Shown here one piece after another: positions 1 through 64,000 of a stretch of DNA of 64,000 nucleotides. The translations under genes and the position numbers were made by a program. The notes under the pieces are model-generated. The model saw only the letters and a list, made by a program, of their open reading frames with translations, made no database searches and was not told the DNA's origin. The stretch is from NCBI GenBank assembly GCA_007693785.1, contig RECY01000028.1:124001-188000 (forward strand), given 5' to 3'. Positions within the stretch are counted from its first letter, which is position 1. Every line of letters begins with the position of its first letter. The DNA comes from Phycisphaerales bacterium (GTDB lineage: Bacteria > Planctomycetota > Phycisphaerae > Phycisphaerales > UBA1924).

Positions 1-191
1 ATCGCCAGCGGGCGTCGCTCGGTGATCGCGCCGTGCGCCAGGTCGAGCACCGTCTGCATCGTGACGGCGTGGACCGTGACGCCGAAGAGCGTGCGCGACG
101 AGTCCTCCGGCGGGCGCACGGGGGGCCTGGGCGTCGTTGCGGGCGGGGCGGCCTGGGATGTCGGCGGGGCTTCGGCGTGCGGCACGTTCAT
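1..191 (-). CDS. WecG/TagA/CpsF-family glycosyltransferase, N-terminal part (cut by window edge)
   Basis: Only the first 63 codons lie in the window; the gene runs off the left edge. After a Pro/Ala-rich leader of about 35 residues, the stretch FGVTVHAVTMQTVLDLAHGA resembles the opening strand and helix of the WecG/TagA/CpsF family, which adds the second sugar (often ManNAc or ManNAcA) to a lipid-linked intermediate. The ATG at 191-189 overlaps the stop of the methyltransferase upstream (ATGA), so it is the last visible gene of the exopolysaccharide operon. The family call rests on a short segment, so it is moderate. Confidence 0.6.
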   Translation of the reverse strand, partial: MNVPHAEAPPTSQAAPPATTPRPPVRPPEDSSRTLFGVTVHAVTMQTVLDLAHGAITERRPLA

Positions 192-865
192 CCGATCGTC
201 CTCCCAAAGCCCTGGTACGCGACGTGGCTCTTGGTCAGCCCGAACATCCGCTCCTGCCAGATCTCGGCGCTCGGGAACGCCTCGCGCAGCTCGCGACGCG
301 TCATGAGCCGCACCTCGCGGACCGCCTGGATCGCGTCCTCCTTGTCCGGGCACGGCCCGCGCCACCCGCACCGACGCTTGCGGATCATCGCGACCCGGGC
401 CGATTCCGGCAGCCACTGCCAGCCCACCATATGAAAGTGCGGCTCCATCGGAAACCAATAATTCGGCGTCTGGATCCAGAACGCCGGCGCGACGCGTTGC
501 GTCTCCGACGCCATCTTCCGCTGCGCTTCCAGCGTGAACAGGTGCTCGATCACCGAGTTGCTGAACGCGACGTCGAACGACTGGTCGTCGAAGTCGGTCA
601 GCGCGGTCGCGTCGCCGACAACCGGGTGCAGGTTCTCGGCGATCTTGGGCTCGAGTTCTAGATTCACGACGGTGATCTGCACGTCGGCGCGGTCGGCCCA
701 GCCGCGGTTTTTCCAGAACGCCGAAGTGCCGCCCAGGTCGATGATCCGCACGGGCTTGGGCAGCCCGTCGATCAGCTCGCTGAAGAGCTGGAAGCGGCGT
801 GAGCGCATCCGGTTCCCGATCGAGTTCGGGTCGTTGGAGCTGGTGACTTTCTGCATCAGGGCCAT
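188..865 (-). CDS. SAM-dependent methyltransferase of the exopolysaccharide locus
   Basis: A 225-residue class I SAM-dependent methyltransferase. The glycine-rich binding loop is RIIDLGGTSAFW near residue 40, followed by an acidic strand end (NLELEP) and the post-II segment FDVAFSNSVIEHL, typical of small-molecule or sugar methyltransferases. The start at 865 was chosen because AGGAGG lies nine bases upstream; longer in-frame versions add only Arg-rich low-complexity sequence. It sits 22 bases after a GT2 gene and overlaps the WecG-like gene by four bases, so it probably methylates a sugar of the exopolysaccharide repeat unit or its lipid-linked precursor. The acceptor cannot be read from sequence. 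Confidence 0.85.
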   Translation of the reverse strand: MALMQKVTSSNDPNSIGNRMRSRRFQLFSELIDGLPKPVRIIDLGGTSAFWKNRGWADRADVQITVVNLELEPKIAENLHPVVGDATALTDFDDQSFDVAFSNSVIEHLFTLEAQRKMASETQRVAPAFWIQTPNYWFPMEPHFHMVGWQWLPESARVAMIRKRRCGWRGPCPDKEDAIQAVREVRLMTRRELREAFPSAEIWQERMFGLTKSHVAYQGFGRTIG

Positions 866-887
866 CGTGGCGTCCTCCTGTGTCGCG

Positions 888-1859
888 TTATGCGCATCCC
901 ACCGTCGCCGTGCTCGCGGTCGAGGGCGCGCCGCGGGTCCACCGTTCGCGCTGGGCCCAGACGGCGCCCCACGCCTTTGCTTGTTCGCTCGCGCCCGCAC
1001 GCCCGAAGCGGGCGGCCGCCTTGTACCCGAAGAAGCGGAGCAGCACCCGCACCCGCACCATCAGCAGCCCGAACGCAACTTGTGTCGGGCGCCAGTGCCG
1101 GTGCATCAGCGTCGTGCGCGCGATCAGCACCTTGGCAATCTTGTCCCCACGGACGCGCTCGCTCGCGCCGCCGTAGTGCACGATCGTGGCGTTTGGCGTC
1201 ACCATCGGCCTCGCGCCGAAGGCGTGGGCGCGCAGGCAGAGGTCGGCCTCCTCGCCGTACATAAAGAACGCCGGGTCGAAGCCGTCGAGCGCCGCCCAAA
1301 GCTCCCGCTCGATCAGGAAAAAGCATCCCGAGACGATATCGACCCGACGCACGCGGTCCCGCGCCCACCGCCCGAAGGTCTCGGGGTTGAACAGCTCCGA
1401 GCTCGCGAACAGCACGTTGAGCCCGAGGGCCTGCGTTGTGAGGCTCCAGCAGCTCTGGCGTCGCCAGCAGGAGGTGGGGTTGAGCGTGCCGTCGGCGAAG
1501 ACGGTGCGCCCGCCCCAGATCCGGGCGTCGGGGTGTTCGCGAGCGAAATCGAGGAGCTTATTGATCGCCCCGTCCCGGACGAGCGTGTCCGGGTTGAGCA
1601 GGAGCAGATACCGCCCGGTCGCCTCGCGGGCGGCGAGGTTGTTCGCGCCCGCGAAGCCGAGATTCTCGGGCGAGCGGATCAAGCGGAGATCGGGAAAGCT
1701 CTCCGCGATCGCGTCGGGCGAACCGTCCTCCGACGCGTTGTCGATCACGATCAGCTCGAAGGTCCCCGGGCGCGTCTGCTCGATCACCGAGCGCAGGCAC
1801 GCGAGCGTGAGCTCGCGCGTGTTGTACGAGACGACGATGATGGAAACATCGGGCGGCAT
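888..1859 (-). CDS. Glycosyltransferase family 2 (rhamnosyltransferase-like)
   Basis: A 323-residue GT-A fold transferase. It opens with VSIIVVSYNTRE, has ELIVIDNASEDGS for nucleotide binding, the metal-binding LLNPDT in place of DxD near residue 95, and GFDPAFFMYGEEADLCLRA, the ED-containing acceptor motif of WbbL-like rhamnosyltransferases. It likely transfers a sugar to the lipid-linked oligosaccharide on the cytoplasmic face. ATG at 1859 was preferred to the TTG four codons upstream because GAGGG stands five bases before it. It lies 21 bases after the acyltransferase gene in a tightly packed operon. Confidence 0.9.
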   Translation of the reverse strand: MPPDVSIIVVSYNTRELTLACLRSVIEQTRPGTFELIVIDNASEDGSPDAIAESFPDLRLIRSPENLGFAGANNLAAREATGRYLLLLNPDTLVRDGAINKLLDFAREHPDARIWGGRTVFADGTLNPTSCWRRQSCWSLTTQALGLNVLFASSELFNPETFGRWARDRVRRVDIVSGCFFLIERELWAALDGFDPAFFMYGEEADLCLRAHAFGARPMVTPNATIVHYGGASERVRGDKIAKVLIARTTLMHRHWRPTQVAFGLLMVRVRVLLRFFGYKAAARFGRAGASEQAKAWGAVWAQRERWTRGAPSTASTATVGCA

Positions 1860-1880
1860 GGTTTCCCTCAAACGGATCGG

Positions 1881-2822
1881 TCAGATCAGCCTTGCCAGCG
1901 GCGTTTTCTTGAGCACCGCGGCCGCGACAAAGGACAGCACCGTGACGACCCCCACCAGCAGAATCGATCGCGGCGGGATCACGCCCGTGCGCTCCACGAG
2001 GCTGATCAAGGCCGGGTGGACGAGGTAGACCCCGAACGATAACCCGCCGAGCCACGAGACGATCGGGCCCGCAGGAGCACGCGCCGCGAGGGTGACCATG
2101 AGCACCGCGACACCCGCGGCGTACGGGATCAGCAGCGCCCGGGCAATCAACCAATCCGATAGCGCGCACGAAACCAGGAACAACGCCGAAGCAACCCCGA
2201 TCAGCACCGCCCGGCGCACGCCCGCGGCGTGCGCGACGATCATCCCCGTGACCAGCCCGAGCGCCACCGACGGAGCCGTGAACGACCACTGCGCCAGCGG
2301 CGTGCCCGGGCGATGGCTCATCGCCCAGCAGATCAGCGGCGGGGAGAGCACCAGCGCGAATCCCATCACCCACCAGCAAGCGGCTGTCGCGCGGAGCGCT
2401 CCGGTCGCCGCGAGCGTGCCGGCAAGGCCCGTGACAACCAGAGCGTACGGCAGCCACCACAGGTGCAGCGCCGGGCCGGTCAACAGCATGACCGGCTCGA
2501 ACACCGTACCGATCGGCTCGCCGGCGGCGATTGCCTGACCCGACTTCAGCACCGCGTACACCGCCGACCAGAACAGCCACGGCACGCCCAGACGCGTCAC
2601 CCTTGAACGCCAGACGGCACCGACCGTCGTGCCGCTCCGCACGCGGATCGCGAACATGACAGAGAGCGCGGTGAGCAACGGGAGCCCGCCGTACGCGATC
2701 AGGTGTCCCGGTGCGGAGGCATGAAACCAGATAATCCCGACGCAGGCCGCGAGACGCGCCCACTCCGGCCCGGCCTCTCGCGACCGAGTCGCTTGTGAAC
2801 GCGGCGTGCTCGTCGGCGACAT
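1881..2822 (-). CDS. Acyltransferase family 3 membrane protein
   Basis: An integral membrane acyltransferase of about 313 residues, of the type that O-acetylates exopolysaccharide sugars. ARLAACVGIIWFHAS contains the conserved membrane-embedded His of the family (usually written R...D..RGhA..xVxxxH), and LSFGVYLVHPALISL matches the C-terminal FxxYLxH segment. About eight to ten hydrophobic helices follow. The start is uncertain: ATG 2822 has GGGGGA upstream, while a TTG at 2894 would overlap the stop of the preceding polymerase gene (TTGA). The gene lies between the Wzy-like polymerase and a GT2 gene. Confidence 0.85.
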   Translation of the reverse strand: MSPTSTPRSQATRSREAGPEWARLAACVGIIWFHASAPGHLIAYGGLPLLTALSVMFAIRVRSGTTVGAVWRSRVTRLGVPWLFWSAVYAVLKSGQAIAAGEPIGTVFEPVMLLTGPALHLWWLPYALVVTGLAGTLAATGALRATAACWWVMGFALVLSPPLICWAMSHRPGTPLAQWSFTAPSVALGLVTGMIVAHAAGVRRAVLIGVASALFLVSCALSDWLIARALLIPYAAGVAVLMVTLAARAPAGPIVSWLGGLSFGVYLVHPALISLVERTGVIPPRSILLVGVVTVLSFVAAAVLKKTPLARLI

Positions 2823-2890
2823 CGTGCTCGCATCCCCCAAGCTAGCGATCATGCGCACAAAACACTCATGCATACCGGGGAAGGGTGCTG

Positions 2891-4294
2891 TCAACGACGG
2901 GGGTGTGCCGGGCTCGGGTTCGGCCCGTTTCGTCGTTCCCTGTGTTCAGCCCGGGCCCGCACGTCCGTGGCCGTCCGCATCGAGCGGAGGCGAGCGCTCG
3001 CTTCGCGTCGGGACGCGAGGTATGTGCTGCCGATCATGCCGAGAGTGAGATACCAGAGCATGACGATCTGTCCGAAGTACGAGATACCGAAAAAGCTCGT
3101 GACGTGCGCGAACATGGTCGCGCCCAGCCCCCATATGAGCGCCGACCGCCAGCCGGACCACGCGGTGGCGCGGACGCTCCGCCCGAGCTCGATGAAACAG
3201 ATCACGATGATCGTGACGAACAGCGCCAGGCTGATAAACCCGGCCCGCACGCCTTCGAGGATGTACTGATTCGTGATATCGAACATCTGGTGCCCCCAGT
3301 GCCCGGTCGCCTGCGTGCCGAAGAGGGCCCATTCGGAGAAATTATTGATTGCTGAGTCGATGAGCCGGTACCGGTGGTAGCCGGTGTTGCCCGCGATCAG
3401 GTCTACACGGGAGATCAGGTGCCAGACCGGGTTGTTCATCGCGAAGTGCAGGCAGAACAGAACAACCGCCAGCCCGATTAGCATGTGGCGCAGATAGTGG
3501 CGAAGGAACCACATCGCACCGGCGAAGACGACCGCCGCCGTCGCGATCACCGGCGTGCTCGATGAGCAGAAGCCGATGACGGCCAGCCCGCAGAAAATTC
3601 CGATGATGCCGAGCACGCGCTGCAGCCCGCCCCGCCACCACAAGCTCGCCATCAGCGGCAAGACCGAGGCCCAGTAACACCCGGCGAGGATGCTGCTCGA
3701 GAACGCGCCCTGGCAGCGCAGCCTGCCGTGACGAACGATCGTCCGGTCGGGAACCCCGCCCATGACCGAGAACAGGTTGTTCCCTGTCTGTTTCTCAATC
3801 GCGAACGCGATCGCGGTCGGGATCGAGACGATCGCGAACGAGGTCGCGATGCGTGTGGCATCCTCGAGCGTGCGGATCGTGCAGCGGAAGAAGAAGTACA
3901 GCCCGATCGCGTCGTAGCTGACGCCGAGCTTGAAGATCAGGCTCTCGATGCTCCCGTAGTTGATCGTATAGAACAGCGTGCTCACGACCGCGTACAGGGT
4001 GACCGCGATATCCAGCGGGATGATCTTGTAGCCACGGTACTCGCCCCGGATGAGCAGGCGCGCCCAGCCGAACAGCACGAGGATGCGGATGAAGTCAAAG
4101 TCCGCCGGCCCGACCGCGATCCGCTGCCCGGCGGGGACCATGCACGAGAGCAGGATCATCGGGAGCACCGCCCAGCGGCGCGGCAGCACGAGCGTGAACG
4201 CGCCCAGGATCAGCAGCATCGCCAGCCCGACCGGGTGGACCGTGGTCCGCCCGCTCCACTCGACCACAACCTGTGCGAGCACGAATTCGGTCAC
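2891..4294 (-). CDS. O-antigen ligase/polymerase-like membrane protein (Wzy candidate)
   Basis: A 467-residue polytopic membrane protein with around eleven hydrophobic segments and a long periplasmic loop (roughly residues 265-345), the topology of Wzy/WaaL proteins. No short diagnostic motif exists for this family, so the call rests on topology and context: it sits among flippase, glycosyltransferase and acyltransferase genes and is the only polymerase-like protein in the locus. It would join repeat units on the periplasmic side. The start is GTG with GAGG six bases upstream. The C-terminal 40 residues are a charged Arg-rich tail. Confidence 0.75.
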   Translation of the reverse strand: MTEFVLAQVVVEWSGRTTVHPVGLAMLLILGAFTLVLPRRWAVLPMILLSCMVPAGQRIAVGPADFDFIRILVLFGWARLLIRGEYRGYKIIPLDIAVTLYAVVSTLFYTINYGSIESLIFKLGVSYDAIGLYFFFRCTIRTLEDATRIATSFAIVSIPTAIAFAIEKQTGNNLFSVMGGVPDRTIVRHGRLRCQGAFSSSILAGCYWASVLPLMASLWWRGGLQRVLGIIGIFCGLAVIGFCSSSTPVIATAAVVFAGAMWFLRHYLRHMLIGLAVVLFCLHFAMNNPVWHLISRVDLIAGNTGYHRYRLIDSAINNFSEWALFGTQATGHWGHQMFDITNQYILEGVRAGFISLALFVTIIVICFIELGRSVRATAWSGWRSALIWGLGATMFAHVTSFFGISYFGQIVMLWYLTLGMIGSTYLASRREASARLRSMRTATDVRARAEHRERRNGPNPSPAHPRR

Positions 4295-4340
4295 GCCGGG
4301 CCTCTACAGGTGCGCAGGATCCGTTTGATGGTCGATGGGC

Positions 4341-5234
4341 TCACCACGCCGGGGCCTCGATCCCGAGCACCCGGGCGACGCGTCGCCAGCGTCGGCGGAG
4401 CGTCCGTCGCCAGGGCGCATAGACGCGCGGGTCGTACGGGGCTTTCTGCACGAGCCGCGCCGAGCGACGGAGCTGCGCGTCCCAGGCCGCGAGCGAGCCC
4501 GCCCCGAAGTTCCGAGCGCTCAGCGGCATCATCCGTTCCAGGTCCTCGTCGCTCCGGATCATCGTGTGTGCCGAGCGAGGGTCGTCCATATGGTCCTGGA
4601 TCACCAGCGGGTAGGCCCAGCCGACGAGCCAGCCCGCCCGCGCGAGGCGGATCCAGTACTCCGTCGCGGAGTCGCCCTCGCCCAGGATCCCGTGTCGATC
4701 GATGCACGCACGCTTGAGCAGATAGCCCGAGCCGCCGACCCATGGGTTCCGGATCAGGCGGTGCCCGTTGCCGATGGTGACGGTCTTGTGCGCGCTCCGC
4801 TCGCTGGAGTAGTCCGCCTCCTGAAAGTGCCAGCAGGCGACGACGCCGAGCTTTGGCTCGCGCTCGTGCATCTCGCGGAACGTCTGGATCCACCCGTGCG
4901 GCACAAGGCAGTCGTCGTCCACCTTGGAGACGTACTGCCCTTCGCCCTCACGGTAGAGCCAGTTCGTGGGCTCGCGCAGGCGGACGTTCTCCGGGCTGTG
5001 GTGCACGCGGTGCAGGCGGGGGTGGCCCTCGAAGTCGCGGACGACGCCGAGCGTTTCCTGATCATCCCCGTTATGCCAGACCCACACGCGCGTGCGCTCG
5101 TCGGCCGTCGTGAGCAAGCGTTCCAGCGACAGTCGCGTGTACACCGGGCGGTTGTAGGTGATCATCAGCGCATCGACGGAGCCGTCGTCACGCTTTCCGC
5201 TGGTCGTGGGGGGAGTGGGTGTTGTGGCGTTCAC
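4341..5234 (-). CDS. Glycosyltransferase family 2
   Basis: A 297-residue GT-A transferase. VDALMITYNRPVYTRLSLE begins the nucleotide-binding half, and YVSKVDDDCLVPHGWI holds a clear DDD metal-binding motif near residue 107. The C-terminal 60 residues are Arg-rich and amphipathic, suggesting peripheral attachment to the inner membrane. Its ATG overlaps the stop of the nitroreductase-like gene (ATGA, 5231-5234), so the two are probably translationally coupled. It likely adds one sugar of the repeat unit; donor and acceptor are unknown. Confidence 0.88.
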   Translation of the reverse strand: MNATTPTPPTTSGKRDDGSVDALMITYNRPVYTRLSLERLLTTADERTRVWVWHNGDDQETLGVVRDFEGHPRLHRVHHSPENVRLREPTNWLYREGEGQYVSKVDDDCLVPHGWIQTFREMHEREPKLGVVACWHFQEADYSSERSAHKTVTIGNGHRLIRNPWVGGSGYLLKRACIDRHGILGEGDSATEYWIRLARAGWLVGWAYPLVIQDHMDDPRSAHTMIRSDEDLERMMPLSARNFGAGSLAAWDAQLRRSARLVQKAPYDPRVYAPWRRTLRRRWRRVARVLGIEAPAW

Positions 5235-6298
5235 GCCTGCCGCCCCCCGTTCTCCGGAGCGATCCAGACCAGCGTCTCGTCGGGGGACCGGCGCGCCGAC
5301 GCCGGCACGAGCGCATCGGGGTGGGGGCGTCCGACCGCGACGAAGAACAGAAAGATTTGCGTCTCGCGGATGCCCAGGAGGTGGCGCATCGCGCGGTCAC
5401 GCTCTACCGAAACCGACCAGTTCATCGCGACCGAGCCATAGCCCTGAGCCGTCAGCGAGAGCATGAACGGCATCGCGGCCAGCCCGCCATCGATGTACGC
5501 GAGGTTCCGCTGCTCGTGCCCGCTGTAGGCCCCGAAGTCGCTCGTAAGCGCACAGAGCAGCGGCGCGTCGGCCGCGAACCCGCCGCCGCCGGGCAACAAG
5601 GCGGCCGCTTCGCCGATCCGCGCGCGATCCTCGATCGCGACCACACCGAACGGCTGGCGGTTGCAGGCCGACGGCGCACGCAGCGCGTGCGTCATCGCCA
5701 GACGCACGGCCTCAATCGGCACCGGATCCGCCAAGAAACGCCGCACGCTCTGGCGAGCGCCCATCAGACGCTCAAACGACTCCAGCGTCCCGCTCGGGAG
5801 CGTTGCCGGCGCGCCCAGCGGTGTCTGAAACCCATTCATCGCTTCCGGGAGCTCAACATTCTCGAACGAACTCTGAAGACGATCACGCAAACCCACGAGC
5901 GTGTCGCGCTCGCCCGGATCGGCCGACTCGATGTCCCTATCCAGCGTCGTGAAATATGCCTGCGCCACGCCCGACGCCCAGAGATAGCTCGGGTGCTCCG
6001 CCCCCAGCAACCGGTGCGCACGCCCGAGCAGCATCGCCAGCTCGCGCATCACCGACTCCCCGAACCCGTGCCGACGCGCGGGCATCGAGAGGCCCTTCTC
6101 GATGCGGTGCGCGCACCGGTGCAGGCGGAAGCGGAGCGGCCGCGCCTCCTCCGCTTTCTGATACGCATCGACCGCCAGCATCATGCGCGCAAAATGATCG
6201 CCGTACATCGGGTACCGCGGCAGCAAGAGCCAACGCCCGATCGGCGTGCCCCCCAGCCGGCGCCTCGTGGCCTGCGCGAGCTTTCGAACCTGCGACAA
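5231..6298 (-). CDS. Nitroreductase-like protein in exopolysaccharide operon
   Basis: About 355 residues. The C-terminal half is nitroreductase-like: ARQSVRRFLADPVPIEAV is the FMN-phosphate-binding RxSxRxF element, SACNRQPFGVVAI the second FMN contact, and the final part has the GYGSVAMNWSV stretch. The N-terminal 150 residues are an extra, mostly helical region rich in Arg and Leu that is not in ordinary nitroreductases. The start is probably TTG 6298, four bases past the stop of the pyruvyl transferase gene with GGAGG nine bases upstream. It may act in redox modification of a sugar or a pyruvyl group, but the substrate is unknown. Confidence 0.75.
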   Translation of the reverse strand: MSQVRKLAQATRRRLGGTPIGRWLLLPRYPMYGDHFARMMLAVDAYQKAEEARPLRFRLHRCAHRIEKGLSMPARRHGFGESVMRELAMLLGRAHRLLGAEHPSYLWASGVAQAYFTTLDRDIESADPGERDTLVGLRDRLQSSFENVELPEAMNGFQTPLGAPATLPSGTLESFERLMGARQSVRRFLADPVPIEAVRLAMTHALRAPSACNRQPFGVVAIEDRARIGEAAALLPGGGGFAADAPLLCALTSDFGAYSGHEQRNLAYIDGGLAAMPFMLSLTAQGYGSVAMNWSVSVERDRAMRHLLGIRETQIFLFFVAVGRPHPDALVPASARRSPDETLVWIAPENGGRQA

Positions 6299-6302
6299 CG
6301 CC

Positions 6303-7505
6303 TCAGCCCTCCAGAAGATCCGTGGCGATCCGGAGCACGTCCTCCGCACCCGCACGCAGACGCCCGGCCGTCTGGTGCAGACGCTCGGACATCGTCCCGT
6401 CATCGTCGACGACCGCGGACACGACCGCCGACACGCCCTCGGGATCCGTCTCGGTCCCGAACAGCAGGTCCTTGAGCCCGAACTCGCCCATCAGCTCATC
6501 GTATTTATGCGACCAGCCCGCGACCGCCGTCGGCACGCCTTGCGCCAGAGCCCCCACGATCCCGTGATACCGCGAGCCCACCGTCGCGCTCGCACACCCG
6601 ATGATCGACTTGACTTCCCGTGCCGTCGCGTACCGATCAAACACCGCAACGCGATCGGACTCGCCGAGGCGTTCGTGCAGCGCACGGCAGGCCGCCCGAT
6701 CGTCCGGACGCCCCGCGCCCCTGCGGATCTCGTGCCCCAGGAGCAGCACCCGCGTGTCCTCGCGCTCCAGAATCAGGCGGCAAACCCGCTCCATCATCGC
6801 GCCATACGGCGCATCCCCCGGCTCGTCTTTCTCGAACATCCGCATGTTCGGCGTCACGCACACCGTCCGTCGCTCGGCGTGTGCGCCGCCGAACGCCGCG
6901 TCGATCAGCCCCCGCCCGACCTCCGGCCCGTCGCCCCGGAAGGCCCACGCGATGTCGTGCCCCTCGCGAACATTCGGGTGTCGCCCCTGGCAGATCCGGT
7001 CGAGCCATTCGAGTGAAGCCGCGTCGCGCACGAACGCCACCGTGACCACGTCCAGCAGCCGGCGCACGGCGTCGGCGATCCCCTCGCTCTCGAACGGCCC
7101 CCAGGCCTGCGGGAAGTACACCACCGGCTTGGACGCGCCGCGGAAGCGTCGCGCCAGCCCGACGTGACGAGCCGGGATCGCCGCGCCCCATCGATCGCTG
7201 AATTGATACCCCCCGACGTCCCACATCGCGCCGCAGCGCAGCAGCGTCCGCGCGGTGTCGACCTTATTCAGGATCGACCCAAGCCGTCCCGCGCGTGTCG
7301 GCGAGACGTATCGCAACCCTTCCTCCTGCGCCGAGGCCTGATCGCCGGGACGCAGCGAGGCGGTGACGCCCGAGCCGGGGAAGCGTTCGCGCACGGCCGC
7401 GCCTGCCGTCAGGAGCATCGCTTCGGCGCCCTTGTTCGCAAACCCGCCGCCGCGGATGAAGACGCTTGTGCGCTGTGCGTCGGATGATCCCGATGACTTT
7501 GCCAT
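6303..7505 (-). CDS. Polysaccharide pyruvyl transferase family protein
   Basis: A 400-residue protein of the polysaccharide pyruvyl transferase family (CsaB/WcaK-like), which ketal-links pyruvate from phosphoenolpyruvate to sugars. Diagnostic segments are the N-terminal RGGGFANKGAEAML, AMWDVGGYQFSD, VVYFPQAWGPF, and the C-terminal GCASATVGSRYHGIVGALAQGVP, which carries the conserved RxH. ATG 7505 gives an N terminus right at the first strand. A second family member lies two genes upstream (9069-10355), so two pyruvyl modifications, or one modification plus a different glycosyl step, may be encoded. Confidence 0.85.
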   Translation of the reverse strand: MAKSSGSSDAQRTSVFIRGGGFANKGAEAMLLTAGAAVRERFPGSGVTASLRPGDQASAQEEGLRYVSPTRAGRLGSILNKVDTARTLLRCGAMWDVGGYQFSDRWGAAIPARHVGLARRFRGASKPVVYFPQAWGPFESEGIADAVRRLLDVVTVAFVRDAASLEWLDRICQGRHPNVREGHDIAWAFRGDGPEVGRGLIDAAFGGAHAERRTVCVTPNMRMFEKDEPGDAPYGAMMERVCRLILEREDTRVLLLGHEIRRGAGRPDDRAACRALHERLGESDRVAVFDRYATAREVKSIIGCASATVGSRYHGIVGALAQGVPTAVAGWSHKYDELMGEFGLKDLLFGTETDPEGVSAVVSAVVDDDGTMSERLHQTAGRLRAGAEDVLRIATDLLEG

Positions 7506-7536
7506 AGACCTGAAATCCTGGGTGTTGTGCGGGCGC

Positions 7537-9072
7537 TTACGCCGGCAGTTCGCGTGTCGAATCGTTCTCGGTCGTGCGGTCGGCTGTGGCCTGCTCGTTC
7601 TTCGCAGGTGCCTTGGGCTTGCGCAGCTGGCGGACATTCATCAGCACCTCGCGAACATCGTCCCGGAACGCGACGAGGATCGTGATCGCGTACGCGGCCG
7701 CACCGCCCGCGATCAACGCGCCGAGCTCAAGCCCCAAGCGGAGCGCCGACGCCTCGGGGTCATGCGTGATCCAGAAGCCCATCGCGACGATCACGCCCGT
7801 CATCACGCCCGCACCGACCACCGCCGGGGTGAGCTGTCGGAGGACCTGCCACAGCCCGATCGGGACGAAGCGGTTCAACTCGCGGACCACGATCGGCGTC
7901 ATGATCAGCCGCCGGACGCTCATCGCCACCGCCACGCCGATCGCTCCGAACCCGAGCCCGATCAGCGTGCCGACGACGGCGAATACCGATCCGATCGCGT
8001 TGACTTTGAGCGCCGCCTTTGAACGCCCGGAGCCGAGAAGGGCCCCGGTGCCGAGGAAGTAGACCGGCGTGATCGCGGACCCGATCGCGAGCATCGCGAG
8101 CACCGGAGCCGCGGGGAGGAACTCGTCGCCGAACGCCAGCAGCACGCCGCGTTCGCTGAGCAGCGCCAGCCCCGCGAAGGTCGGGACGACCACGAGCGCG
8201 GTCAGGCGGATCCCGCCGAGCAACGCGCGGCGCAGCCGCTCCGGCTCGGCTTGCAGCTTGCTGAAGGCGGGCAGGCTCACCGAAGTCACGGTCCTGGTCA
8301 GCACCGTGACGAGCAGCTTCGCGATGCGGCTCGCGACCGCGTAATACCCGAGTTCGGTCGCGCCGAGCATGGACCCGATCAGCAGCTGATCCACCCGCCC
8401 GTTGACAAAGTCCAGCAGGTTGATCCCGAGCACATTGACGCTGTACCCGAGCAATTCCCGCAGCTTTCCCAGCGAGAACACTACGCGCGGGCGCCAATCC
8501 ACCGAGCACATCAGGATGACGGACCCGGTCGCGACGGTCGAGAGCTGCATCGCGACCAGCGACCACGCCCCGAAGCCGCGGAACGCCAGCGTGAGCCCCA
8601 CCGCGCCGCCGACCAAGCCGGAGACGGTCGCGCGGATCGCCAGGCTCCGGAACCGCATCGACCGCGTGAGCAGCGCCTCCGGCACGACCGCGAGCGCCGC
8701 GACCGGGCACCCGATCGCCATGACTTGCAGCAGCGGCGTCAGCCTCGACTCGCCGACCAGCACCGCGATCCACGGGGCCGCAAGCGCGAGCACGCCACCG
8801 AGCGCGAGGCTCAGAAGGATGTTCGCCCAGAACGCCGACTGTACGTGCTCATCGCTCAGATCCTTCCGCTGCACAATCGCCGTGCCGAGCCCGGCTTTCT
8901 GGATCGTTGTCAGCAGCAGCGTGAAGACGGTCGCGAACGCGACGAGCCCAAAATCTTCTGGCCCCACGATCCGCGCGAGCACCAAAAAGACCAGCGTCGC
9001 GATCGCCTCGGTCCCGAAGTTCTGCGTCGCGGACCAGACCACCCCCCGGGTTGTCCTGGCGCGAAGGCTCAA
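7537..9072 (-). CDS. Wzx-type polysaccharide flippase (MOP superfamily)
   Basis: A 511-residue membrane protein with about twelve to fourteen helices, matching the WzxC-like branch of the MOP exporter superfamily. The start contains the characteristic GVVWSATQNFGTEAIATLVF and LARIVGPEDFGLVAFATVF. It would flip the lipid-linked repeat unit across the inner membrane. TTG 9072 overlaps the stop of the upstream gene (TTGA) and has GGAG seven bases before it, so it was chosen over longer frames. The last 30 residues are a charged cytoplasmic tail. Confidence 0.9.
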   Translation of the reverse strand: MSLRARTTRGVVWSATQNFGTEAIATLVFLVLARIVGPEDFGLVAFATVFTLLLTTIQKAGLGTAIVQRKDLSDEHVQSAFWANILLSLALGGVLALAAPWIAVLVGESRLTPLLQVMAIGCPVAALAVVPEALLTRSMRFRSLAIRATVSGLVGGAVGLTLAFRGFGAWSLVAMQLSTVATGSVILMCSVDWRPRVVFSLGKLRELLGYSVNVLGINLLDFVNGRVDQLLIGSMLGATELGYYAVASRIAKLLVTVLTRTVTSVSLPAFSKLQAEPERLRRALLGGIRLTALVVVPTFAGLALLSERGVLLAFGDEFLPAAPVLAMLAIGSAITPVYFLGTGALLGSGRSKAALKVNAIGSVFAVVGTLIGLGFGAIGVAVAMSVRRLIMTPIVVRELNRFVPIGLWQVLRQLTPAVVGAGVMTGVIVAMGFWITHDPEASALRLGLELGALIAGGAAAYAITILVAFRDDVREVLMNVRQLRKPKAPAKNEQATADRTTENDSTRELPA

Positions 9073-10355
9073 GCCGTCGCTCCGCACGCCTGCTCGATCG
9101 CTCCCGTGATCGCTCGCATCTGCTCGCCCGCCGCCTCGCGGACCCCCGCGAGCGCCTCGCCGAGCGACGTCCGGGCCGCCTCGCGTGATTCGAACGAACG
9201 CCACACGCCGCGGATCACGCTCTCGGTATCCAGCCTCGTCGGGTCGATCACGTGCTCACCCTGTGCGCACAGGTCGAATACGCCCTGCGCCTTGGGGCTG
9301 TAGGAGATCGTCCCTGTGGGCACGCCCGTCGAGAGCGCCGCGATGGTCGCGTGCATCCGCGTCCCGCAGAACCAGGCGCAGCGCGAGATGATCCACTTGA
9401 TCTCGTTCTGGTCGTACACCGAAGGCACGATCGCCACGCGTCCGGAAGCCACTTCGCCAAGCTCGCCCAGCACGGCGCGGCAGGCGTCCTCATCGCTCTC
9501 ATAATGCCCCGGCGGCGTCAGCACGTGCGGCACCAGGATCACCCGAGACCCCGCCTCCGCCAGCACGCGACGCAAGAAGCCGATGACGCAGTCCCTGTAC
9601 GAAGCCCGGAACCCGTAGTGCGACGCGGCCTTCTCCGGATCGTTGTAGATCAGCCCGCTCACGTTAAACCCGATCGGGCGATCCCGTTCCGGGACGTCGT
9701 CAGCGAGCCACGACCCGAGCGCCGCGTCGATCTGATCCGGCTTACGCATCCCGAGCCGGAACGCGACATCCACCCCTCGCCGGTGGCGGGAGGGATCGAA
9801 CCGATCGCCGAGCAGCCCCTTGAGCACTTCAAACGATCGCTCGTCGCGCGCCGAGCACATCGCGGCCCCCCGCACGAGCTCCGCCGCGATCGCTCGCTCT
9901 TTCTCGCCTCGGAACGGCCCGTAGGTCTGCGGGAGCAGCACGAGCGGCTTGTTCGCCGCGATCGCCATCCGCATCGGGAGCGTGATCGCCCGGAACCGCC
10001 AAGGGCCGTAGAGATCCGTGAAGCTGTCACCGCCGCTCATCTGCAGGATCGCGTCGCAGGCGAGAAACGCCCGCGCCGAGGCGCTCCCCGCCCCGCCGAG
10101 CGCCGCCCCGAGGCGGACACGCCCGAGCGATTCCGGCTCCCAATATCGGCGGCTCAAGCGAGCGCCGCAGCGCTCCACCTCGAACCGATCATCCCCGTCC
10201 CGTAACTCGATCGCGCCCACGCCGTCACGGTTATCGAATAAGCAGAGCGCCGCGTCGGGCGCCGACGCACGCAGCCCCGTCAGCGTCGCGTGCGAGAGCG
10301 CGGAGACGCCGAGGTTTCCCGTATCGAGCGTCGCGCCGAACAGACCGATCCGCAT
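9069..10355 (-). CDS. Second polysaccharide pyruvyl transferase family protein
   Basis: A 428-residue WcaK/CsaB-like protein. Visible landmarks are MRIGLFGATLDTGNLGVSAL at the start, AILQMSGGDSFTDLYG, LVLLPQTYGPFRGEKE, and the C-terminal CAWFCGTRMHATIAALSTGVP with the family RxH. The start ATG 10355 has AGGAT seven bases upstream. It is the first gene after the terminator at 10425-10457 and overlaps wzx by four bases, so it begins the translationally coupled part of the locus. It shares only distant similarity with the protein at 6303-7505, so the two are not a recent duplication. Confidence 0.83.
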   Translation of the reverse strand: MRIGLFGATLDTGNLGVSALSHATLTGLRASAPDAALCLFDNRDGVGAIELRDGDDRFEVERCGARLSRRYWEPESLGRVRLGAALGGAGSASARAFLACDAILQMSGGDSFTDLYGPWRFRAITLPMRMAIAANKPLVLLPQTYGPFRGEKERAIAAELVRGAAMCSARDERSFEVLKGLLGDRFDPSRHRRGVDVAFRLGMRKPDQIDAALGSWLADDVPERDRPIGFNVSGLIYNDPEKAASHYGFRASYRDCVIGFLRRVLAEAGSRVILVPHVLTPPGHYESDEDACRAVLGELGEVASGRVAIVPSVYDQNEIKWIISRCAWFCGTRMHATIAALSTGVPTGTISYSPKAQGVFDLCAQGEHVIDPTRLDTESVIRGVWRSFESREAARTSLGEALAGVREAAGEQMRAITGAIEQACGATA

Positions 10356-10424
10356 CGTGCATCCTGTCGTCAGGCCGATCGCAGCGCGACGGCATCCAAC
10401 GCGGGGCGATCGCGCCCCGCTCAC

Positions 10425-10457
10425 AAAAACACACCGGCCCAAAACCGGGCCGGCGTG
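10425..10457 (-). terminator. Strong intrinsic terminator inside the exopolysaccharide locus
   Basis: Read on the minus strand, an 11-bp stem with one G-T pair (CACGCCGGCCC pairing with GGGCCGGTGTG, loop GGTTTT) is followed at once by TTTTTG. It lies 55 bases after the stop of the beta-helix gene and about 70 bases before the start of the next gene on the same strand. No good promoter is visible between it and that gene. Confidence 0.8.
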
Positions 10458-10512
10458 CGTGGCGTGTCAACATCTTCAGGAGGCGAGCCGCACGTGCCGC
10501 GACCCTCAGAAC

Positions 10513-13122
10513 TTACGGCTGCACCGCACCGATCGCGCTCGAGCTCCCGCTCTCACGACCGTTCAGGCCCGCAGGGATCCGCTTGCGATCCGTTCGCCCA
10601 AGCAGCACGGAGTTCCCCGTCGGCGTCAGCCATGTGCGGCTGAACGCGGGCTGATCCGGTGAATCCGGCGTGCCCGTGCTCATCATCGTCAGCCCGGGAT
10701 CACCGCGTGTCGCGTACTCACCGATCTCCTGCGAATTCGTGCCCTCGCGGATGAAGTGGTTGTGATGGGCGCGGATGCCCGAGATGTCCATCGCGCTCGG
10801 ACGCCCGAAGGCCGAGAAGAGATTGCCCATCAGCGAGACGTTGCGGTAGTCCATCTCGTGCGCCAAGTACCCCTCGGCGTGGCTCGCGTGCTCGTCCTCG
10901 CGGAAGAGGAAGGCCTGATCCAGCACGGTGTTGTGCCACAGCAGCAGGTGGTCCACCTCACGCGTCGCAAACGTTGAGCTCGAGTTGTCGATCTTGCTCA
11001 CCGCGTACAGGTTCACGACCGCCGAGTTGGTGAGCCCACGCACGTTCCGCACCATGAAGATCGGGTGGTAGATCTCTTCCGCTTTCAGCCCGTAGATAAT
11101 GTGGTTGTCGAGGATGTTCGAAGGCGTGTACAGCAGCCACACGTGCGGGTGCCAACCCCACTGGTTGCCCTGGCTGGTCAGGTTCGTCACCGAGCAGTTC
11201 ACGATGAACGAGCCGCTGTGGAAGGCGCTCGCGCCGATGTCCTCCAGGTGCACGTTCCGCTGGAACATCGCGTTCTCACCCCGGAACCCGTTCATCGCGT
11301 CGCGGATCTCGATGTTGGTCGCGAACACGACGTCAAACCGCGAGCCGGTCCACCGCTGCCCGTTCGCCTGTGCGCGCCCCGGGCCCGTCATATCGAGGTT
11401 GTCCAGCCAGAGGTGATGCGTCTCGTGATCGTTCGCGGAGGTGACGAAGATCGCCCCGGCCTCGTACTGACGAACCGTCAGATCGTGGACCCGCACCAGC
11501 GAGGTCCGGATGCCGCCGCTCGCCCCACGCGTGATGCGGACCTGATCCGGATCCGTCCCCGGGGCGCGGGTCACGTTCAGCCAGCGGGTCGAGGTCTCTG
11601 CGAGACCGATGAAGTTCCCGTGCTCGTCCAGACGCCCGGGCCCCATCGTGTGATCACCCTCCATCAGGTAGATCACGCCGCCGTCGGCGAGCCCGCCCTG
11701 GGCTAGGTGGATCTGACGCGCCGCCATCGCCATCGTCCGGACCGGTGTCTGCGGCGTCTGCCCGTCGTTCGAGTCCGAGCCCGTCGGCGAGACGTACCGT
11801 GCGGTCCGGATCAGCGTCCCGCCCGCATTGCTGTTCAGGAACATGCTCCACACGCCGTCACGAGATTCGGTCCGCCGCACCGGCCCTTGCAGGATCCGCG
11901 GCGTCCCGATCCGAGGGATCACACGCGCCCGTAGTTCCGCCAGCCCGTCGTCAACCTCCGACGGATCGAACGTCGCCGCGTACTCCCACGTCTGCGTCCG
12001 CGTGTTGTAGTGCTTCTCGGTCACCGGGATCCACGGCCCGCCTTCCAGGCTGAACTCCACGCGCTCGATCCCGTTGGTGTGGAACGCCACAACACCGACC
12101 GTCATCGGCTCGTCTACGTCCTGGAACGGCACCACGTTCCAACGCGCGATCGCTCTCGCGTCGTACCCCGGCGCGCTGGGTGAGCCCACCGGCGCCAGCT
12201 CCGGCGTCACGCTCGACCAGCCGCTCCCCGCCTTCAGCGTCGGGAACTGAACCGGCGAAACCACGCCGCCGCCCGAACCGTCCGGCTCACCACCGCCACC
12301 ACCACCACCGGCTTGAGGCTCCGGCTCCGGCGCAGGGGGCGCGGGAGGGGGCGGCGGGGGAGGTGTCGGCGGGCTGTACGACGTCGGGACGTTCCCTGTC
12401 ACCACGATCCGCCCGCCGCCGCCGCTCGGCGGGGGCTCGACGCCCCCATCGTCTGGGTCCTGAGGCCCTGGGTCCGCCGGGCCCGGGTCCTGAGGACCGG
12501 GGTTCTGAGGATCAGGGTTCTGCGGCTCCGGATCGCTCGGCCCCGGGTTTGGGCCGTTCGGCGTCAGTGCCCCAGGGTTCGTACTCGGCGCTGGGCGACC
12601 CGCCCCGCGCCCCGGTTGCGGGCCCACGACCTCGCCGCCATCGACCACCGTCCCGAGCGCACCCGGTGCCCCGTACACCGCCGGACGCGACGGGCTCGAG
12701 GTCCCGACCGCCGTCGATCGATCCGGCGTGTACATCGCCCCGCCCAGTGACGAGCCGCCGAAGCCCGGCTGCGAGATCCGGACCAGCGGGCTCGACGAGC
12801 CCGGCGTCCCGCCTGTCAGCCGAGCCGGCACACCGGGGTTCGCGCCCGATAATTGATTCAGCACGCGCGTCGCCGACGTTCCGACCCGGTTGCTCGGGTT
12901 CGTCGCCCGCGGCACCCAGCTCACCTCGCGCGACCCGTCGGGGCGCGAGATCACCACGCGCTCCATGTTGCCGCCGGCAACGATCGTCCGAGCCGTCGGA
13001 CGAGCCGGCGCATCCGAAGTGCCCTCGTCGGCCGTGACCGCGGCCCCGCACGCCAGAAAGAGCGAGAGGGCCGCAGCCCCGGTCCATAGACCCCCGCAAC
13101 GATGATGAATGGATAATGTCAT
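10513..13122 (-). CDS. Exported proline-rich beta-helix protein
   Basis: An 869-residue exported protein. A signal peptide spans about residues 1-31 (hydrophobic LWTGAAALSLFLACGAAV). Residues around 180-300 are low complexity, rich in Pro, Gly, Asp and Gln (PDPQNPGPQDPGP repeats, then poly-Pro and poly-Gly). YVSPTGSDSNDGQTPQTPVR near residue 450 is the usual start of a right-handed parallel beta-helix of the DUF1565/pectate-lyase-like type, and the rest has the regular Asn- and Gly-rich coils of that fold. It may bind or process the exopolysaccharide at the surface. ATG 13122 is preceded by GGAG. It is the first gene after the NusG paralogue. Confidence 0.75.
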   Translation of the reverse strand: MTLSIHHRCGGLWTGAAALSLFLACGAAVTADEGTSDAPARPTARTIVAGGNMERVVISRPDGSREVSWVPRATNPSNRVGTSATRVLNQLSGANPGVPARLTGGTPGSSSPLVRISQPGFGGSSLGGAMYTPDRSTAVGTSSPSRPAVYGAPGALGTVVDGGEVVGPQPGRGAGRPAPSTNPGALTPNGPNPGPSDPEPQNPDPQNPGPQDPGPADPGPQDPDDGGVEPPPSGGGGRIVVTGNVPTSYSPPTPPPPPPPAPPAPEPEPQAGGGGGGGEPDGSGGGVVSPVQFPTLKAGSGWSSVTPELAPVGSPSAPGYDARAIARWNVVPFQDVDEPMTVGVVAFHTNGIERVEFSLEGGPWIPVTEKHYNTRTQTWEYAATFDPSEVDDGLAELRARVIPRIGTPRILQGPVRRTESRDGVWSMFLNSNAGGTLIRTARYVSPTGSDSNDGQTPQTPVRTMAMAARQIHLAQGGLADGGVIYLMEGDHTMGPGRLDEHGNFIGLAETSTRWLNVTRAPGTDPDQVRITRGASGGIRTSLVRVHDLTVRQYEAGAIFVTSANDHETHHLWLDNLDMTGPGRAQANGQRWTGSRFDVVFATNIEIRDAMNGFRGENAMFQRNVHLEDIGASAFHSGSFIVNCSVTNLTSQGNQWGWHPHVWLLYTPSNILDNHIIYGLKAEEIYHPIFMVRNVRGLTNSAVVNLYAVSKIDNSSSTFATREVDHLLLWHNTVLDQAFLFREDEHASHAEGYLAHEMDYRNVSLMGNLFSAFGRPSAMDISGIRAHHNHFIREGTNSQEIGEYATRGDPGLTMMSTGTPDSPDQPAFSRTWLTPTGNSVLLGRTDRKRIPAGLNGRESGSSSAIGAVQP

Positions 13123-13230
13123 TAGACTCCGCTCCTCCATGGGGTTGAATGCAACCGCAATGAAGGTTTGGTTACCGCGCAAGTACATGCGAGCGGACAA
13201 GTTGGCGAACCCGAAGCAATCATCGGCCTG

Positions 13231-13250
13231 CAGGGTTCGGGCGAACCCTG
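13231..13250 (-). promoter_or_regulatory. Perfect 8-bp hairpin in the exopolysaccharide leader
   Basis: CAGGGTTC and GAACCCTG flank a four-base loop. No T-tract follows on either strand, so it is not an intrinsic terminator. The same GGGTTC...GAACCC core with a four-base loop occurs at 14353-14368, upstream of the NusG paralogue. A role as recruitment or pause element for that protein is inference. Confidence 0.4.
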
Positions 13251-13477
13251 ACGCCGGCGCGCCCTAGGCAAACCGGGCAATCTCGTCCGGGCTCAACGTC
13301 CGGAACGACACGCCACCTCCCAAGGGCCCGCCCTGCACATCGGGAGCGGGTCGCACGCACGGTGCCGACAACCAAGAACCACCGTAGACGACCCGGACCA
13401 ACTCATCTCATTGGGCCCACGTCGTAATCACCCAGCCGGGAGTTACCCCTATACAGGGTAAGCCCGTGATGATGCAG

Positions 13478-13505
13478 GATATACGAGAAGATACGATCGT
13501 GTACA
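13478..13505 (-). promoter_or_regulatory. Candidate sigma-70-like promoter for the exopolysaccharide operon
   Basis: On the minus strand, TGTACA (13505-13500) and TATATC (13483-13478) are separated by 16 bases, each matching four of six positions of the -35 and -10 consensus. It lies in the only AT-rich patch of the intergenic region. Promoter consensus in this phylum is poorly defined, so confidence is low. Confidence 0.3.
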
Positions 13506-13636
13506 GATTACAAATCAGCGGCCGGCGCGAGGCTTCGCCACCGTCGCGCGCACCCCACGGCACGCCGACCCCACCATCTGATCGCAAACCAGCCAAACCC
13601 GCACCCACCTAACAGGGGGGCCGTTCGGCTCCACGT

Positions 13637-14269
13637 CTATCGGCTCTGCACCCCACTCAGGCCAGCCAACCCCAAGCCTGCCCCGTCCATCCCCTGATCT
13701 TCGCAAGGCTCCAGGAGCCCCGCGTCGATCTCCACGCTCACGCCTTGACCCAACGCCCGCACCCCGATGACCAGCCGCCCCGACCCGCCCGAACGTTCCA
13801 CCGTCCCCATCACGTCCCGAAGCGGCCCGCCCTTCACCCGGACCAACGCCCCGGGGGCGAGACGGTCCACCCGCATCACCCCACCCCCGGACGCGAGCGC
13901 CCGGCGGACCTGCCCGAGGTCCCCCGTCAGCCCCTCCTGATCGGAAACCCCCAGCAGGCGGACGATCTTTCCCGACGGGAGCGCGTCCCATAGCACCTCC
14001 GAAGAGGAGCGGATGAACACATAGCCGGGGAACAGCGGGATCTCGGAAACCCGCTTCCGATGCCCGTAATACTTCGTTTGGGAAGTCATCGGCAGGTAAT
14101 GCGCCACGCCCCCGGTCTCAAGAGCCGTCGAAACGACCTTTTCCTGACGGCTGCGGACGTGCAGGATCGACCACGGGTGCTCCTGCCCCGCCTCGAACGG
14201 GTCCAAGAGCCGCGCATGCCCGGGCGACGGGCTCGTCGTGGGTTTGGGTTCGGCCCAGATCTGTTCCAT
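13637..14269 (-). CDS. NusG paralogue (RfaH/UpxY/LoaP-like antitermination factor)
   Basis: A 210-residue NusG-family protein. The NGN domain runs from about residue 30 (PWSILHVRSRQEKVVSTALE) through FPGYVFIRSS near residue 85, where NusG proteins contact RNA polymerase. A KOW-type C-terminal domain follows (PGALVRVKGGPLRDVMGTVE). Gene position, the divergent N terminus and the downstream polysaccharide genes point to a specialised paralogue rather than housekeeping NusG. Such proteins let polymerase read through terminators in long surface-polysaccharide operons. The start ATG 14269 is a best guess; a GTG eight codons upstream is possible. Confidence 0.85.
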   Translation of the reverse strand: MEQIWAEPKPTTSPSPGHARLLDPFEAGQEHPWSILHVRSRQEKVVSTALETGGVAHYLPMTSQTKYYGHRKRVSEIPLFPGYVFIRSSSEVLWDALPSGKIVRLLGVSDQEGLTGDLGQVRRALASGGGVMRVDRLAPGALVRVKGGPLRDVMGTVERSGGSGRLVIGVRALGQGVSVEIDAGLLEPCEDQGMDGAGLGLAGLSGVQSR

Positions 14270-14576
14270 CCGCTCGCACCGCCCCCTCTGCACGAATCAC
14301 GCCGCATCGGCACGCGGACCGATCCGATATCACTATCGGCCCAAAGCCCCCAGGGTTCGCAAGAACCCCAGCCTCCGCGTGGGAGGTGGTGCTGCCGGTT
14401 TTCGGAGCCGCCGGCCCGGGCCGGGTGAATCTGCGGCGGTCGTGCCGGGACAATCGGCACAGCTTCCCCCGACCGCCCGCCTCGTCCGCATCGGGCCCGC
14501 CCGCGCGTCCGATGTCCCCTGCCGACGCCCAGCCCAGCCGCGCGGCCCCCGCGCCGACCCGAGGGAGACTCCCACG
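14270..14576. promoter_or_regulatory. 307-bp divergent intergenic region between the NusG paralogue and the CAP protein
   Basis: No gene is seen. It must hold promoters for both directions; an AT-richer patch, GATATCACTATCGG near 14325-14340, is a weak candidate. A hairpin GGGTTC-GCAA-GAACCC at 14353-14368 has a perfect 6-bp stem and a GNRA-type loop on the plus strand. Its stem equals the core of the hairpin at 13231-13250. Confidence 0.4.
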
Positions 14577-16964
14577 ATGCCGAGCCTACGAGCCCGACGA
14601 TCCGAGCCCATGCTGGAAGCGCTGGAGCCCCGGATCGTGCTCTCGACGTTCTCGTGGACGCCGGAAGAGGTCTACATGCTCGAACTGGTCAACCGGGCGC
14701 GGTCGGACCCGCAGGCCGAGGCGGTGCTACTCGGGCTCGACCTGGCGGCCGACCTGACCCCGGGCGAGATCGCGCGCCTGATCCCCAGCCAACCGCTGGC
14801 GCTCAACCCGTCCCTGACCCTCGCCTCCCGTGCGCACAGCCTCGACCTGGCCGAACGCGCCTTTTTCGATCACATCAACCCCGACGGGCTCGACCCGACC
14901 GACCGCGCGCAGAGCGCCGGGTACGCCGGCGTTGCGGGCGAGAACATCGCGGCCGGGCAAGAATCGGTCGCGGCCGTCCACCGCGCATGGCTCGAATCGG
15001 TCGGGCACCGCAAGAACGTGCTGAGCCTGCACGAGACTTTTACTGATGCCTTCTACTACCACGAGTTCGGCGCGGGCTTCGCCTTCACGGACATCGCGCC
15101 GTACTACGACTTCTACACCCAGCTCTTCGGCTACGACGGCCCGAACCCCGCGCGATACGTCCTGGGCGTGGTCTACGACGATCTCGACGGGGACGGGTTC
15201 TACACCATCGGCGAAGGGGCCGCCGAGGTCCGCGTCCGCGTCATCGACGCGGGGGATCCGAACAACGTTGTCGGGACATACACGACCGATGCGGCCGGGA
15301 ACTATCAGATCGCCGTCCCCGACGGCGTCTACCGCGTGCTGTTCACCGACCTCACCACCGGCGACCAGACCGAGCGCACTATCACGGTCGATGGCGAGAA
15401 CGTCAAGGTCGATGCGCTGCTGGAGCAGTTCGAGGGCGTCGCCGACGACCACGCGAGCGCCGGCGAGTTCGCGAGCGCGACCACGATCGACGTGAACCCC
15501 GCGACCGGCGAGGGGCACGTCACCGGCGCCCTCGCCACCTACGGGAACACCGATCTCTTCCGATTCCAAAGCCCCGGCGTCGGGCTGGTCACCATCGTGA
15601 CCCACCGGTTCGCAGGCGACGCCGATCTCTCGGTCACGCTCCTCGGCCCGCACGGGCTCACGCTCATGCCCGCCTCGGTCAACCTCGCGGGCGACACCGC
15701 GGAGCTCACCTTCCACGTCGCGCCCGGCGCCGCGTACTACGTTCTTGTCGGGACCGAGTCCGGCGCCACCACCGGGGAGTACACCCTCGCGGTTGCCGCG
15801 CCCCCGCAGCACGCCCACCACAACCCGGGCGACGAAACCCTCCCCGGCGATCCCTCGAGCCTCCGCGGCGATTCGGACCTGCTCGACCGCCTCGTGACCG
15901 TCCACGTCGCGCCGAGCGGGCTCCCGATCGCGTATGTCCAGGCGGGCGATGGCTCGTGGTCCACCGTAAACCTCTTGAATGAGGTCGGCGGTGCGCCGGC
16001 GACCGGGCGGGCCGAGGCGTTCTTCGACGCGCGCACAAACCGCGTCCACGTCGCGGCGCCGACCGCGCTCGGGCTGATGCTGTACACGCGGACCGACGCC
16101 GGGGCGTGGTCGGTGCGCAACCTCACCAGCGAGGCAACCGCCGGCGGCACCCCCGCCCACGCGATCGTCGATCAGCTCGTGGTCCTGCGCAACCCGGAGG
16201 GGCTCGTCACGCTCGCCGGCTACGACGCCCAGGGCGCGATCGTCGCGTACGGGCAGACCGACGCGACGCACGGGCAGCACCTCGGCGCGGTCTGGAGCCA
16301 CCTGGACATCACCCGCTCGCAGCTCACGCCCAACGGGCTCACCCAGCCGAGCTTTGTCGGCGACCTGATCGCCTACAGCACAAGCTGGGGCGGGCTGAAC
16401 ATCGCGGGGCTGGACGCGTTGGGCGCGATCCACGTCGTCTGGTGGGCGCCGGGGCTCGACCACTGGACGGCCGACAACCTCTCCCAGATCACCGGCGCGC
16501 CCGCCTACGTCGGCGGGATCACCGCCTACCTCACCGACTGGGACGGGATCAACCTCGCGGGGCTCGACACGCACGGGAACCTCCAGGTGACCTGGTGGGT
16601 CCCGGGCTTTGGCGGCGAATGGGTCGTGAGCGACCTGACCGACCTCTTCGACGGCCCGGCCCTCACCGGCGGCAACCTCGCGAGCTACGTCACCCCATGG
16701 GGCGGGCTGAACGTCGCCGGGCTCGACGGGGACGGGCGGCTGCACGTCTACTGGTGGGTGCCGAGCTTCGGCGGCGAGTGGGTTGTGAGCGAGCTCGCGA
16801 TCGATTCGGCCCCGAGCTTCGACGACGCGATCCATGCCGTGACCTCGCCGAGGGGCGTCTTCAGCGTTCTCGGGCTGAGCGATGGCGGAGACGCGATGCG
16901 GTACACGTGGGACCCGGCCGGCGCGGACGTCTGGGCGTATGAACGCCTCGGCGATCTCGCCTGA
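14577..16964 (+). CDS. Exported LEPR-motif protein with CAP (SCP-like) domain and C-terminal repeats
   Basis: A 795-residue surface or secreted protein. The N terminus carries LEALEPRIVLS (about residues 17-27), the LEPR-xLL-type element typical of planctomycete exported proteins. Residues 30-190 form a CAP/SCP-like domain (ELVNRARSDPQAEAVLLG, FFDHINPDG, GENIAAG, WLESVGHRKN). Next come an SdrD B-like beta domain with DDLDGDGFYTIGEG, a PPC-like domain near 300-415, and a C-terminal region with imperfect repeats of about 50 residues based on WGGLNVAGLD and VYWWVP. Function is unknown; CAP proteins can be proteases or ligand binders. ATG 14577 has GGAG upstream. Confidence 0.85.
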   Translation: MPSLRARRSEPMLEALEPRIVLSTFSWTPEEVYMLELVNRARSDPQAEAVLLGLDLAADLTPGEIARLIPSQPLALNPSLTLASRAHSLDLAERAFFDHINPDGLDPTDRAQSAGYAGVAGENIAAGQESVAAVHRAWLESVGHRKNVLSLHETFTDAFYYHEFGAGFAFTDIAPYYDFYTQLFGYDGPNPARYVLGVVYDDLDGDGFYTIGEGAAEVRVRVIDAGDPNNVVGTYTTDAAGNYQIAVPDGVYRVLFTDLTTGDQTERTITVDGENVKVDALLEQFEGVADDHASAGEFASATTIDVNPATGEGHVTGALATYGNTDLFRFQSPGVGLVTIVTHRFAGDADLSVTLLGPHGLTLMPASVNLAGDTAELTFHVAPGAAYYVLVGTESGATTGEYTLAVAAPPQHAHHNPGDETLPGDPSSLRGDSDLLDRLVTVHVAPSGLPIAYVQAGDGSWSTVNLLNEVGGAPATGRAEAFFDARTNRVHVAAPTALGLMLYTRTDAGAWSVRNLTSEATAGGTPAHAIVDQLVVLRNPEGLVTLAGYDAQGAIVAYGQTDATHGQHLGAVWSHLDITRSQLTPNGLTQPSFVGDLIAYSTSWGGLNIAGLDALGAIHVVWWAPGLDHWTADNLSQITGAPAYVGGITAYLTDWDGINLAGLDTHGNLQVTWWVPGFGGEWVVSDLTDLFDGPALTGGNLASYVTPWGGLNVAGLDGDGRLHVYWWVPSFGGEWVVSELAIDSAPSFDDAIHAVTSPRGVFSVLGLSDGGDAMRYTWDPAGADVWAYERLGDLA

Positions 16965-16994
16965 GCGATCGCGCGTCTCTCGTGGCACAGCTCT

Positions 16995-17011
16995 CTGAGC
17001 GGTGTGCTCAG
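16995..17011. terminator. Possible bidirectional terminator hairpin
   Basis: A perfect 6-bp stem, CTGAGC-GGTGT-GCTCAG, lies in the 51-bp gap between two convergent genes. No T-tract follows on either side, so termination is suggested mainly by position. Confidence 0.3.
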
Positions 17012-17015
17012 GGCG

Positions 17016-17438
17016 TCAGTCCCGGCGACCCCCGCCCACGGCCTTCGCCAGCGGGCTGATGTTCACCCGCCGGCGCACGTCCACGTTGTCCGCCTGAGGA
17101 TCGATCACATCGCGTTTCGCCGAAGGATCCGCACGCGTCGCCTCGCCCGAGCCGCCGTCTGCACCAGAAGCCGGAGGCTGCCCGAACCGCACGCTCACGT
17201 CCACCTCGAGCTGCATCGCGAGCTGCTCCTGCAGCAGCACGCGGATCTGCTCTGGCGACATCTTCTGCCCGCCCTGCTGATCCTCGGCCACCGCGCGGGC
17301 GACCACTTCCCACACCACGTCGTTCCACGAGCCCATGTGCTCCTGAAGCACCGACTCGACACGCGGACGGAGAACCTGCTTCAGGTAATCGGACCAGTAC
17401 GGCAACGCGGCCGCAGATGGATGCTCGCTCGACGACAT
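17016..17438 (-). CDS. Small protein of unknown function
   Basis: A 140-residue protein I do not recognise. The N-terminal half is helical and amphipathic (YWSDYLKQVLRPRVESVLQE), and the C-terminal half is hydrophilic and rich in Gly, Ala, Asp and Arg, so probably disordered. It has no signal peptide or membrane segment and no visible catalytic motif. It is transcribed away from the histidine operon, so the interval 17439-17633 probably contains promoters for both directions. Confidence 0.6.
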   Translation of the reverse strand: MSSSEHPSAAALPYWSDYLKQVLRPRVESVLQEHMGSWNDVVWEVVARAVAEDQQGGQKMSPEQIRVLLQEQLAMQLEVDVSVRFGQPPASGADGGSGEATRADPSAKRDVIDPQADNVDVRRRVNISPLAKAVGGGRRD

Positions 17439-17585
17439 AGATGCCCTTCCACATGCCCGTCATCCCCGACCGATCGCCAAACCGAGAGGCGGCACAGCCG
17501 AGGCCACCACAGCATACAACATCCCCCGGGCGATGCCCCGTTCTGCGCCCCATCGGGTCCGACAAAACGACTTTGCGTCGAGCCC

Positions 17586-17614
17586 TTGACTCCCCCGCAT
17601 CCGATTGGGAGCAT
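17586..17614 (+). promoter_or_regulatory. Candidate promoter of the histidine operon
   Basis: TTGACT at 17586-17591 matches five of six -35 positions. Seventeen bases on is GAGCAT (17609-17614), only three of six for a -10. The implied transcription start would lie close to the ribosome binding site of the leader ORF, so the true promoter could instead be further upstream. Confidence 0.3.
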
Positions 17615-17633
17615 TACCCGAAGGCAACCGCTC

Positions 17634-17702
17634 ATGACCATTCACGCGATCCATCACCGCAGCCACCATCTCCCGCCCACCCCGGGTTGGCACGCGGTCT
17701 GA
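17634..17702 (+). CDS. hisL: Histidine operon leader peptide (HisL-like, 22 codons)
   Basis: A short ORF of 22 codons with six His codons: MTIHAIHHRSHH followed by LPPTPGWHAV. His is otherwise rare, so 27 percent His directly upstream of hisG is far above chance. GAAGG stands about nine bases before the ATG. The stop codon lies at 17700-17702, just before structured RNA ending in a terminator-like hairpin. By analogy with hisL of enteric bacteria, ribosome stalling at the His codons when charged tRNA-His is scarce would steer RNA folding. The peptide is unrelated in sequence to enteric HisL, so this is convergent or very diverged. Confidence 0.8.
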   Translation: MTIHAIHHRSHHLPPTPGWHAV

Positions 17703-17774
17703 TCGCAACCGAGCGATCCATCCCCACAGGATGACCACGCGACGCCGACCCCGAGGGTGGGCGTCGTTGTCGTT
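17684..17774 (+). promoter_or_regulatory. Histidine operon transcription attenuator
   Basis: Two exclusive structures can be drawn. Terminator: 17740-17766 folds as CGACGCC / GGCGTCG plus ACCC / GGGT with one G-G mismatch and a three-base loop, followed by TTGTCGTT. Antiterminator: GGGTTGGC (17684-17691) pairs with GCCGACCC (17744-17751) over eight base pairs with one T-G, and the pairing extends with CGCG (17693-17696) to CGCG (17738-17741) and GTC to GAC around small bulges. The antiterminator uses the terminator's left arm. A ribosome stalled on the early His codons leaves 17684-17699 free; one at the stop codon covers it. This is read by eye and needs folding calculations. Confidence 0.75.
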
Positions 17775-17888
17775 CCGGGCCCCACAGTCTGCCGCGGCCC
17801 GCATCCTGATCCCACGCCTCCACCCGCCGCTCGCCTCGCCGGCTCGCCCCGCACTCCGGCTCGAGACCACGCCAAGGACCACCCGCCC

Positions 17889-18773
17889 ATGACACCGACC
17901 GCCGCACCCGACACCGTCCGCCTCGCCCTGCCGAAGGGGCGGATGAAGGACAGCCTGTTCGACCTGATGGGGGCGGCGGGCGTCAAGGTCACCGAGTCCA
18001 GCCGCGGCTACCGCCCGCGCCTCGCGCTCGAGGGCTTCGACGCCAAGATCCTGAAGCCGCAGTCGGTGATCCAGATGCTCCAGGCCGGCAGCCGCGACGT
18101 CGGCTTCGCCGGGGCCGACTGGGTCGCGGAGCTCGACGCGACCGGGCTCGTTGAGGTGATGGACCTGGGGCTCGACCCGGTCCGCCTCGTCGCGGCCGCC
18201 CCTTCGGACCTGCTCGACGCGGGCGGCAACCTGCCGACCGACCGCCCCCTGCTCGTCGCGAGCGAGATGGAACGCTTAACAACACGCTGGATCGAGTCCC
18301 GCGGTTTGAACGCCGTCTTCGTGCGCACCTATGGCGCGACCGAGGTCTTTCCGCCGGAAGACGCCGACTGCATCGTGGACATCACCCAGACCGGCTCCAC
18401 GCTCGAAGCCAACCGCCTGACCATCATCGACACGCTGCTGACGAGCTCCACACGCCTCTACGCGAACGAGGGCGCGATGGCCAACCCCGTCAAGCGCGAG
18501 CGGATCGAGCACCTCGCGCTGCTGCTGCGCTCGGTGCTGGAGGCGCGGGAGCGTGTGATGCTGGCGTTGAACGTCGCGAGCGAGTCGCTGGAGCGTGTGC
18601 TGGCGGCGCTGCCCTGCATGCGGGAGCCGACGGTCAGCCCGCTAAGCCACGACGCGGGGTACGCCGTCAGTTCGGCCGTGCCGCGTGCGGACCTCGCCCG
18701 CGTGATCCCGATCCTGAAGCAGGCCGGCGCGACGGACCTGGTCGTCACCCAGCCGAGCCTGATCGTCCGATGA
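17889..18773 (+). CDS. hisG: ATP phosphoribosyltransferase, long form
   Basis: A 294-residue enzyme for the first step of histidine synthesis, joining ATP and PRPP. VRLALPKGRMKDSLFDLM is the N-terminal signature and DCIVDITQTGSTLEANRL the PRPP-binding loop. The length and the C-terminal segment (residues 215-294, with PCMREPTVSPL) show the long form with its own ACT-like regulatory domain, normally feedback-inhibited by histidine and independent of HisZ. The start ATG 17889 puts the conserved RLALPKGR near residue 12. It is the first enzyme gene after the attenuator and overlaps the next gene by four bases. Confidence 0.95.
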   Translation: MTPTAAPDTVRLALPKGRMKDSLFDLMGAAGVKVTESSRGYRPRLALEGFDAKILKPQSVIQMLQAGSRDVGFAGADWVAELDATGLVEVMDLGLDPVRLVAAAPSDLLDAGGNLPTDRPLLVASEMERLTTRWIESRGLNAVFVRTYGATEVFPPEDADCIVDITQTGSTLEANRLTIIDTLLTSSTRLYANEGAMANPVKRERIEHLALLLRSVLEARERVMLALNVASESLERVLAALPCMREPTVSPLSHDAGYAVSSAVPRADLARVIPILKQAGATDLVVTQPSLIVR

Positions 18774-20515
18774 ACAACGCAAACGACATCCCGACCGCAT
18801 CGGCCGCCCCGCGCCCGATCCCGCTGCTGGAGCGGACCCGTGCCTACGCGGCCCCGGCCCACGGCGCGCCGATTGATTTGCGCCTCGACGCGAACGAAGG
18901 CCCCGCGCCGGACGGATCGATCCTCGACGCGCTCGCGGGCGAGCTGCCCGAACTGCTCCGCAGCTACCCGAGCGTCCGCACGCTCGAGGCGCTGCTCGCC
19001 GAGCGCGTCGGCGTCGCGCCCGAGCAACTCATGGTCACCGCCGGCGCGGACGACGCGCTCGACCGCGCCTGCCGCGCGGTGCTCGCCCCGGGACGCGAGC
19101 TGATCCTGCCCGTGCCGACGTTCGAGATGATCGAACGCTGGGCCGACCTCGCCGACGGGCGCACGATCAAGGTTGCGTGGCCCGCCGGCCCGCTCCCCGT
19201 CGATGTCATGCTCGAAGCCGTGACGCCCGAGACGGCGATGATCGCGGTGGTGACGCCGAACAACCCGACGGGCGCGGTGGCGACCGCGGACGACTTGCGC
19301 CGCCTTTCCGAGGCAGCGCCGCACGCGATGCTACTGGTGGACCTCGCGTACGAGGAGTTCGCGAGCGAGCCCCTGACAGGCATTGTGCGTGCGCTGCCGA
19401 ACGCGATCGGCGTGCGCACGCTCAGCAAGGCGTGGGGCCTCGCGGGCCTGCGCATCGGCTACGCGTTCGGAGCGGAGCGCATGATCGGCTGGCTGCGAGC
19501 CGTCGGCGGGCCGTTCCCCGTTGCCGCGCCCGCCGCCGCGATCGCCGCCCGCTGGCTCGAGGCCGGCGCGGCCTACGTCTGCGAGCAGGTCGGTGAGGCG
19601 AATCGCGCCCGCGCGAGCCTCGAACGCACGCTCATGAGTCTGGGCGCGGACGTCCTCCCCTCGCAAGCCAACTTCGCCGCCGCGCGCGTGCGGAACCCGT
19701 CGTGGGTGCGCGATGCGCTCGCCGGGCTCGGCATCGGCGTCCGCGTCTGGCCGACGCGACAGGGTTGCGAGGATCTCGTGCGCATCACCAGCCCGCAGAC
19801 GGATGCGGAGACGGCACGCGTGGAGCGTGCGCTCACCGCGGCCCTTCGCCCGGAGGCGATCCTCTTCGATCTCGACGGCGTGCTCGCGGATGTGAGCCGA
19901 TCGTACCGCACCGCGATCATCGAGACCGCGGCAGCCTTCGGCGTCACGCTCACCGCCGACGACGTGCGAGCCGCCAAGCGTCTGGGCAACGCGAACAACG
20001 ATTGGGTTCTCACGCACCGCCTCATCGAAGCCGCAGGCGTGCGCACGAGCCTTGATGCCGTCACCGAGCGGTTTGAGACGATTTATCAAGGCACCGGCTC
20101 GAACCCCGGGCTGCGCCGCACCGAGACCCTGCTCTGTGATCCGGACTGGTTGCGCGGCATGAGCGATCGTCTCCCGCTCGCGATCGTCACCGGTCGCCCG
20201 CGAGCCGACGCGGAGATCTTCCTCGTGGATCACGGCGTGCGCCATCACTTTCGCGAAGTCATCGCGATGGAAGACGGGCCCGCGAAGCCGGATCCCGCGG
20301 TTGTGCGCCTCGCGATGACGCGGCTGGGCGTGCGGGCGGGGTGGATGGTCGGCGACACCGTGGACGACGTGCGAGCCGCGCGGGGCGCCGGCGTCGTGCC
20401 GATCGGCGTGTGCGCACCCGGCGAGCAAAACGACGAAACCGTGCGCACGCTCCAGGCGAGCGGCACGGGGCGTGTGCTGCAACACCTCGAAGAACTGGAG
20501 AGCCTGCTGCCATGA
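18770..20515 (+). CDS. hisC: Histidinol-phosphate aminotransferase fused to HAD-type phosphatase
   Basis: A 581-residue two-domain protein. Residues 1-355 are HisC, a fold-type I PLP aminotransferase, with TLSKAWGLAGLRIGYAFG carrying the PLP lysine near 218 and NNPTGAVAT for substrate binding. Residues about 362-581 are a HAD hydrolase: FDLDGVLADVS (nucleophile Asp), IVTGRPRADA (motif II Thr), KPDPAVV (Lys) and MVGDTVDDVRAARGAG (motif IV). All four catalytic motifs are intact. No other histidinol-phosphate phosphatase is in the operon, so the HAD half probably supplies that step, giving two consecutive reactions in one chain. ATGA overlaps link it to hisG and hisB. Confidence 0.92.
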   Translation: MNNANDIPTASAAPRPIPLLERTRAYAAPAHGAPIDLRLDANEGPAPDGSILDALAGELPELLRSYPSVRTLEALLAERVGVAPEQLMVTAGADDALDRACRAVLAPGRELILPVPTFEMIERWADLADGRTIKVAWPAGPLPVDVMLEAVTPETAMIAVVTPNNPTGAVATADDLRRLSEAAPHAMLLVDLAYEEFASEPLTGIVRALPNAIGVRTLSKAWGLAGLRIGYAFGAERMIGWLRAVGGPFPVAAPAAAIAARWLEAGAAYVCEQVGEANRARASLERTLMSLGADVLPSQANFAAARVRNPSWVRDALAGLGIGVRVWPTRQGCEDLVRITSPQTDAETARVERALTAALRPEAILFDLDGVLADVSRSYRTAIIETAAAFGVTLTADDVRAAKRLGNANNDWVLTHRLIEAAGVRTSLDAVTERFETIYQGTGSNPGLRRTETLLCDPDWLRGMSDRLPLAIVTGRPRADAEIFLVDHGVRHHFREVIAMEDGPAKPDPAVVRLAMTRLGVRAGWMVGDTVDDVRAARGAGVVPIGVCAPGEQNDETVRTLQASGTGRVLQHLEELESLLP

Positions 20516-21114
20516 CCAACCCAGATCGAGATCCCCGCGCCGCCAAGGTCGAGCGTGCGACGAGTGAAACCCGCGTCCGCGTGTCCTGCACCATCGACGG
20601 CTCCGGACGAGCCGAGATCAGCACGGGCATCGGCTTCCTCGATCACCTCCTTACCGCTCTCGCGAAACACGCTCGCTTCGATCTGGAGCTGCGATGCGAG
20701 GGCGACCTGCACATCGACGACCACCACACGAGCGAGGATTGTGCGCTCGCGATCGGGGCTGCGGTCGATCAGGCGCTCGGCGAGCGTCGCGGCGTGCGCC
20801 GCTTCGGGACGGCGCACGCGCCGCTGGACGAATCACTCGCGAGGGCGGTGGTCGACCTCTCTGGACGACCGTTCGCGCACGCGGATCTGCGACTTTTGCG
20901 CGAGAAAATTGGAGACCTGAGCTGCGAGATGATCCCGCACGCCATCGCGTCGTTCGCGACCGCGGCTCGCGCGACAGTCCACGTTGACGTGCTGCGTGGG
21001 TCCAACGATCACCACAAGGCGGAGGCCGCGTTCAAGGCGTTGGCGCTCGCGCTGCGTGAGGCCGTGGCGATCGACGGTTCCTCGGAGATTCCGAGCACGA
21101 AGGGCACCCTGTGA
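20512..21114 (+). CDS. hisB: Imidazoleglycerol-phosphate dehydratase (monofunctional)
   Basis: A 200-residue HisB that dehydrates imidazoleglycerol phosphate. The duplicated metal-binding motifs are seen as GFLDHLLTALAKHARF and DDHHTSEDCALAIG in the first half, and as SNDHHKAEAAFKALALAL in the second. It lacks the N-terminal phosphatase domain of the enteric bifunctional HisB, consistent with the phosphatase being on HisC here. ATG 20512 overlaps the hisC stop (ATGA), and its own stop overlaps the hisH GTG. Confidence 0.95.
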   Translation: MTNPDRDPRAAKVERATSETRVRVSCTIDGSGRAEISTGIGFLDHLLTALAKHARFDLELRCEGDLHIDDHHTSEDCALAIGAAVDQALGERRGVRRFGTAHAPLDESLARAVVDLSGRPFAHADLRLLREKIGDLSCEMIPHAIASFATAARATVHVDVLRGSNDHHKAEAAFKALALALREAVAIDGSSEIPSTKGTL

Positions 21115-21770
21115 AGCTGAGCGATCGCATCGCCTCAAGGTGCGTCGTGGTGCGCACGGGGACGGCGAATATCGCGTCCGTCTGCGCCGCTCTCGCGCGT
21201 GCCGGGGTCGAACCGGTGGTCGATGACGACGCCCGCCTGATCGAAGCGGCACCGCTGGTCGTGCTCCCGGGCGTGGGCTCGTTCGGTGCGGCTCGCGCTT
21301 CGCTGGACGAGCACGGGCTCGTGCCCGTGCTGCGTGAGCGTGTCCTGGCGGGACGCCCGACGCTGGGGATCTGCCTCGGCTTTCAGTTGCTGTTTGAATC
21401 AAGCACGGAATCGCCGGGCGTTCCGGGGCTCGGCGTGTGCCACGCTACTGTCGAGCGATACGCGGCAGTAGATGGTGTGCGCGTGCCGCAGATGGGGTGG
21501 AACCGTGTGGACGCGCCGACCGGCTGCCGCGTGCTGCGAAGCGGGTGGGCGTATTTTGCGAACGCGTACCGCGTGCGCACGGACGCGATGCCTCGTGAGG
21601 GGTGGTTGACCGCAAACGCGACGCACGGCGAGCAATTCGTTGCGGCGATCGAGGCTTTCAACGGGCGTGTCGTGGCGTGTCAGGGGCACCCGGAGCTGAG
21701 CGGGGCGTGGGGTCGCGGGGTGCTGGAGCGGTGGGTGGCCGCGGCGAGGGCGGAGGTGCCGACGTGCTGA
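21111..21770 (+). CDS. hisH: Imidazole glycerol phosphate synthase, glutaminase subunit
   Basis: A 219-residue class I glutamine amidotransferase that feeds ammonia to His[13 protein letters not shown] contains the nucleophile Cys, and CQGHPELSG the catalytic His and Glu (the more usual form is FHPEKS). [10 protein letters not shown] and VPQMGWNRV are family signatures. The start is GTG at 21111, overlapping the hisB stop as GTGA. It directly precedes hisF, with which it overlaps by seven bases. Confidence 0.94.
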
Positions 21771-22555
21771 CGCGACGATTGATCCCGTGTTTGGACGTGC
21801 GCGACGGTCGCGTGGTGAAGGGCGTGCGGTTTCAGGGGCTGCGCGACGCGGGCGATCCTGCGGAACTCGCGGCGCGATACGAAGCGGAGGGGGCGGACGA
21901 GGTGGTAATCCTCGATGTTTCCGCGACGCCGGAGGGGCGTTCGAGCGCAGCGGACACGGTCGAGCGTGTTCGCACTGTGCTGGGTATCCCGCTCACGGTC
22001 GGCGGGGGCGTGCGCACGTGCGAGGACGCGTCGCGCTTGCTCGCGGCGGGGGCCGACAAAGTTGCGGTCAACACGGCGGCGGTGCTGCGCCCGGACCTGA
22101 TTGAGGAGCTCGCGCTACGCTTCGGATCGCAATGCACAGTCGTCGCGATCGACGCGGCAGTGCGCACGGGCGGTGCGCCGGGATGGGAAGTCGTGGTGCG
22201 ATCGGGAAGCGAGCGGACGGGGATTGATGCCGTCGAGTGGGCTCGGGCCTGCATGTCGCGGGGCGCGGGAGAGATCCTGCTGACGAGCTGGGATCGCGAC
22301 GGCACCGGGGAGGGGTACGACCTGGGGCTGCTTCGCGAGGTCTGCGGCGCGGTGGGTGTGCCCGTCATCGCTTCGGGCGGCGCGGACTCGGCGGCGCACA
22401 TGGCTGATGGCGTGCGAGCGGGGGCGGAAGCGCTTCTCGCGGCTTCGATTTTTCACGACGCGCGGCACACGGTGATCGACGTCAAACGTGCGCTCGCGTC
22501 GATGGGTGTGCCGGTGCGGCTCGAAGCCGATGATGCGGAAGGGGTGAACGCGTGA
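21764..22555 (+). CDS. hisF: Imidazole glycerol phosphate synthase, cyclase subunit
   Basis: A 263-residue TIM-barrel cyclase. Catalytic Asp residues are in [14 protein letters not shown] and [11 protein letters not shown], and the phosphate-binding loops are in [10 protein letters not shown] and [14 protein letters not shown]. With HisH it makes imidazoleglycerol phosphate and AICAR. The start is GTG 21764, inside the end of hisH (GTGCTGA), with GGAGG seven bases upstream, which implies translational coupling of the two subunits. Confidence 0.94.
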
Positions 22556-23841
22556 TCGTGCCGAGTATTGATCTGCAGGGCGGGCGTGCGGTGCAGCTCC
22601 GCGGCGGAAAAGAGCTGGTGATCGATGCGGGGGACCCGCGCCCGATCGCCGAGCGGTTCCGCGTTGCGGGTGAGATCGCGGTGGTGGACCTCGACGGCGC
22701 GACGGGTGAGGGGAGCAATGCCGAGCTGATGCGAGAGCTGTGCTCGATCGCGGATTGCCGCGTCGGCGGGGGAATCCGCGACGTGCGCACGGCGATCGAC
22801 TGGCTGAACGCGGGGGCGACGAAGGTTGTGCTCGGCACGGCGGCGAGGCCCGAGGTCTTGCGGGAACTGCCGCGTGAGCGAACGATCGCGGCGCTCGACG
22901 CGGTGCACGGCGAGGTCGTCGTCAAGGGCTGGCGCGAATCGACCGGGCGGACGGTGCTCGACCGCATCGACGAGCTGCGCGAGCATGTCGGCGGTTTTCT
23001 TGTGACGTTCGTCGAGCGCGAGGGGCGGATGGCGGGGATCGACGCGTCGGCGGTGGAAGAGATCGTTTCGCGGGCGGGGGATGTGCGCGTGACGATCGCC
23101 GGCGGTGTGCGCAATGCGGAGGATGTTCGTTTGCTGGATCGGCTCGGGTGCGATGCGCAGGTGGGGATGGCGATCTACAACGGCTCGATGGACCTCGGCG
23201 ACGCGATCTGTGCGCCGATGCGGAGCGATCGCACTGATGGCCTTTGGGCGACGGTGGTGTGCGATGAACGCGGGGTGGCGTTGGGGTTGTGCTATTCGAA
23301 CGCTGAGAGTGTGCGGGCGGCAGTGGAGCAGCGGCGCGGGGTGTACTGGTCGCGAAGCCGAGGCGGGCTGTGGGTGAAGGGTGAGACGAGCGGGGATGTG
23401 CAGGAGCTTGTGCGCATCGACCTGGACTGCGACCGCGACGCGATTCGGTTCACGGTGCGTCAGGCGGGGCGTGGGTTCTGCCACAACGGGACGCGAACGT
23501 GCTGGGGGGAGGACGGCGGCGTCGGACGGCTCGCGCGCACGATCGTGGCACGTGCGGGCGAAGCGCCGCCGGGGTCGTACACACGTCGCTTGTTGGAAGA
23601 TCGCGAGCTGCTGCGGTCGAAGCTGCTGGAGGAGGCGAACGAATTGCTCGACGCGTCGACGCCCGCGGAAGCCGCGTGGGAGGCGGCCGATGTGCTGTAC
23701 TTCGCGTTGGTCGCGGCGGGCGCGCGGGGGGCGGGGCTGGCGGAGATCGAGCGAGAGCTTGAACGGCGCGCACGTCGCGTGACGCGTCGGGGCGGGGACG
23801 CGAAGGGGAACGTGGAATTGACTCCCGGTACGGAGGGCTGA
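22552..23841 (+). CDS. hisA: HisA-HisI-HisE trifunctional fusion
   Basis: A 429-residue protein in which three enzymes follow each other. Residues 1-218 are HisA (ProFAR isomerase): [14 protein letters not shown] with the first catalytic Asp and [15 protein letters not shown] with the second. Residues about 220-325 are HisI (phosphoribosyl-AMP cyclohydrolase): DLDCDRDAI supplies metal-binding Asp residues and [10 protein letters not shown] the Cys ligands. Residues about 340-415 are HisE (phosphoribosyl-ATP pyrophosphatase), a helical MazG-like unit with [19 protein letters not shown] and [10 protein letters not shown]. Together they catalyse steps two to four. There is no frameshift or stop between domains. 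GTGA overlap joins it to hisF. Confidence 0.93.
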
Positions 23842-23842
23842 C

Positions 23843-25123
23843 GTGGCACGGGGATTTGTCATGGCTCGTTTGCTGAAGATAGTCTCGGCTTCGGAGCTCG
23901 CGGGCGTGCGCCGCTCGCCGGTGGACGCGCCGACGCTGGCTGCGGCGGCTTCGATCGTCGACGATGTGCGCACGGGGGGCGGCGCCGCGTTGCGGGCGTT
24001 CGCGGAGCGGTTTGGGGATGTGGAGGCGGGCGGGGCGTTGGTGATCGAGCGCGACGAACTGGATCGTGCGCTCGCTTCGCTCGATGCTGCGTCGCGCAGC
24101 GTGCTGGAGCGTGCGGCGGGGCGGATCCGCGTGTTCGCCGAGGCGCAGCGGGCGAGCGTGCGCGACGTGGAGGTGCCGGTGCCGGGGGGCGTGGGGGGGC
24201 AGTCGGTCGCGCCCGTGGAGCGTGCGGGGTGCTATGCGCCCGGCGGGCGGTACCCGCTCCCGTCGAGCGTGCTGATGACGGCGGTGACGGCTCGTGCGGC
24301 GGGCGTGGAGGACGTCACGGTGGCGTCGCCGCGTGCTGGGGTGGTGACGCTGGCGGCGGCGGCGGTCGCAGGGGCGGACCGCGTGCTGTGCGCGGGCGGG
24401 GCGCAGGCGATCGCGGCGATGGCGCACGGGGTCGATGGGGTGTTGGGGGCGTGCGACGTGATCGTGGGGCCGGGGAATCGGTGGGTGACGGCGGCGAAGC
24501 AGCTTGTGGCGGGGTTTGTGCGCATCGACATGCTCGCCGGGCCGAGCGAGCTCGTGGTGCTGGCGGATGGGGGCGCGGACGCGGGGACGGTGGCGGCGGA
24601 TCTGCTGGCGCAGGCCGAGCATGATGATGATGCGTCGGCGGTGCTCGTGACGACCGATGCGGGACTCGCGGATGCGGTGGAGCGTGAGCTGCGCGCACAA
24701 TTAGCGTCGTTGCCGACGCGGGCGACGGCCGAGCGTGCGCTGGGGAACGGGTTTTGCGTGCTCGTGCGTGATCTGAACGAGGGCGTGGACGTCTGCGACC
24801 GCCTCGCGCCGGAGCACTTGGAGTTGCTGGTCGAGAACGCGGACGCGCTCCGTCCGCGCTTGCGTCACTACGGCGGACTGTTCGTCGGCTCGGCGGCGGC
24901 GGAGGTGCTGGGGGATTACGGGATCGGGCCGAACCACACGCTGCCGACCGGGGGAACGGCGCGGTCGAGCGGCGGGCTGAGCGTGTTCGATTTTCTGCGC
25001 GTGCGGACGTGGCTGCGGGTTGATGACGCCGCTGGCGCACGCGGTGCGATCGAGGACGCGGCGGCGCTGGCTTGCCTCGAGGGGCTCGAAGGGCATGCGC
25101 GGAGTGCGCTGCGGCGTTTGTAG
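23843..25123 (+). CDS. hisD: Histidinol dehydrogenase
   Basis: A 426-residue NAD-dependent, zinc-binding enzyme for the last two oxidations to histidine. Family signatures are GCYAPGGRYPLPSSVLM, DVIVGPGNRWVTAAK, IDMLAGPSELVVLAD and the catalytic DRLAPEHLEL; QAEHD and FVGSAAAEVLGDYGIGPNH complete the active site. GTG 23843 is chosen because GGAGG lies six bases upstream, although ATG 23861 is also possible. It is the last gene of the operon, convergent with the amidohydrolase array. Confidence 0.95.
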   Translation: MARGFVMARLLKIVSASELAGVRRSPVDAPTLAAAASIVDDVRTGGGAALRAFAERFGDVEAGGALVIERDELDRALASLDAASRSVLERAAGRIRVFAEAQRASVRDVEVPVPGGVGGQSVAPVERAGCYAPGGRYPLPSSVLMTAVTARAAGVEDVTVASPRAGVVTLAAAAVAGADRVLCAGGAQAIAAMAHGVDGVLGACDVIVGPGNRWVTAAKQLVAGFVRIDMLAGPSELVVLADGGADAGTVAADLLAQAEHDDDASAVLVTTDAGLADAVERELRAQLASLPTRATAERALGNGFCVLVRDLNEGVDVCDRLAPEHLELLVENADALRPRLRHYGGLFVGSAAAEVLGDYGIGPNHTLPTGGTARSSGGLSVFDFLRVRTWLRVDDAAGARGAIEDAAALACLEGLEGHARSALRRL

Positions 25124-25128
25124 AGGCT

Positions 25129-25156
25129 AAAAAGAGCACGGGCGGGACGCGCGTGC
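25129..25156 (-). terminator. Intrinsic terminator of the amidohydrolase array
   Basis: On the minus strand a hairpin CACG-C-GCG / CGC-C-CGTG with one C-C mismatch and a TCC loop is followed by CTCTTTTT. It begins 30 bases after the last array gene. The hairpin belongs to the same repeat family as 51436-51460 (consensus ACGGGCGGGACGCCCGTGCCACTGG). Confidence 0.6.
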
Positions 25157-25185
25157 CACTGGGGGAATTGAGTTCTTGTTGCGCG

Positions 25186-26751
25186 TCAGCGTCGCCAGGG
25201 GCGATCAAGGCGGCGGGGCCATTCGTCCTTGGGCGGCTCGGCTTCGGAGCCTTCGCGCGGGCGGATGTGGTTGAAGAGGGTGTCCATGTCCTTGTCGTAG
25301 ACGACGCGTCCGTTGACGATCGCGTACTCGACGTTACTGGTGTAGCGGATGAGGGGCTGGCTGGTGATGATCAGGTCGGCGTCTTTGCCGGGCTCGATGG
25401 AGCCGAGGCGGTCGTCGATGCCGAGGATGCGTGCGGCGTCGATGGTGATGGCGCGGACGGCGGCGTCCTCCGGAAGACCGCCGCGGACGGCGAAGCCGGC
25501 TTCGAACGGGAGGTTGAGGTTGTCGCGCCCGGTGATGCCGCCGGTGCCGATCCCCGCGCCCGGGGCGGTGATGCCGACGCGGATGCCGTGGCGATGGAGG
25601 ATCGCGGCGTTCTCGATGCTCGAGCCCGTAGGGCGGTTGAAGCGTTCGTTGGGCGGCACGCGGTTGCGGGCGTTGAGGATCACGCTGACGTTGGCCCGCG
25701 CGAGCTCGGGGGCGATCGCCCAGGCCTCGCGGGCGCCCTCGATGACGAGTTGGAAGCCGAAGGTTTCGGCGAGGCGGGCGAGCTCGAGCATGTCGTAGGT
25801 GGTCTGGGCCCGGGCGAAGGCGGGGCGTTGCCCGCGGACGAGCGGGACGAACCGCGCGTTGCGCCCGCGGAGGACGCTCTCGTCGGGCGGGTCTTCTTCG
25901 AGCAAGGGGTCGCGGGCCTTGCGCCGGTCGTAGGCGGCTTTTTCGCGGTCGTAGTTGCGGATCGCTTCGAGCGACTCGCGGAGGCGCTTGCGGTTCTGCG
26001 GGTTGTTGGTGGAGTAGGTGATGTCGATGAAGACGTTGTCGCGGACGAAGTGGTCTTCGAGCGTGGCGTAGGTGAGCTTGGCGACGTTGCCGTTGTCGAA
26101 GGCGGTGGTGATCCCGCCGGCGAGAGCGAGGAGCATGGTGAGGTCGTAGGGGTCGGTCGCGTCCTGGGGCGGGTTGCCGATGAAGCGGCTGGAGCGGAGG
26201 GCGATGAGCCCGGGGTAGACATGCATGCCCGAGGCGTCGATGACGGTCGCGTGTTCGGGGATGGTGAGGTTGCGCCCGATGCGGTCGATGGTGTTGTCTT
26301 TGGTGAGGATGGTGTAGCCGCGGAGCGTGGGCCCGGTGACGGTGTGGACCGTTGCCCCGGTGATCGCGAGCACGCGCTCCGCGGGGGCGGGGGGCTCGAC
26401 GTCCGGCTCGGCCGGGGCTTCGGGCTCGGCGTCTGTGGCTTCGGGCTCCGGCTCGGGCATCGGCTCGTCCGGCGCGGGCGGGGGCGTGGGCACGGGCTCG
26501 GGCGTGGGGTCCGGTTCCGGTTCCGGCTCTGGTTCCGGGTCGGGCTCCGGTTCTGGTTCCGGTTCCGGGTCGGGCTCGGGATCCGGCTGAGGCTCGGGCT
26601 CCGGTTCAGGCTCGGGTTGCGGCGGTGGGTCGTCGGCTCGCGTATTGGCGAGGGCTTGCGCGTGGGCGCCGATCGGCGCGAGGAGGACGGCCGAGGCGAC
26701 GAGAGCCGCGACGAGCGACAGGAGTCGGCGGAGCGGTGCGTGCAAGTTCAT
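25186..26751 (-). CDS. Exported amidohydrolase-fold protein with Pro-Glu/Asp rod, metal ligands lost
   Basis: A 521-residue exported protein, last gene of the array. Signal peptide about 1-32 (ending GAHAQA). Residues about 42-112 are (PE/PD)n repeats, probably an extended rod. The amidohydrolase composite domain follows: [20 protein letters not shown], then the barrel. Where the family has PGLIDxHxH this protein reads [12 protein letters not shown], the strand-5 His is Glu (VIEGAREAW), and the strand-8 Asp is missing (VGITAPGAG). The family C-terminal [13 protein letters not shown] remains. It is therefore probably not a metal-dependent hydrolase. ATG overlaps the previous stop (ATGA). Confidence 0.8.
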
Positions 26752-28316
26752 CGGATGTCTCCCTCGCCCGGTTCCCAGACGGTCTGGCCGGCGATCATGA
26801 CGCGCGTCACGCGCGACGCGGGGTGGAGCGGGTCGCCGGAGAGAAAGATCAGGTCAGCCTGCTTGCCGCGTTCGATCGTGCCCACGCGCCCGGAGACCCC
26901 GAGCAGGCGGGCCGGGTGACGCGTCACGCCCGCGAGGGCGGCCTCGCGGCTCAGGCCCTCGCGCACCAGCATCGCGAGCTGGTTCAGAAACATCTCCGGT
27001 CCGAGGCCAGCCTCGAACCGCGGGACGAAGATCAGCTCCGCCCCGCGGGCCGCGAGCTCGCCCGCGATGTTGTACCGCGTGACCGTCTGCGGGAGGAAGA
27101 CCATGTCGGGCGTGAGGATGAGCGGGACCTGGCGCTCGGCGAGGTCGTCCACAATGAGCGTGTAGTCGCTCCACATCATCGGCGAGCCGAAGTAGCTCAC
27201 ACGCCCCCAGTTGAACCCGCGGTCGAGGCGTTGCAGGCGGATCGCGTGGGTCAGCGTCTCCGGCGGCTTGAAGGCGTCGGCCGCGGGAGCCTGGGGCGCG
27301 CCTTGGTTCGCGCCCTGTCCGCCGCCCTGCCCGCGCCGCTGGGGCTGTTGCGGTTGTGCGCCCTGCTGCCCGCGCCGTCCCTGTGGCGCCTGCGCGCTCG
27401 CGGGCGGATCCGGGCGGAGCGCGGTCGAGAGCGCGTCGTCGAGGTGCGGGAGCCCGGCGGCCTGCGAGAACTCCACGACCATCAACGCCCCCTCGCGACG
27501 GTGGAGCAGGTCCACCATCGGCTGAAGGGTCGGCTCGATCTCCGGCGGCTTGAAGGCCGGGGGCTCGGATGGAGCGTCGCTCTCGTTGCTCCCGTTCCCG
27601 TTTTCAGTGCCCTGGGCGGTGCCGCCCGCGCGTTGGCCCTCGCCGTTCTCGCCGTTTTGCTTTTGCTGCTGCTCGGCTCGGCGGCGCTCGGCCTGCTCGC
27701 GGTCCCACTGGGCCCGCGCGTCTTCGACTTTCTTGATCTCCGCGCGGGCGCGGGTGATGGCGGTCGTCAGTGTCCGCTTGTCGCCCGGGAGATCGGTCAG
27801 GCTGACGCGGACGTACCCGCGTCGGCGGAGGACCTGATCCTCACGCGGGCCGGCGGTGCGGAACAGCGACGCCCGCCCCGAAATCCCGTCGCCGGGCGGG
27901 ATGAACGCGACGGCTGTGAATCCGGCGCGGAGCCAGGGCTCGAAATCGATGCGGTCGGCGTAGACGTCGCTCGCGGCGAGCTTGTCGGCGTTGATGCCCG
28001 AGCGTCGGTAGTTGTCGAGCCCGTAGCGTGTGCCGGCGTGGATGAGCCCGGGCATCACGGTCTGGTCTCGGGCGTCGATGACGGTCGCGTAGCTGGGCAC
28101 GTCGAGCGCGACGCCGACGAGGGTGATCTCGCCGTCCTCGATGACGATCTCGCCGTTCTCGATCTCGCGTCCGGAGACGGTGATGACCTTGCCGGCGCGG
28201 ATGACGGTCATCTCGGGCCTGTAGGACTGGGCCGAGGCCGCCGGCGCGAAGCACGCCAGGAGCAGCAACGCCAGGAGCGTCGCGGCAAGGGGGCTCGATG
28301 GGGCACGGGTGAACAT
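26748..28316 (-). CDS. Exported amidohydrolase-fold protein, metal ligands lost
   Basis: A 522-residue exported protein with signal peptide 1-29 (ending ASAQ). N-terminal beta-sandwich [20 protein letters not shown] and C-terminal [19 protein letters not shown] are standard for imidazolonepropionase-like amidohydrolases. The HxH site reads [14 protein letters not shown], with no HxH, and the strand-8 Asp is absent. A charged helix (residues about 195-225) leads into a Gly/Asn/Glu-rich segment, and a second Gln/Gly-rich segment lies near 305-345. GGAG stands five bases before ATG 28316. A 145-bp gap with tandem repeats separates it from the gene upstream. Confidence 0.8.
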
Positions 28317-28354
28317 GATCGCTCCGGGTGGACGGCTCGGGGGCGTGGTCGGTC

Positions 28355-28437
28355 GTCGGTCTGGCTCGTCGGTCTGGCTCGTTCGTGGGGCTCGTGGGGT
28401 CTGGTTCGCTCAGCGGGTTTCGTTCAGCGGGTTTCGT
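28355..28437. repeat. Two short tandem repeats in an array gap
   Basis: Unit one, GTCGGTCTGGCTC, occurs twice head to tail at 28355-28380 and degenerates onward. Unit two, TCAGCGGGTTTCGT, occurs twice at 28410-28437 followed by a partial third copy. They fill most of the 145-bp gap between two array genes, the longest gap in the array. Confidence 0.8.
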
Positions 28438-28461
28438 TCGGCAGGGCTCGTGAAGGCGGGT

Positions 28462-29727
28462 TCAGTGTCGGATGCCGTCGCGTTCGCTGTCGTAGACGAT
28501 CCGCCCGTCGACAACGGTCATCAGCGTGCGGTGGCGGGGGTCGATCGGGTCGCCGGTCCAGAGCGCGAAGTCCGCGTCCTTGCCAGGCTCGATGGTGCCG
28601 ATCTGCTCTTCCATCATCACCGCCTCGGCCCCGACACGCGTCAGCCCGGCGAGCGCCAGGTACGGGTCGAACCCGAGCCAGCACGCGATCGCGGCCTGGT
28701 TCGGGAGCTCTTCCTGCGGGATCACGGGCGCGTCGGTGTTGATGCCGAGCTTGGTGACCCCGCCCTGGTGCCAGCGTTGCACGATGCCCATCATCTTGCG
28801 CTGGGTGAGGTCGAAAAAGTGCGAGCGCGGGCCGACGATGGTGATGATGTTCTCCTCGCCGACGTCGAGCACCAGCGGGGCGACCTTCCACGCGTCGAAG
28901 GTCGAGTGGTCGAGCACGACTTTGAGCCCGAACTCGCGCCCGAGCATCTCGACGGTGGTGAGCAGGACCTGGTAGATCTGCGTGTGGACGCTCGCGGGGT
29001 ATTCGCGTGCGAAGAGCCCGCGGTACTCGTCGTAGAGCAGGTTGAACTCCGGACGCTCGTCGGCCTCGCCCGCCTCGTAGGCGTTCCACGACTCGTGATA
29101 TTCCTGAGCGATGCGCAGCGTGCGGCGCGTGTTGAAGTTCATCATCATGCGGTCCACCCGCCACCAGTACCGCTCGGGGTTGCCCGCCTGGGCGACCTTG
29201 AGCGAGCCCGGGCTGCGAACAACCGCGTCGTCCTGCCTGGTCCCGTCGGTGAACTTCACGACCGTCCCGAGCCCGCCGATGTTGGTTCCGGAACCCGGGA
29301 TGAGCAGCGCGGTGGTGATGCCCGCCGCCTGGGCGCGCTCCCACTCGTACGTCCCGGGGACGACCGTCTCGTGCGTCCGCAGGCCCGGGTTGGTCAGGTA
29401 GACCATGTCGTTCAGGTCGCTGAGCGAGCCCGCGGTGTGGTTGTGCAGCTCGACCATCCCCGGGACGAGCCACGCACGCGGCATATCGATGACCCGCGCC
29501 TCGTCCGGGATCACCGTCTCGCGTGAACGCCCGATCGACTCGATTCTGCCGTCGCGGACGATCACGGTCGCGTTGTTGATCACGCGGTCCTCGGCGTCCA
29601 TCGTGACGACCTTGCCCACGCGGAAGGCCTTGACCTCCGCGTGGGCCGCGGGTGCGAGCGGCCCGCTGAACGCGGCGAACACGGCGCCCACCAGGGCGAG
29701 GGGCGTCATCGGGGGGCGGTGCTTCAT
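28462..29727 (-). CDS. Exported amidohydrolase with intact metal-binding motif
   Basis: A 421-residue exported protein, signal peptide 1-30 (ending AAHA). It is the only member of the array with the full motif set: VPGMVELHNHTAG gives HxH at about residues 95 and 97, VVLDHSTFDAW and VGPRSHF provide His residues on later strands, and GINTDAPVIP gives the strand-8 Asp. The closest recognisable group is imidazolonepropionase-like and cyclic-peptide or dipeptide hydrolases, so hydrolysis of a C-N bond in the periplasm or outside the cell is likely; the substrate is unknown. Its ATG overlaps the stop of the tandem-domain gene upstream. Confidence 0.85.
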   Translation of the reverse strand: MKHRPPMTPLALVGAVFAAFSGPLAPAAHAEVKAFRVGKVVTMDAEDRVINNATVIVRDGRIESIGRSRETVIPDEARVIDMPRAWLVPGMVELHNHTAGSLSDLNDMVYLTNPGLRTHETVVPGTYEWERAQAAGITTALLIPGSGTNIGGLGTVVKFTDGTRQDDAVVRSPGSLKVAQAGNPERYWWRVDRMMMNFNTRRTLRIAQEYHESWNAYEAGEADERPEFNLLYDEYRGLFAREYPASVHTQIYQVLLTTVEMLGREFGLKVVLDHSTFDAWKVAPLVLDVGEENIITIVGPRSHFFDLTQRKMMGIVQRWHQGGVTKLGINTDAPVIPQEELPNQAAIACWLGFDPYLALAGLTRVGAEAVMMEEQIGTIEPGKDADFALWTGDPIDPRHRTLMTVVDGRIVYDSERDGIRH

Positions 29728-32648
29728 CGCGTGGTCTCCGTGCGGCTGGGGCGTGGGTGTTCGTCGTCGGCGTGGACGAGGCGCCCGTTCACGATCACGC
29801 GCCGCACGCGGCTGCCGACCTCGAACGGGTGCCCGCTGAACACCACCAAGTCCGCGTCCTTGCCGGCCTCGATCGAGCCGACCCGGTCTTCGAGCTGGTA
29901 CATCCGCGCCGCCTCGATCGTCATCGCTGCGAGCGCGTCATCCGGCGAGAGCCCGCTCGCCACCGCGTAGAGCGCGCTGAGCGCCAGGTCCCGGGCGCCG
30001 TCCTCGGCCGCCGACTGGAACGCGACGGGCACGCCCGCGCGACGCAGATCCGCCGCCTGGTGGTACGCCATGCGACGCTCGGTCCGGACGTTGTTCCGCG
30101 GGAGCACGACCCCGACACGCTTGCCCGCGAGCCGCTCGCGGTGCGCCGAGGCGCCCTCGGCATCCTGAAGCACGACCCGGAACCCGTACTCGTCGGCGAG
30201 CAGCCCGAGCACCGACGCGATCTCCGCTGGCGAGCTCGCACGCACGAACACCGGCGCCCGCTTCTCCAGCACGGCGCGGATCGGCTCGAGCGCCTCGTCG
30301 ATCGGCGGCGGCAGCGGCTCGCCGTCACGCCCCGTGGTCCGGCGCTTCCCGCTCGCGACGCGGAACTCCAGACGCTCCGCGTCGGTGCGGCTGCCTTCCA
30401 TCTCCGCTTCGAGCCCGAGGAAGCTGATCGTCCCGGTCAGCGTGTCGTCGCCGACGGTGCCCTCGAACTCCGGGAATCCCTGCCCGCCGGTGTCGATTTC
30501 CAGACGACCGGACACCCGGTCGCCGTCGAGCTCGCCCACGATCTTGTGCTCGAGCGCCGCCGCCTCGGGGTGCAGGATCCGCCCTTCGAACGTCGTCCCG
30601 TCCAGGTTGATGCCGACCGGCCCGCTGATCGGCTCGGGCAGGACCTCGGCCCGGACGCTGATCTCCCACGTGCCCGTCAGCGGGTCCGGGCCGGCGGCTT
30701 CGGGGGTCGCGATCGCTTCGGTCTGCGGCTCCGTATCCACCTCGAGCCCCTGGGCCCGCGCCTCGCGCCACGCCTCGTGACGCTCGCGGTACTCCGACCA
30801 GCGGTCGGTGTACGCACGCCCCGCCTCGATCCGGCGCTTCAGGCGATCGGCGATGCCCGTCGGGTCCTCGCCCTGCACGTCGAACGCGAGGGCCGCGACC
30901 GGACGCACGATCCGATCGCTCGGCCCGCGTCCGTGCGTCTTCACCGCCGACAGACGCGAGCCCTGGCGGTTCAACTGGTACGGCGCACGGATCGTCATCG
31001 TGACGCCGGCGCTCGCGACACGACGATCGAGTTCGTCCGGCGTGCCCACGAGGCTCGACAGCAGCACCTCCGTCCCCGGTGCGCCGCGGTCGCCCTCGAA
31101 GCCCAGATGCCCGAACGCGTCGATCAGCCCCGGCGCCACAAAGCCGTCCGGCCCCGCGTCCAACACCGACGCGTGCGACGGACGAGCCACGCGACGACCC
31201 ACGGCGACGATCTTCCCGTCCTCGATCAGCACCTGCCCGTCGCGCAGTTCCTCCCCCGGCCCCAGCCAGATCGTCCCAGCGCTCACCACCATCGCCCATG
31301 GACGCTCACCGGGTTGGTCGGACGCCCGCTCGCCGGCGAGCGCCGTCATCGGCGCGTCGTCGGCGTTAAAGACCGTCCGCCCCCGGACGAGGACGCGCTG
31401 CACGCTCGAAGCCGCGTCGAGCGGCGAGCCGGCAAGGATGACCAGGTCCGCGTCCTTGCCCGCTTCGAGGCTGCCGACGCGGTCGCCGACGCCCATCGCC
31501 TCCGCGGGCACGCGCGTGATCGCTTCGATGATGCGTTGCTCGCTGAGCCCGGCGCGGAGCGCCAGCGCGGCCGCCAAGCGGAGATCCGCGGTCGCCTCGC
31601 CCGGACGCCGAGCGATCGCGAGGCGCACCCGCCCGAGCTCGGCCAGGTGCGCGATGTCGCTCTCGAGCGCCCGCGGGTTGATGCCGCGGTCGCGCGGGGC
31701 CTGGAACGGGGCGTCGATCGTGTAAACCAGCGGGATCCCGGCTTCGGCGAGCTCGCTCGCGACCGGCAGGGCTTCGAGCCCGCCCACGACATACCCGCCA
31801 CGCTCGCTGGAGGCGAGGAAGCTGATCGCCGACCGCAGGTCCGCCGCCCGGTCGGCCTGCACGCGGATCGGGAGCTCGTCCCGCCACGCCTGCGCCAACG
31901 CGCGGGCGTGCAGGTCGTCCATCGGCGGCGTCGTGCCCTCGACAGGGGTGATCGGCTCGCCCGCGAGCGCACGCTCGATCGAGCCGCGGAGGGTCAGCAT
32001 CTGCGAGAGGCGGCTCTGCGGGCGTTGGCGCACGCTCGCCTCGATCGCGCGCTCGGGCATCGGCGGGATCAGCAAACGCTCGACCGCCGGCGCGTTGAAG
32101 GCGCGCTCGCCGAGCGTGACGGTCAGGTCGGCTTCCTCGCGGAGCAGGCGGTCCTCTGGCGAGCCCCCGAGGCGGACCACCCCGCCGCGACCCGAGAGCA
32201 GGCGGTGCGAGCCGGGCCCGATGTGCGCGGTGGTCACGCCCCCGGCCAGCACCGCGCGGTAGTCGGCGAACGTGTCGAACGCGTCGATCGCGCGGAAGGC
32301 CGCGCCGACGGAGGCGTCGCCCTCGTGCGGCTGCACGACCCCGCTGACCGCCGAGACCAGCCCGGGCATCACCGTCGCGTCCGGCAGGTGGACGACCGGG
32401 ACGTCGCCGGGGATCGACAGGTCCCACGCGCCGACCGCCTCGATGCGCCCGTCGCGCACGACGATCACGCCCGGCTCGTGGCTGAACGGGCCCTCGGCGC
32501 TCGCGGTGATGACGCGCCCGGCGCGGAGCGCGAACGTCTGCGCGTCGGTCGGGGGCGGCGAGACCGCCAGGGCCGACAAGGCCGCGAGGATCCCGAGCGC
32601 GGCGCGGGGGCGAGCGCGGAGCGCGCGGTCGAGCGTGCGTGCAATCAT
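29724..32648 (-). CDS. Exported tandem double amidohydrolase-fold protein with inserted beta module
   Basis: A 974-residue exported protein with two complete amidohydrolase modules. Signal peptide about 1-36. Module 1 (about 37-530) has ATVMPGLVSAVSGVV in place of PGxxDxHxH and ends in GSLEAGKDADLVILAGSP. Module 2 (about 550-974) has APGLIDAFGHLGF, keeping only the second His, and ends in GSIEAGKDADLVVFSGHP. At about 650-755, between a charged helix and strand 4 of module 2, lies an all-beta insert (PLTGTWEISVRAEVLPEP...). No longer version was used because ATG 32648 overlaps the previous stop as ATGA and precedes the signal peptide. Confidence 0.8.
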   Translation of the reverse strand: MIARTLDRALRARPRAALGILAALSALAVSPPPTDAQTFALRAGRVITASAEGPFSHEPGVIVVRDGRIEAVGAWDLSIPGDVPVVHLPDATVMPGLVSAVSGVVQPHEGDASVGAAFRAIDAFDTFADYRAVLAGGVTTAHIGPGSHRLLSGRGGVVRLGGSPEDRLLREEADLTVTLGERAFNAPAVERLLIPPMPERAIEASVRQRPQSRLSQMLTLRGSIERALAGEPITPVEGTTPPMDDLHARALAQAWRDELPIRVQADRAADLRSAISFLASSERGGYVVGGLEALPVASELAEAGIPLVYTIDAPFQAPRDRGINPRALESDIAHLAELGRVRLAIARRPGEATADLRLAAALALRAGLSEQRIIEAITRVPAEAMGVGDRVGSLEAGKDADLVILAGSPLDAASSVQRVLVRGRTVFNADDAPMTALAGERASDQPGERPWAMVVSAGTIWLGPGEELRDGQVLIEDGKIVAVGRRVARPSHASVLDAGPDGFVAPGLIDAFGHLGFEGDRGAPGTEVLLSSLVGTPDELDRRVASAGVTMTIRAPYQLNRQGSRLSAVKTHGRGPSDRIVRPVAALAFDVQGEDPTGIADRLKRRIEAGRAYTDRWSEYRERHEAWREARAQGLEVDTEPQTEAIATPEAAGPDPLTGTWEISVRAEVLPEPISGPVGINLDGTTFEGRILHPEAAALEHKIVGELDGDRVSGRLEIDTGGQGFPEFEGTVGDDTLTGTISFLGLEAEMEGSRTDAERLEFRVASGKRRTTGRDGEPLPPPIDEALEPIRAVLEKRAPVFVRASSPAEIASVLGLLADEYGFRVVLQDAEGASAHRERLAGKRVGVVLPRNNVRTERRMAYHQAADLRRAGVPVAFQSAAEDGARDLALSALYAVASGLSPDDALAAMTIEAARMYQLEDRVGSIEAGKDADLVVFSGHPFEVGSRVRRVIVNGRLVHADDEHPRPSRTETTR

Positions 32649-34102
32649 TCCTGGTTGCTCCGGTTGTTCGCGTCGTTCCGCCCGTTGCGAGCGCGGTCGT
32701 TGTCGTCGCTGTCGTCGTTGTTGTTGTTGTTGTTGTTGTTGCTGTTGCTGTTGTTGCTGTTGTTGGAGCGGGCCGGACCGCTCGCCCCGTTGTCCTGACG
32801 GCGCTGGAGGCGGAGGAGTTCTTGAAGCCGTGTGTCGCTCTCGCGCTCGTAGGCGAGGGCGCCGTCGATGTAGACCGATTCGACGCGGGTGTTGAAATCG
32901 AGCGGGTCGCCCGAGAGCACGAGGATGTTCGCGTCCTTGCCGACCTCGAGCGAGCCGACGCGGTCGCCCATGCCCATCATGGTCGCGGGGTTGATCGTGA
33001 TCGACTCGAGCGCGACCTGGCGCGGCACCCCGTGGCGGACAAGCAGGGCCGCCTGGTAGTTCAGGAACCGCTCGGCGAACGAGTCGCTCGGGTTGGGCTG
33101 GAGCGCGAAGGTTACCCCGGCCTCGTGGAAGACCGTGGGAACAAACGTCTCGATCAGCTCGCCGGAGATCGGGTCCCGCTCGCGATGGAAGAGCTGAGAC
33201 GGGAGCACGACGCGCACGCCGGCGTCGGCGATTTCGCGGGCCGCCAGGTGCGCATCGCCGTCGATCACCAGCACGGTCTGCTCGTGGAAGCCTTGATCCC
33301 GGGCGACGCGGAGCGCGGGAGCGACGTCCATCGCCGCGCCGGCGTAGATCCACGCGCCGAGCTCCCCCCGTCGGAGCCGGACAAGGTTGAGGTGCAGCTC
33401 GTCGTAGTCGCGGTCCTCGAGCAGCGCCATGCCGCGCTCGCGCGCCTCGGCGGGCCCGACATCCATCGGCTTCTCGTCTTCTTTCAGCTTCTCCTCGTAC
33501 TTCGCCTCGGCGAGCTTGGCGATCGCGTCGTCGAGGGCGAGGAACGCCTCGCGGAGCTGGGCCATCTGGACCATGCGGTCCGAGCCGCGTCGCGGGCTGG
33601 TGCTGAGCTTGAGCGCAACGTCGGCCCGCGCGGTCATCTCGCTGACGCTGAGCCCGATCGGGTGCACCACGCGGCTCACGCCGCCGATGACCGTGTTGTT
33701 CGCCTGGATGACGTGAACACTCGTGATCCCCTCCCGGAGCGCGTTCTCAAAGAACAGCGCCGAGGGGTCGAGCGCGTCGCCCACGTCGAGGAACGGCGCG
33801 ACGGGCAACGCCTCGTTCGCGACGTCGAGCCCGTCGGACGAGTGCGGGTGGATCATGCCCGGCATGATCACGAGCCCGGTGCAATCGACCTCGAACGCGT
33901 CGTAGGGGATCTCGACCTCGCCGCCGATCGCGACGATCACCCCGCGCTCCACGAGCACGGTCCCGTTCTCGATCCGGTCGCCGACGATCGGCAGGATCGT
34001 GCCGCCGGTGAAGGCGACGCGTTCGGGTGGCGGGGCCGCGTTCGCGGTGCTCGCACAGAACGCCGCGGTCGCGACGCAGCCGATGATGCCCAGGCGGTTC
34101 AT
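32645..34102 (-). CDS. Exported amidohydrolase-fold protein with Asn-rich tail
   Basis: A 485-residue exported protein, signal peptide about 1-23 (ending TANA). The metal site reads MPGMIHPHSSDGL: relative to PGxxDxHxH there is His at the Asp position and at the first His, but Ser at the second, so it is degenerate. The strand-8 segment (VTFALQPNPSDSF) lacks the canonical Asp. A charged helix (AKYEEKLKEDEK) stands at the same place as in its neighbours. The last 45 residues are Asn/Asp/Ser/Arg-rich, encoded by an AAC-type triplet repeat. ATG 34102 or GTG 34108 may be the start. Confidence 0.8.
   Translation of the reverse strand: MNRLGIIGCVATAAFCASTANAAPPPERVAFTGGTILPIVGDRIENGTVLVERGVIVAIGGEVEIPYDAFEVDCTGLVIMPGMIHPHSSDGLDVANEALPVAPFLDVGDALDPSALFFENALREGITSVHVIQANNTVIGGVSRVVHPIGLSVSEMTARADVALKLSTSPRRGSDRMVQMAQLREAFLALDDAIAKLAEAKYEEKLKEDEKPMDVGPAEARERGMALLEDRDYDELHLNLVRLRRGELGAWIYAGAAMDVAPALRVARDQGFHEQTVLVIDGDAHLAAREIADAGVRVVLPSQLFHRERDPISGELIETFVPTVFHEAGVTFALQPNPSDSFAERFLNYQAALLVRHGVPRQVALESITINPATMMGMGDRVGSLEVGKDANILVLSGDPLDFNTRVESVYIDGALAYERESDTRLQELLRLQRRQDNGASGPARSNNSNNSNSNNNNNNNNDDSDDNDRARNGRNDANNRSNQE
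32717..32765. repeat. GTT/AAC trinucleotide microsatellite at a gene 3' end
   Basis: About 49 bases of near-perfect GTT units with a few GCT interruptions; on the coding strand it reads AAC and encodes a run of Asn. Because the unit is three bases, length change would alter the Asn tail without shifting frame. It lies about 70 bases before the overlapping start of the next gene. Confidence 0.9.
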
Positions 34103-34148
34103 GATCACTGGTTCCCTTGAAAGCGAACGGGATGCTCGGAAAGACTCG

Positions 34149-34175
34149 AAAAAAACACGCGGCGTCTCGCGGTGC
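34149..34175 (-). terminator. Possible weak internal terminator in the amidohydrolase array
   Basis: In the 84-bp gap between two array genes, the minus strand has GC-rich inverted segments (TCGCG-CAC-CGCGA and a bulged CAC-GCG/CGC-GTG) directly followed by seven T residues. The stem is not strong, so partial termination is the most that can be suggested. Confidence 0.35.
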
Positions 34176-34186
34176 GCGACACGGGA

Positions 34187-35698
34187 TCAGCGACGGTCAA
34201 CCTCCACGCGGCCGTTGATGAGCACGAGGAGCGGGCGGCTGGTCGGGTCCAGCGGCTCCCCGCTCCACACCACCAGGTCCGCGTCCTTGCCCGCCTCGAT
34301 CGAGCCGACGCGGTCGTCGATGCCCAGGATCTCCGCGGGCGTCAGCGTCACGGCGCGGAGCGCGTCCCCCGGGGACACACCGGACCACACCGCGTACATC
34401 GCCTGACGCGCCAGCCCGTTCTCGTCACGCAGGTCCTGCGCCGTCAACGCGGTGCGGACGCCGGCGTCCAGGAGCTCGCGGAACGTCCCGAGCCGCCCGC
34501 GACGGGCCTCGGGCGTGAAGCGCCGCGGCCCGGTCGGGTCGGCCTCGATCGGGCCGAAGACCACCGTCGCGTCCGCGTCCTTGAGCAGGTCGATCAGCTC
34601 GTACGCCTCGGTCGCCTCCAGCAGCGTGAACGAGAGCCCGAACTCTCGCCCCATCCGGAAGGCCGACTCGATGTCGTTCTTCTGACGCGCGTGCACACGC
34701 AGCGGCACCTCGCCGACGCGGACCCGGTGGAGCACATCGAGCGCCGCCAGCGGCGCGGTGTCGGCCCCGCTCACCGGCAGGCCCTCGGCGTGGCGGGCCG
34801 AGTCGTAAAACGCCTTGCGGAACACCCACGTCACGCCCATCCGCGTGTTCGGGCGCCGCGTCTGATTCGTCACAAACCCGCGGAACGGCGGGTTGTTGCC
34901 CGGTCCGAAGCGGAACGTGTCGCTGTTCATCGCCGCCTGGACCGCCGATTGCTCCTCCACGACGCGACCGCGCACCGGCCCGCCCGTGCGCACGATCGCG
35001 CCGCGGGGCCCGATGACGGCCGCCGAATCCGGGCTGACGAACACCGTCGTCACGCCGCCGCCCGCGAGGCGGTCAAAGTCCGCGCCGCGAAGATTGATCG
35101 AATCGAGCACGCTCGTGTGCGCCACGACCTCGCTCGAACTCTCCGTGAGGCTCGCGGTGGAGACCAGCCCGCTGGCGGCCTCCATCGGCATGTGATTCGG
35201 GAACGCGCACAGCGGGCAGGTCACGCCGTCCACCTCGTACTCGAAGTGCATGTGCCCCGCCGGGCAGAGGTCAAAGCCCGTGCACGTGCACGCGAACGCG
35301 CCCGTCTCGTGGTCGCCGTGCATGCGACGGACGATCTCCGCGAGCCGCCCGCGCCCGCTCTCGCGCCGGGCCGCGTCGAACGGATCCACACGCTCCAGCC
35401 GCGCATAGGCGTCGATCAGGCCCGGCGTGACGCTGCTCCGCTCGACCTCGATCACGGTCGCACCGCGCGGGATCGCCAGCCCGGGGCCCACACCGGCGAT
35501 CTTGCCCCCGACGATAAGCACCACGCCGTTCTCGATCGTTTCCCCGTTGCCGAGGTGGACGGTGTCGGCCTTGATCGCGATCGTTTGCTCACGGTCGCCC
35601 CGGTTCTGGCCCTGGGCGTGCGCGTCGGTCGCGAGCATCGCGCCCGCGACGCACGCCAGGGCCGCCCCGAACCGTCGGATCTGGTGTCGGAGATTCAT
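34187..35698 (-). CDS. Exported amidohydrolase-fold protein with Cys/His-rich insert
   Basis: A 503-residue exported protein, signal peptide 1-29 (ending DAHAQ). The N-terminal beta-sandwich and the C-terminal GSIEAGKDADLVVWSGEP are normal, but the metal site reads TPGLIDAYARLER, both His lost. About residues 125-170 form an unusual insert with Cys 137, 139, 145, His 149 and 151, a CPLC pair at 161/164 and His 169, which looks like a small zinc-binding module. Its ATG overlaps the stop of the gene upstream. The original hydrolase site is probably dead, and the new metal site may be structural. Confidence 0.8.
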   Translation of the reverse strand: MNLRHQIRRFGAALACVAGAMLATDAHAQGQNRGDREQTIAIKADTVHLGNGETIENGVVLIVGGKIAGVGPGLAIPRGATVIEVERSSVTPGLIDAYARLERVDPFDAARRESGRGRLAEIVRRMHGDHETGAFACTCTGFDLCPAGHMHFEYEVDGVTCPLCAFPNHMPMEAASGLVSTASLTESSSEVVAHTSVLDSINLRGADFDRLAGGGVTTVFVSPDSAAVIGPRGAIVRTGGPVRGRVVEEQSAVQAAMNSDTFRFGPGNNPPFRGFVTNQTRRPNTRMGVTWVFRKAFYDSARHAEGLPVSGADTAPLAALDVLHRVRVGEVPLRVHARQKNDIESAFRMGREFGLSFTLLEATEAYELIDLLKDADATVVFGPIEADPTGPRRFTPEARRGRLGTFRELLDAGVRTALTAQDLRDENGLARQAMYAVWSGVSPGDALRAVTLTPAEILGIDDRVGSIEAGKDADLVVWSGEPLDPTSRPLLVLINGRVEVDRR

Positions 35699-36948
35699 CG
35701 CTGCTGCCTCCTGCCTGCGCGGTCGTCCCAGCCGTCGATCGTCGCGGCGTCCGTCTCGGCGGCGTACACCCGTCGCCCCTCGACGTACACCGCGATCACC
35801 CGCGCGTCCGGGCGGAGCGGGTCGTGCGACCAGACGACCAGGTCGGCGTCCCGCCCGCGCTCGATCGAGCCGAGGCGATCGGCGACGCCGGCGATCCGCG
35901 CCGCGTCGCTGGTCAGCGCGCGACGGGCGGCCGCCGGATCGAGCCCGTACCGCGTCGCCAGCGCGACGCCGCGACGCAGCGCGTCCGGGTCGTCCGCCGA
36001 CGTCCCCCCCGCGAAGCCGAGCACCCCGCCGAACCCCGCGAGCACGCCCGGGCCGGCGAGTGTTTCCGGTCGATCGCTCAGCCCGAACTGGCCCACGATG
36101 AAGCGGTACCCCGTCTCGGCGATCTCCTCGCCCATCGCCAGCGCGAGATCCAGCGTCTCCTCACGGAGCACCACCGTCGGCACCACCCCCGCCAGCTCGA
36201 ACGGCCCGAGGATCGTGAACACGTCGTCGGCCGTCAGCCCGATCACCACGCACCCCGCCTCGCGCCCGAGGGCCGCGCGGATGAACGCGTCCCCCTCGCC
36301 CCGGCGCGCCTGCCCGACCGCGTCGCGGATCATCCCCATCGCGCCCGCGCGGCTCGTGGGCCCGAAGAGCGTGTTGGTCACGCCCGGCGCCACGCTGAAC
36401 ACGCCCGCCGAATCCAGCTTCACCACGTCCGCCCGACCCCCCTCGCCCGGCGCGGTGCGGACGACCGAGGCCCGCCCGGCGAGGGGCGCCCGCGGGGTCG
36501 GCACGATCATCGCCGACGTGATCCCCGCACGGAGCGCCGCGATGCTGTCGCGATCGAACGGGTCGAACACGGCGCCCGCGCTCAGGTCCATCTGGTCGGG
36601 CGACGTCTGCTCCGACGCGTTCGCCGCGAGCCCGATCTGCGAGGCGAGCTCGATCAGCCCGGGCGTCAGGTACGCGTCGCGATAGACGTGCGCTCCGGCC
36701 GAGGCGCCGCGCGGAGCCTGATCGTCCGAGTCGGTGACGCTCGCGATCCGTCCGCTCCGGTCGAGGCGCACGGCTGCGCTCTCGCGCCACGTCCCATCGG
36801 GCTGCAGAACCTTGCCCGCGACGATCTCGCTCGCCCGCTCGCTCGCGGGGGCAAGCCCGGCGCAGGCGCTGAGCGCGATCAGGCCCGCGCCGAAACGCCC
36901 GAGCCCGCGCCGCCGCCTCACGGGGCGTTTGCGTTGCGTGCCGATCAT
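35695..36948 (-). CDS. Exported amidohydrolase-fold protein, metal ligands lost
   Basis: A 417-residue exported protein and the shortest array member. The N terminus is Arg-rich then hydrophobic (GAGLIALSACAGLA); a Cys at the end of the hydrophobic stretch could make it a lipoprotein, but the lipobox is weak. The metal site reads LTPGLIELASQIGL, with no His at either ligand position. GSIERGRDADLVVWSHDPLRP near the C terminus is the family tail. ATGA overlaps join it to both neighbours. Confidence 0.78.
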   Translation of the reverse strand: MIGTQRKRPVRRRRGLGRFGAGLIALSACAGLAPASERASEIVAGKVLQPDGTWRESAAVRLDRSGRIASVTDSDDQAPRGASAGAHVYRDAYLTPGLIELASQIGLAANASEQTSPDQMDLSAGAVFDPFDRDSIAALRAGITSAMIVPTPRAPLAGRASVVRTAPGEGGRADVVKLDSAGVFSVAPGVTNTLFGPTSRAGAMGMIRDAVGQARRGEGDAFIRAALGREAGCVVIGLTADDVFTILGPFELAGVVPTVVLREETLDLALAMGEEIAETGYRFIVGQFGLSDRPETLAGPGVLAGFGGVLGFAGGTSADDPDALRRGVALATRYGLDPAAARRALTSDAARIAGVADRLGSIERGRDADLVVWSHDPLRPDARVIAVYVEGRRVYAAETDAATIDGWDDRAGRRQQR

Positions 36949-38402
36949 CGCCCGCCCTCCAGTTCGCTGCGCGGCGAGGTGAAGACCACCCGCCCGTTGA
37001 TGTACACACGCTCGACGAACGAGCCCGGCTCGAGCGGGTGGCCGCTCCACACCACCAGGTCCGCCGCCTGGCCAGGGCGCAGCGCGCCCAGGCGGGCCTG
37101 CTGCCCGATCGCCTCGGCCGCTCGCCGCGTCGCGATCGTGAACGCGTCGGCCGAGCCGTCGGTCACCTCCTGAGCCGCGAGCAGCACCGAGCGGGAGGCC
37201 TCGCCCGAGCTCGCGCCCGAGCCGACCGACCAACGCACCCCGGCCCGGGTCAACGCCGATGCGACGTCACGCATCCGATGCACCCGCGCGGGCGAGCGGA
37301 GCGAGCCGGGGCCGATCACCGGATCCAGCACCACCGCCACGCCGGCCTCGGCGATCTGCGCAGCCACGAGGTCCGCGTCGGTCGCGCCGACGATGACCAG
37401 GTCGAGGTTGAACTGCGTCCGCAGGCGCAGGGCGTTCAGAATGTCCGACGACCGGTGAGCCGTGACGCGGACGGGCAACTCGCCATCGATCGCGCGGAGG
37501 AGCACGTCGTACGCCCGGTTCGGGTCCGGCTGCGTGGGCTTGGTGATCTCTTCAGAGGATCCCCCTTCGCCGCCGTTGCCGCCGTTGCCGTCTCCCCCGT
37601 CCGCCTGCGAGCCGCCGCGCCCGCGCGAGCCGCGACCCTCGCCGCCAGAAGCGGAACCGGAACCGGAGCCCGCGCCATTGGCGCTTTGCTTGGCCCGCTC
37701 CGCGATCTTCTCTTCGTAGGTCTCGAGCTCTTCCTCGTAGATCTCTTTCGCCTCGCGGTAGAGCTCCGCGGCCCGCATGTCGGCGATGATCGAGGCGAAG
37801 GCCTCGGCACGCGCGATCGCGTTCGCGCCCGAGCCCAGGTCGATGCACAGGGCGGCGTCGCCCTCCAGCATCTCTCCGAACCCGCCACGCTCCCGCGGGG
37901 CGAGGCGGACCACCGCCCCGGTGCCCAGCACGCCGAGGCCCCCGCGCGCCGGGACGAACATTGCCGTTACCCCGTTCCGCCACGCGTCCTGCACCGCCAG
38001 GCGGTCGTACGCGTTGAACGCGTCGGCGGCCCGTGCGGTCGCGTCCGGGCTGGCGTCGCCGCCGGTCAACGCGAGCGCCCCGTTCGGGTCGATCAGCCCC
38101 GCGGTCACAAACCGCCCGGCGAGATCAGTGGTCCGCGCGTTGCCAGGGGTTTCCGCCCGGGTGCCGAGCCCCGCGAGCTGTCCACCCCGGATGATGACCT
38201 TCGCGTTTTCCAGCACCCGCCCCTCGCCGGTCAGGAGAGTGGCGTTCTCCAGAACCGTGGCGCGCTGGAACATCTGGGGCTGGGCGAGGGTTGGTGCGGA
38301 CGACGCGGCGACCGCCACGCAGGCCGAAGCCGCCGCGATCCAAGCGCGGCCACACCCGCGACGCACCCGGCGGCTCGCACGGCACACAGTTCGCCTCAGC
38401 AT
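36945..38402 (-). CDS. Exported amidohydrolase-fold protein, first gene of the array
   Basis: A 485-residue exported protein. The signal peptide follows a long Arg-rich n-region and ends near residue 41 (TLAQ). The metal site reads VTAGLIDPNGALAL: even the Pro of the PGxxD motif is lost, with no HxH. A charged coiled segment (EIYEEELETYEEKIAERAK, about 218-236) precedes a Gly/Ser/Asn-rich low-complexity stretch (about 238-283), after which the barrel resumes with DGELPVRVTAHRSS. The tail LGALRPGQAADLVVWSGHP is typical. It is divergent from the tricorn-like gene, sharing a 492-bp intergenic region. Confidence 0.78.
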   Translation of the reverse strand: MLRRTVCRASRRVRRGCGRAWIAAASACVAVAASSAPTLAQPQMFQRATVLENATLLTGEGRVLENAKVIIRGGQLAGLGTRAETPGNARTTDLAGRFVTAGLIDPNGALALTGGDASPDATARAADAFNAYDRLAVQDAWRNGVTAMFVPARGGLGVLGTGAVVRLAPRERGGFGEMLEGDAALCIDLGSGANAIARAEAFASIIADMRAAELYREAKEIYEEELETYEEKIAERAKQSANGAGSGSGSASGGEGRGSRGRGGSQADGGDGNGGNGGEGGSSEEITKPTQPDPNRAYDVLLRAIDGELPVRVTAHRSSDILNALRLRTQFNLDLVIVGATDADLVAAQIAEAGVAVVLDPVIGPGSLRSPARVHRMRDVASALTRAGVRWSVGSGASSGEASRSVLLAAQEVTDGSADAFTIATRRAAEAIGQQARLGALRPGQAADLVVWSGHPLEPGSFVERVYINGRVVFTSPRSELEGGR

Positions 38403-38894
38403 CGGTGTGGAACTCCGTCGAAAAATCGATCAATCAGACCCGGACGGCCCGGGCGTAGCGCATCACGCCCGCCCCGAACCCGTTCACGCTACCGCACCAA
38501 GGGGTGGGCGTCCAGCACGCCATGCCCCCGGGCTTCCGTGCACCGACTCCGCCGACGGACGCTCCCTCGCCCGTGGCACGCTCGCCAGCTTGTTGAAGCG
38601 ACGCGCGGCATCCGTGAAGGATTCGTTACACCCGGTCGCTGTTCTGGTTGCAGCCCAAACGTGAGTCACCGGTTCACCGCCATGCCGATCAGGCCGCGAC
38701 CGTGCGGCTGGTTGTCTGCGCCCCGCGGGCCCGGATTCCGATAGACTCCGAACCCGCGTTGGCGTGTCGCTCGCCCGATCCGGGGCGCGTTTGAACGCCG
38801 CCCGCGCGACTGTTGCTCCCCCGCGTGCGCCCGGTTCCAAGAACCGAAACCAAACGCGCACAATGACTTGCCCATTTTGGAAGGACGCTCGCCC
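38403..38894. promoter_or_regulatory. 492-bp divergent region between the amidohydrolase array and the tricorn-like genes
   Basis: No gene is seen. It must hold the promoters of both transcription units. A perfect 7-bp hairpin, CGGGCGT...ACGCCCG at 38450-38471, lies about 50 bases upstream of the array's first ATG. No convincing -35/-10 pair could be read on either strand. Confidence 0.4.
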
Positions 38895-41800
38895 ATGCCC
38901 CGATCGAGCCGCACGCCCGACCGCACGTTCCGGACGCTCCTGGTGCTCGGCGCCGCCGCTTTCGCGGTCGGGTGCGCCCAGGCGGAGCCGATGGACCAGG
39001 AGGAGCCGCGGATCACTTCGGCCACATTGCTGGGCGATCACGCCCGCCCCGTCGAGGCGATCGATCTTTCCGAGTTCCCGACCCCGGGTTTTCCAGAGTA
39101 TCCCTCGCTAAGCCCGGATGGGCGGTTCCTGGTATTCAGCTACGCCGGCGACTTGTGGGCCGCCCGGACCGACGGCCGCATCGCGACGCGCCTGACCGTC
39201 CACGCCGCTCACGAGCGCCGGAGCGCGTTCAGCCCGGACGGCTCCAAGATCGCGTTCGAATCCGACCGCGACGGATCCCGGAACCTCTATGTCGCCCCCA
39301 TCGGCGAGGCCGACGGCAAGCTCGTCATGGGCCCGGCCCGTCGCGTGACCGTCAGTGATCAGGTGCAAACCCTTGGCGGCTGGGACGCGGAAGGCTCGCA
39401 TCTGCTTTATGCGGATCGGCGGGAGCCCGGGGTCTATCGCCAGACGCGTCTCTGGCGTGTGCCGGTCGAGGGCGGGGCGACCGAGCGGATCACCGACGCC
39501 TTCGGCGGGAGCCCGTCGGCCGGCGACGACGGATCGATTACCTTCTTTCGGGGATATTGGATCCCGCAGCGCCCGGCGTACCGCGGCCCGGGCTCGCTTA
39601 ACCTCTGGCGCCTTGAGCCCAACGGCTCGTTCACTCAGCTCACCCGCCACCCCGGCAACGACTTCGACGGGCACCGCCTCCCCGACGGCTCCACGGTCTT
39701 CATCTCCGCCCGCGACGGGCAGAACAACCTGTACCGCCTCCGCGCCGGCGCGACGCGCGACGACGCCGCCAACCTGCGCCAGCTCACACGCTTCCGACCG
39801 GAAGCTGGGGAGGCAACGATCGCGCACGGCGTGCGGGATCTCTCGGTGAGCCGCGACGGGGCGACCGCGGCGTTCGTGGTCTGGGACACGATCTACACGC
39901 TGGACCTGACCCGGAGCGGCGCCGAGCCGCAGCCGATGCGCGTCGTCGTGAACGCGGACACGGACAGCTTGGACACGAACCGGCTGAACCTGAGCCGTCG
40001 CGTCGAGGAGGCGGTGCTGAGCCCGGACGGCAAGGCGATCGCGGTGATCGCGCGGGGCGAGGTCTTCGTGCGCGCCACGGGCGACGATCGCCCGACCCGG
40101 CGCGTGACGCGGACGCACGCACGCGAGTCGAGCGCGGTCTGGTCGCCGGACAACAAGACGCTGTATTTCACGAGCGACGAGAGCGGGATGCCCGCGATCC
40201 ACGCGGCGACGGTGATCCTGTCGCGTGTGGACCTCGGCTCGGGCGGCGCGGCCCCGCAGACGGTCCGCCCGACCGACGACGCCGACGAGGCCGACGCCAC
40301 GCTGACCGGCGAGGGCGAGCTCATCGACGACGGGCTGAGCGGGCGCTGGGCGATGGTGGCGAGCGGCCCGGGCGGCGCGGGCCTGCCGGACGTGCTCACG
40401 TTCAACATGCACCTGACCGTAACACGGACGGGCGCGGAGGTGTCGATCGAGGCGCCCGGCGTGTTCAGCGGGGCGGCCGAGGGCATCACGCTCGATCGCG
40501 AGAGCGGCCAACTCTCGTTCACCCTCCCGATCGAAGGCGTGGGGGAGGTCGCGTTCGAGCTGACGCTGGAGGGCGGGCAGGTGACGGGCGAGGCGACGGG
40601 CGAAGCCGCGGGGGTATATGAGATCAGTGGTGATCGCGTGGAGCCCACGCTCGTGCCGATGGTGCGGATCGCACAGGACGATGACGCCGAAGGCGATCGC
40701 GCCCCGCGGGCGCGGACGCGTGCGAGCGTGGACCACGGCGAGCGTTGGGCCGAGGCGCTGCGGTTCGAGGTGACCGAGTTCATCACGGCCGAGGAAGGCG
40801 CGTTCGGCGCGCTCCCCTCGCCGGACGGTCGGAAGCTGATTTACCTGCGCGGCCGCGGCGACGCGGTGCTGGTGGATCTCTCGGACATGAGCGAGCGGGT
40901 GCTCTTTGCGAGTTGGAACGCGCCGGAGATCATCTGGGCGGGGGACTCGCGCCACGTGGTGCTCGCGATCAGCGACCTGGACTTCAACCGGGACATCCTG
41001 CTGCTCGATACGCAGGCCGAGGGGATGGGCGAGGGCGAGGGGCTGGCCCACGCGGTCAACCTGACGCGCCACCCGGACATGGACATCAGCCCGCGCCTGA
41101 GCGCCGACGGGAAGGTGCTGGTCTTCCTGAGCGATCGCGACGGGGAGAATTGGCAGTACAACGTTTACCGGATCTACCTGGATCGTGAGCTGGAGGGGAT
41201 GCGCCCGTACGACCTGGCGAAGCACTTCGAGGACACGGCCCGCGAGATGCGCCGCCGCAAACCGATCGCAGAAGTGGATTTTGACGCCGAGTATGAATCG
41301 CCGGAGCCTTTCGCGTTCGACGCCGACGACGCGTACCTGCGGATCGAGCGGATGACCTCGATGCCGGGATCGCAGGGGAATCTGGCGATCACGCCGGCGG
41401 GGGATCGGATCATCTTCAGCGCCCGCATCGGCGAGTCGCTGGACCTGCACTCGATCGACCACCGCGGGCGCGACCGGCGCGTGGTGCGATCGGGGAGCGT
41501 GTCGAACGTGGACGTCTCGCTCGACGGCTCGCTGGTGAGCTTCGTGCAGGGCGGGCAGGCCGGGAGCGCGGCGCCGACGGGCGGACGCGCGACCACCTAC
41601 GGCATCGACGCGCCGGTGGTGATCAACGTCCCTGAAGAGCAGCGCCGCAAGTTCCAGGAGGCGGCCCGCGTCTTTGGCTACAACTTCTATCACCCGACGA
41701 TGAAGGGCCTCGACTGGGACGCGCTCAGCGAGCGGTACATGCGGCTCGCCGAGGGCACGCGCACCAGCGACGCCTTCAACCGGGTCCTCAACCTGCTCTT

Positions 41801-42857
41801 CGGCGAGGTCGACGGCTCGCACACCGGCGCCTCCGGGGGCGACGCCTACAACGCGCCCAGCCCCGCGAACGGCTACCTCGGCGTCGAGACCGAGCCCGCG
41901 CCCGGCGGCTACCGCGTCACACGCGTCATCCCGAGCAGCCCGGCCGACCAGCGCGTCAGCCGCCTGCACGTCGGCGACGTCATCCTCGCGGTCGATGACG
42001 TCCGCCTTGCCGAGGACGAGCAGAGCACGCCGAACGTGGACCTGCACTTCGCCCTCGTCGGCACGCGCGGGCAGGAGACGCTGCTCGAAGTCCGCCCCGG
42101 CGAGAACAACGATGTGAACGGGGACGCGAACGCGAACGGCGACGACGCGAACGGCGACCGGCCCACCCTCCGCTACGTGCTCATCGAGCCGGTCGCGGCG
42201 GGCGCGATGACCACGCTCCGCTACCAGGACGAGGTCCGCCAGCGCCGGGCGATGGTGGACGAGCTCTCCAACGGGCGCCTCGGCTACCTTCACATCCGCG
42301 GCATGAACGCCCCGAGCGTCCGCGAGTTCGAACGCGACCTCTTCGCCGCGGCCGACGGCAAGGACGCCCTCATCATCGACGTCCGCGACAACGGCGGGGG
42401 CTTCACCACCGACATCCTCCTCGCCTCGCTCACCGCCCCCGCCCACGCCTACACGATCCCGCGCGGCGCCGATCCCGATGCGGTGCCCACCGACGCCTAC
42501 CCGCGCGACCGTCGCCTCATCTACGGCTACACACGCCCCATCGCGGTGGTCATCAACGAGAACTCGTTCAGCAACGCCGAGATCTTCGCCCACGCGATCA
42601 AGACCATCGGACGCGGCAAGATCATCGGCACGCAGACCTTCGGCGGCGTCATCAGCACCGGGAGCCACCAGCTCCTCGACGGCGGGCGCATCCGCATGCC
42701 CTTCCGAGGCTGGTACCTCCCCGACGGGACCGACATGGAGAACAACGGCACGGTCCCGGACATCGACGTCCCGCTCATCCCCGACGACGAGGTCGCCGGG
42801 CGGGATCCGCAGCTCGAAGCCGCGGTCGAGTCGCTGCTGGGCGACCTGGACCGCTGA
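38895..42857 (+). CDS. Exported tricorn-like S41 protease 1 (candidate lipoprotein)
   Basis: A 1320-residue protein. The N terminus has a lipobox-like AFAVGC (Cys near 26), suggesting lipid anchoring. Next come WD40/TolB-like propeller blades (SPDGRFLVFSYAGDLW, FSPDGSKIAFESDRDGSRNLY), interrupted at about 470-575 by a small beta insert (LSGRWAMVAS...), then a second propeller to about 900. A PDZ domain is near 990-1060. The S41 domain has YLHIRGM (His), IDVRDNGGGFTTDI, and NENSFSNAEIF with the catalytic Ser, like CtpA. The start ATG 38895 has AAGGA upstream. It would cut proteins or peptides in the envelope. Tandem with a second paralogue. Confidence 0.85.
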   Translation: MPRSSRTPDRTFRTLLVLGAAAFAVGCAQAEPMDQEEPRITSATLLGDHARPVEAIDLSEFPTPGFPEYPSLSPDGRFLVFSYAGDLWAARTDGRIATRLTVHAAHERRSAFSPDGSKIAFESDRDGSRNLYVAPIGEADGKLVMGPARRVTVSDQVQTLGGWDAEGSHLLYADRREPGVYRQTRLWRVPVEGGATERITDAFGGSPSAGDDGSITFFRGYWIPQRPAYRGPGSLNLWRLEPNGSFTQLTRHPGNDFDGHRLPDGSTVFISARDGQNNLYRLRAGATRDDAANLRQLTRFRPEAGEATIAHGVRDLSVSRDGATAAFVVWDTIYTLDLTRSGAEPQPMRVVVNADTDSLDTNRLNLSRRVEEAVLSPDGKAIAVIARGEVFVRATGDDRPTRRVTRTHARESSAVWSPDNKTLYFTSDESGMPAIHAATVILSRVDLGSGGAAPQTVRPTDDADEADATLTGEGELIDDGLSGRWAMVASGPGGAGLPDVLTFNMHLTVTRTGAEVSIEAPGVFSGAAEGITLDRESGQLSFTLPIEGVGEVAFELTLEGGQVTGEATGEAAGVYEISGDRVEPTLVPMVRIAQDDDAEGDRAPRARTRASVDHGERWAEALRFEVTEFITAEEGAFGALPSPDGRKLIYLRGRGDAVLVDLSDMSERVLFASWNAPEIIWAGDSRHVVLAISDLDFNRDILLLDTQAEGMGEGEGLAHAVNLTRHPDMDISPRLSADGKVLVFLSDRDGENWQYNVYRIYLDRELEGMRPYDLAKHFEDTAREMRRRKPIAEVDFDAEYESPEPFAFDADDAYLRIERMTSMPGSQGNLAITPAGDRIIFSARIGESLDLHSIDHRGRDRRVVRSGSVSNVDVSLDGSLVSFVQGGQAGSAAPTGGRATTYGIDAPVVINVPEEQRRKFQEAARVFGYNFYHPTMKGLDWDALSERYMRLAEGTRTSDAFNRVLNLLFGEVDGSHTGASGGDAYNAPSPANGYLGVETEPAPGGYRVTRVIPSSPADQRVSRLHVGDVILAVDDVRLAEDEQSTPNVDLHFALVGTRGQETLLEVRPGENNDVNGDANANGDDANGDRPTLRYVLIEPVAAGAMTTLRYQDEVRQRRAMVDELSNGRLGYLHIRGMNAPSVREFERDLFAAADGKDALIIDVRDNGGGFTTDILLASLTAPAHAYTIPRGADPDAVPTDAYPRDRRLIYGYTRPIAVVINENSFSNAEIFAHAIKTIGRGKIIGTQTFGGVISTGSHQLLDGGRIRMPFRGWYLPDGTDMENNGTVPDIDVPLIPDDEVAGRDPQLEAAVESLLGDLDR

Positions 42858-42971
42858 CCGAGCATCACGAACACCAAAAGGCGTGTCGGGTGAAGGCTCG
42901 GCGCGCATCTTTCCTTCATCACGATCGCCCACCCGGAGCGATCCCCCGCACCGACGCACACGGAGCCCCGA

Positions 42972-45900
42972 ATGCGAAACCGTTCGAAACGCACGCCCGA
43001 AACCAAACCACGCCATCGGCGCACGCTGCGCGCCGTCACGCACGTCGTCGCGCTCGCCGGGTTGGCGGCCGTCGCCCACGCGCAGGTCAAGCCCCACGGC
43101 GGGATGATCCGCTACCCCGACGTCAGCCGAGACCTCATCGTCTTCAGCTACGCGAACGATCTCTGGACCGTCCCCAAGTCCGGCGGCGTCGCGACGCCCC
43201 TCGCCAGCCCCCCAGGGCCCGAGCTCTTCCCGCGATTCAGCCCCGACGGGCAGACCATCGCCTTCGTCGGCAACTACGACGGCGGACGCGATATCTACAC
43301 GATGCCCGTCTCCGGCGGCATCCCCACCCGCGTCACCCACCACCCGGCCGCCGAGTGGCTCACCGGGTGGACGCCCGACGGAAAGATCCTCTACTTCAAG
43401 GCCGGGCTCGCGGGCATGACCCGCAAAACGCAGCTCTTCACCGTGGATCCCCAGGGCGGCATGTTCGAGCAGCTCCCGCCCGCCTACGGCGCGATGGGCG
43501 CGGTCAGCCCCGACGGGAAACGACTCGCCTTCACCCAGCACACCACCGACAACCGAACCTGGAAACGCTACCAGGGCGGCATGGCGACGCACATCTGGGT
43601 GATGGACCTCGAGACGCTCGAGGCCGAGCAGGTCACCAACTGGGACGGCACCGACACCCAGCCCATGTGGCACGGCGACCGGCTCTATTACCTCTCCGAC
43701 GAGGGCCCGCAGAAGCGGCTGAACATCTGGTCGATCGACATGCGCAACGGGCAGCGACGCCAGGTCACCACGCACGATCACCACGACGTCAAGTGGCCCT
43801 CCATCGGGCCCGGGAGCCGCGGCGAGGGCGAGATCGTCTATCAGCTCGGCCCGGAACTGCGACTGCTCAACCTCCGCAGCAACCGCAGCCAAGCGGTTGA
43901 TGTCACGATCCCCGGCGCTCGCCCGCAGATCCGCCCGCGCACGGTTGACGCGAGCAACCACGTGCAGGGCTGGGGCATCTCGAGCACCGGCCAGCGCGCG
44001 GTCTTCGAAGCGCGCGGCGACATCTGGACCGTCCCGGTCGAAACCGGCACGCCGCGGAATTTGACCCGCACCAGCGGGGCCGCCGAGCGCGACCCGGCGT
44101 GGAGCCCGGACGGGCGCTGGATCGCGTATTTCTCGGATGAAACCGGCGAGTACGAGCTCTACGTCCGTCAGTCCGACGGACGCGGCGCGGCGCGACAGCT
44201 CACCAGCGACCACGAGACGTACTTCTTCGACCCGACCTGGAGCCCGAACAGCGAGCACATCGTCTACAACGACAAGGCCGGGAAAATCCGGCTGACCACG
44301 GTCGAGAGCGGGGAGACCACGCAGATCGACCGCGACCCGTGGGCCTACCGCCCGCGGTACTCGTGGAGCCACGACTCCAACTGGATCGCCTACAGTAAGA
44401 ACAGCGAGAACGGCCTCGGCGCGATCTGGCTCTACGACGTCGTCGCCGGCGAGGCGCACCAGGTCACCGGCGACATGTTTAACGATAGCTCGCCGACGTT
44501 CGACCGCAAGGGCGATTTCCTTTACTACGTCAGCACGCGGGACTTCACCAGCCCGATCTACGAGGACGTCGGGAGCACGTTCGTCTACGCCGGGCTCGAC
44601 CGCGTGATCGCCGTCCCACTCCGCGATGACGTCGAGAACCCCTTCGCCGTCAAGATCGATGAGGAGACCTGGAAGGACGAGGACGAGAAAGACGAGGACA
44701 AGGACGACGCCGAAGAGAACGGCGACAATGGTGAAAACGGCGAAGACGCCGAAAACGGCGAAAACAGCGCCAACGGTGAGGACGCGGACAACGGTGACGA
44801 CGCCGAGGCGGACTCGGAAGCCGAGCGTCTCCGCATCGATCTCGACGGCTTCGAACGGCGCGCGATGATGCTCCCGATCGACCGCGGGACCCACCGCGGG
44901 CTCAGCGTCAACGACAAGCACCAGCTCATCTACATGACCGGCCCTGCCCGCGGGATGCAGGGCAGCTGGTCGATCCATGTCTTCGATATCCACGCCAAGC
45001 CGAGCGATCGCAAGCCCGAGCAGGTCATCGACAACGCCGGCAGCTACGCGATGACCGCCGACGGCAAGAAGCTGATGGTCGCCCTCGGTGGCAACCGCTA
45101 CGCCGTCATCGACGCCGCCAAGGGCCAGCGGGCCGACACGGTCGTCCGAGCTAGCAACATGGAGGTCCAGATCAACCCGCGCGAGGAGTGGGCGCAGCTC
45201 GTCCGCGACGCGTGGCGCCGCCACCGCGACTTCTTCTACGTCGAGAACATGCACAACGTCGACTGGGACGGCGTGTACGACACCTATAGCGCGATGCTCC
45301 AGGACGCGACCAGCCGCGAGGACGTCAGCTTTATCATCGCCGAGATGATCTCGGAGCTGAACGTCGGGCACGCCTACTACTGGGGTGGCGACGTCGAGCC
45401 CGAGCCGGCCCGCAACGTCGGGCTGCTCGGGGCCGACTTCGAGCTGCACGACGGCGCGTACCGGATTGTGCGCATCTACGAGGGCGCCGCCTGGGACGTC
45501 GACGCCCGCGGCCCGCTCAGCCAGCCCGGCGTCAACGTGCGGGAAGGCGACTACCTCCTCGCGGTCGACGGCGTCGAGATCGACACGTCCAAGGACGTCT
45601 ACGCGGCCTTCCTCGGGCTCGCTGGGCGCCCGGTCGCGCTGACCTTCAGCGACCGCCCCGAACTCGACGCCGACGGCACCAACGAGCGGCGCGTCGTCGT
45701 CGAGCCGATGCGCTCCGAGGCGAGCCTCCGCTACCGCGCGTGGGTCGAGGACAACCGGCGACTCGTCGAAGAAGCCACCGACGGACGCGTGGGCTACGTC
45801 CACGTGCCCGACACCGGCATCAACGGGCAGAACGAGCTCTTCCGCCAGTTCTTCGGGCAGACTCAGACCGAAGCCCTCGTCGTCGACGAACGCTGGAACG

Positions 45901-46418
45901 GGGGCGGGCAGCTCCCCAACCGCTTCATCGAGCTGCTCAACCGACCCCGCACCAACTACTTCGCGCGACGCGACGGCAAGGACTGGCCCGTCCCCGCTGA
46001 CAGCCATCAGGGCCCCAAGGCGATGCTCATCAACGGGCTCGCCGGCTCCGGCGGCGACATGTTCCCCTACCTCTTCCGCTTCCACAACCTCGGCAAGCTC
46101 ATCGGCACGCGCACCTGGGGCGGGCTCGTCGGCATCACCGGCATGCCCCCGCTCATCGACGGCGGCTACACCGCCGTGCCCACCTTCGGCTTCTACGAAA
46201 CCGACGGCACGTGGGGCGTCGAGGGCTATGGCGTCGCGCCCGACATCGAGGTTGTCGACCACCCGACCGCCCTCGCCAAGGGCGAAGACCCGCAGCTCCA
46301 GGCCGCCATCGAGCACCTGCTCGAAGAACTCGAAGCAGGCAAGGGCTATAACCGCGCCGAGCGACCCGCCGACCCCGACCGTCGCGGCATGGGCCTGAGC
46401 GACGAACGCGACCGCTGA
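42972..46418 (+). CDS. Exported tricorn-like S41 protease 2
   Basis: A 1148-residue exported protein, signal peptide about 1-37 (ending AHAQ). Two propeller regions (YPDVSRDLIVFSYANDLW; FSPDGQTIAFVGNYDGGRDIY) are followed by an acidic, Asn/Glu/Gly-rich insert at about 560-620, a PDZ domain near 820-910 and the S41 domain. The active-site motifs are closer to true archaeal tricorn than those of its neighbour: GYVHVPDT (His), VVDERWNGGGQLP and GLAGSGGDMFPY with the catalytic Ser. Archaeal tricorn is cytosolic, so an exported form is notable. It starts 114 bases after the first protease gene, with GGAG upstream, and ends before a strong terminator. Confidence 0.87.
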   Translation: MRNRSKRTPETKPRHRRTLRAVTHVVALAGLAAVAHAQVKPHGGMIRYPDVSRDLIVFSYANDLWTVPKSGGVATPLASPPGPELFPRFSPDGQTIAFVGNYDGGRDIYTMPVSGGIPTRVTHHPAAEWLTGWTPDGKILYFKAGLAGMTRKTQLFTVDPQGGMFEQLPPAYGAMGAVSPDGKRLAFTQHTTDNRTWKRYQGGMATHIWVMDLETLEAEQVTNWDGTDTQPMWHGDRLYYLSDEGPQKRLNIWSIDMRNGQRRQVTTHDHHDVKWPSIGPGSRGEGEIVYQLGPELRLLNLRSNRSQAVDVTIPGARPQIRPRTVDASNHVQGWGISSTGQRAVFEARGDIWTVPVETGTPRNLTRTSGAAERDPAWSPDGRWIAYFSDETGEYELYVRQSDGRGAARQLTSDHETYFFDPTWSPNSEHIVYNDKAGKIRLTTVESGETTQIDRDPWAYRPRYSWSHDSNWIAYSKNSENGLGAIWLYDVVAGEAHQVTGDMFNDSSPTFDRKGDFLYYVSTRDFTSPIYEDVGSTFVYAGLDRVIAVPLRDDVENPFAVKIDEETWKDEDEKDEDKDDAEENGDNGENGEDAENGENSANGEDADNGDDAEADSEAERLRIDLDGFERRAMMLPIDRGTHRGLSVNDKHQLIYMTGPARGMQGSWSIHVFDIHAKPSDRKPEQVIDNAGSYAMTADGKKLMVALGGNRYAVIDAAKGQRADTVVRASNMEVQINPREEWAQLVRDAWRRHRDFFYVENMHNVDWDGVYDTYSAMLQDATSREDVSFIIAEMISELNVGHAYYWGGDVEPEPARNVGLLGADFELHDGAYRIVRIYEGAAWDVDARGPLSQPGVNVREGDYLLAVDGVEIDTSKDVYAAFLGLAGRPVALTFSDRPELDADGTNERRVVVEPMRSEASLRYRAWVEDNRRLVEEATDGRVGYVHVPDTGINGQNELFRQFFGQTQTEALVVDERWNGGGQLPNRFIELLNRPRTNYFARRDGKDWPVPADSHQGPKAMLINGLAGSGGDMFPYLFRFHNLGKLIGTRTWGGLVGITGMPPLIDGGYTAVPTFGFYETDGTWGVEGYGVAPDIEVVDHPTALAKGEDPQLQAAIEHLLEELEAGKGYNRAERPADPDRRGMGLSDERDR

Positions 46419-46452
46419 TCCGACCATTGCGTCAGAAACCGTGATCCAACGC

Positions 46453-46484
46453 ACGCGGCGTCCCGCTCCAGACGCCGCGTTTTT
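46453..46484 (+). terminator. Intrinsic terminator of the tricorn-like genes
   Basis: A perfect 9-bp stem (ACGCGGCGT / ACGCCGCGT, ten-base loop) followed by TTTT, starting 35 bases after the second protease stop codon. Confidence 0.85.
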
Positions 46485-46555
46485 CGTGCGCGATCAACAC
46501 CCACGCCCCAGGCGGTGCAAGCCGCGGAGAGACGCTCGCCCGGTGGCGTCATGGC

Positions 46556-46585
46556 AAAAAAACCGCGTCCCGATCCGGGACGCGG
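46556..46585 (-). terminator. Intrinsic terminator of rpmB
   Basis: On the minus strand a perfect 10-bp stem (CCGCGTCCCG / CGGGACGCGG, three-base loop) is followed by seven T residues, 55 bases after the rpmB stop. Convergent with the terminator at 46453-46484. Confidence 0.9.
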
Positions 46586-46640
46586 CGTGGTGGATTTTGA
46601 AAAGCAGGCGCTGGGCGGAGCGACGCCCGGCGAGCACGGC

Positions 46641-46931
46641 TTACTGCCCGGCGGCTTCCTTCTGCTGACGGGTGTACCCGTACTTCCGCTTGAGGGGCTT
46701 CTCGACCAGCCCGCTCCGGATGGCGGCCGCGGACACGGTGATCCGCTTGGTCTTCTTGACCCCGCCCTCTTCAACGATCGCGTTGATGGTCTGGAGGTTG
46801 GGCTTGAAGGTGCGTCGGCTGATGCCGGTCGCCTTGAGGCCGAAGCCGCCGAGCACGATCTTCTGACCGCTCCACGCACGCTTCTTGCCGAAGGTGGTCT
46901 TCTTCCCGGTGTAGTAACACTGCTTGGCCAT
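46641..46931 (-). CDS. rpmB: 50S ribosomal protein L28
   Basis: A 96-residue basic ribosomal protein. QCYYTGKKTTFGKK at the start and TFKPNLQTINAIVEEGGVKK in the middle match L28, a component of the large subunit. It is longer than the usual 60-80 residues because of a C-terminal KPLKRKYGYTRQQKEAAGQ extension. ATG 46931 has GGAG eight bases upstream. It has its own terminator and is monocistronic. Confidence 0.92.
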   Translation of the reverse strand: MAKQCYYTGKKTTFGKKRAWSGQKIVLGGFGLKATGISRRTFKPNLQTINAIVEEGGVKKTKRITVSAAAIRSGLVEKPLKRKYGYTRQQKEAAGQ

Positions 46932-47025
46932 CTCGAATCTCCGAACAATATGCAAACAATCCGGGATCCAAGAGACCCGGGCAGAGATGATAGCGCGCCC
47001 GTCGGGCCGGGCAACCGCCGGTCGA

Positions 47026-47457
47026 TCAGTCCTCGGCCGCAGCCGTCGCCAGTCGCTCGGCCAACGCCGCCCCCGCCCCGTGATCAAACCCCATCGATCG
47101 CCACGCGATCCCCAGCCCGCCCCCCGTCTCCGACCCCTGGTCGGCGTACCGCGGGATGATGTGGAAGTGCACGTGGAACACCGCCTGATGCGCGTCCGCG
47201 CCGTTGTTCTGCAGCACGTTGTACGCCCGGCACCCCGTCACCCGCACGACCGCCCGGCACAGCCGCGGGAGCACGCGCCCGATCGCCTCGCTTGACGCAT
47301 CGGACAGCGCATCCAGCGTCGCGGCCTCCTCCTTCGGGATCACCAGCACGTGCCCGCGGCTCAGCGGGTTGACGTCCAGAAACGCCAGCACCCGCTCATC
47401 CTCGTACACCCTGTGGCACGGGATCTCGCCGTCGATGATCTTGCGGAAGATGGTCAT
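47026..47457 (-). CDS. HIT family nucleotide-binding hydrolase
   Basis: A 143-residue histidine-triad protein of the HinT/Hit branch. The N terminus FRKIIDGEIPCHRVYEDERV and the triad FHVHFHIIPR (HxHxH) are diagnostic. Members hydrolyse adenosine phosphoramidates or dinucleotide polyphosphates. ATG 47457 was chosen because the family conventionally begins right before FRKI; sequence further upstream is repeat-derived. It diverges from mutL with a large inverted repeat between them. Confidence 0.93.
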   Translation of the reverse strand: MTIFRKIIDGEIPCHRVYEDERVLAFLDVNPLSRGHVLVIPKEEAATLDALSDASSEAIGRVLPRLCRAVVRVTGCRAYNVLQNNGADAHQAVFHVHFHIIPRYADQGSETGGGLGIAWRSMGFDHGAGAALAERLATAAAED

Positions 47458-47493
47458 GGGAGTAGGGTAGGTAGGGGGCCGGAGAATGCGGAG

Positions 47494-47562
47494 AGGCACC
47501 GGGAACCAGGCACCAGCGTCTCGCAATCCCCTCTGATGCCCGGTGCCCGGCTCCCGGTGCCT
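47494..47562. repeat. Large imperfect inverted repeat between the HIT gene and mutL
   Basis: Arms AGGCACCGGGAACCAGGCAC(C) at 47494-47514 and GGTGCCCGGCTCCCGGTGCC(T) at 47542-47562 match at 19 of 21 positions around a 27-base spacer. It lies in the divergent promoter region of both genes. Confidence 0.85.
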
Positions 47563-47587
47563 GCGCAGCCTCCCCTACAATCGCCCG

Positions 47588-49501
47588 ATGCCTGCGCTCG
47601 ACACAGACCGCCGCCCGATCCGGGCGTTGTCCGCCTTGCTGGTCAACCAGATCGCGGCCGGCGAGGTCATCGAGCGCCCGGCCTCGGTCGTCAAAGAACT
47701 CGTCGAGAACGCGATCGACGCCGGGGCGACCCGCGTCCGCGTCGAGCTCGAGCAGGGCGGGATCGAGCTCGTCCGCGTCTCCGACGACGGCTCGGGCATC
47801 CCCGCGCCGGAGCTCCCGCTCGCGATCATGCCGCACGCGACGAGCAAGATCGGCGTGAGCGAGGACCTGGACCGCATCGCGACGATGGGCTTCCGCGGCG
47901 AGGCGCTGGCGTCGATCGCGAGCGTGAGCCGCGTGAGCATCCGCAGCCGCTGGCGGGGCGACGCGGCCGCGACCGAGCTCCGCGTCGAGGGTGACCGCGT
48001 CTTTGATCCTCAGCCGGCGGCCGGCCCGGTCGGCACGGTCGTCACGGTGCGCAACCTCTTCTTCAACACCCCCGCTCGGCGCAAGTTTGTCAAGACGCCG
48101 CAGACCGAGCGCGGGCGCTGCCTCGACTGGGTGCGCGACCTGGCGATGGCGAACCCCGCGATCGGGTTCGAGGTGGTGGGCGACGGTCGGACGCTGCTGT
48201 CGGTCGAGCCCGGGCAGGGGCCGCGGGCGCGGGCGCTGGCGTTGCTGGGCCCGGAGCTGGAGAGCGAGCTGCTCGAAGTCTCGGCCGACGAACTCGACGG
48301 CGCGCGTGGGCTCACGCTCTGGGGGCTGGCGGGGCTGCCGAGCGTCGCGCGGGCGACGGCCAAGGCGCAGCACGTGTTTCTAAACGGGCGCACGATCCGC
48401 GACCGAACGGTGCAGCACGCGCTGCGGGAGGCGTACCGCGGCTTGATCGAGCCGAGTCGGCACCCGACGGCCGTGCTGATGCTGGAGATGCCGCCGAGTG
48501 CGGTCGACGTGAACGTCCACCCCGCGAAGCTGGAGGTGCGGTTCCGCGATTCGTCGATGGTCCACCAGGCGGTCTTCCGCGCCGTGCGCGACGCGCTGCG
48601 ACGGGCCGACCTGACGCCGACGGTGGGGGGGCGTGCCTTCGGCGGCAGCAACGCCCCGCGCCCGCCGATGGGCTCCGGGCTGCTGGAGCCGATGGACCCG
48701 ATGCGCCCCGGCGTGCGCGAGGTCAGCGCGGCCGTCTTTGTCGACGCGTTCAAGGGCGCGTACGGGCAGGGGCAGCCACCAGGGATCAGCCATCAGCCAT
48801 CCGAGGCTTCGGATGGGCCGCACACTGATGGCCGATCGCTGATGGCTGATGGCTCAGCCCCGCCGCCGCGGGATGCCTCCGAAACGCCAGAGCCGTCCGA
48901 GCCCACCATCCCGACGCCGCGTCGCTCGGACCCCGTGCTGCAGGTGCACAACAGCTACCTCGTGACCCAGGACGAGGGGGGCGTGGTCATCATCGATCAG
49001 CACGCGCTGCACGAGCGGGTGATGTTCGAGCAGTTGCTCGCGCGTGTTTCGGCAGCTCCGCTGGAGAGCCAGCGCCTCCTGACGCCGACGGTGATTGAGG
49101 CGAGCGAGTCGCAGCTCGCGGAGATCGAGAAGCTGGGCCCGCTGCTGTCGCGGATCGGCGTCGAGGCCGAGCCCGCCGGCCCGCGCTCGCTCGCGGTCCA
49201 CGCCTTCCCCACGTTCCTCTTCGAGCGAAAGGTCGACCCGGTCGAGTTCCTGACCGAGCTGCTGGACCGGGCCGAGCGCGACGACCTGCCGCCGGACGAG
49301 GAAGAGGCGATGCGCGACGTGCTGGACATGATGGCCTGCAAGGCCGCGGTGAAAGCCGGCGACAAGCTCGGCGTCGAAGAGCTCGGCGAGCTGCTCCGCC
49401 TCCGCGACACCGTCGAACGCTCGAGCAACTGCCCCCACGGACGCCCGACCACCCTCCGCCTCACGATCGCCCAGCTCGAAAAACTCTTCGGGCGAAGCTG
49501 A
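47588..49501 (+). CDS. mutL: DNA mismatch repair protein MutL (endonuclease type)
   Basis: A 637-residue MutL. The GHKL ATPase has VNQIAAGEVIERPASVVKEL (motif I), IDAGATRVRV, DDGSGI, HATSKI and GFRGEALASIASVS. The C-terminal dimerisation domain carries the endonuclease motif DQHALHERVMFE (DQHAxxExxxxE), ACKAAVKAGD and CPHGRP, so this MutL should nick DNA itself, as in bacteria without MutH. The linker (about residues 385-455) is disordered and contains an inverted repeat. ATG 47588 starts just before the conserved IR.L motif. A UNCG-loop terminator follows. Confidence 0.95.
   Translation: MPALDTDRRPIRALSALLVNQIAAGEVIERPASVVKELVENAIDAGATRVRVELEQGGIELVRVSDDGSGIPAPELPLAIMPHATSKIGVSEDLDRIATMGFRGEALASIASVSRVSIRSRWRGDAAATELRVEGDRVFDPQPAAGPVGTVVTVRNLFFNTPARRKFVKTPQTERGRCLDWVRDLAMANPAIGFEVVGDGRTLLSVEPGQGPRARALALLGPELESELLEVSADELDGARGLTLWGLAGLPSVARATAKAQHVFLNGRTIRDRTVQHALREAYRGLIEPSRHPTAVLMLEMPPSAVDVNVHPAKLEVRFRDSSMVHQAVFRAVRDALRRADLTPTVGGRAFGGSNAPRPPMGSGLLEPMDPMRPGVREVSAAVFVDAFKGAYGQGQPPGISHQPSEASDGPHTDGRSLMADGSAPPPRDASETPEPSEPTIPTPRRSDPVLQVHNSYLVTQDEGGVVIIDQHALHERVMFEQLLARVSAAPLESQRLLTPTVIEASESQLAEIEKLGPLLSRIGVEAEPAGPRSLAVHAFPTFLFERKVDPVEFLTELLDRAERDDLPPDEEEAMRDVLDMMACKAAVKAGDKLGVEELGELLRLRDTVERSSNCPHGRPTTLRLTIAQLEKLFGRS
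48788..48854. repeat. Inverted repeat inside the mutL linker
   Basis: AGCCATCAGCCATC (48788-48801) and GATGGCTGATGGCT (48841-48854) are perfect 14-base arms; a second hairpin, ATCCGA-GGCT-TCGGAT, nests beside the left arm. The segment is in frame and codes for hydrophilic residues of the disordered linker, so it looks like a tolerated repeat insertion. Confidence 0.85.
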
Positions 49502-49521
49502 ACCCTGTGCCTGACCTCTGC

Positions 49522-49547
49522 CACTGACCTCTTCCGAGAGGTCAGTG
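49522..49547. terminator. Bidirectional-type terminator hairpin after mutL
   Basis: A perfect 11-bp stem, CACTGACCTCT / AGAGGTCAGTG, closed by TCCG, a UNCG-class tetraloop. It lies between the convergent mutL and GT39-type genes. No T-tract follows on the plus strand. Confidence 0.7.
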
Positions 49548-49565
49548 CTCCTCAACTATCGCCGC

Positions 49566-51410
49566 TCAATCCCGCGCGACGCGCACACGGACGGCCGCCA
49601 CCCCCGTCCGCCGGTTATCGATCACCCACGCGCTCTCCAGCGGGATGAACTCGACGTCAAAACCGAGGCGTTCGAGCTGTTCCGGGCCCGTTTCACCGGT
49701 GATCCCGCCCGGGTGGGGGCCTTCGCGAACGAGCAGGACGCGCGAGCCGCCGCTTTCGCGGAGCTGCGCGAGAAGTTCCTCGACGGGCGGGGCCGAGCCG
49801 CCGGGGATGTCGGCGTCCGGCTCGATGCCGTCCCACCGCTCCACAGTGCGTCCGACGTAAAAATCCACGGCCGGGGACCACAGGTCGTACACCGCGAGCG
49901 TGCGCGCATCCACGCCGCGCTCCGGCGCGAGCAGTTCGGCGATGAGATCGCGCGGCGAGCGGTCGCCCTGGAGCTCGTCTCTCGCGTACCCGTACCACAC
50001 GCCCTGCCCGATCGCGAGCGCGAGCACCGCGGCGTAGGCGACCGTGCGCACACCCTGCGCCGTCCGCGGCTTCAGATCGCCCAGCAAATGCGCGAACCAG
50101 AGCCCGCCGAGCATCGCGATGCCCGGCCAGACCGGCGTGAGATACCGTGGCACGCCTTTGCTCAGGTAGCAGAACGCCGCGAACCCGAGCGCGACCCACG
50201 CCACGACGATCCACCACCCCGGGCGGAAGCGCGGGCGGTCTTTCAGCAGCCAGACGATCGCAGCGATGCAGGCGATCGAGCCGAGCCCGACACCGAAGGA
50301 CGCGGCTTCCAGATTGTTCACCGGGCTCTCGGTATCGAGCAGTTCGAGGTTTTCGCCCGCTTCGGTGCGCACCGCCAGGTCGACGGCTTGCTGCCCGACG
50401 CGGGCCGCGACGGCGCGCCCCCAGAGCCAGACGACCCCGAACGGGAGCAACAGCACCGCAACGGGGTGCGTCTTGGCCATCGCCTTGAACGTGCGCACGC
50501 CCGCGCCCGGGGCGATCAGGCCGGCGAACGCCCACGCGATCGCGCCCGCGCCGAGGCTCAGCAGCATGAGCCCGATCCACGAGTCCGTGTCGCTCTCGCC
50601 CCGGGCGTCGGGAAGCGTGAGCCAGGCAATAGCGAGCCCCGCGACCATCCCGACCGCGACACGCACGGGGCGGAGCCACGCGGGGTGTGTCCCGCCTTGC
50701 TCGCGCGCCGCGGCGCACGCGTGGAGGACGATCCCGCCGTAGGCGGCCAGCGCAAGCACCATCACCCCCGGCGGCCCCTTGGCGAGCGCGGCGAGCGTCG
50801 CGCCGAGCACAGCGAGCGCAATGCCGGGCAGGTGAGTGCGCTTCGCGCCTTCCAGGTGCGCGCGCCACGCGAGCCAGACGCCCCAAACGCCCAGCACGAC
50901 CGACGGCACGAGGAGGATGTCCAGTTCCCCGATCCGCCCGGAGCGGACGTGGAGGATCCCGGTCGCCAGAAACAACGCGCTCCACCACGCGGCCCGTCGC
51001 GCGGTGCCCGCGGCCTCCGCGTCGTCGTGCGGGCGCGGGCCGAGGAAGAGCGAGCGGGCGGCGAGGTACGTCAGCACCACGCCGAGGCTCGCCGCGAGCG
51101 CGACGGTCAGGCGCAGGTGAAAAACGCCCGGCTCGCTTCCGGTCAGCGAGGCGAGCGCGAGCTGGCACCAGTAGATCAACGGCGGCTTGGCGAGGTACGT
51201 GTCGCCGCCGACGGTGGGGACGATCCACTCGCCCCGCTGGGCCATCTCCTGCGCAACCAGGCAGCGGATCGATTCCTGCCAGTTCGTGAGCCCGTGGGTC
51301 GCGAGCCCGAAGAAGTATGTCGGCAGGCAGAGCAGGACGAGCAGCGCCAGGTCCCGACGGACGGATCGCGGCTTCGCGGGGTCGTGGGTCGGCACGCGGG
51401 GCGTTCTCAC
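49566..51410 (-). CDS. GT39/ArnT-like integral membrane glycosyltransferase
   Basis: A 614-residue polytopic membrane protein of the dolichyl/undecaprenyl-phosphate mannosyltransferase-like GT-C class. WQESIRCLVAQEMAQRGEWI and GDTYLAKPPLIYWCQLALASL are the first periplasmic loop signature of ArnT-like enzymes; about eleven to twelve helices follow, with a soluble C-terminal domain from about residue 480. Such enzymes transfer a sugar from a polyprenyl phosphate carrier to lipid or protein outside the inner membrane. Start is GTG 51410 with a poor ribosome binding site. It lies 76 bases downstream of pgk. Confidence 0.85.
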   Translation of the reverse strand: MRTPRVPTHDPAKPRSVRRDLALLVLLCLPTYFFGLATHGLTNWQESIRCLVAQEMAQRGEWIVPTVGGDTYLAKPPLIYWCQLALASLTGSEPGVFHLRLTVALAASLGVVLTYLAARSLFLGPRPHDDAEAAGTARRAAWWSALFLATGILHVRSGRIGELDILLVPSVVLGVWGVWLAWRAHLEGAKRTHLPGIALAVLGATLAALAKGPPGVMVLALAAYGGIVLHACAAAREQGGTHPAWLRPVRVAVGMVAGLAIAWLTLPDARGESDTDSWIGLMLLSLGAGAIAWAFAGLIAPGAGVRTFKAMAKTHPVAVLLLPFGVVWLWGRAVAARVGQQAVDLAVRTEAGENLELLDTESPVNNLEAASFGVGLGSIACIAAIVWLLKDRPRFRPGWWIVVAWVALGFAAFCYLSKGVPRYLTPVWPGIAMLGGLWFAHLLGDLKPRTAQGVRTVAYAAVLALAIGQGVWYGYARDELQGDRSPRDLIAELLAPERGVDARTLAVYDLWSPAVDFYVGRTVERWDGIEPDADIPGGSAPPVEELLAQLRESGGSRVLLVREGPHPGGITGETGPEQLERLGFDVEFIPLESAWVIDNRRTGVAAVRVRVARD

Positions 51411-51435
51411 TCTTGAATGATGGCGGCGGGGGCGT

Positions 51436-51460
51436 ACGGGCGGGACGCCCGTGCCACTGG
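51436..51460. repeat. Dispersed palindromic repeat, copy 2
   Basis: ACGGGCGGGACGCCCGTGCC followed by ACTGG contains a perfect 7-bp hairpin ACGGGCG-GGA-CGCCCGT. The same element, with one changed stem base, lies at 25137-25161. A weaker resemblance, GACGGGTGGGACGCC, is at about 52757. All are in intergenic DNA. Confidence 0.75.
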
Positions 51461-51486
51461 TGTCACGGCGCAGGGGGCGAGCGGAA

Positions 51487-52689
51487 TCAGGCGTTGTCGA
51501 TCTGGCTCAGGGCTTCGAAGGCTTTGCCTTCGAGCATCTCGAGGCTCGCGCCGCCGCCGGTGGAGACGTGGGACATGCGGTCGGCGAGCCCGAACTTCTC
51601 GACGGCGGCCGCCGAGTCGCCCCCGCCCACGATCGAGACCGCGCCGGCGTCGGTCGCCTCGGCGATCGCCTGGGCGACCTGCTGCGTGCCGATGCGGTAG
51701 GGCGGCATCTCGAAGACGCCCATCGGCCCGTTCCAGACGATCGTCTTGGAACCCCGGATGACGTTCGCGTAGGCAGTCTGCGTCTTGGGCCCGATATCGA
51801 GGCCCATGAACCCGCTCGGGATGGTCTCTTCGAAGACCTCGATGTCGCCCGAGGCGTTGAACTGCGTGCAGGCGACGTGGTCTTGAGGGAGGTGGAGGTC
51901 GGTGTGCGCGTTGGCGGCCTGATCGATGATGCGCTGGGCGCCGGGGATGTGGTCCTTCTCGACGCGGCTGTCGCCGACGCTCTTGCCGAGGGCCGCGAGG
52001 AAGGTGTACGCCATCGCGCCGCCGACGAGGATCGAGTCGGCCTTGGGGAGCAGGTGCTCGATCGCGGGGAGCTTGTCGCTGACCTTTGCCCCGCCGAGAA
52101 CGACGGTGAACGGGTGCGCAGGGTTTGCGAGCGTCTCGGACAGGAACTTGATCTCGCGTTCGACGAGGAAGCCGACGGCCCGCGGCTTGCCCTGCATCGC
52201 GCGCGGGAGGGCGACCATGCTCGCGTCGGCGCGGTGGCACGTGCCGAAGGCGTCGTTGCAGTAGGCGTCGCCCATCGACGCGAGACGCTCGGCGAACTCG
52301 GCGTCGCCCTTTTTCTCGCCCTTTGCGAAGCGGAGGTTCTCCATGAGCAGGACGTCGCCATCGCTCATTTGCTCGACCGCGGCGGCCGTCGCGCCGTCGC
52401 CCGGCTCCTGCCCCGGGAAGGCGACGGGCTTGCCGAGGATCTCGCTCAAACGCTCGGCGACGGGCTTCAGGGTGTAGGCCGCCTCGTGCCCGGTGCCCTC
52501 GGGCCGCCCGAGGTGGCTCATAAGGATCGCCTTGCCGCCGCGGTCGATGACGCTGCGGATCGTGGGCAGGGCGGCCTGGATGCGCCGGTCGTCGGTGATG
52601 CTTGAGCCTTCCATGGGGACGTTGAAGTCCACGCGGATCAGCACACGCTTGCCGGCGACGTCGACGGACTGGATGGTCTTCTTCGGCAT
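51487..52689 (-). CDS. pgk: Phosphoglycerate kinase
   Basis: A 400-residue glycolytic enzyme transferring phosphate from 1,3-bisphosphoglycerate to [17 protein letters not shown] is the N-terminal signature, SHLGRPEG the phosphoglycerate site, [16 protein letters not shown] and [11 protein letters not shown] the hinge regions, and [14 protein letters not shown] with [13 protein letters not shown] the nucleotide site. ATG 52689 has GGAGG five bases upstream. It follows the Fo ATP synthase genes after a 211-bp gap, so it probably has its own promoter. Confidence 0.96.
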
Positions 52690-52900
52690 CGGTTCCTCCC
52701 TGGTCTCCACGCGCCCGGGCGCGGCGATGTTACACTCACCCGATGATAGGTGGTGGCGACGGGTGGGACGCCCCGCGCGGCCGCGCCGGCGCGAATGTGC
52801 GCACGTCGCCCGTCGGTGCGGACACCGCGCGATCGCGCCAGGGACGCGGCCGCTCGTCGAAGAATGTGGTGTGCGCGGGATGAGGCTGGGGGACGCGGGC

Positions 52901-53521
52901 TCAGGCGTCGCCGGCGCCCTCGATCAGGCTGGCGGCCTTGGCGCGGACGCGGCTCATGCCGTCGCTGTCGAGCTTGTTTTTGAGCTGGCGGAGGCGCGAG
53001 GCGAGCGTGGCGTCGACGAGCTGGTCGCCGATGCGGAGGCGGACGCCGCCGAGGATCGCGGGGTCCGTGTAGGGGTGCAGGATCGGGTCCTTCCCGAGCT
53101 GATCGGCGAGGCGGGCGCGGATCTCTTCGAGCATCTCGGGGCTGATCGGCTGCGCGGTGGTCACGTCCACCTCGATGCGCCCGAAGGCGTGCTGGACGAG
53201 CCCGTCGAACGCGGTCGTGATCGGCCCGAGGTGCCCGAGGCGACCCTTGGCGTTGAGGATCTGAAGGAAGCGGTAGGTGAGGTCGTCGACGCGCCCTTTC
53301 AGGATCGCCTCGAGAGCCGGGGCGCGACGCTCGGTCGGGATCAGACGGCTGGAGAGAAACTCCCCGAACCGTGCGTTCTGACGCGCGAGTTCCAGGATGT
53401 CCTCGAGCTGCCCGAGCACGTTCTCGGCCTGATCGCGACCGCCCGCGGTCTGCGCGAGCTCGAACAACGCCTTGGCGTAGGTGTTCGCGACGGCATCGGC
53501 GGGGCCTTCGGTCAGCGGCAT
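52901..53521 (-). CDS. atpH: ATP synthase subunit delta
   Basis: A 206-residue F1 stalk subunit (OSCP). [13 protein letters not shown] is the conserved start and [14 protein letters not shown] the middle signature; the C terminus includes [21 protein letters not shown], typical of the family, with VDASL-like residues. It links the b subunits to the alpha-beta head. It is the last ATP synthase gene of this cluster: atpA, atpG, atpD and atpC do not follow. The gap to atpF is 57 bases. Confidence 0.93.
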
Positions 53522-53578
53522 CGGACAAACTCCTGCACAAGCGGGGCGAGGCGGGGGGCGTGAACGGGCGGGGCGGGG

Positions 53579-54160
53579 TCAGTTGTTCCGGGCGCTGAGC
53601 TCGCGGAGGCTCTCCTCGACGAGCTGCTGCTGGTCGGACGCGTTGAGCTCGCGACCGAGGATCTTGCCCGCCATCGCGGTCGCGAGTTGGGCGGCCTCGT
53701 TGTAGATCTCGGCGACCGCGGCCTTGCGGGCTTGGCTGATCTCGTGCAACGCCCGCTCGCGCATCGCGCTCAGCTCGGCCTCGTTCTTCGCCTTCAGCTC
53801 GGCGGCGAACTTGGTCTGCTCGGTGCGGGCCTGCTCCAGCATCCCCTTCGCTTCGGCGCGGGCCTCGGCGAGCGACTGCTCGTACTGCGCCAGCGCGTCC
53901 TTCGCCTGGCGACGGGCGTCCTCGGCGGCCTTGATCTCCTGCTCGATCTTGTCGGCCCGGTCGTTCAGGCCCTTCATGATCTTGGGCCAGACCAGCGTGC
54001 CGAGCATCACGAGCACGACGGAAAAGACGATGATCGCCGTCAACGCCGGGACAAGGCCCTGGAACAGGGTCGGGATCGGGCCGGCGGCGTCGGCGGCGAG
54101 GGCCGGGGCGGCGAAGGCGGCGAGGACGAGGGCGGCGGCGGTCGCGGGGGTGCGGCGCAT
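53579..54160 (-). CDS. atpF: ATP synthase subunit b
   Basis: A 193-residue peripheral stalk subunit. Residues 1-22 look like a cleavable signal peptide (AAALVLAAFAAPALAADA), then a transmembrane helix at about 34-58 (LTAIIVFSVVLVMLGTLVWP), then a long charged coiled coil to the C terminus. The motif VWPKIMKGLNDRADKIEQEI is typical of b. ATG 54160 has GGAG seven bases upstream. The extra N-terminal signal is unusual against enteric b subunits. Confidence 0.92.
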   Translation of the reverse strand: MRRTPATAAALVLAAFAAPALAADAAGPIPTLFQGLVPALTAIIVFSVVLVMLGTLVWPKIMKGLNDRADKIEQEIKAAEDARRQAKDALAQYEQSLAEARAEAKGMLEQARTEQTKFAAELKAKNEAELSAMRERALHEISQARKAAVAEIYNEAAQLATAMAGKILGRELNASDQQQLVEESLRELSARNN

Positions 54161-54332
54161 CGGGAGACTCCGGTCCGGGGTCGTGGTCCTGAGCACGGGC
54201 GCAGGGGCCCGGGCACGCTCGGTCGGGCGACCGAAACTGCGGCGTGCGATCGGGTCGATCGGCACGCGGAAGCCGGGGCGGGGCTTGTCAGCCCCGTCGC
54301 CGGTGTGGGTTGTGGGCTCGGCGCCTCGCGGA

Positions 54333-54668
54333 TCAGGCGAGGGCGGCGAGCAGGCCGACGACGACGGCGAAGAGCGTGGCGCCTTCGACGAGGGCGGCGG
54401 TGAGGATCATGTTGGTGCCGATGGGGCCGGCGGCCTCGGGCTGACGGGCGATCGACTCGTTGGCGGCCTTGCCGATGAGCCCGATGCCGATGCCGCCGCC
54501 GACGACGGCGAGGCCGGCGCCGATCGCGGCCAGGCCCTTGCCGAGGTTGTTGTTCATGGCCGCCGCGACCTCGACGTCGGACGGGCTGACCTGGGCGCTG
54601 GCGGCGGCGGGGCCGAGGAGCGCGAGCGTGCCGGCGGCGAGAACGATGTTGCGAACAGTCTTCTTCAT
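54333..54668 (-). CDS. atpE: ATP synthase subunit c
   Basis: A 111-residue rotor-ring subunit: an N-terminal signal peptide of about 26 residues (ending ASAQ), then two hairpin helices. GKGLAAIGAGLAVVGGGIGIG is helix 1, the loop has ARQPEA, and LTAALVEGATLFAVVVGLL carries the ion-binding Glu. The residues after that Glu are GATLF rather than the ST..Y of sodium-type rings, so proton coupling is more likely. The mature length, about 85 residues, is normal. Confidence 0.94.
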   Translation of the reverse strand: MKKTVRNIVLAAGTLALLGPAAASAQVSPSDVEVAAAMNNNLGKGLAAIGAGLAVVGGGIGIGLIGKAANESIARQPEAAGPIGTNMILTAALVEGATLFAVVVGLLAALA

Positions 54669-54831
54669 GGCTTGGAACCCGTTTTCCCTGGTGTGTGACG
54701 TGGGCCGGTCGGACGCACGCCTGACCGTCGCCGCGGATGGTGTCGGACGCTCGGCGGGGCCGATTCCCCGTCGAACACTGAAAATCGCTCGCCACCCGGT
54801 CGCGGCCCCGGGTCGCGGGCGTGCTTGATCC

Positions 54832-55803
54832 TTACGCGTGGGCCATGTCTTTCCCGTACACGTCGACGTCTTCCGTGCTGGACTCGGGCGCGTGGTCGTG
54901 ATCCTCGTGGTGCTCCCCGTGGTGGCTCAGCAGGCTGATGAACACCGCCGTCAGGAACATGAACACGAACGCCTGGAGGAACCCGACGAAAATCTCGAGG
55001 AAGTAGATCGCGATCCCGCCCAGCACCGAGGCGACGGTGATCCCCGCACCGAGGATGAACGGCGCGTGCATCGCCATGCCCACGAACATGAACAGCGTCG
55101 CGAGCAGCGTGTGCCCGGCCGTCATGTTCGCGAATAAACGAAGCGCCAGCGCGACCGGCTTGATGAACGTGCCGAGGATCTCGATCGGGATCATGATCGG
55201 CCAGACGTAGACCGGCGCCCCGGCCGTCAGGTGCTGCAGGTAGCCCTTGACCCCGAGCTCCTTGATGCCCGCGGCGTTGATCACAACGAAGCTGAAGATC
55301 GCCAGGACGGCCGTCACGAACAGGTTCTGCGTCGCGGTCCCGCCGATCGGGGCCCGGTGCTCGTATTTCCACGTCGCCTCGCCCGTGAAGCCCGCGTTGA
55401 GCAGGTACATCAGGTCGAGGATCGGGACCAGCCCGAGCATGTTGTTCACGAGGATGAAGAAGAAGAGCGTCCAAAGGAAGGGGATGTAGCGGCTCGTCCG
55501 CTCGCCCAGCATCGGCTGCACGATCTCACGCCGGAGGTAGTCGGCGAGGAACTCGATCATGTGGGCGAAGGGGTTGCGCGTGACGTAGCGGCTGTGCCCC
55601 TCGCTCTCGGGCCCGGTTTGGACGTGCTTGGCGAGCCAGAGTCCGATCAGCACGGTGATCAGCCCGGCGAGCACGAGCGTGGACTGCTGAGCGGACCAGA
55701 TCCACCAGCCGCCCTCGGTGACCCACCAAGAGTGGTTGACAACGTGCTCGACCGGGTTGGTCGCGCCGAGCGTCTGCGGGAGTGATATCGATCCGGGCAT
55801 CAC
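54832..55803 (-). CDS. atpB: ATP synthase subunit a
   Basis: A 323-residue membrane stator subunit. PVALALRLFANMTAGHTLLA contains the essential Arg of the proton channel, and about six helices are visible. The C-terminal tail is His- and Asp-rich (SHHGEHHEDHDHAPES), unusual and possibly metal-binding. The start is GTG 55803, overlapping the stop of the gene upstream as GTGA, or the adjacent ATG 55800. The long N-terminal region before the first helix is common in this type. Confidence 0.94.
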   Translation of the reverse strand: MMPGSISLPQTLGATNPVEHVVNHSWWVTEGGWWIWSAQQSTLVLAGLITVLIGLWLAKHVQTGPESEGHSRYVTRNPFAHMIEFLADYLRREIVQPMLGERTSRYIPFLWTLFFFILVNNMLGLVPILDLMYLLNAGFTGEATWKYEHRAPIGGTATQNLFVTAVLAIFSFVVINAAGIKELGVKGYLQHLTAGAPVYVWPIMIPIEILGTFIKPVALALRLFANMTAGHTLLATLFMFVGMAMHAPFILGAGITVASVLGGIAIYFLEIFVGFLQAFVFMFLTAVFISLLSHHGEHHEDHDHAPESSTEDVDVYGKDMAHA

Positions 55804-56306
55804 GGTTTGGTGCTCCGTCCCATGTCCGCTTGGGGGGTGTATGGCGCGTGGTGGGCGCGATGTTCGTCCTGGGCCCGTCGCATCGCGGCGACGGCGGCCG
55901 CCGTCTCACCGATCAGGCTGCCCAACGCCGCCGCCATGAACGCGATCCAGTACGTCGTCCCGTCGATCTCCCGCAGCGTCATGACCGCGACCGCGATCGC
56001 GAGGGCGAAGAACAGGCGGGAGGTGCTCAGGAAGACCAGCAGCGGGGCGGCGGTCGCGATCGAGCGGATCCGCGAGGCGACGATCCCGATCACCGGCATC
56101 CCGATCAGCACGCCGAAGAGCACCACGACGACGCCCAGCGCCGCGGCAATGTGCTCGCCCGCGGGCGCGAGGGCCCAGATGAACGAGCCGGCGACGAGGG
56201 CCCCGCCCGCGGTCAGGGCTGCCCACGGGCCCACGGGGACGCGGACCGCGGGTGCGGTCTCGTCGACGCCGAAGGTCTGGGGCTGGGCCTGATGGGGCAC
56301 GACCAC
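55800..56306 (-). CDS. AtpI-like membrane protein of the ATP synthase cluster
   Basis: A 168-residue protein with four predicted membrane helices (about 27-45, 48-72, 85-108 and 118-140) and a hydrophilic His-containing tail. Sequence motifs are weak, but size, topology and position just before atpB fit ATP synthase subunit I, a factor for assembly or magnesium supply. Start is GTG 56306 with GGAG seven bases upstream. A 219-bp gap precedes it, with a TATATT on the minus strand at 56467-56462 as a weak -10 candidate for an internal promoter. Confidence 0.65.
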   Translation of the reverse strand: MVVPHQAQPQTFGVDETAPAVRVPVGPWAALTAGGALVAGSFIWALAPAGEHIAAALGVVVVLFGVLIGMPVIGIVASRIRSIATAAPLLVFLSTSRLFFALAIAVAVMTLREIDGTTYWIAFMAAALGSLIGETAAAVAAMRRAQDEHRAHHAPYTPQADMGRSTKP

Positions 56307-56525
56307 TCCGGGACTCCGAACAGAGGGGGCAAAAACGCTTCGAGCGACGCGAAGGGCGAGACCGGGACACGCGTGAAACGGGGGTTCCGGGCGGCTCGGG
56401 TTCGGTGGGCGGGAACGCCCCGAACAGCCGGATCGCCCGACACCCCCGCGAGCGGGATCGGAATATAGGGGTCGTCGCGCGGGCCGACCACGACCCGCAG
56501 CGGGGATTTTGGTCCCGGGCAGCGA

Positions 56526-56930
56526 TCAAGGCGGGGTCGGGTCCTGCGGCTTGCCAGTGTCAGCGGCCTTGGGCTTGCCGGTCTTGGGTTTGGTCATGGC
56601 GTTGGCTTGTCGGATGAAGCCCCACCCGCCGGAGATCAGGCCGACGCCGGCGAAGATGAGCAGGAAGAGCGGCCCGGTGCCGGCGAGCCAGTCGATGCCG
56701 AATCCGATGAGCGCCCCGCCGAGGACGCTGAACGCGAAGTTGCTCCCAACGACGGCGAGGCTCATGAGCTGTTGCCAGAGGGCGTTATCAACGCCTCGGG
56801 CGGCGGCTTGTCGCCGGTCGCGTTCGAGGCGGCGACGCAGGGCGTCGGAGAGCGGGCCACGGATCTCGGGGGCGGGCCCGCGGAGGGATTCGGGGATCTC
56901 GGGCGGGGTGCGGGGTTTCGGATCGGTCAT
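56526..56930 (-). CDS. AtpZ/ATPase gene-1-like protein
   Basis: A 134-residue protein with a charged N-terminal half and two C-terminal membrane helices (FAFSVLGGALIGFGIDWLAG and LFLLIFAGVGLISGGWGFI). The GxGIDxLxGT...G..LG...G layout is that of AtpZ (ATPase gene 1, AtpI-related), usually the first gene of an atp operon. The last 25 residues are Lys/Pro-rich. ATG 56930 has GGAG upstream, and the gene starts 27 bases after the alaS stop. Confidence 0.8.
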   Translation of the reverse strand: MTDPKPRTPPEIPESLRGPAPEIRGPLSDALRRRLERDRRQAAARGVDNALWQQLMSLAVVGSNFAFSVLGGALIGFGIDWLAGTGPLFLLIFAGVGLISGGWGFIRQANAMTKPKTGKPKAADTGKPQDPTPP

Positions 56931-56957
56931 GGGAGGCTCCAACCCGGGCCGCGGGGG

Positions 56958-59927
<2,970 letters not shown>

Positions 59928-60065
59928 GGGGGCTCCTCAGGTGTGCGGGCGATATGCTAGCGGCGGGCGGGGGCGTTGCCGCGATCGGGAGCGTCAAACC
60001 TCGGGGCTCGGGCGGGCCGATGAGTATGAAGATCGGCGTCAATGCCGGCAGGGAGGCGGATCGGC

Positions 60066-61493
60066 TTGCGACACTTCGACCTATGCGTGATCGGGAGCGG
60101 GCCCGCGGGGCAGCGGGCGGCGATCCAGGCCGCCAAGCTCGGCAAGAGCGTGGCGGTCGTGGAGCAGCGCGAGTTCCTCGGCGGCGTCGCGATCAACACC
60201 GGGACGATCCCGAGCAAGGCCCTGCGCGAGGCGATTTTGAAGCTGACAGGCAAAGAGTCGGCGATGCCGACGGCCTCGGACTTCACCGCACGCATGGCCG
60301 GCACGCGCGACGGACGCCTCCAGAAGCTCGTTGCATCGTGCCACAAGGTCATCCAGGGCGAGATCTCGCTGGTCGAGAAGCACTTCCGCTCCAACGGCGT
60401 CGAGGTGTTCTACGGACAGGGCACGTTTGTCGAGCCCAACCGGGTGCAGGTGAGCGGGCAGACGAGCCGCAACACGCTGACGGCCGATCGTTTTCTGATC
60501 GGCGTCGGCACGCGTCCGGCGCGCCCGTCGAACATCCCGTTCGATTCTGAGAACATCATCACCAGCGACGAGATCATCGACCTGCCGTACCTCCCGCACA
60601 CGATGATTGTGGTGGGCGGGGGCGTGATCGGGACCGAGTACGCGTCGATGCTGCAGGCGCTGGGTGTGCGGGTGACGCTGATCGAGGGGCGCAGCCGCGT
60701 GATGGAGTTCCTGGACGCGGAGATCACCGAGGCGCTGCAGTACCACCTGCGCCAGGCGGGAATGACGCTGCGCCTGGGCGAGAAGGTGGTGACCATCCGG
60801 ACGATCGAGCCGCCGGCGGGGGCGCGGAGCTTCAACGACACGATGGTCGAGGCGGAACTCGAGAGCGGCAAGACGCTGCGGGCAGACTGTTTGCTCTATG
60901 CGGTGGGTCGCCAGGGCTCGACCGACGGGCTCGGGCTGGAGGCGGCGGGGGTCTCGGCGGACAAGCGCGGGCGGATCACGGTCAACGAGCACTACCAGAC
61001 CGAGGCCGAGCACATTTATGCGGCCGGCGACGTCATCGGCTTCCCCGCGCTCGCGAGCACGAGCATGGAGCAGGGGCGGGCGGCCGCGCTGCATATGTTC
61101 GGGCTGCCGGTGGAGCACTTCGACGAGCTGCTGCCGTACGGGATTTATGCCGTGCCGGAGATCTCGATGGTGGGGTGGACGGAGGAGCGTCTGACGGCCG
61201 AGGGCGTGCCGTTCGAGGCGGGCGTGGCGCAGTATCGGGAGATCGCACGCGGGCAGTTGCTCGGCGACGAGATGGGGATGCTGAAGCTGCTGATCCACCA
61301 GGAGACGCGCCACATCCTGGGCGTCCACGCGATCGGGACGGGCGCGACGGAGCTGATCCACATCGGGCAGTGCGCGATGGCGTTCAAGGCGACCGTGGAT
61401 TATTTTGTGAACGTGGTGTTCAACTACCCGACGCTGGCCGAGTGCTACAAGGTCGCGGCTCTAAACGGGCTGAACAAGCTTCGGTCGATCTGA
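60066..61493 (+). CDS. sthA: Soluble pyridine nucleotide transhydrogenase
   Basis: About 475 residues, a flavoprotein disulfide reductase-like enzyme that exchanges hydride between NADPH and NAD. FDLCVIGSGPAGQRAAIQAA binds FAD, and GGVAINTGTIPSKALREAIL aligns with the redox loop but lacks both Cys, the hallmark of SthA against lipoamide dehydrogenases. MIVVGGGVIGTEYASML binds NAD(P), and IYAAGDVIGFPALASTSMEQ is the second FAD site. TTG 60066 is favoured because GGGAGG lies nine bases upstream and it starts right at the FAD motif; ATG 60042 is the alternative. Confidence 0.92.
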   Translation: MRHFDLCVIGSGPAGQRAAIQAAKLGKSVAVVEQREFLGGVAINTGTIPSKALREAILKLTGKESAMPTASDFTARMAGTRDGRLQKLVASCHKVIQGEISLVEKHFRSNGVEVFYGQGTFVEPNRVQVSGQTSRNTLTADRFLIGVGTRPARPSNIPFDSENIITSDEIIDLPYLPHTMIVVGGGVIGTEYASMLQALGVRVTLIEGRSRVMEFLDAEITEALQYHLRQAGMTLRLGEKVVTIRTIEPPAGARSFNDTMVEAELESGKTLRADCLLYAVGRQGSTDGLGLEAAGVSADKRGRITVNEHYQTEAEHIYAAGDVIGFPALASTSMEQGRAAALHMFGLPVEHFDELLPYGIYAVPEISMVGWTEERLTAEGVPFEAGVAQYREIARGQLLGDEMGMLKLLIHQETRHILGVHAIGTGATELIHIGQCAMAFKATVDYFVNVVFNYPTLAECYKVAALNGLNKLRSI

Positions 61494-61529
61494 GCCGAGA
61501 CCCGGCCCGGCTACCGAGCGTGACGCGGA

Positions 61530-63062
61530 TCAGTTGGCTTTGGAAGCGGCTGTCGTCGCGGTGTCGTTCCGTGGAGTGGGCTGCGGGATCGGACGCGGGC
61601 GTGAGCTGGCGGACGGCGGCGTGGGCTGCCCGGCTTTCGTCGCCAAGCGGCTGGCGATCGACACTCGTGCGTGCTCCTCGATCGCGGCTCGGCGTGCGAT
61701 CTTGATCGCGGTGACGACGATGAACGAGGCGAAGATCAGCGCGATTGTGTACGCGAGTCTCGCGCGCCCGTAGGTCATCGCGACGCCGATCACGGCGCAA
61801 CCGATGCCGATGCCGTAGAGCGTGAGCACCGCGCCCTTGACGCCGAGAGAGCGCTTCAGCATGTGGTGCAGGTGCTGGTCGTCGGCGGCCGAGATGGATT
61901 TGCCGCTGAGCTTGCGCCGGACGATCGCGAGCACGGTGTCGATGATCGGGATGGCGTAGATGAATAGCCCGGCGGCGACGAGGTAGGTCTTTCCGGTGTC
62001 GCCGAGGGTCAGGATGATGACGATAGTGGTGAAGCCGAGGAGGAGGCTGCCGCAGTCGCCGAGGAAGATGGTCGCGGGATTGAAGTTGTGGGGGAGGAAG
62101 CCGAGGCAGGCGCCGAGGAGGGCGAGGCAGAGGACGATGCGTTGAGCGTCGCGCGGGCCGTCGTCGATGATCGCGAGCCCGAGCGCGACGACGAGGAGGC
62201 CGGCGGCGGCGATCGCGGTGGTCCCCGAGAGCAGCCCGTCGAGCCCGTCGATGAGGTTGCTGGCGTTGCAGGCGCCAAGGACGAAGACGGCGATGATCCC
62301 GGTGCCGATCCAGTAGAGCAGGTCGATGAAGAGGGCGCCGCCGCCGACGAGGGGGACAAACTCGGGCCAGTGGATCGCGAAGCCGATCGTCTGGACCTCG
62401 TTCACGGTGACCGTGTCGATTCCGAGCGCGTTGGCGACGGGGAGGATGACGCCGGAGGCGACCTTGACGCCCACGTCGTCGTAGGCGAGCGCGGCCGCGG
62501 CGAAGAGCTGCCCGCCGACTTTCTGCCACGGCGGGATGCCGATGACGTCGTCCAGCAGCCCCACGAGCATGATGATGGTGATGCCCAGCAGGATCGACAG
62601 CGGGACGGGGGCGTGGATGAAGTCGGGGTTCAGGTGGTTGGTGGGGTGAAACTCCAGCAGCCCGGTTTGCGCGGTGGCGAGATAGGAGTAGAGAATGCCC
62701 GCGAGCAGGCCGAGGAAGACCGCGACGCCCCCGAGATACGCGATCGGCGTGCGGTGGACCTTGCGCGGGTCCGAGGGGTGATCGACGACGCCGTTGGCGA
62801 TCGCCAGCCGCCGCATGATCGGCGTGGCGCACAGGGTTACGACGAAGCTGATGACGACGATCCAGAAGTATCCGTGAAAGACGTCCAGACGGTCGAGCCC
62901 GGCGGCGATCGCGGGGCTGCGCGTGCCGGCGGCCTCGGCGGCCGAGGCCGCGAGCGCCGAGGCCGATTGCTCCAGCTTCGCCAGCTCCGCCGCGAGTGCG
63001 TGCGCACGGTCCGCCAGGGCGGACGCGTCGTGCTCGTGCGGGATGGTGGCGAACGGCGTCAT
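61530..63062 (-). CDS. Undecaprenyl-phosphate sugar-1-phosphate transferase (WecA/TagO/MraY-like)
   Basis: A 510-residue polytopic enzyme that loads the first sugar-1-phosphate on undecaprenyl phosphate. Key motifs: DPRKVHRTPIAYLGGVAVF (first cytoplasmic loop), GLLDDVIGI (DD), NASNLIDGLDGLLSG, IFLGDCGSLLLGF and the HxH-type loop DDQHLHHML. Residues 1-65 are an N-terminal amphipathic Ala-rich extension and residues 455-510 a Pro/Thr-rich tail, both beyond the family core. It may start synthesis for the exopolysaccharide locus. Its ATG overlaps the stop of the epimerase gene by one base (TGATG). Confidence 0.9.
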   Translation of the reverse strand: MTPFATIPHEHDASALADRAHALAAELAKLEQSASALAASAAEAAGTRSPAIAAGLDRLDVFHGYFWIVVISFVVTLCATPIMRRLAIANGVVDHPSDPRKVHRTPIAYLGGVAVFLGLLAGILYSYLATAQTGLLEFHPTNHLNPDFIHAPVPLSILLGITIIMLVGLLDDVIGIPPWQKVGGQLFAAAALAYDDVGVKVASGVILPVANALGIDTVTVNEVQTIGFAIHWPEFVPLVGGGALFIDLLYWIGTGIIAVFVLGACNASNLIDGLDGLLSGTTAIAAAGLLVVALGLAIIDDGPRDAQRIVLCLALLGACLGFLPHNFNPATIFLGDCGSLLLGFTTIVIILTLGDTGKTYLVAAGLFIYAIPIIDTVLAIVRRKLSGKSISAADDQHLHHMLKRSLGVKGAVLTLYGIGIGCAVIGVAMTYGRARLAYTIALIFASFIVVTAIKIARRAAIEEHARVSIASRLATKAGQPTPPSASSRPRPIPQPTPRNDTATTAASKAN

Positions 63063-64000
63063 CAGCTTCGTCTCAACTCCGCGGTTCCCTGGTTCGGAGC
63101 GGGCTCGGTCTTGGGCGGGCTCGGGGCCCGCCCGCCCATCTGCTCGGCCAGGTCTCGCACCGTCTCGCGGAGCGTACGCGCGGGGCGGAACCCGATCGCG
63201 CTCACAATGCGCGAGAGATCCGGTCGGCGACGGTGAAGATCCTCGAACCCCGGGGGGTACGCCCGGTCGTACGGGACCAACTCGATCGCGGAACGCGAGC
63301 CCAATTCCTCGATCACAAGCTCGGCGAGTTCGCGGATCGTGATCGGCTCGTCCCGCCCGAGATTGAAGACCCGCCCGCGGGCCGCGGGCTCGGCGAGGAG
63401 GCGCGGGAGGGCGTCGGCGACGTCGCGGACGTCGCAGAAGCAGCGGGACTGCGTGCCGTCGCCGAAGACGCGGAGCGGCTCGTCGCGGAGGGCGGCCTGA
63501 ACAAACCGCGGGAGGACCATGCCGTAGGCGCCGAGTTGTCGCGGGCCGACGGTGTTGAAAAGGCGTGCGACGACGGCGCTCACGCGTCCGGCGTCATGGT
63601 GGGCGAGGGCGAGGTGCTCATCGAGCGCTTTGGCGGCGGCGTACGACCACCGCGCGACGGTGGTGGGGCCGTAGATCACATCGTCGTCTTCGGAGAACCG
63701 TTCGCGGTCCGGCTTGCCGTAGACCTCGCTGCTGCTGGCGATGAGGACGGGGACGGGCTCGCGGGTGCGTTCGGTCTGTCGGGCGGCGTAGCGGAAGAGC
63801 TCGGCCGTCTGCCCGACGTTAATCTCGATCGCCCTGGCCGGGTCGTCCATGACGAGCCCGACGCCGACGGCGGCGGCGAGGTGGTAGATCTCGTCGAAAC
63901 GCTCCGCCCCGTCCGGGCGGTGCCCGTGGGTCTGCTCGAAAGCCCGGAGCGTGGCGCCGAGGTCGGCGTGAATAAAGGTCAGCCGCGGGTGCTCGGGCAG
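63062..64000 (-). CDS. NAD-dependent nucleotide-sugar epimerase/dehydratase, C-terminal part (cut by window edge)
   Basis: The N-terminal Rossmann glycine motif lies beyond the right edge; about 312 residues are visible. EIYHLAAAVGVG and LIASSSEVYGKP are extended SDR signatures, WSYAAAKALDEH gives the catalytic YxxxK, and RVFGDGTQSRCFCDVRDVADAL is the substrate-binding region typical of UDP-glucuronate decarboxylase and UDP-glucose epimerase-like enzymes. The exact product cannot be fixed. It is directly followed by the WecA/TagO-like gene, which fits supply of a sugar nucleotide for lipid-linked glycan synthesis. Confidence 0.88.
   Translation of the reverse strand: MPEHPRLTFIHADLGATLRAFEQTHGHRPDGAERFDEIYHLAAAVGVGLVMDDPARAIEINVGQTAELFRYAARQTERTREPVPVLIASSSEVYGKPDRERFSEDDDVIYGPTTVARWSYAAAKALDEHLALAHHDAGRVSAVVARLFNTVGPRQLGAYGMVLPRFVQAALRDEPLRVFGDGTQSRCFCDVRDVADALPRLLAEPAARGRVFNLGRDEPITIRELAELVIEELGSRSAIELVPYDRAYPPGFEDLHRRRPDLSRIVSAIGFRPARTLRETVRDLAEQMGGRAPSPPKTEPAPNQGTAELRRS

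Follow-up and report, generated by a model that had tools for sequence, protein, structure and literature searches.

The window, the 64,000-nucleotide stretch of a Phycisphaerales contig that was analysed as a whole, carries a histidine biosynthesis operon preceded by a short, histidine-rich open reading frame (ORF) and by RNA strands able to form competing helices. The features, in positions of the window, are as follows:

17586-17591, plus strand: predicted -35 box TTGACT
17609-17614, plus strand: putative -10 box GAGCAT, a poor match, placed by a 17-nt spacer
17620-17624, plus strand: Shine–Dalgarno (SD)-like GAAGG (SD words are not enriched among relatives)
17634-17702, plus strand: leader peptide ORF of 22 codons, 6 of them His, reading MTIHAIHHRSHHLPPTPGWHAV up to its stop codon
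17646-17706, plus strand: 1:2 (protector) stem, from the minimum free energy fold and a coevolution test
17674-17682, plus strand: extra antiterminator strand CGCCCACCC, able to pair with the terminator 3′ arm at 17755-17763
17684-17696, plus strand: antiterminator strand (strand 2), pairing with 17739-17751
17740-17766, plus strand: terminator hairpin, from fold, energy and stem-pair co-variation
17767-17774, plus strand: T-rich tail TTGTCGTT, weak, with five T in eight
17889-18773, plus strand: hisG, long form with HisG_C domain (PF01634, PF08029, TIGR00070 and TIGR03455 all over cut-off)
18770-20515, plus strand: hisC-like aminotransferase fused to a HAD hydrolase (TIGR01141, hisC, below cut-off; TIGR01548 above)
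20518-21114, plus strand: hisB dehydratase, start approximate
21111-21770, plus strand: hisH
21764-22555, plus strand: hisF
22552-23841, plus strand: hisA-hisIE fusion (hisA and HisIE models below their cut-offs; TIGR03188 domain above)
23861-25123, plus strand: hisD, start approximate

The leader ORF lies 186 nt upstream of hisG, whose product is a long-form ATP phosphoribosyltransferase, and its His codons are at 17643, 17652, 17655, 17664, 17667 and 17691. The initial annotation had described a 22-codon ORF with six His codons, and its coordinates are right, almost base for base. It had also given this ORF a ribosome binding site: GAAGG is present, but it is a weak site and SD-like only. 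Two gene fusions stand out in the operon. The HAD part of the fusion at 18770-20515 (TIGR01548) is possibly the source of the histidinol-phosphate phosphatase, and HisA and HisIE are joined in a single 429-aa protein.

A terminator-like hairpin had been claimed at 17740-17766, and its pairs are located there: 17740-17746 with 17760-17766 and 17748-17751 with 17755-17758, separated by a G17747/G17759 mismatch and closed by the loop CGA, with an energy of -22.9 kcal/mol. The helix proposed to take its left arm was likewise recovered, as GGGTTGGC at 17684-17691 pairs with GCCGACCC at 17744-17751, and 17693-17695 adds pairs with 17739-17741; the antiterminator duplex amounts to -20.4 kcal/mol, and the helix 17684-17691/17744-17751 excludes the terminator hairpin. 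The strand at 17674-17682 is a feature absent from that earlier reading, and since it can pair with the 3′ arm, the antiterminator of the window sequesters both terminator arms. The 1:2 stem is composed of 17646-17651/17701-17706, 17656-17660/17694-17698 and 17662-17665/17688-17691. Folding of 17634-17790, a check that the initial annotation had suggested, gave -64.2 kcal/mol against a shuffled mean of -52.64 (sd 4, z -2.89), and 1 of 200 shuffles was as good as the native sequence.

HisG was matched in 86 of the 163 genomes of the window's family (f1), a set that includes no further species of the window's own genus. Regions were assembled for 85 of the 86 (G127, whose HisG match starts 47 nt from a contig end, was left out), and 84 have upstream sequence, L092 being the one without. 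Searching within 450 nt upstream, we found a short ORF with at least three His in 10 codons at 81 of the 84 hisG loci, compared with 7.4% of shuffles and 16/84 reverse complements; the stricter test of at least four His in 10 was passed by 79/84 loci, 1.2% of shuffles and 3/84 reverse complements. A search for such ORFs upstream of hisG in related genomes had been suggested, and loss of the His codons had been named as evidence against the proposal; with 81 of 84 loci keeping a His-rich ORF, retention is by far the commoner outcome. By eye and spacing, 83 leaders from 40 genera were retained (L096 was left out, and the starts of L012, L014, L032, L088 and L042 were set by hand). They are 14-28 codons long and have 2 to 9 His (median 6), written as CAT 276 times and as CAC 238 times; His occurs 514 times in frame versus 20 and 49 times in the other two frames. 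Both codons are used and His is in excess in frame, and therefore it is the codon meaning that is kept, which points to selection on that meaning.

Some members are weak. The genus g75 leaders L038, L040, L061 and L070 keep just 2-4 His, and the remaining weak cases, L014 (G012) and L096 (G062), come from genus g13, in which three genomes have hisG. L014 (MLFSQAHLACTQCHAAPGGPAFCM) and L096 (MFTCMHQHTQMCQPKGLACCRVLESAATNHHLA) have few His and several Cys codons, with promoter spacing and hairpin retained, and the third g13 genome with hisG has a normal His leader (L079). As for hisG itself, it was unmatched in 77 of the 163 family genomes, and a Pfam HisG search found HisG in 12 of 28 family members, the same 12 as the earlier HisG search, and no match in the other 16; many of the genomes without a match are >90% complete. 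The gene may be absent from them, and it is possible that these organisms are histidine auxotrophs or have replaced the first step.

Complementary G+C-rich words that vary in step between genomes are found where the leader ORF ends and in the terminator 5′ arm, e.g., GGGTTGGC/GCCGACCC (window), GGTCGGCG/CGCCGACC in L062, AACCGGT/GCCGGTT in L002, ACCCGGT/GCCGGGT in L050 and GGCCGGT/ACCGGCC in L007. Over the family, the antiterminator duplex has a native mean of -16.63 kcal/mol against -15.47 (sd 0.19) when strands are swapped between genomes, with 0 of 20,000 permutations as good, a procedure that removes relatedness only partly. When each genus was represented by a single row (n = 40; 1000 permutations in each of 50 draws), the fraction of permutations as good as the native set was 0.0014 on average and 0.014 at most. 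The 1:2 duplex, which joins the His codons with the stop-codon region, gave -22.3 versus -19.3 swapped (0/5000). In the terminator, four of eight pairs show pair-keeping double changes, in 21, 1, 2 and 3 sequences of an alignment (A1) of 66 of the 79 listed leaders, L010, L014, L015 and L085 having been left off the list; for L029 and L032, the hairpin nearer the leader was taken as terminator. Loss of the helices or missing compensatory changes had also been named as counting against the proposal, and what we observe is that the helices persist and compensatory changes are present.

In the window, 19 nt separate the end of the predicted -10 box from the ATG, and TTGAC starts 48 nt upstream of that codon. 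Of the 83 family leaders, 69 have TTGAC beginning 33-40 nt upstream of the start codon (expectation at 33-41 nt: 0.6% of shuffles). In 81 of the 83, the distance from the end of the best predicted -10 box to the start codon is 5-11 nt, by a scan without a shuffled control; the -10 spacing of L042 also fits when an upstream ATG is taken as the start. SD 4-mers precede 6/83 leader ORFs, which is no enrichment over the 7.4% expected by chance. At hisG, an SD 4-mer stands before at least one candidate start at 71/82 loci, a more lenient count because several candidate starts were tried. The -10 spacing and the missing SD enrichment suggest that the leader ORF is probably leaderless in nearly all relatives: judging from predicted promoter spacing, most family leader ORFs probably begin at, or a few bases from, the 5′ end of the transcript. 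The window is an exception to this layout, with about 12 nt of predicted 5′ UTR and its GAAGG, and L141 of family f2, with TTGAC 58 nt before the ATG, is a second. The leaderless start is a probable distinctive trait of this His attenuator.

It is very likely, on the evidence of sequence and comparison, that the element in the window is a ribosome-mediated transcription attenuator of the his operon. The ORF, the helices, their co-variation, the switching geometry and the linkage to hisG can be read directly from the genomes, and from them we infer where transcription starts, that the leader is translated, that transcription terminates and that histidine is sensed. RNA polymerase would start about 12 nt ahead of the leader ORF, trailed by a ribosome. 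When His-tRNA(His) is charged, the ribosome would reach the stop codon and cover 17684-17696, the hairpin at 17740-17766 would form and transcription would end before hisG. When it is uncharged, the ribosome would stall on one of the first four His codons, leaving 17674-17696 free to pair with the terminator arms, and the antiterminator so formed would permit read-through into hisG-hisC/HAD-hisB-hisH-hisF-hisA/IE-hisD. Without translation, the 1:2 stem could hold strand 2, yet window RNA ending at the terminator is predicted to favour the antiterminator. In most relatives, the ribosome probably initiates leaderless, at a 5′-terminal AUG or GUG.

The geometry was evaluated with an assumed ribosome footprint of about 12 nt and with strand 2 sought from -27 to +9 of the stop codon. 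All 83 leaders have one or more His codons at which a stalled ribosome would leave strand 2 free, and in all of them the terminator begins more than 12 nt past the stop. The initial annotation had placed 17684 outside the footprint of a ribosome stalled on the early His codons, and folding of the window agrees, giving the antiterminator at the first four. With the A-site at 17643, 17652, 17655 or 17664, the dot-bracket strings, from which the antiterminator state was taken, show an extended antiterminator in which strands of 17674-17691 take both terminator arms; at the fifth His (17667) the result is mostly the terminator (P 0.77), and at 17691 or the stop codon it is the terminator. With a ribosome stalled where His codons are densest, pairing between strand 2 and the 5′ arm in the growing RNA exceeds 0.5 in 82 of 83 leaders; the zero pairing obtained with the ribosome at the stop codon follows from the construction of the calculation and is not evidence. 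In ribosome-free RNA, antiterminator pairing exceeds 0.5 in 33/83 leaders, the window included (0.83), so termination in the absence of translation is not a firm feature. The ribosome-free window RNA prefers the antiterminator when it ends at 17766 or 17774 (terminator 0.00 and 0.07), and 17790 is the sole end point at which the terminator is favoured (0.81). At equilibrium, a stalled ribosome does not keep most leaders from forming the terminator (median 0.98; the window differs, at 0.02); consequently, switching in most relatives has to depend on the antiterminator being the earlier structure to fold. The His codons of the relatives, the co-varying helices and this stall folding support the attenuator that the initial annotation had inferred.

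A model built from 66 family leaders (R1) has matches in 78 of the 86 family genomes that carry HisG, and in 11 that do not. The window scores just 33.3 bits (E 0.0039) despite being one of its 66 rows. Two of the 11 HisG-less genomes were examined (G073 and G017), and their matches are plain terminators. Inspection of 20 further matches gave three hisG leaders, one leader-like case (L138) and 16 that look like ordinary terminators. L138 (G293:C10) reads MTVRSTSSAAMHAHRMHKHMCKKQHMCLLALGTC, has the TTGAC spacing and a terminator, and stands before a 282-aa protein without a Pfam match; its genome also has a normal His leader at hisG.

Other explanations of the same arrangement have to be weighed. 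Instead of acting on an intrinsic terminator, stalling could expose or hide the ribosome binding site of hisG, or a Rho site. The weak U-tract of the window would suit such translational or Rho-dependent control, and Rho-type attenuation is proposed for mycobacterial cys leaders in the available text of PMC1262725. We consider this improbable, as the family hairpins have median values of -19.6 kcal/mol and, over the 12 nt that follow, 5 T (two hairpins misassigned), and their stem pairs are compensated. The hairpins end 47-238 nt before the hisG match (the same two misassigned, and the match can begin some codons inside the gene), and thus they mostly fall short of the hisG binding site. It is less probable still that the short ORF encodes a stable small His-rich protein, metal-binding or regulatory, with the hairpin as its own terminator or that of an upstream transcript. 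Metal binding by runs such as HHHHHH is conceivable, the hairpin is directly 3′ of the ORF, the leader-like ORF of L138 precedes a gene other than hisG, and trans-acting leader peptides exist, e.g., peTrpL of S. meliloti in the available text of PMC7298713. However, sequence outside the His run and length vary freely, the leaders precede hisG and share its orientation, a plain gene followed by a terminator has no need of co-variation between strand 2 and the terminator, and the family R1 matches better than E 6.6e-6 are all at hisG.

Short ORFs and strong hairpins arise easily in GC-rich DNA, and 16 of the 20 inspected R1 matches away from family hisG are free of any leader. A chance His-rich ORF in a GC-rich leader, devoid of regulatory role, is nevertheless extremely unlikely given 81/84 family loci against 7.4% of shuffles and, among the best 80 named loci described below, 51 against 0.3%; for the family as a whole, we rejected it on the former figures.

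Family f2, of the same order, has a leader with hisG at three loci (L132, L141 and L142). In a sample of the phylum, leaders accompany HisG of at least 55% identity in eight further families (f11, f72, f24, f83, f49, f38, f26 and f35), and no leader was found at L231 and L236, which have HisG in that same range. At 11 order-level loci with HisG of 35-39% identity (L016-L026), no leader was found. Among the 13 loci of the phylum sample with HisG below 50%, L252 is convincing, L245 has a weak His-rich ORF, ten have none and L244 was left unscored. At L252 (G457), a divergent HisG (39% identity) is preceded by the His-rich ORF MTTILHVFHHCIHHHLRHSPERGSQVC and by a hairpin with a run of nine T; this is a possible separate His attenuator.

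From a HisG alignment scan of GTDB species genomes we took the best 80 named loci, several of them shared with the family set. A leader (at least four His in 10 codons) is present in 51/80, against 0/80 on the reverse strand and 0.3% of shuffles. By record title, leaders among these best 80 are distributed as follows: Planctomycetota (30/31), Acidobacteriota (4/4), Gemmatimonadota (3/3), Myxococcota (4/11), Gammaproteobacteria (3/3), other Pseudomonadota without class (4/7), Alphaproteobacteria (0/10), Sumerlaeota (1/2), Spirochaetota (1/1), Actinomycetota (1/1) and unassigned records (0/7); most records are metagenome bins, so single phylum labels may be wrong. An element confined to planctomycetes was rejected in view of the leaders under other phylum labels. 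A looser test of the best 80 loci gave 54 rows, of which two (L211 and L215) look like chance; in 50 of the remaining 52, TTG[ACT][CAT] lies 33-41 nt before the start, with tied starts chosen for spacing. A blind count on the same 80 loci, using the earliest start, gave TTG[AC]C in 31/51 and SD words in 6/51. Strands swapped in a second set of 32 leader loci (10 Planctomycetota and 22 with other labels) gave -14.99 versus -16.55 native (1/20,000).

Of the 22 leader loci labelled as other phyla, R1 matches 13 at E ≤0.011 and 18 at E ≤1 (E-values rough), on the sense strand and upstream of hisG, and 0/25 leader-free loci at E up to 1 (L218, the 26th such locus, was left out). The 13/22 against 0/25 speaks for a shared element, although convergence on a G+C-rich terminator word is conceivable. 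In the HisG tree, 38 of 77 inner branches have support below 80, which is too weak to separate descent from transfer. We give even odds to the joint proposition that leaderless His attenuators of one family, either old or widely transferred and tied to one long-form HisG type, span several phyla, and that these are Planctomycetota, Acidobacteriota, Gemmatimonadota, Myxococcota and some Gammaproteobacteria. If true, the leader ORF would occupy the first bases of the transcript and the sensing ribosome would be loaded leaderless as the RNA emerges, not via a Shine–Dalgarno.

No Rfam family reaches threshold in the window, T-box and the His_leader RF00514 included, and on that ground a T-box or known Rfam leader was rejected. 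With E up to 5, RF00514 was not found in 18 leader loci, where three sub-threshold matches appeared; a sub-threshold Thr_leader (RF00506) covers the leader of L159 with 28.8 bits against a cut-off of 55. Enteric hisL (RF00514) likewise has a His-rich leader ORF before a his operon, with terminator/antiterminator competition and the same mode of action; the present element, in contrast, has different helices with a GCCGGC core and no RF00514 match by the test used. The hisL leader has a 5′ UTR and an SD, whereas the leaders of the relatives appear leaderless.

For his genes, regulation by a leader peptide is established in enterics, and some Firmicutes are predicted to use it as well, according to the available text of PMC9413887, PMC2965389 and PMC4833913, with predictions in the Bacillus cereus group, Eubacteriales and Erysipelotrichales (PMC9413887) and at hisS/hisZ of bacilli (PMC2965389). 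These are, likewise, predicted attenuators outside Proteobacteria, and no leaderless design is seen in the available text of those two sources. Mapped leaderless leader peptides are described in the accessible portions of PMC7298713 (Sinorhizobium meliloti trpL) and PMC8079986 (Streptomyces lividans leuL, trpL and ilvL). There too the ORF is at the transcript 5′ end and is followed by an attenuator, but the amino acids and the RNA are others and the starts are mapped, whereas the present starts are predictions based on promoter spacing. Actinobacterial trp attenuators with gGCC-rGCy-GGCC triples, as given in the available text of PMC1262725, similarly use one G+C-rich word at the leader end and in both terminator arms; those attenuators sense trp and the present element his, and the same text gives no conserved element upstream of Actinobacteria his operons. 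In Flavobacteriaceae, the accessible part of PMC9723704 likewise has an unnamed structured 5′ element upstream of hisG, and leader peptides suspected at amino-acid operons.

In the open-access literature, we found no His leader for Planctomycetota, Acidobacteriota, Gemmatimonadota or Myxococcota, and no leaderless His leader. The mechanism is a textbook one, unreported for histidine in these phyla as far as we searched, and we have high confidence that the attenuator is real. It would constitute a cis-acting His sensor that can be found automatically with R1 and the ORF test, and offers >80 natural variants for testing ribosome–RNA polymerase coupling by leaderless initiation.

Finally, other amino-acid leaders were noticed in the order. 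Upstream of leuA, L315 (G044) and L317 (G045) have Leu-rich short ORFs (MSTQRSIPTAPLLGLLLLSAHCG and MQIIPPIHAAATLPLAGLLLLGAHAG, respectively). Each has TTGA upstream of its ATG, at 39 and 36 nt, respectively, and a terminator-like stretch that includes a T-run; they are possible leaderless Leu attenuators of two other families. The same test gave no Leu leader at L316 and L318, the other two loci over the leuA cut-off. A Trp-codon pattern was dropped as a leader search, being too unspecific, and the upstream regions of trpE show no general Trp leader, most other trpE loci being without an ORF like that of L309. At L309 (G004), a short ORF upstream of trpE (MTRSPSVRSWWYPLL) has TTGAT 34 nt before its ATG and is followed by a hairpin and then eight T, and it is possible that it represents a leaderless Trp attenuator.
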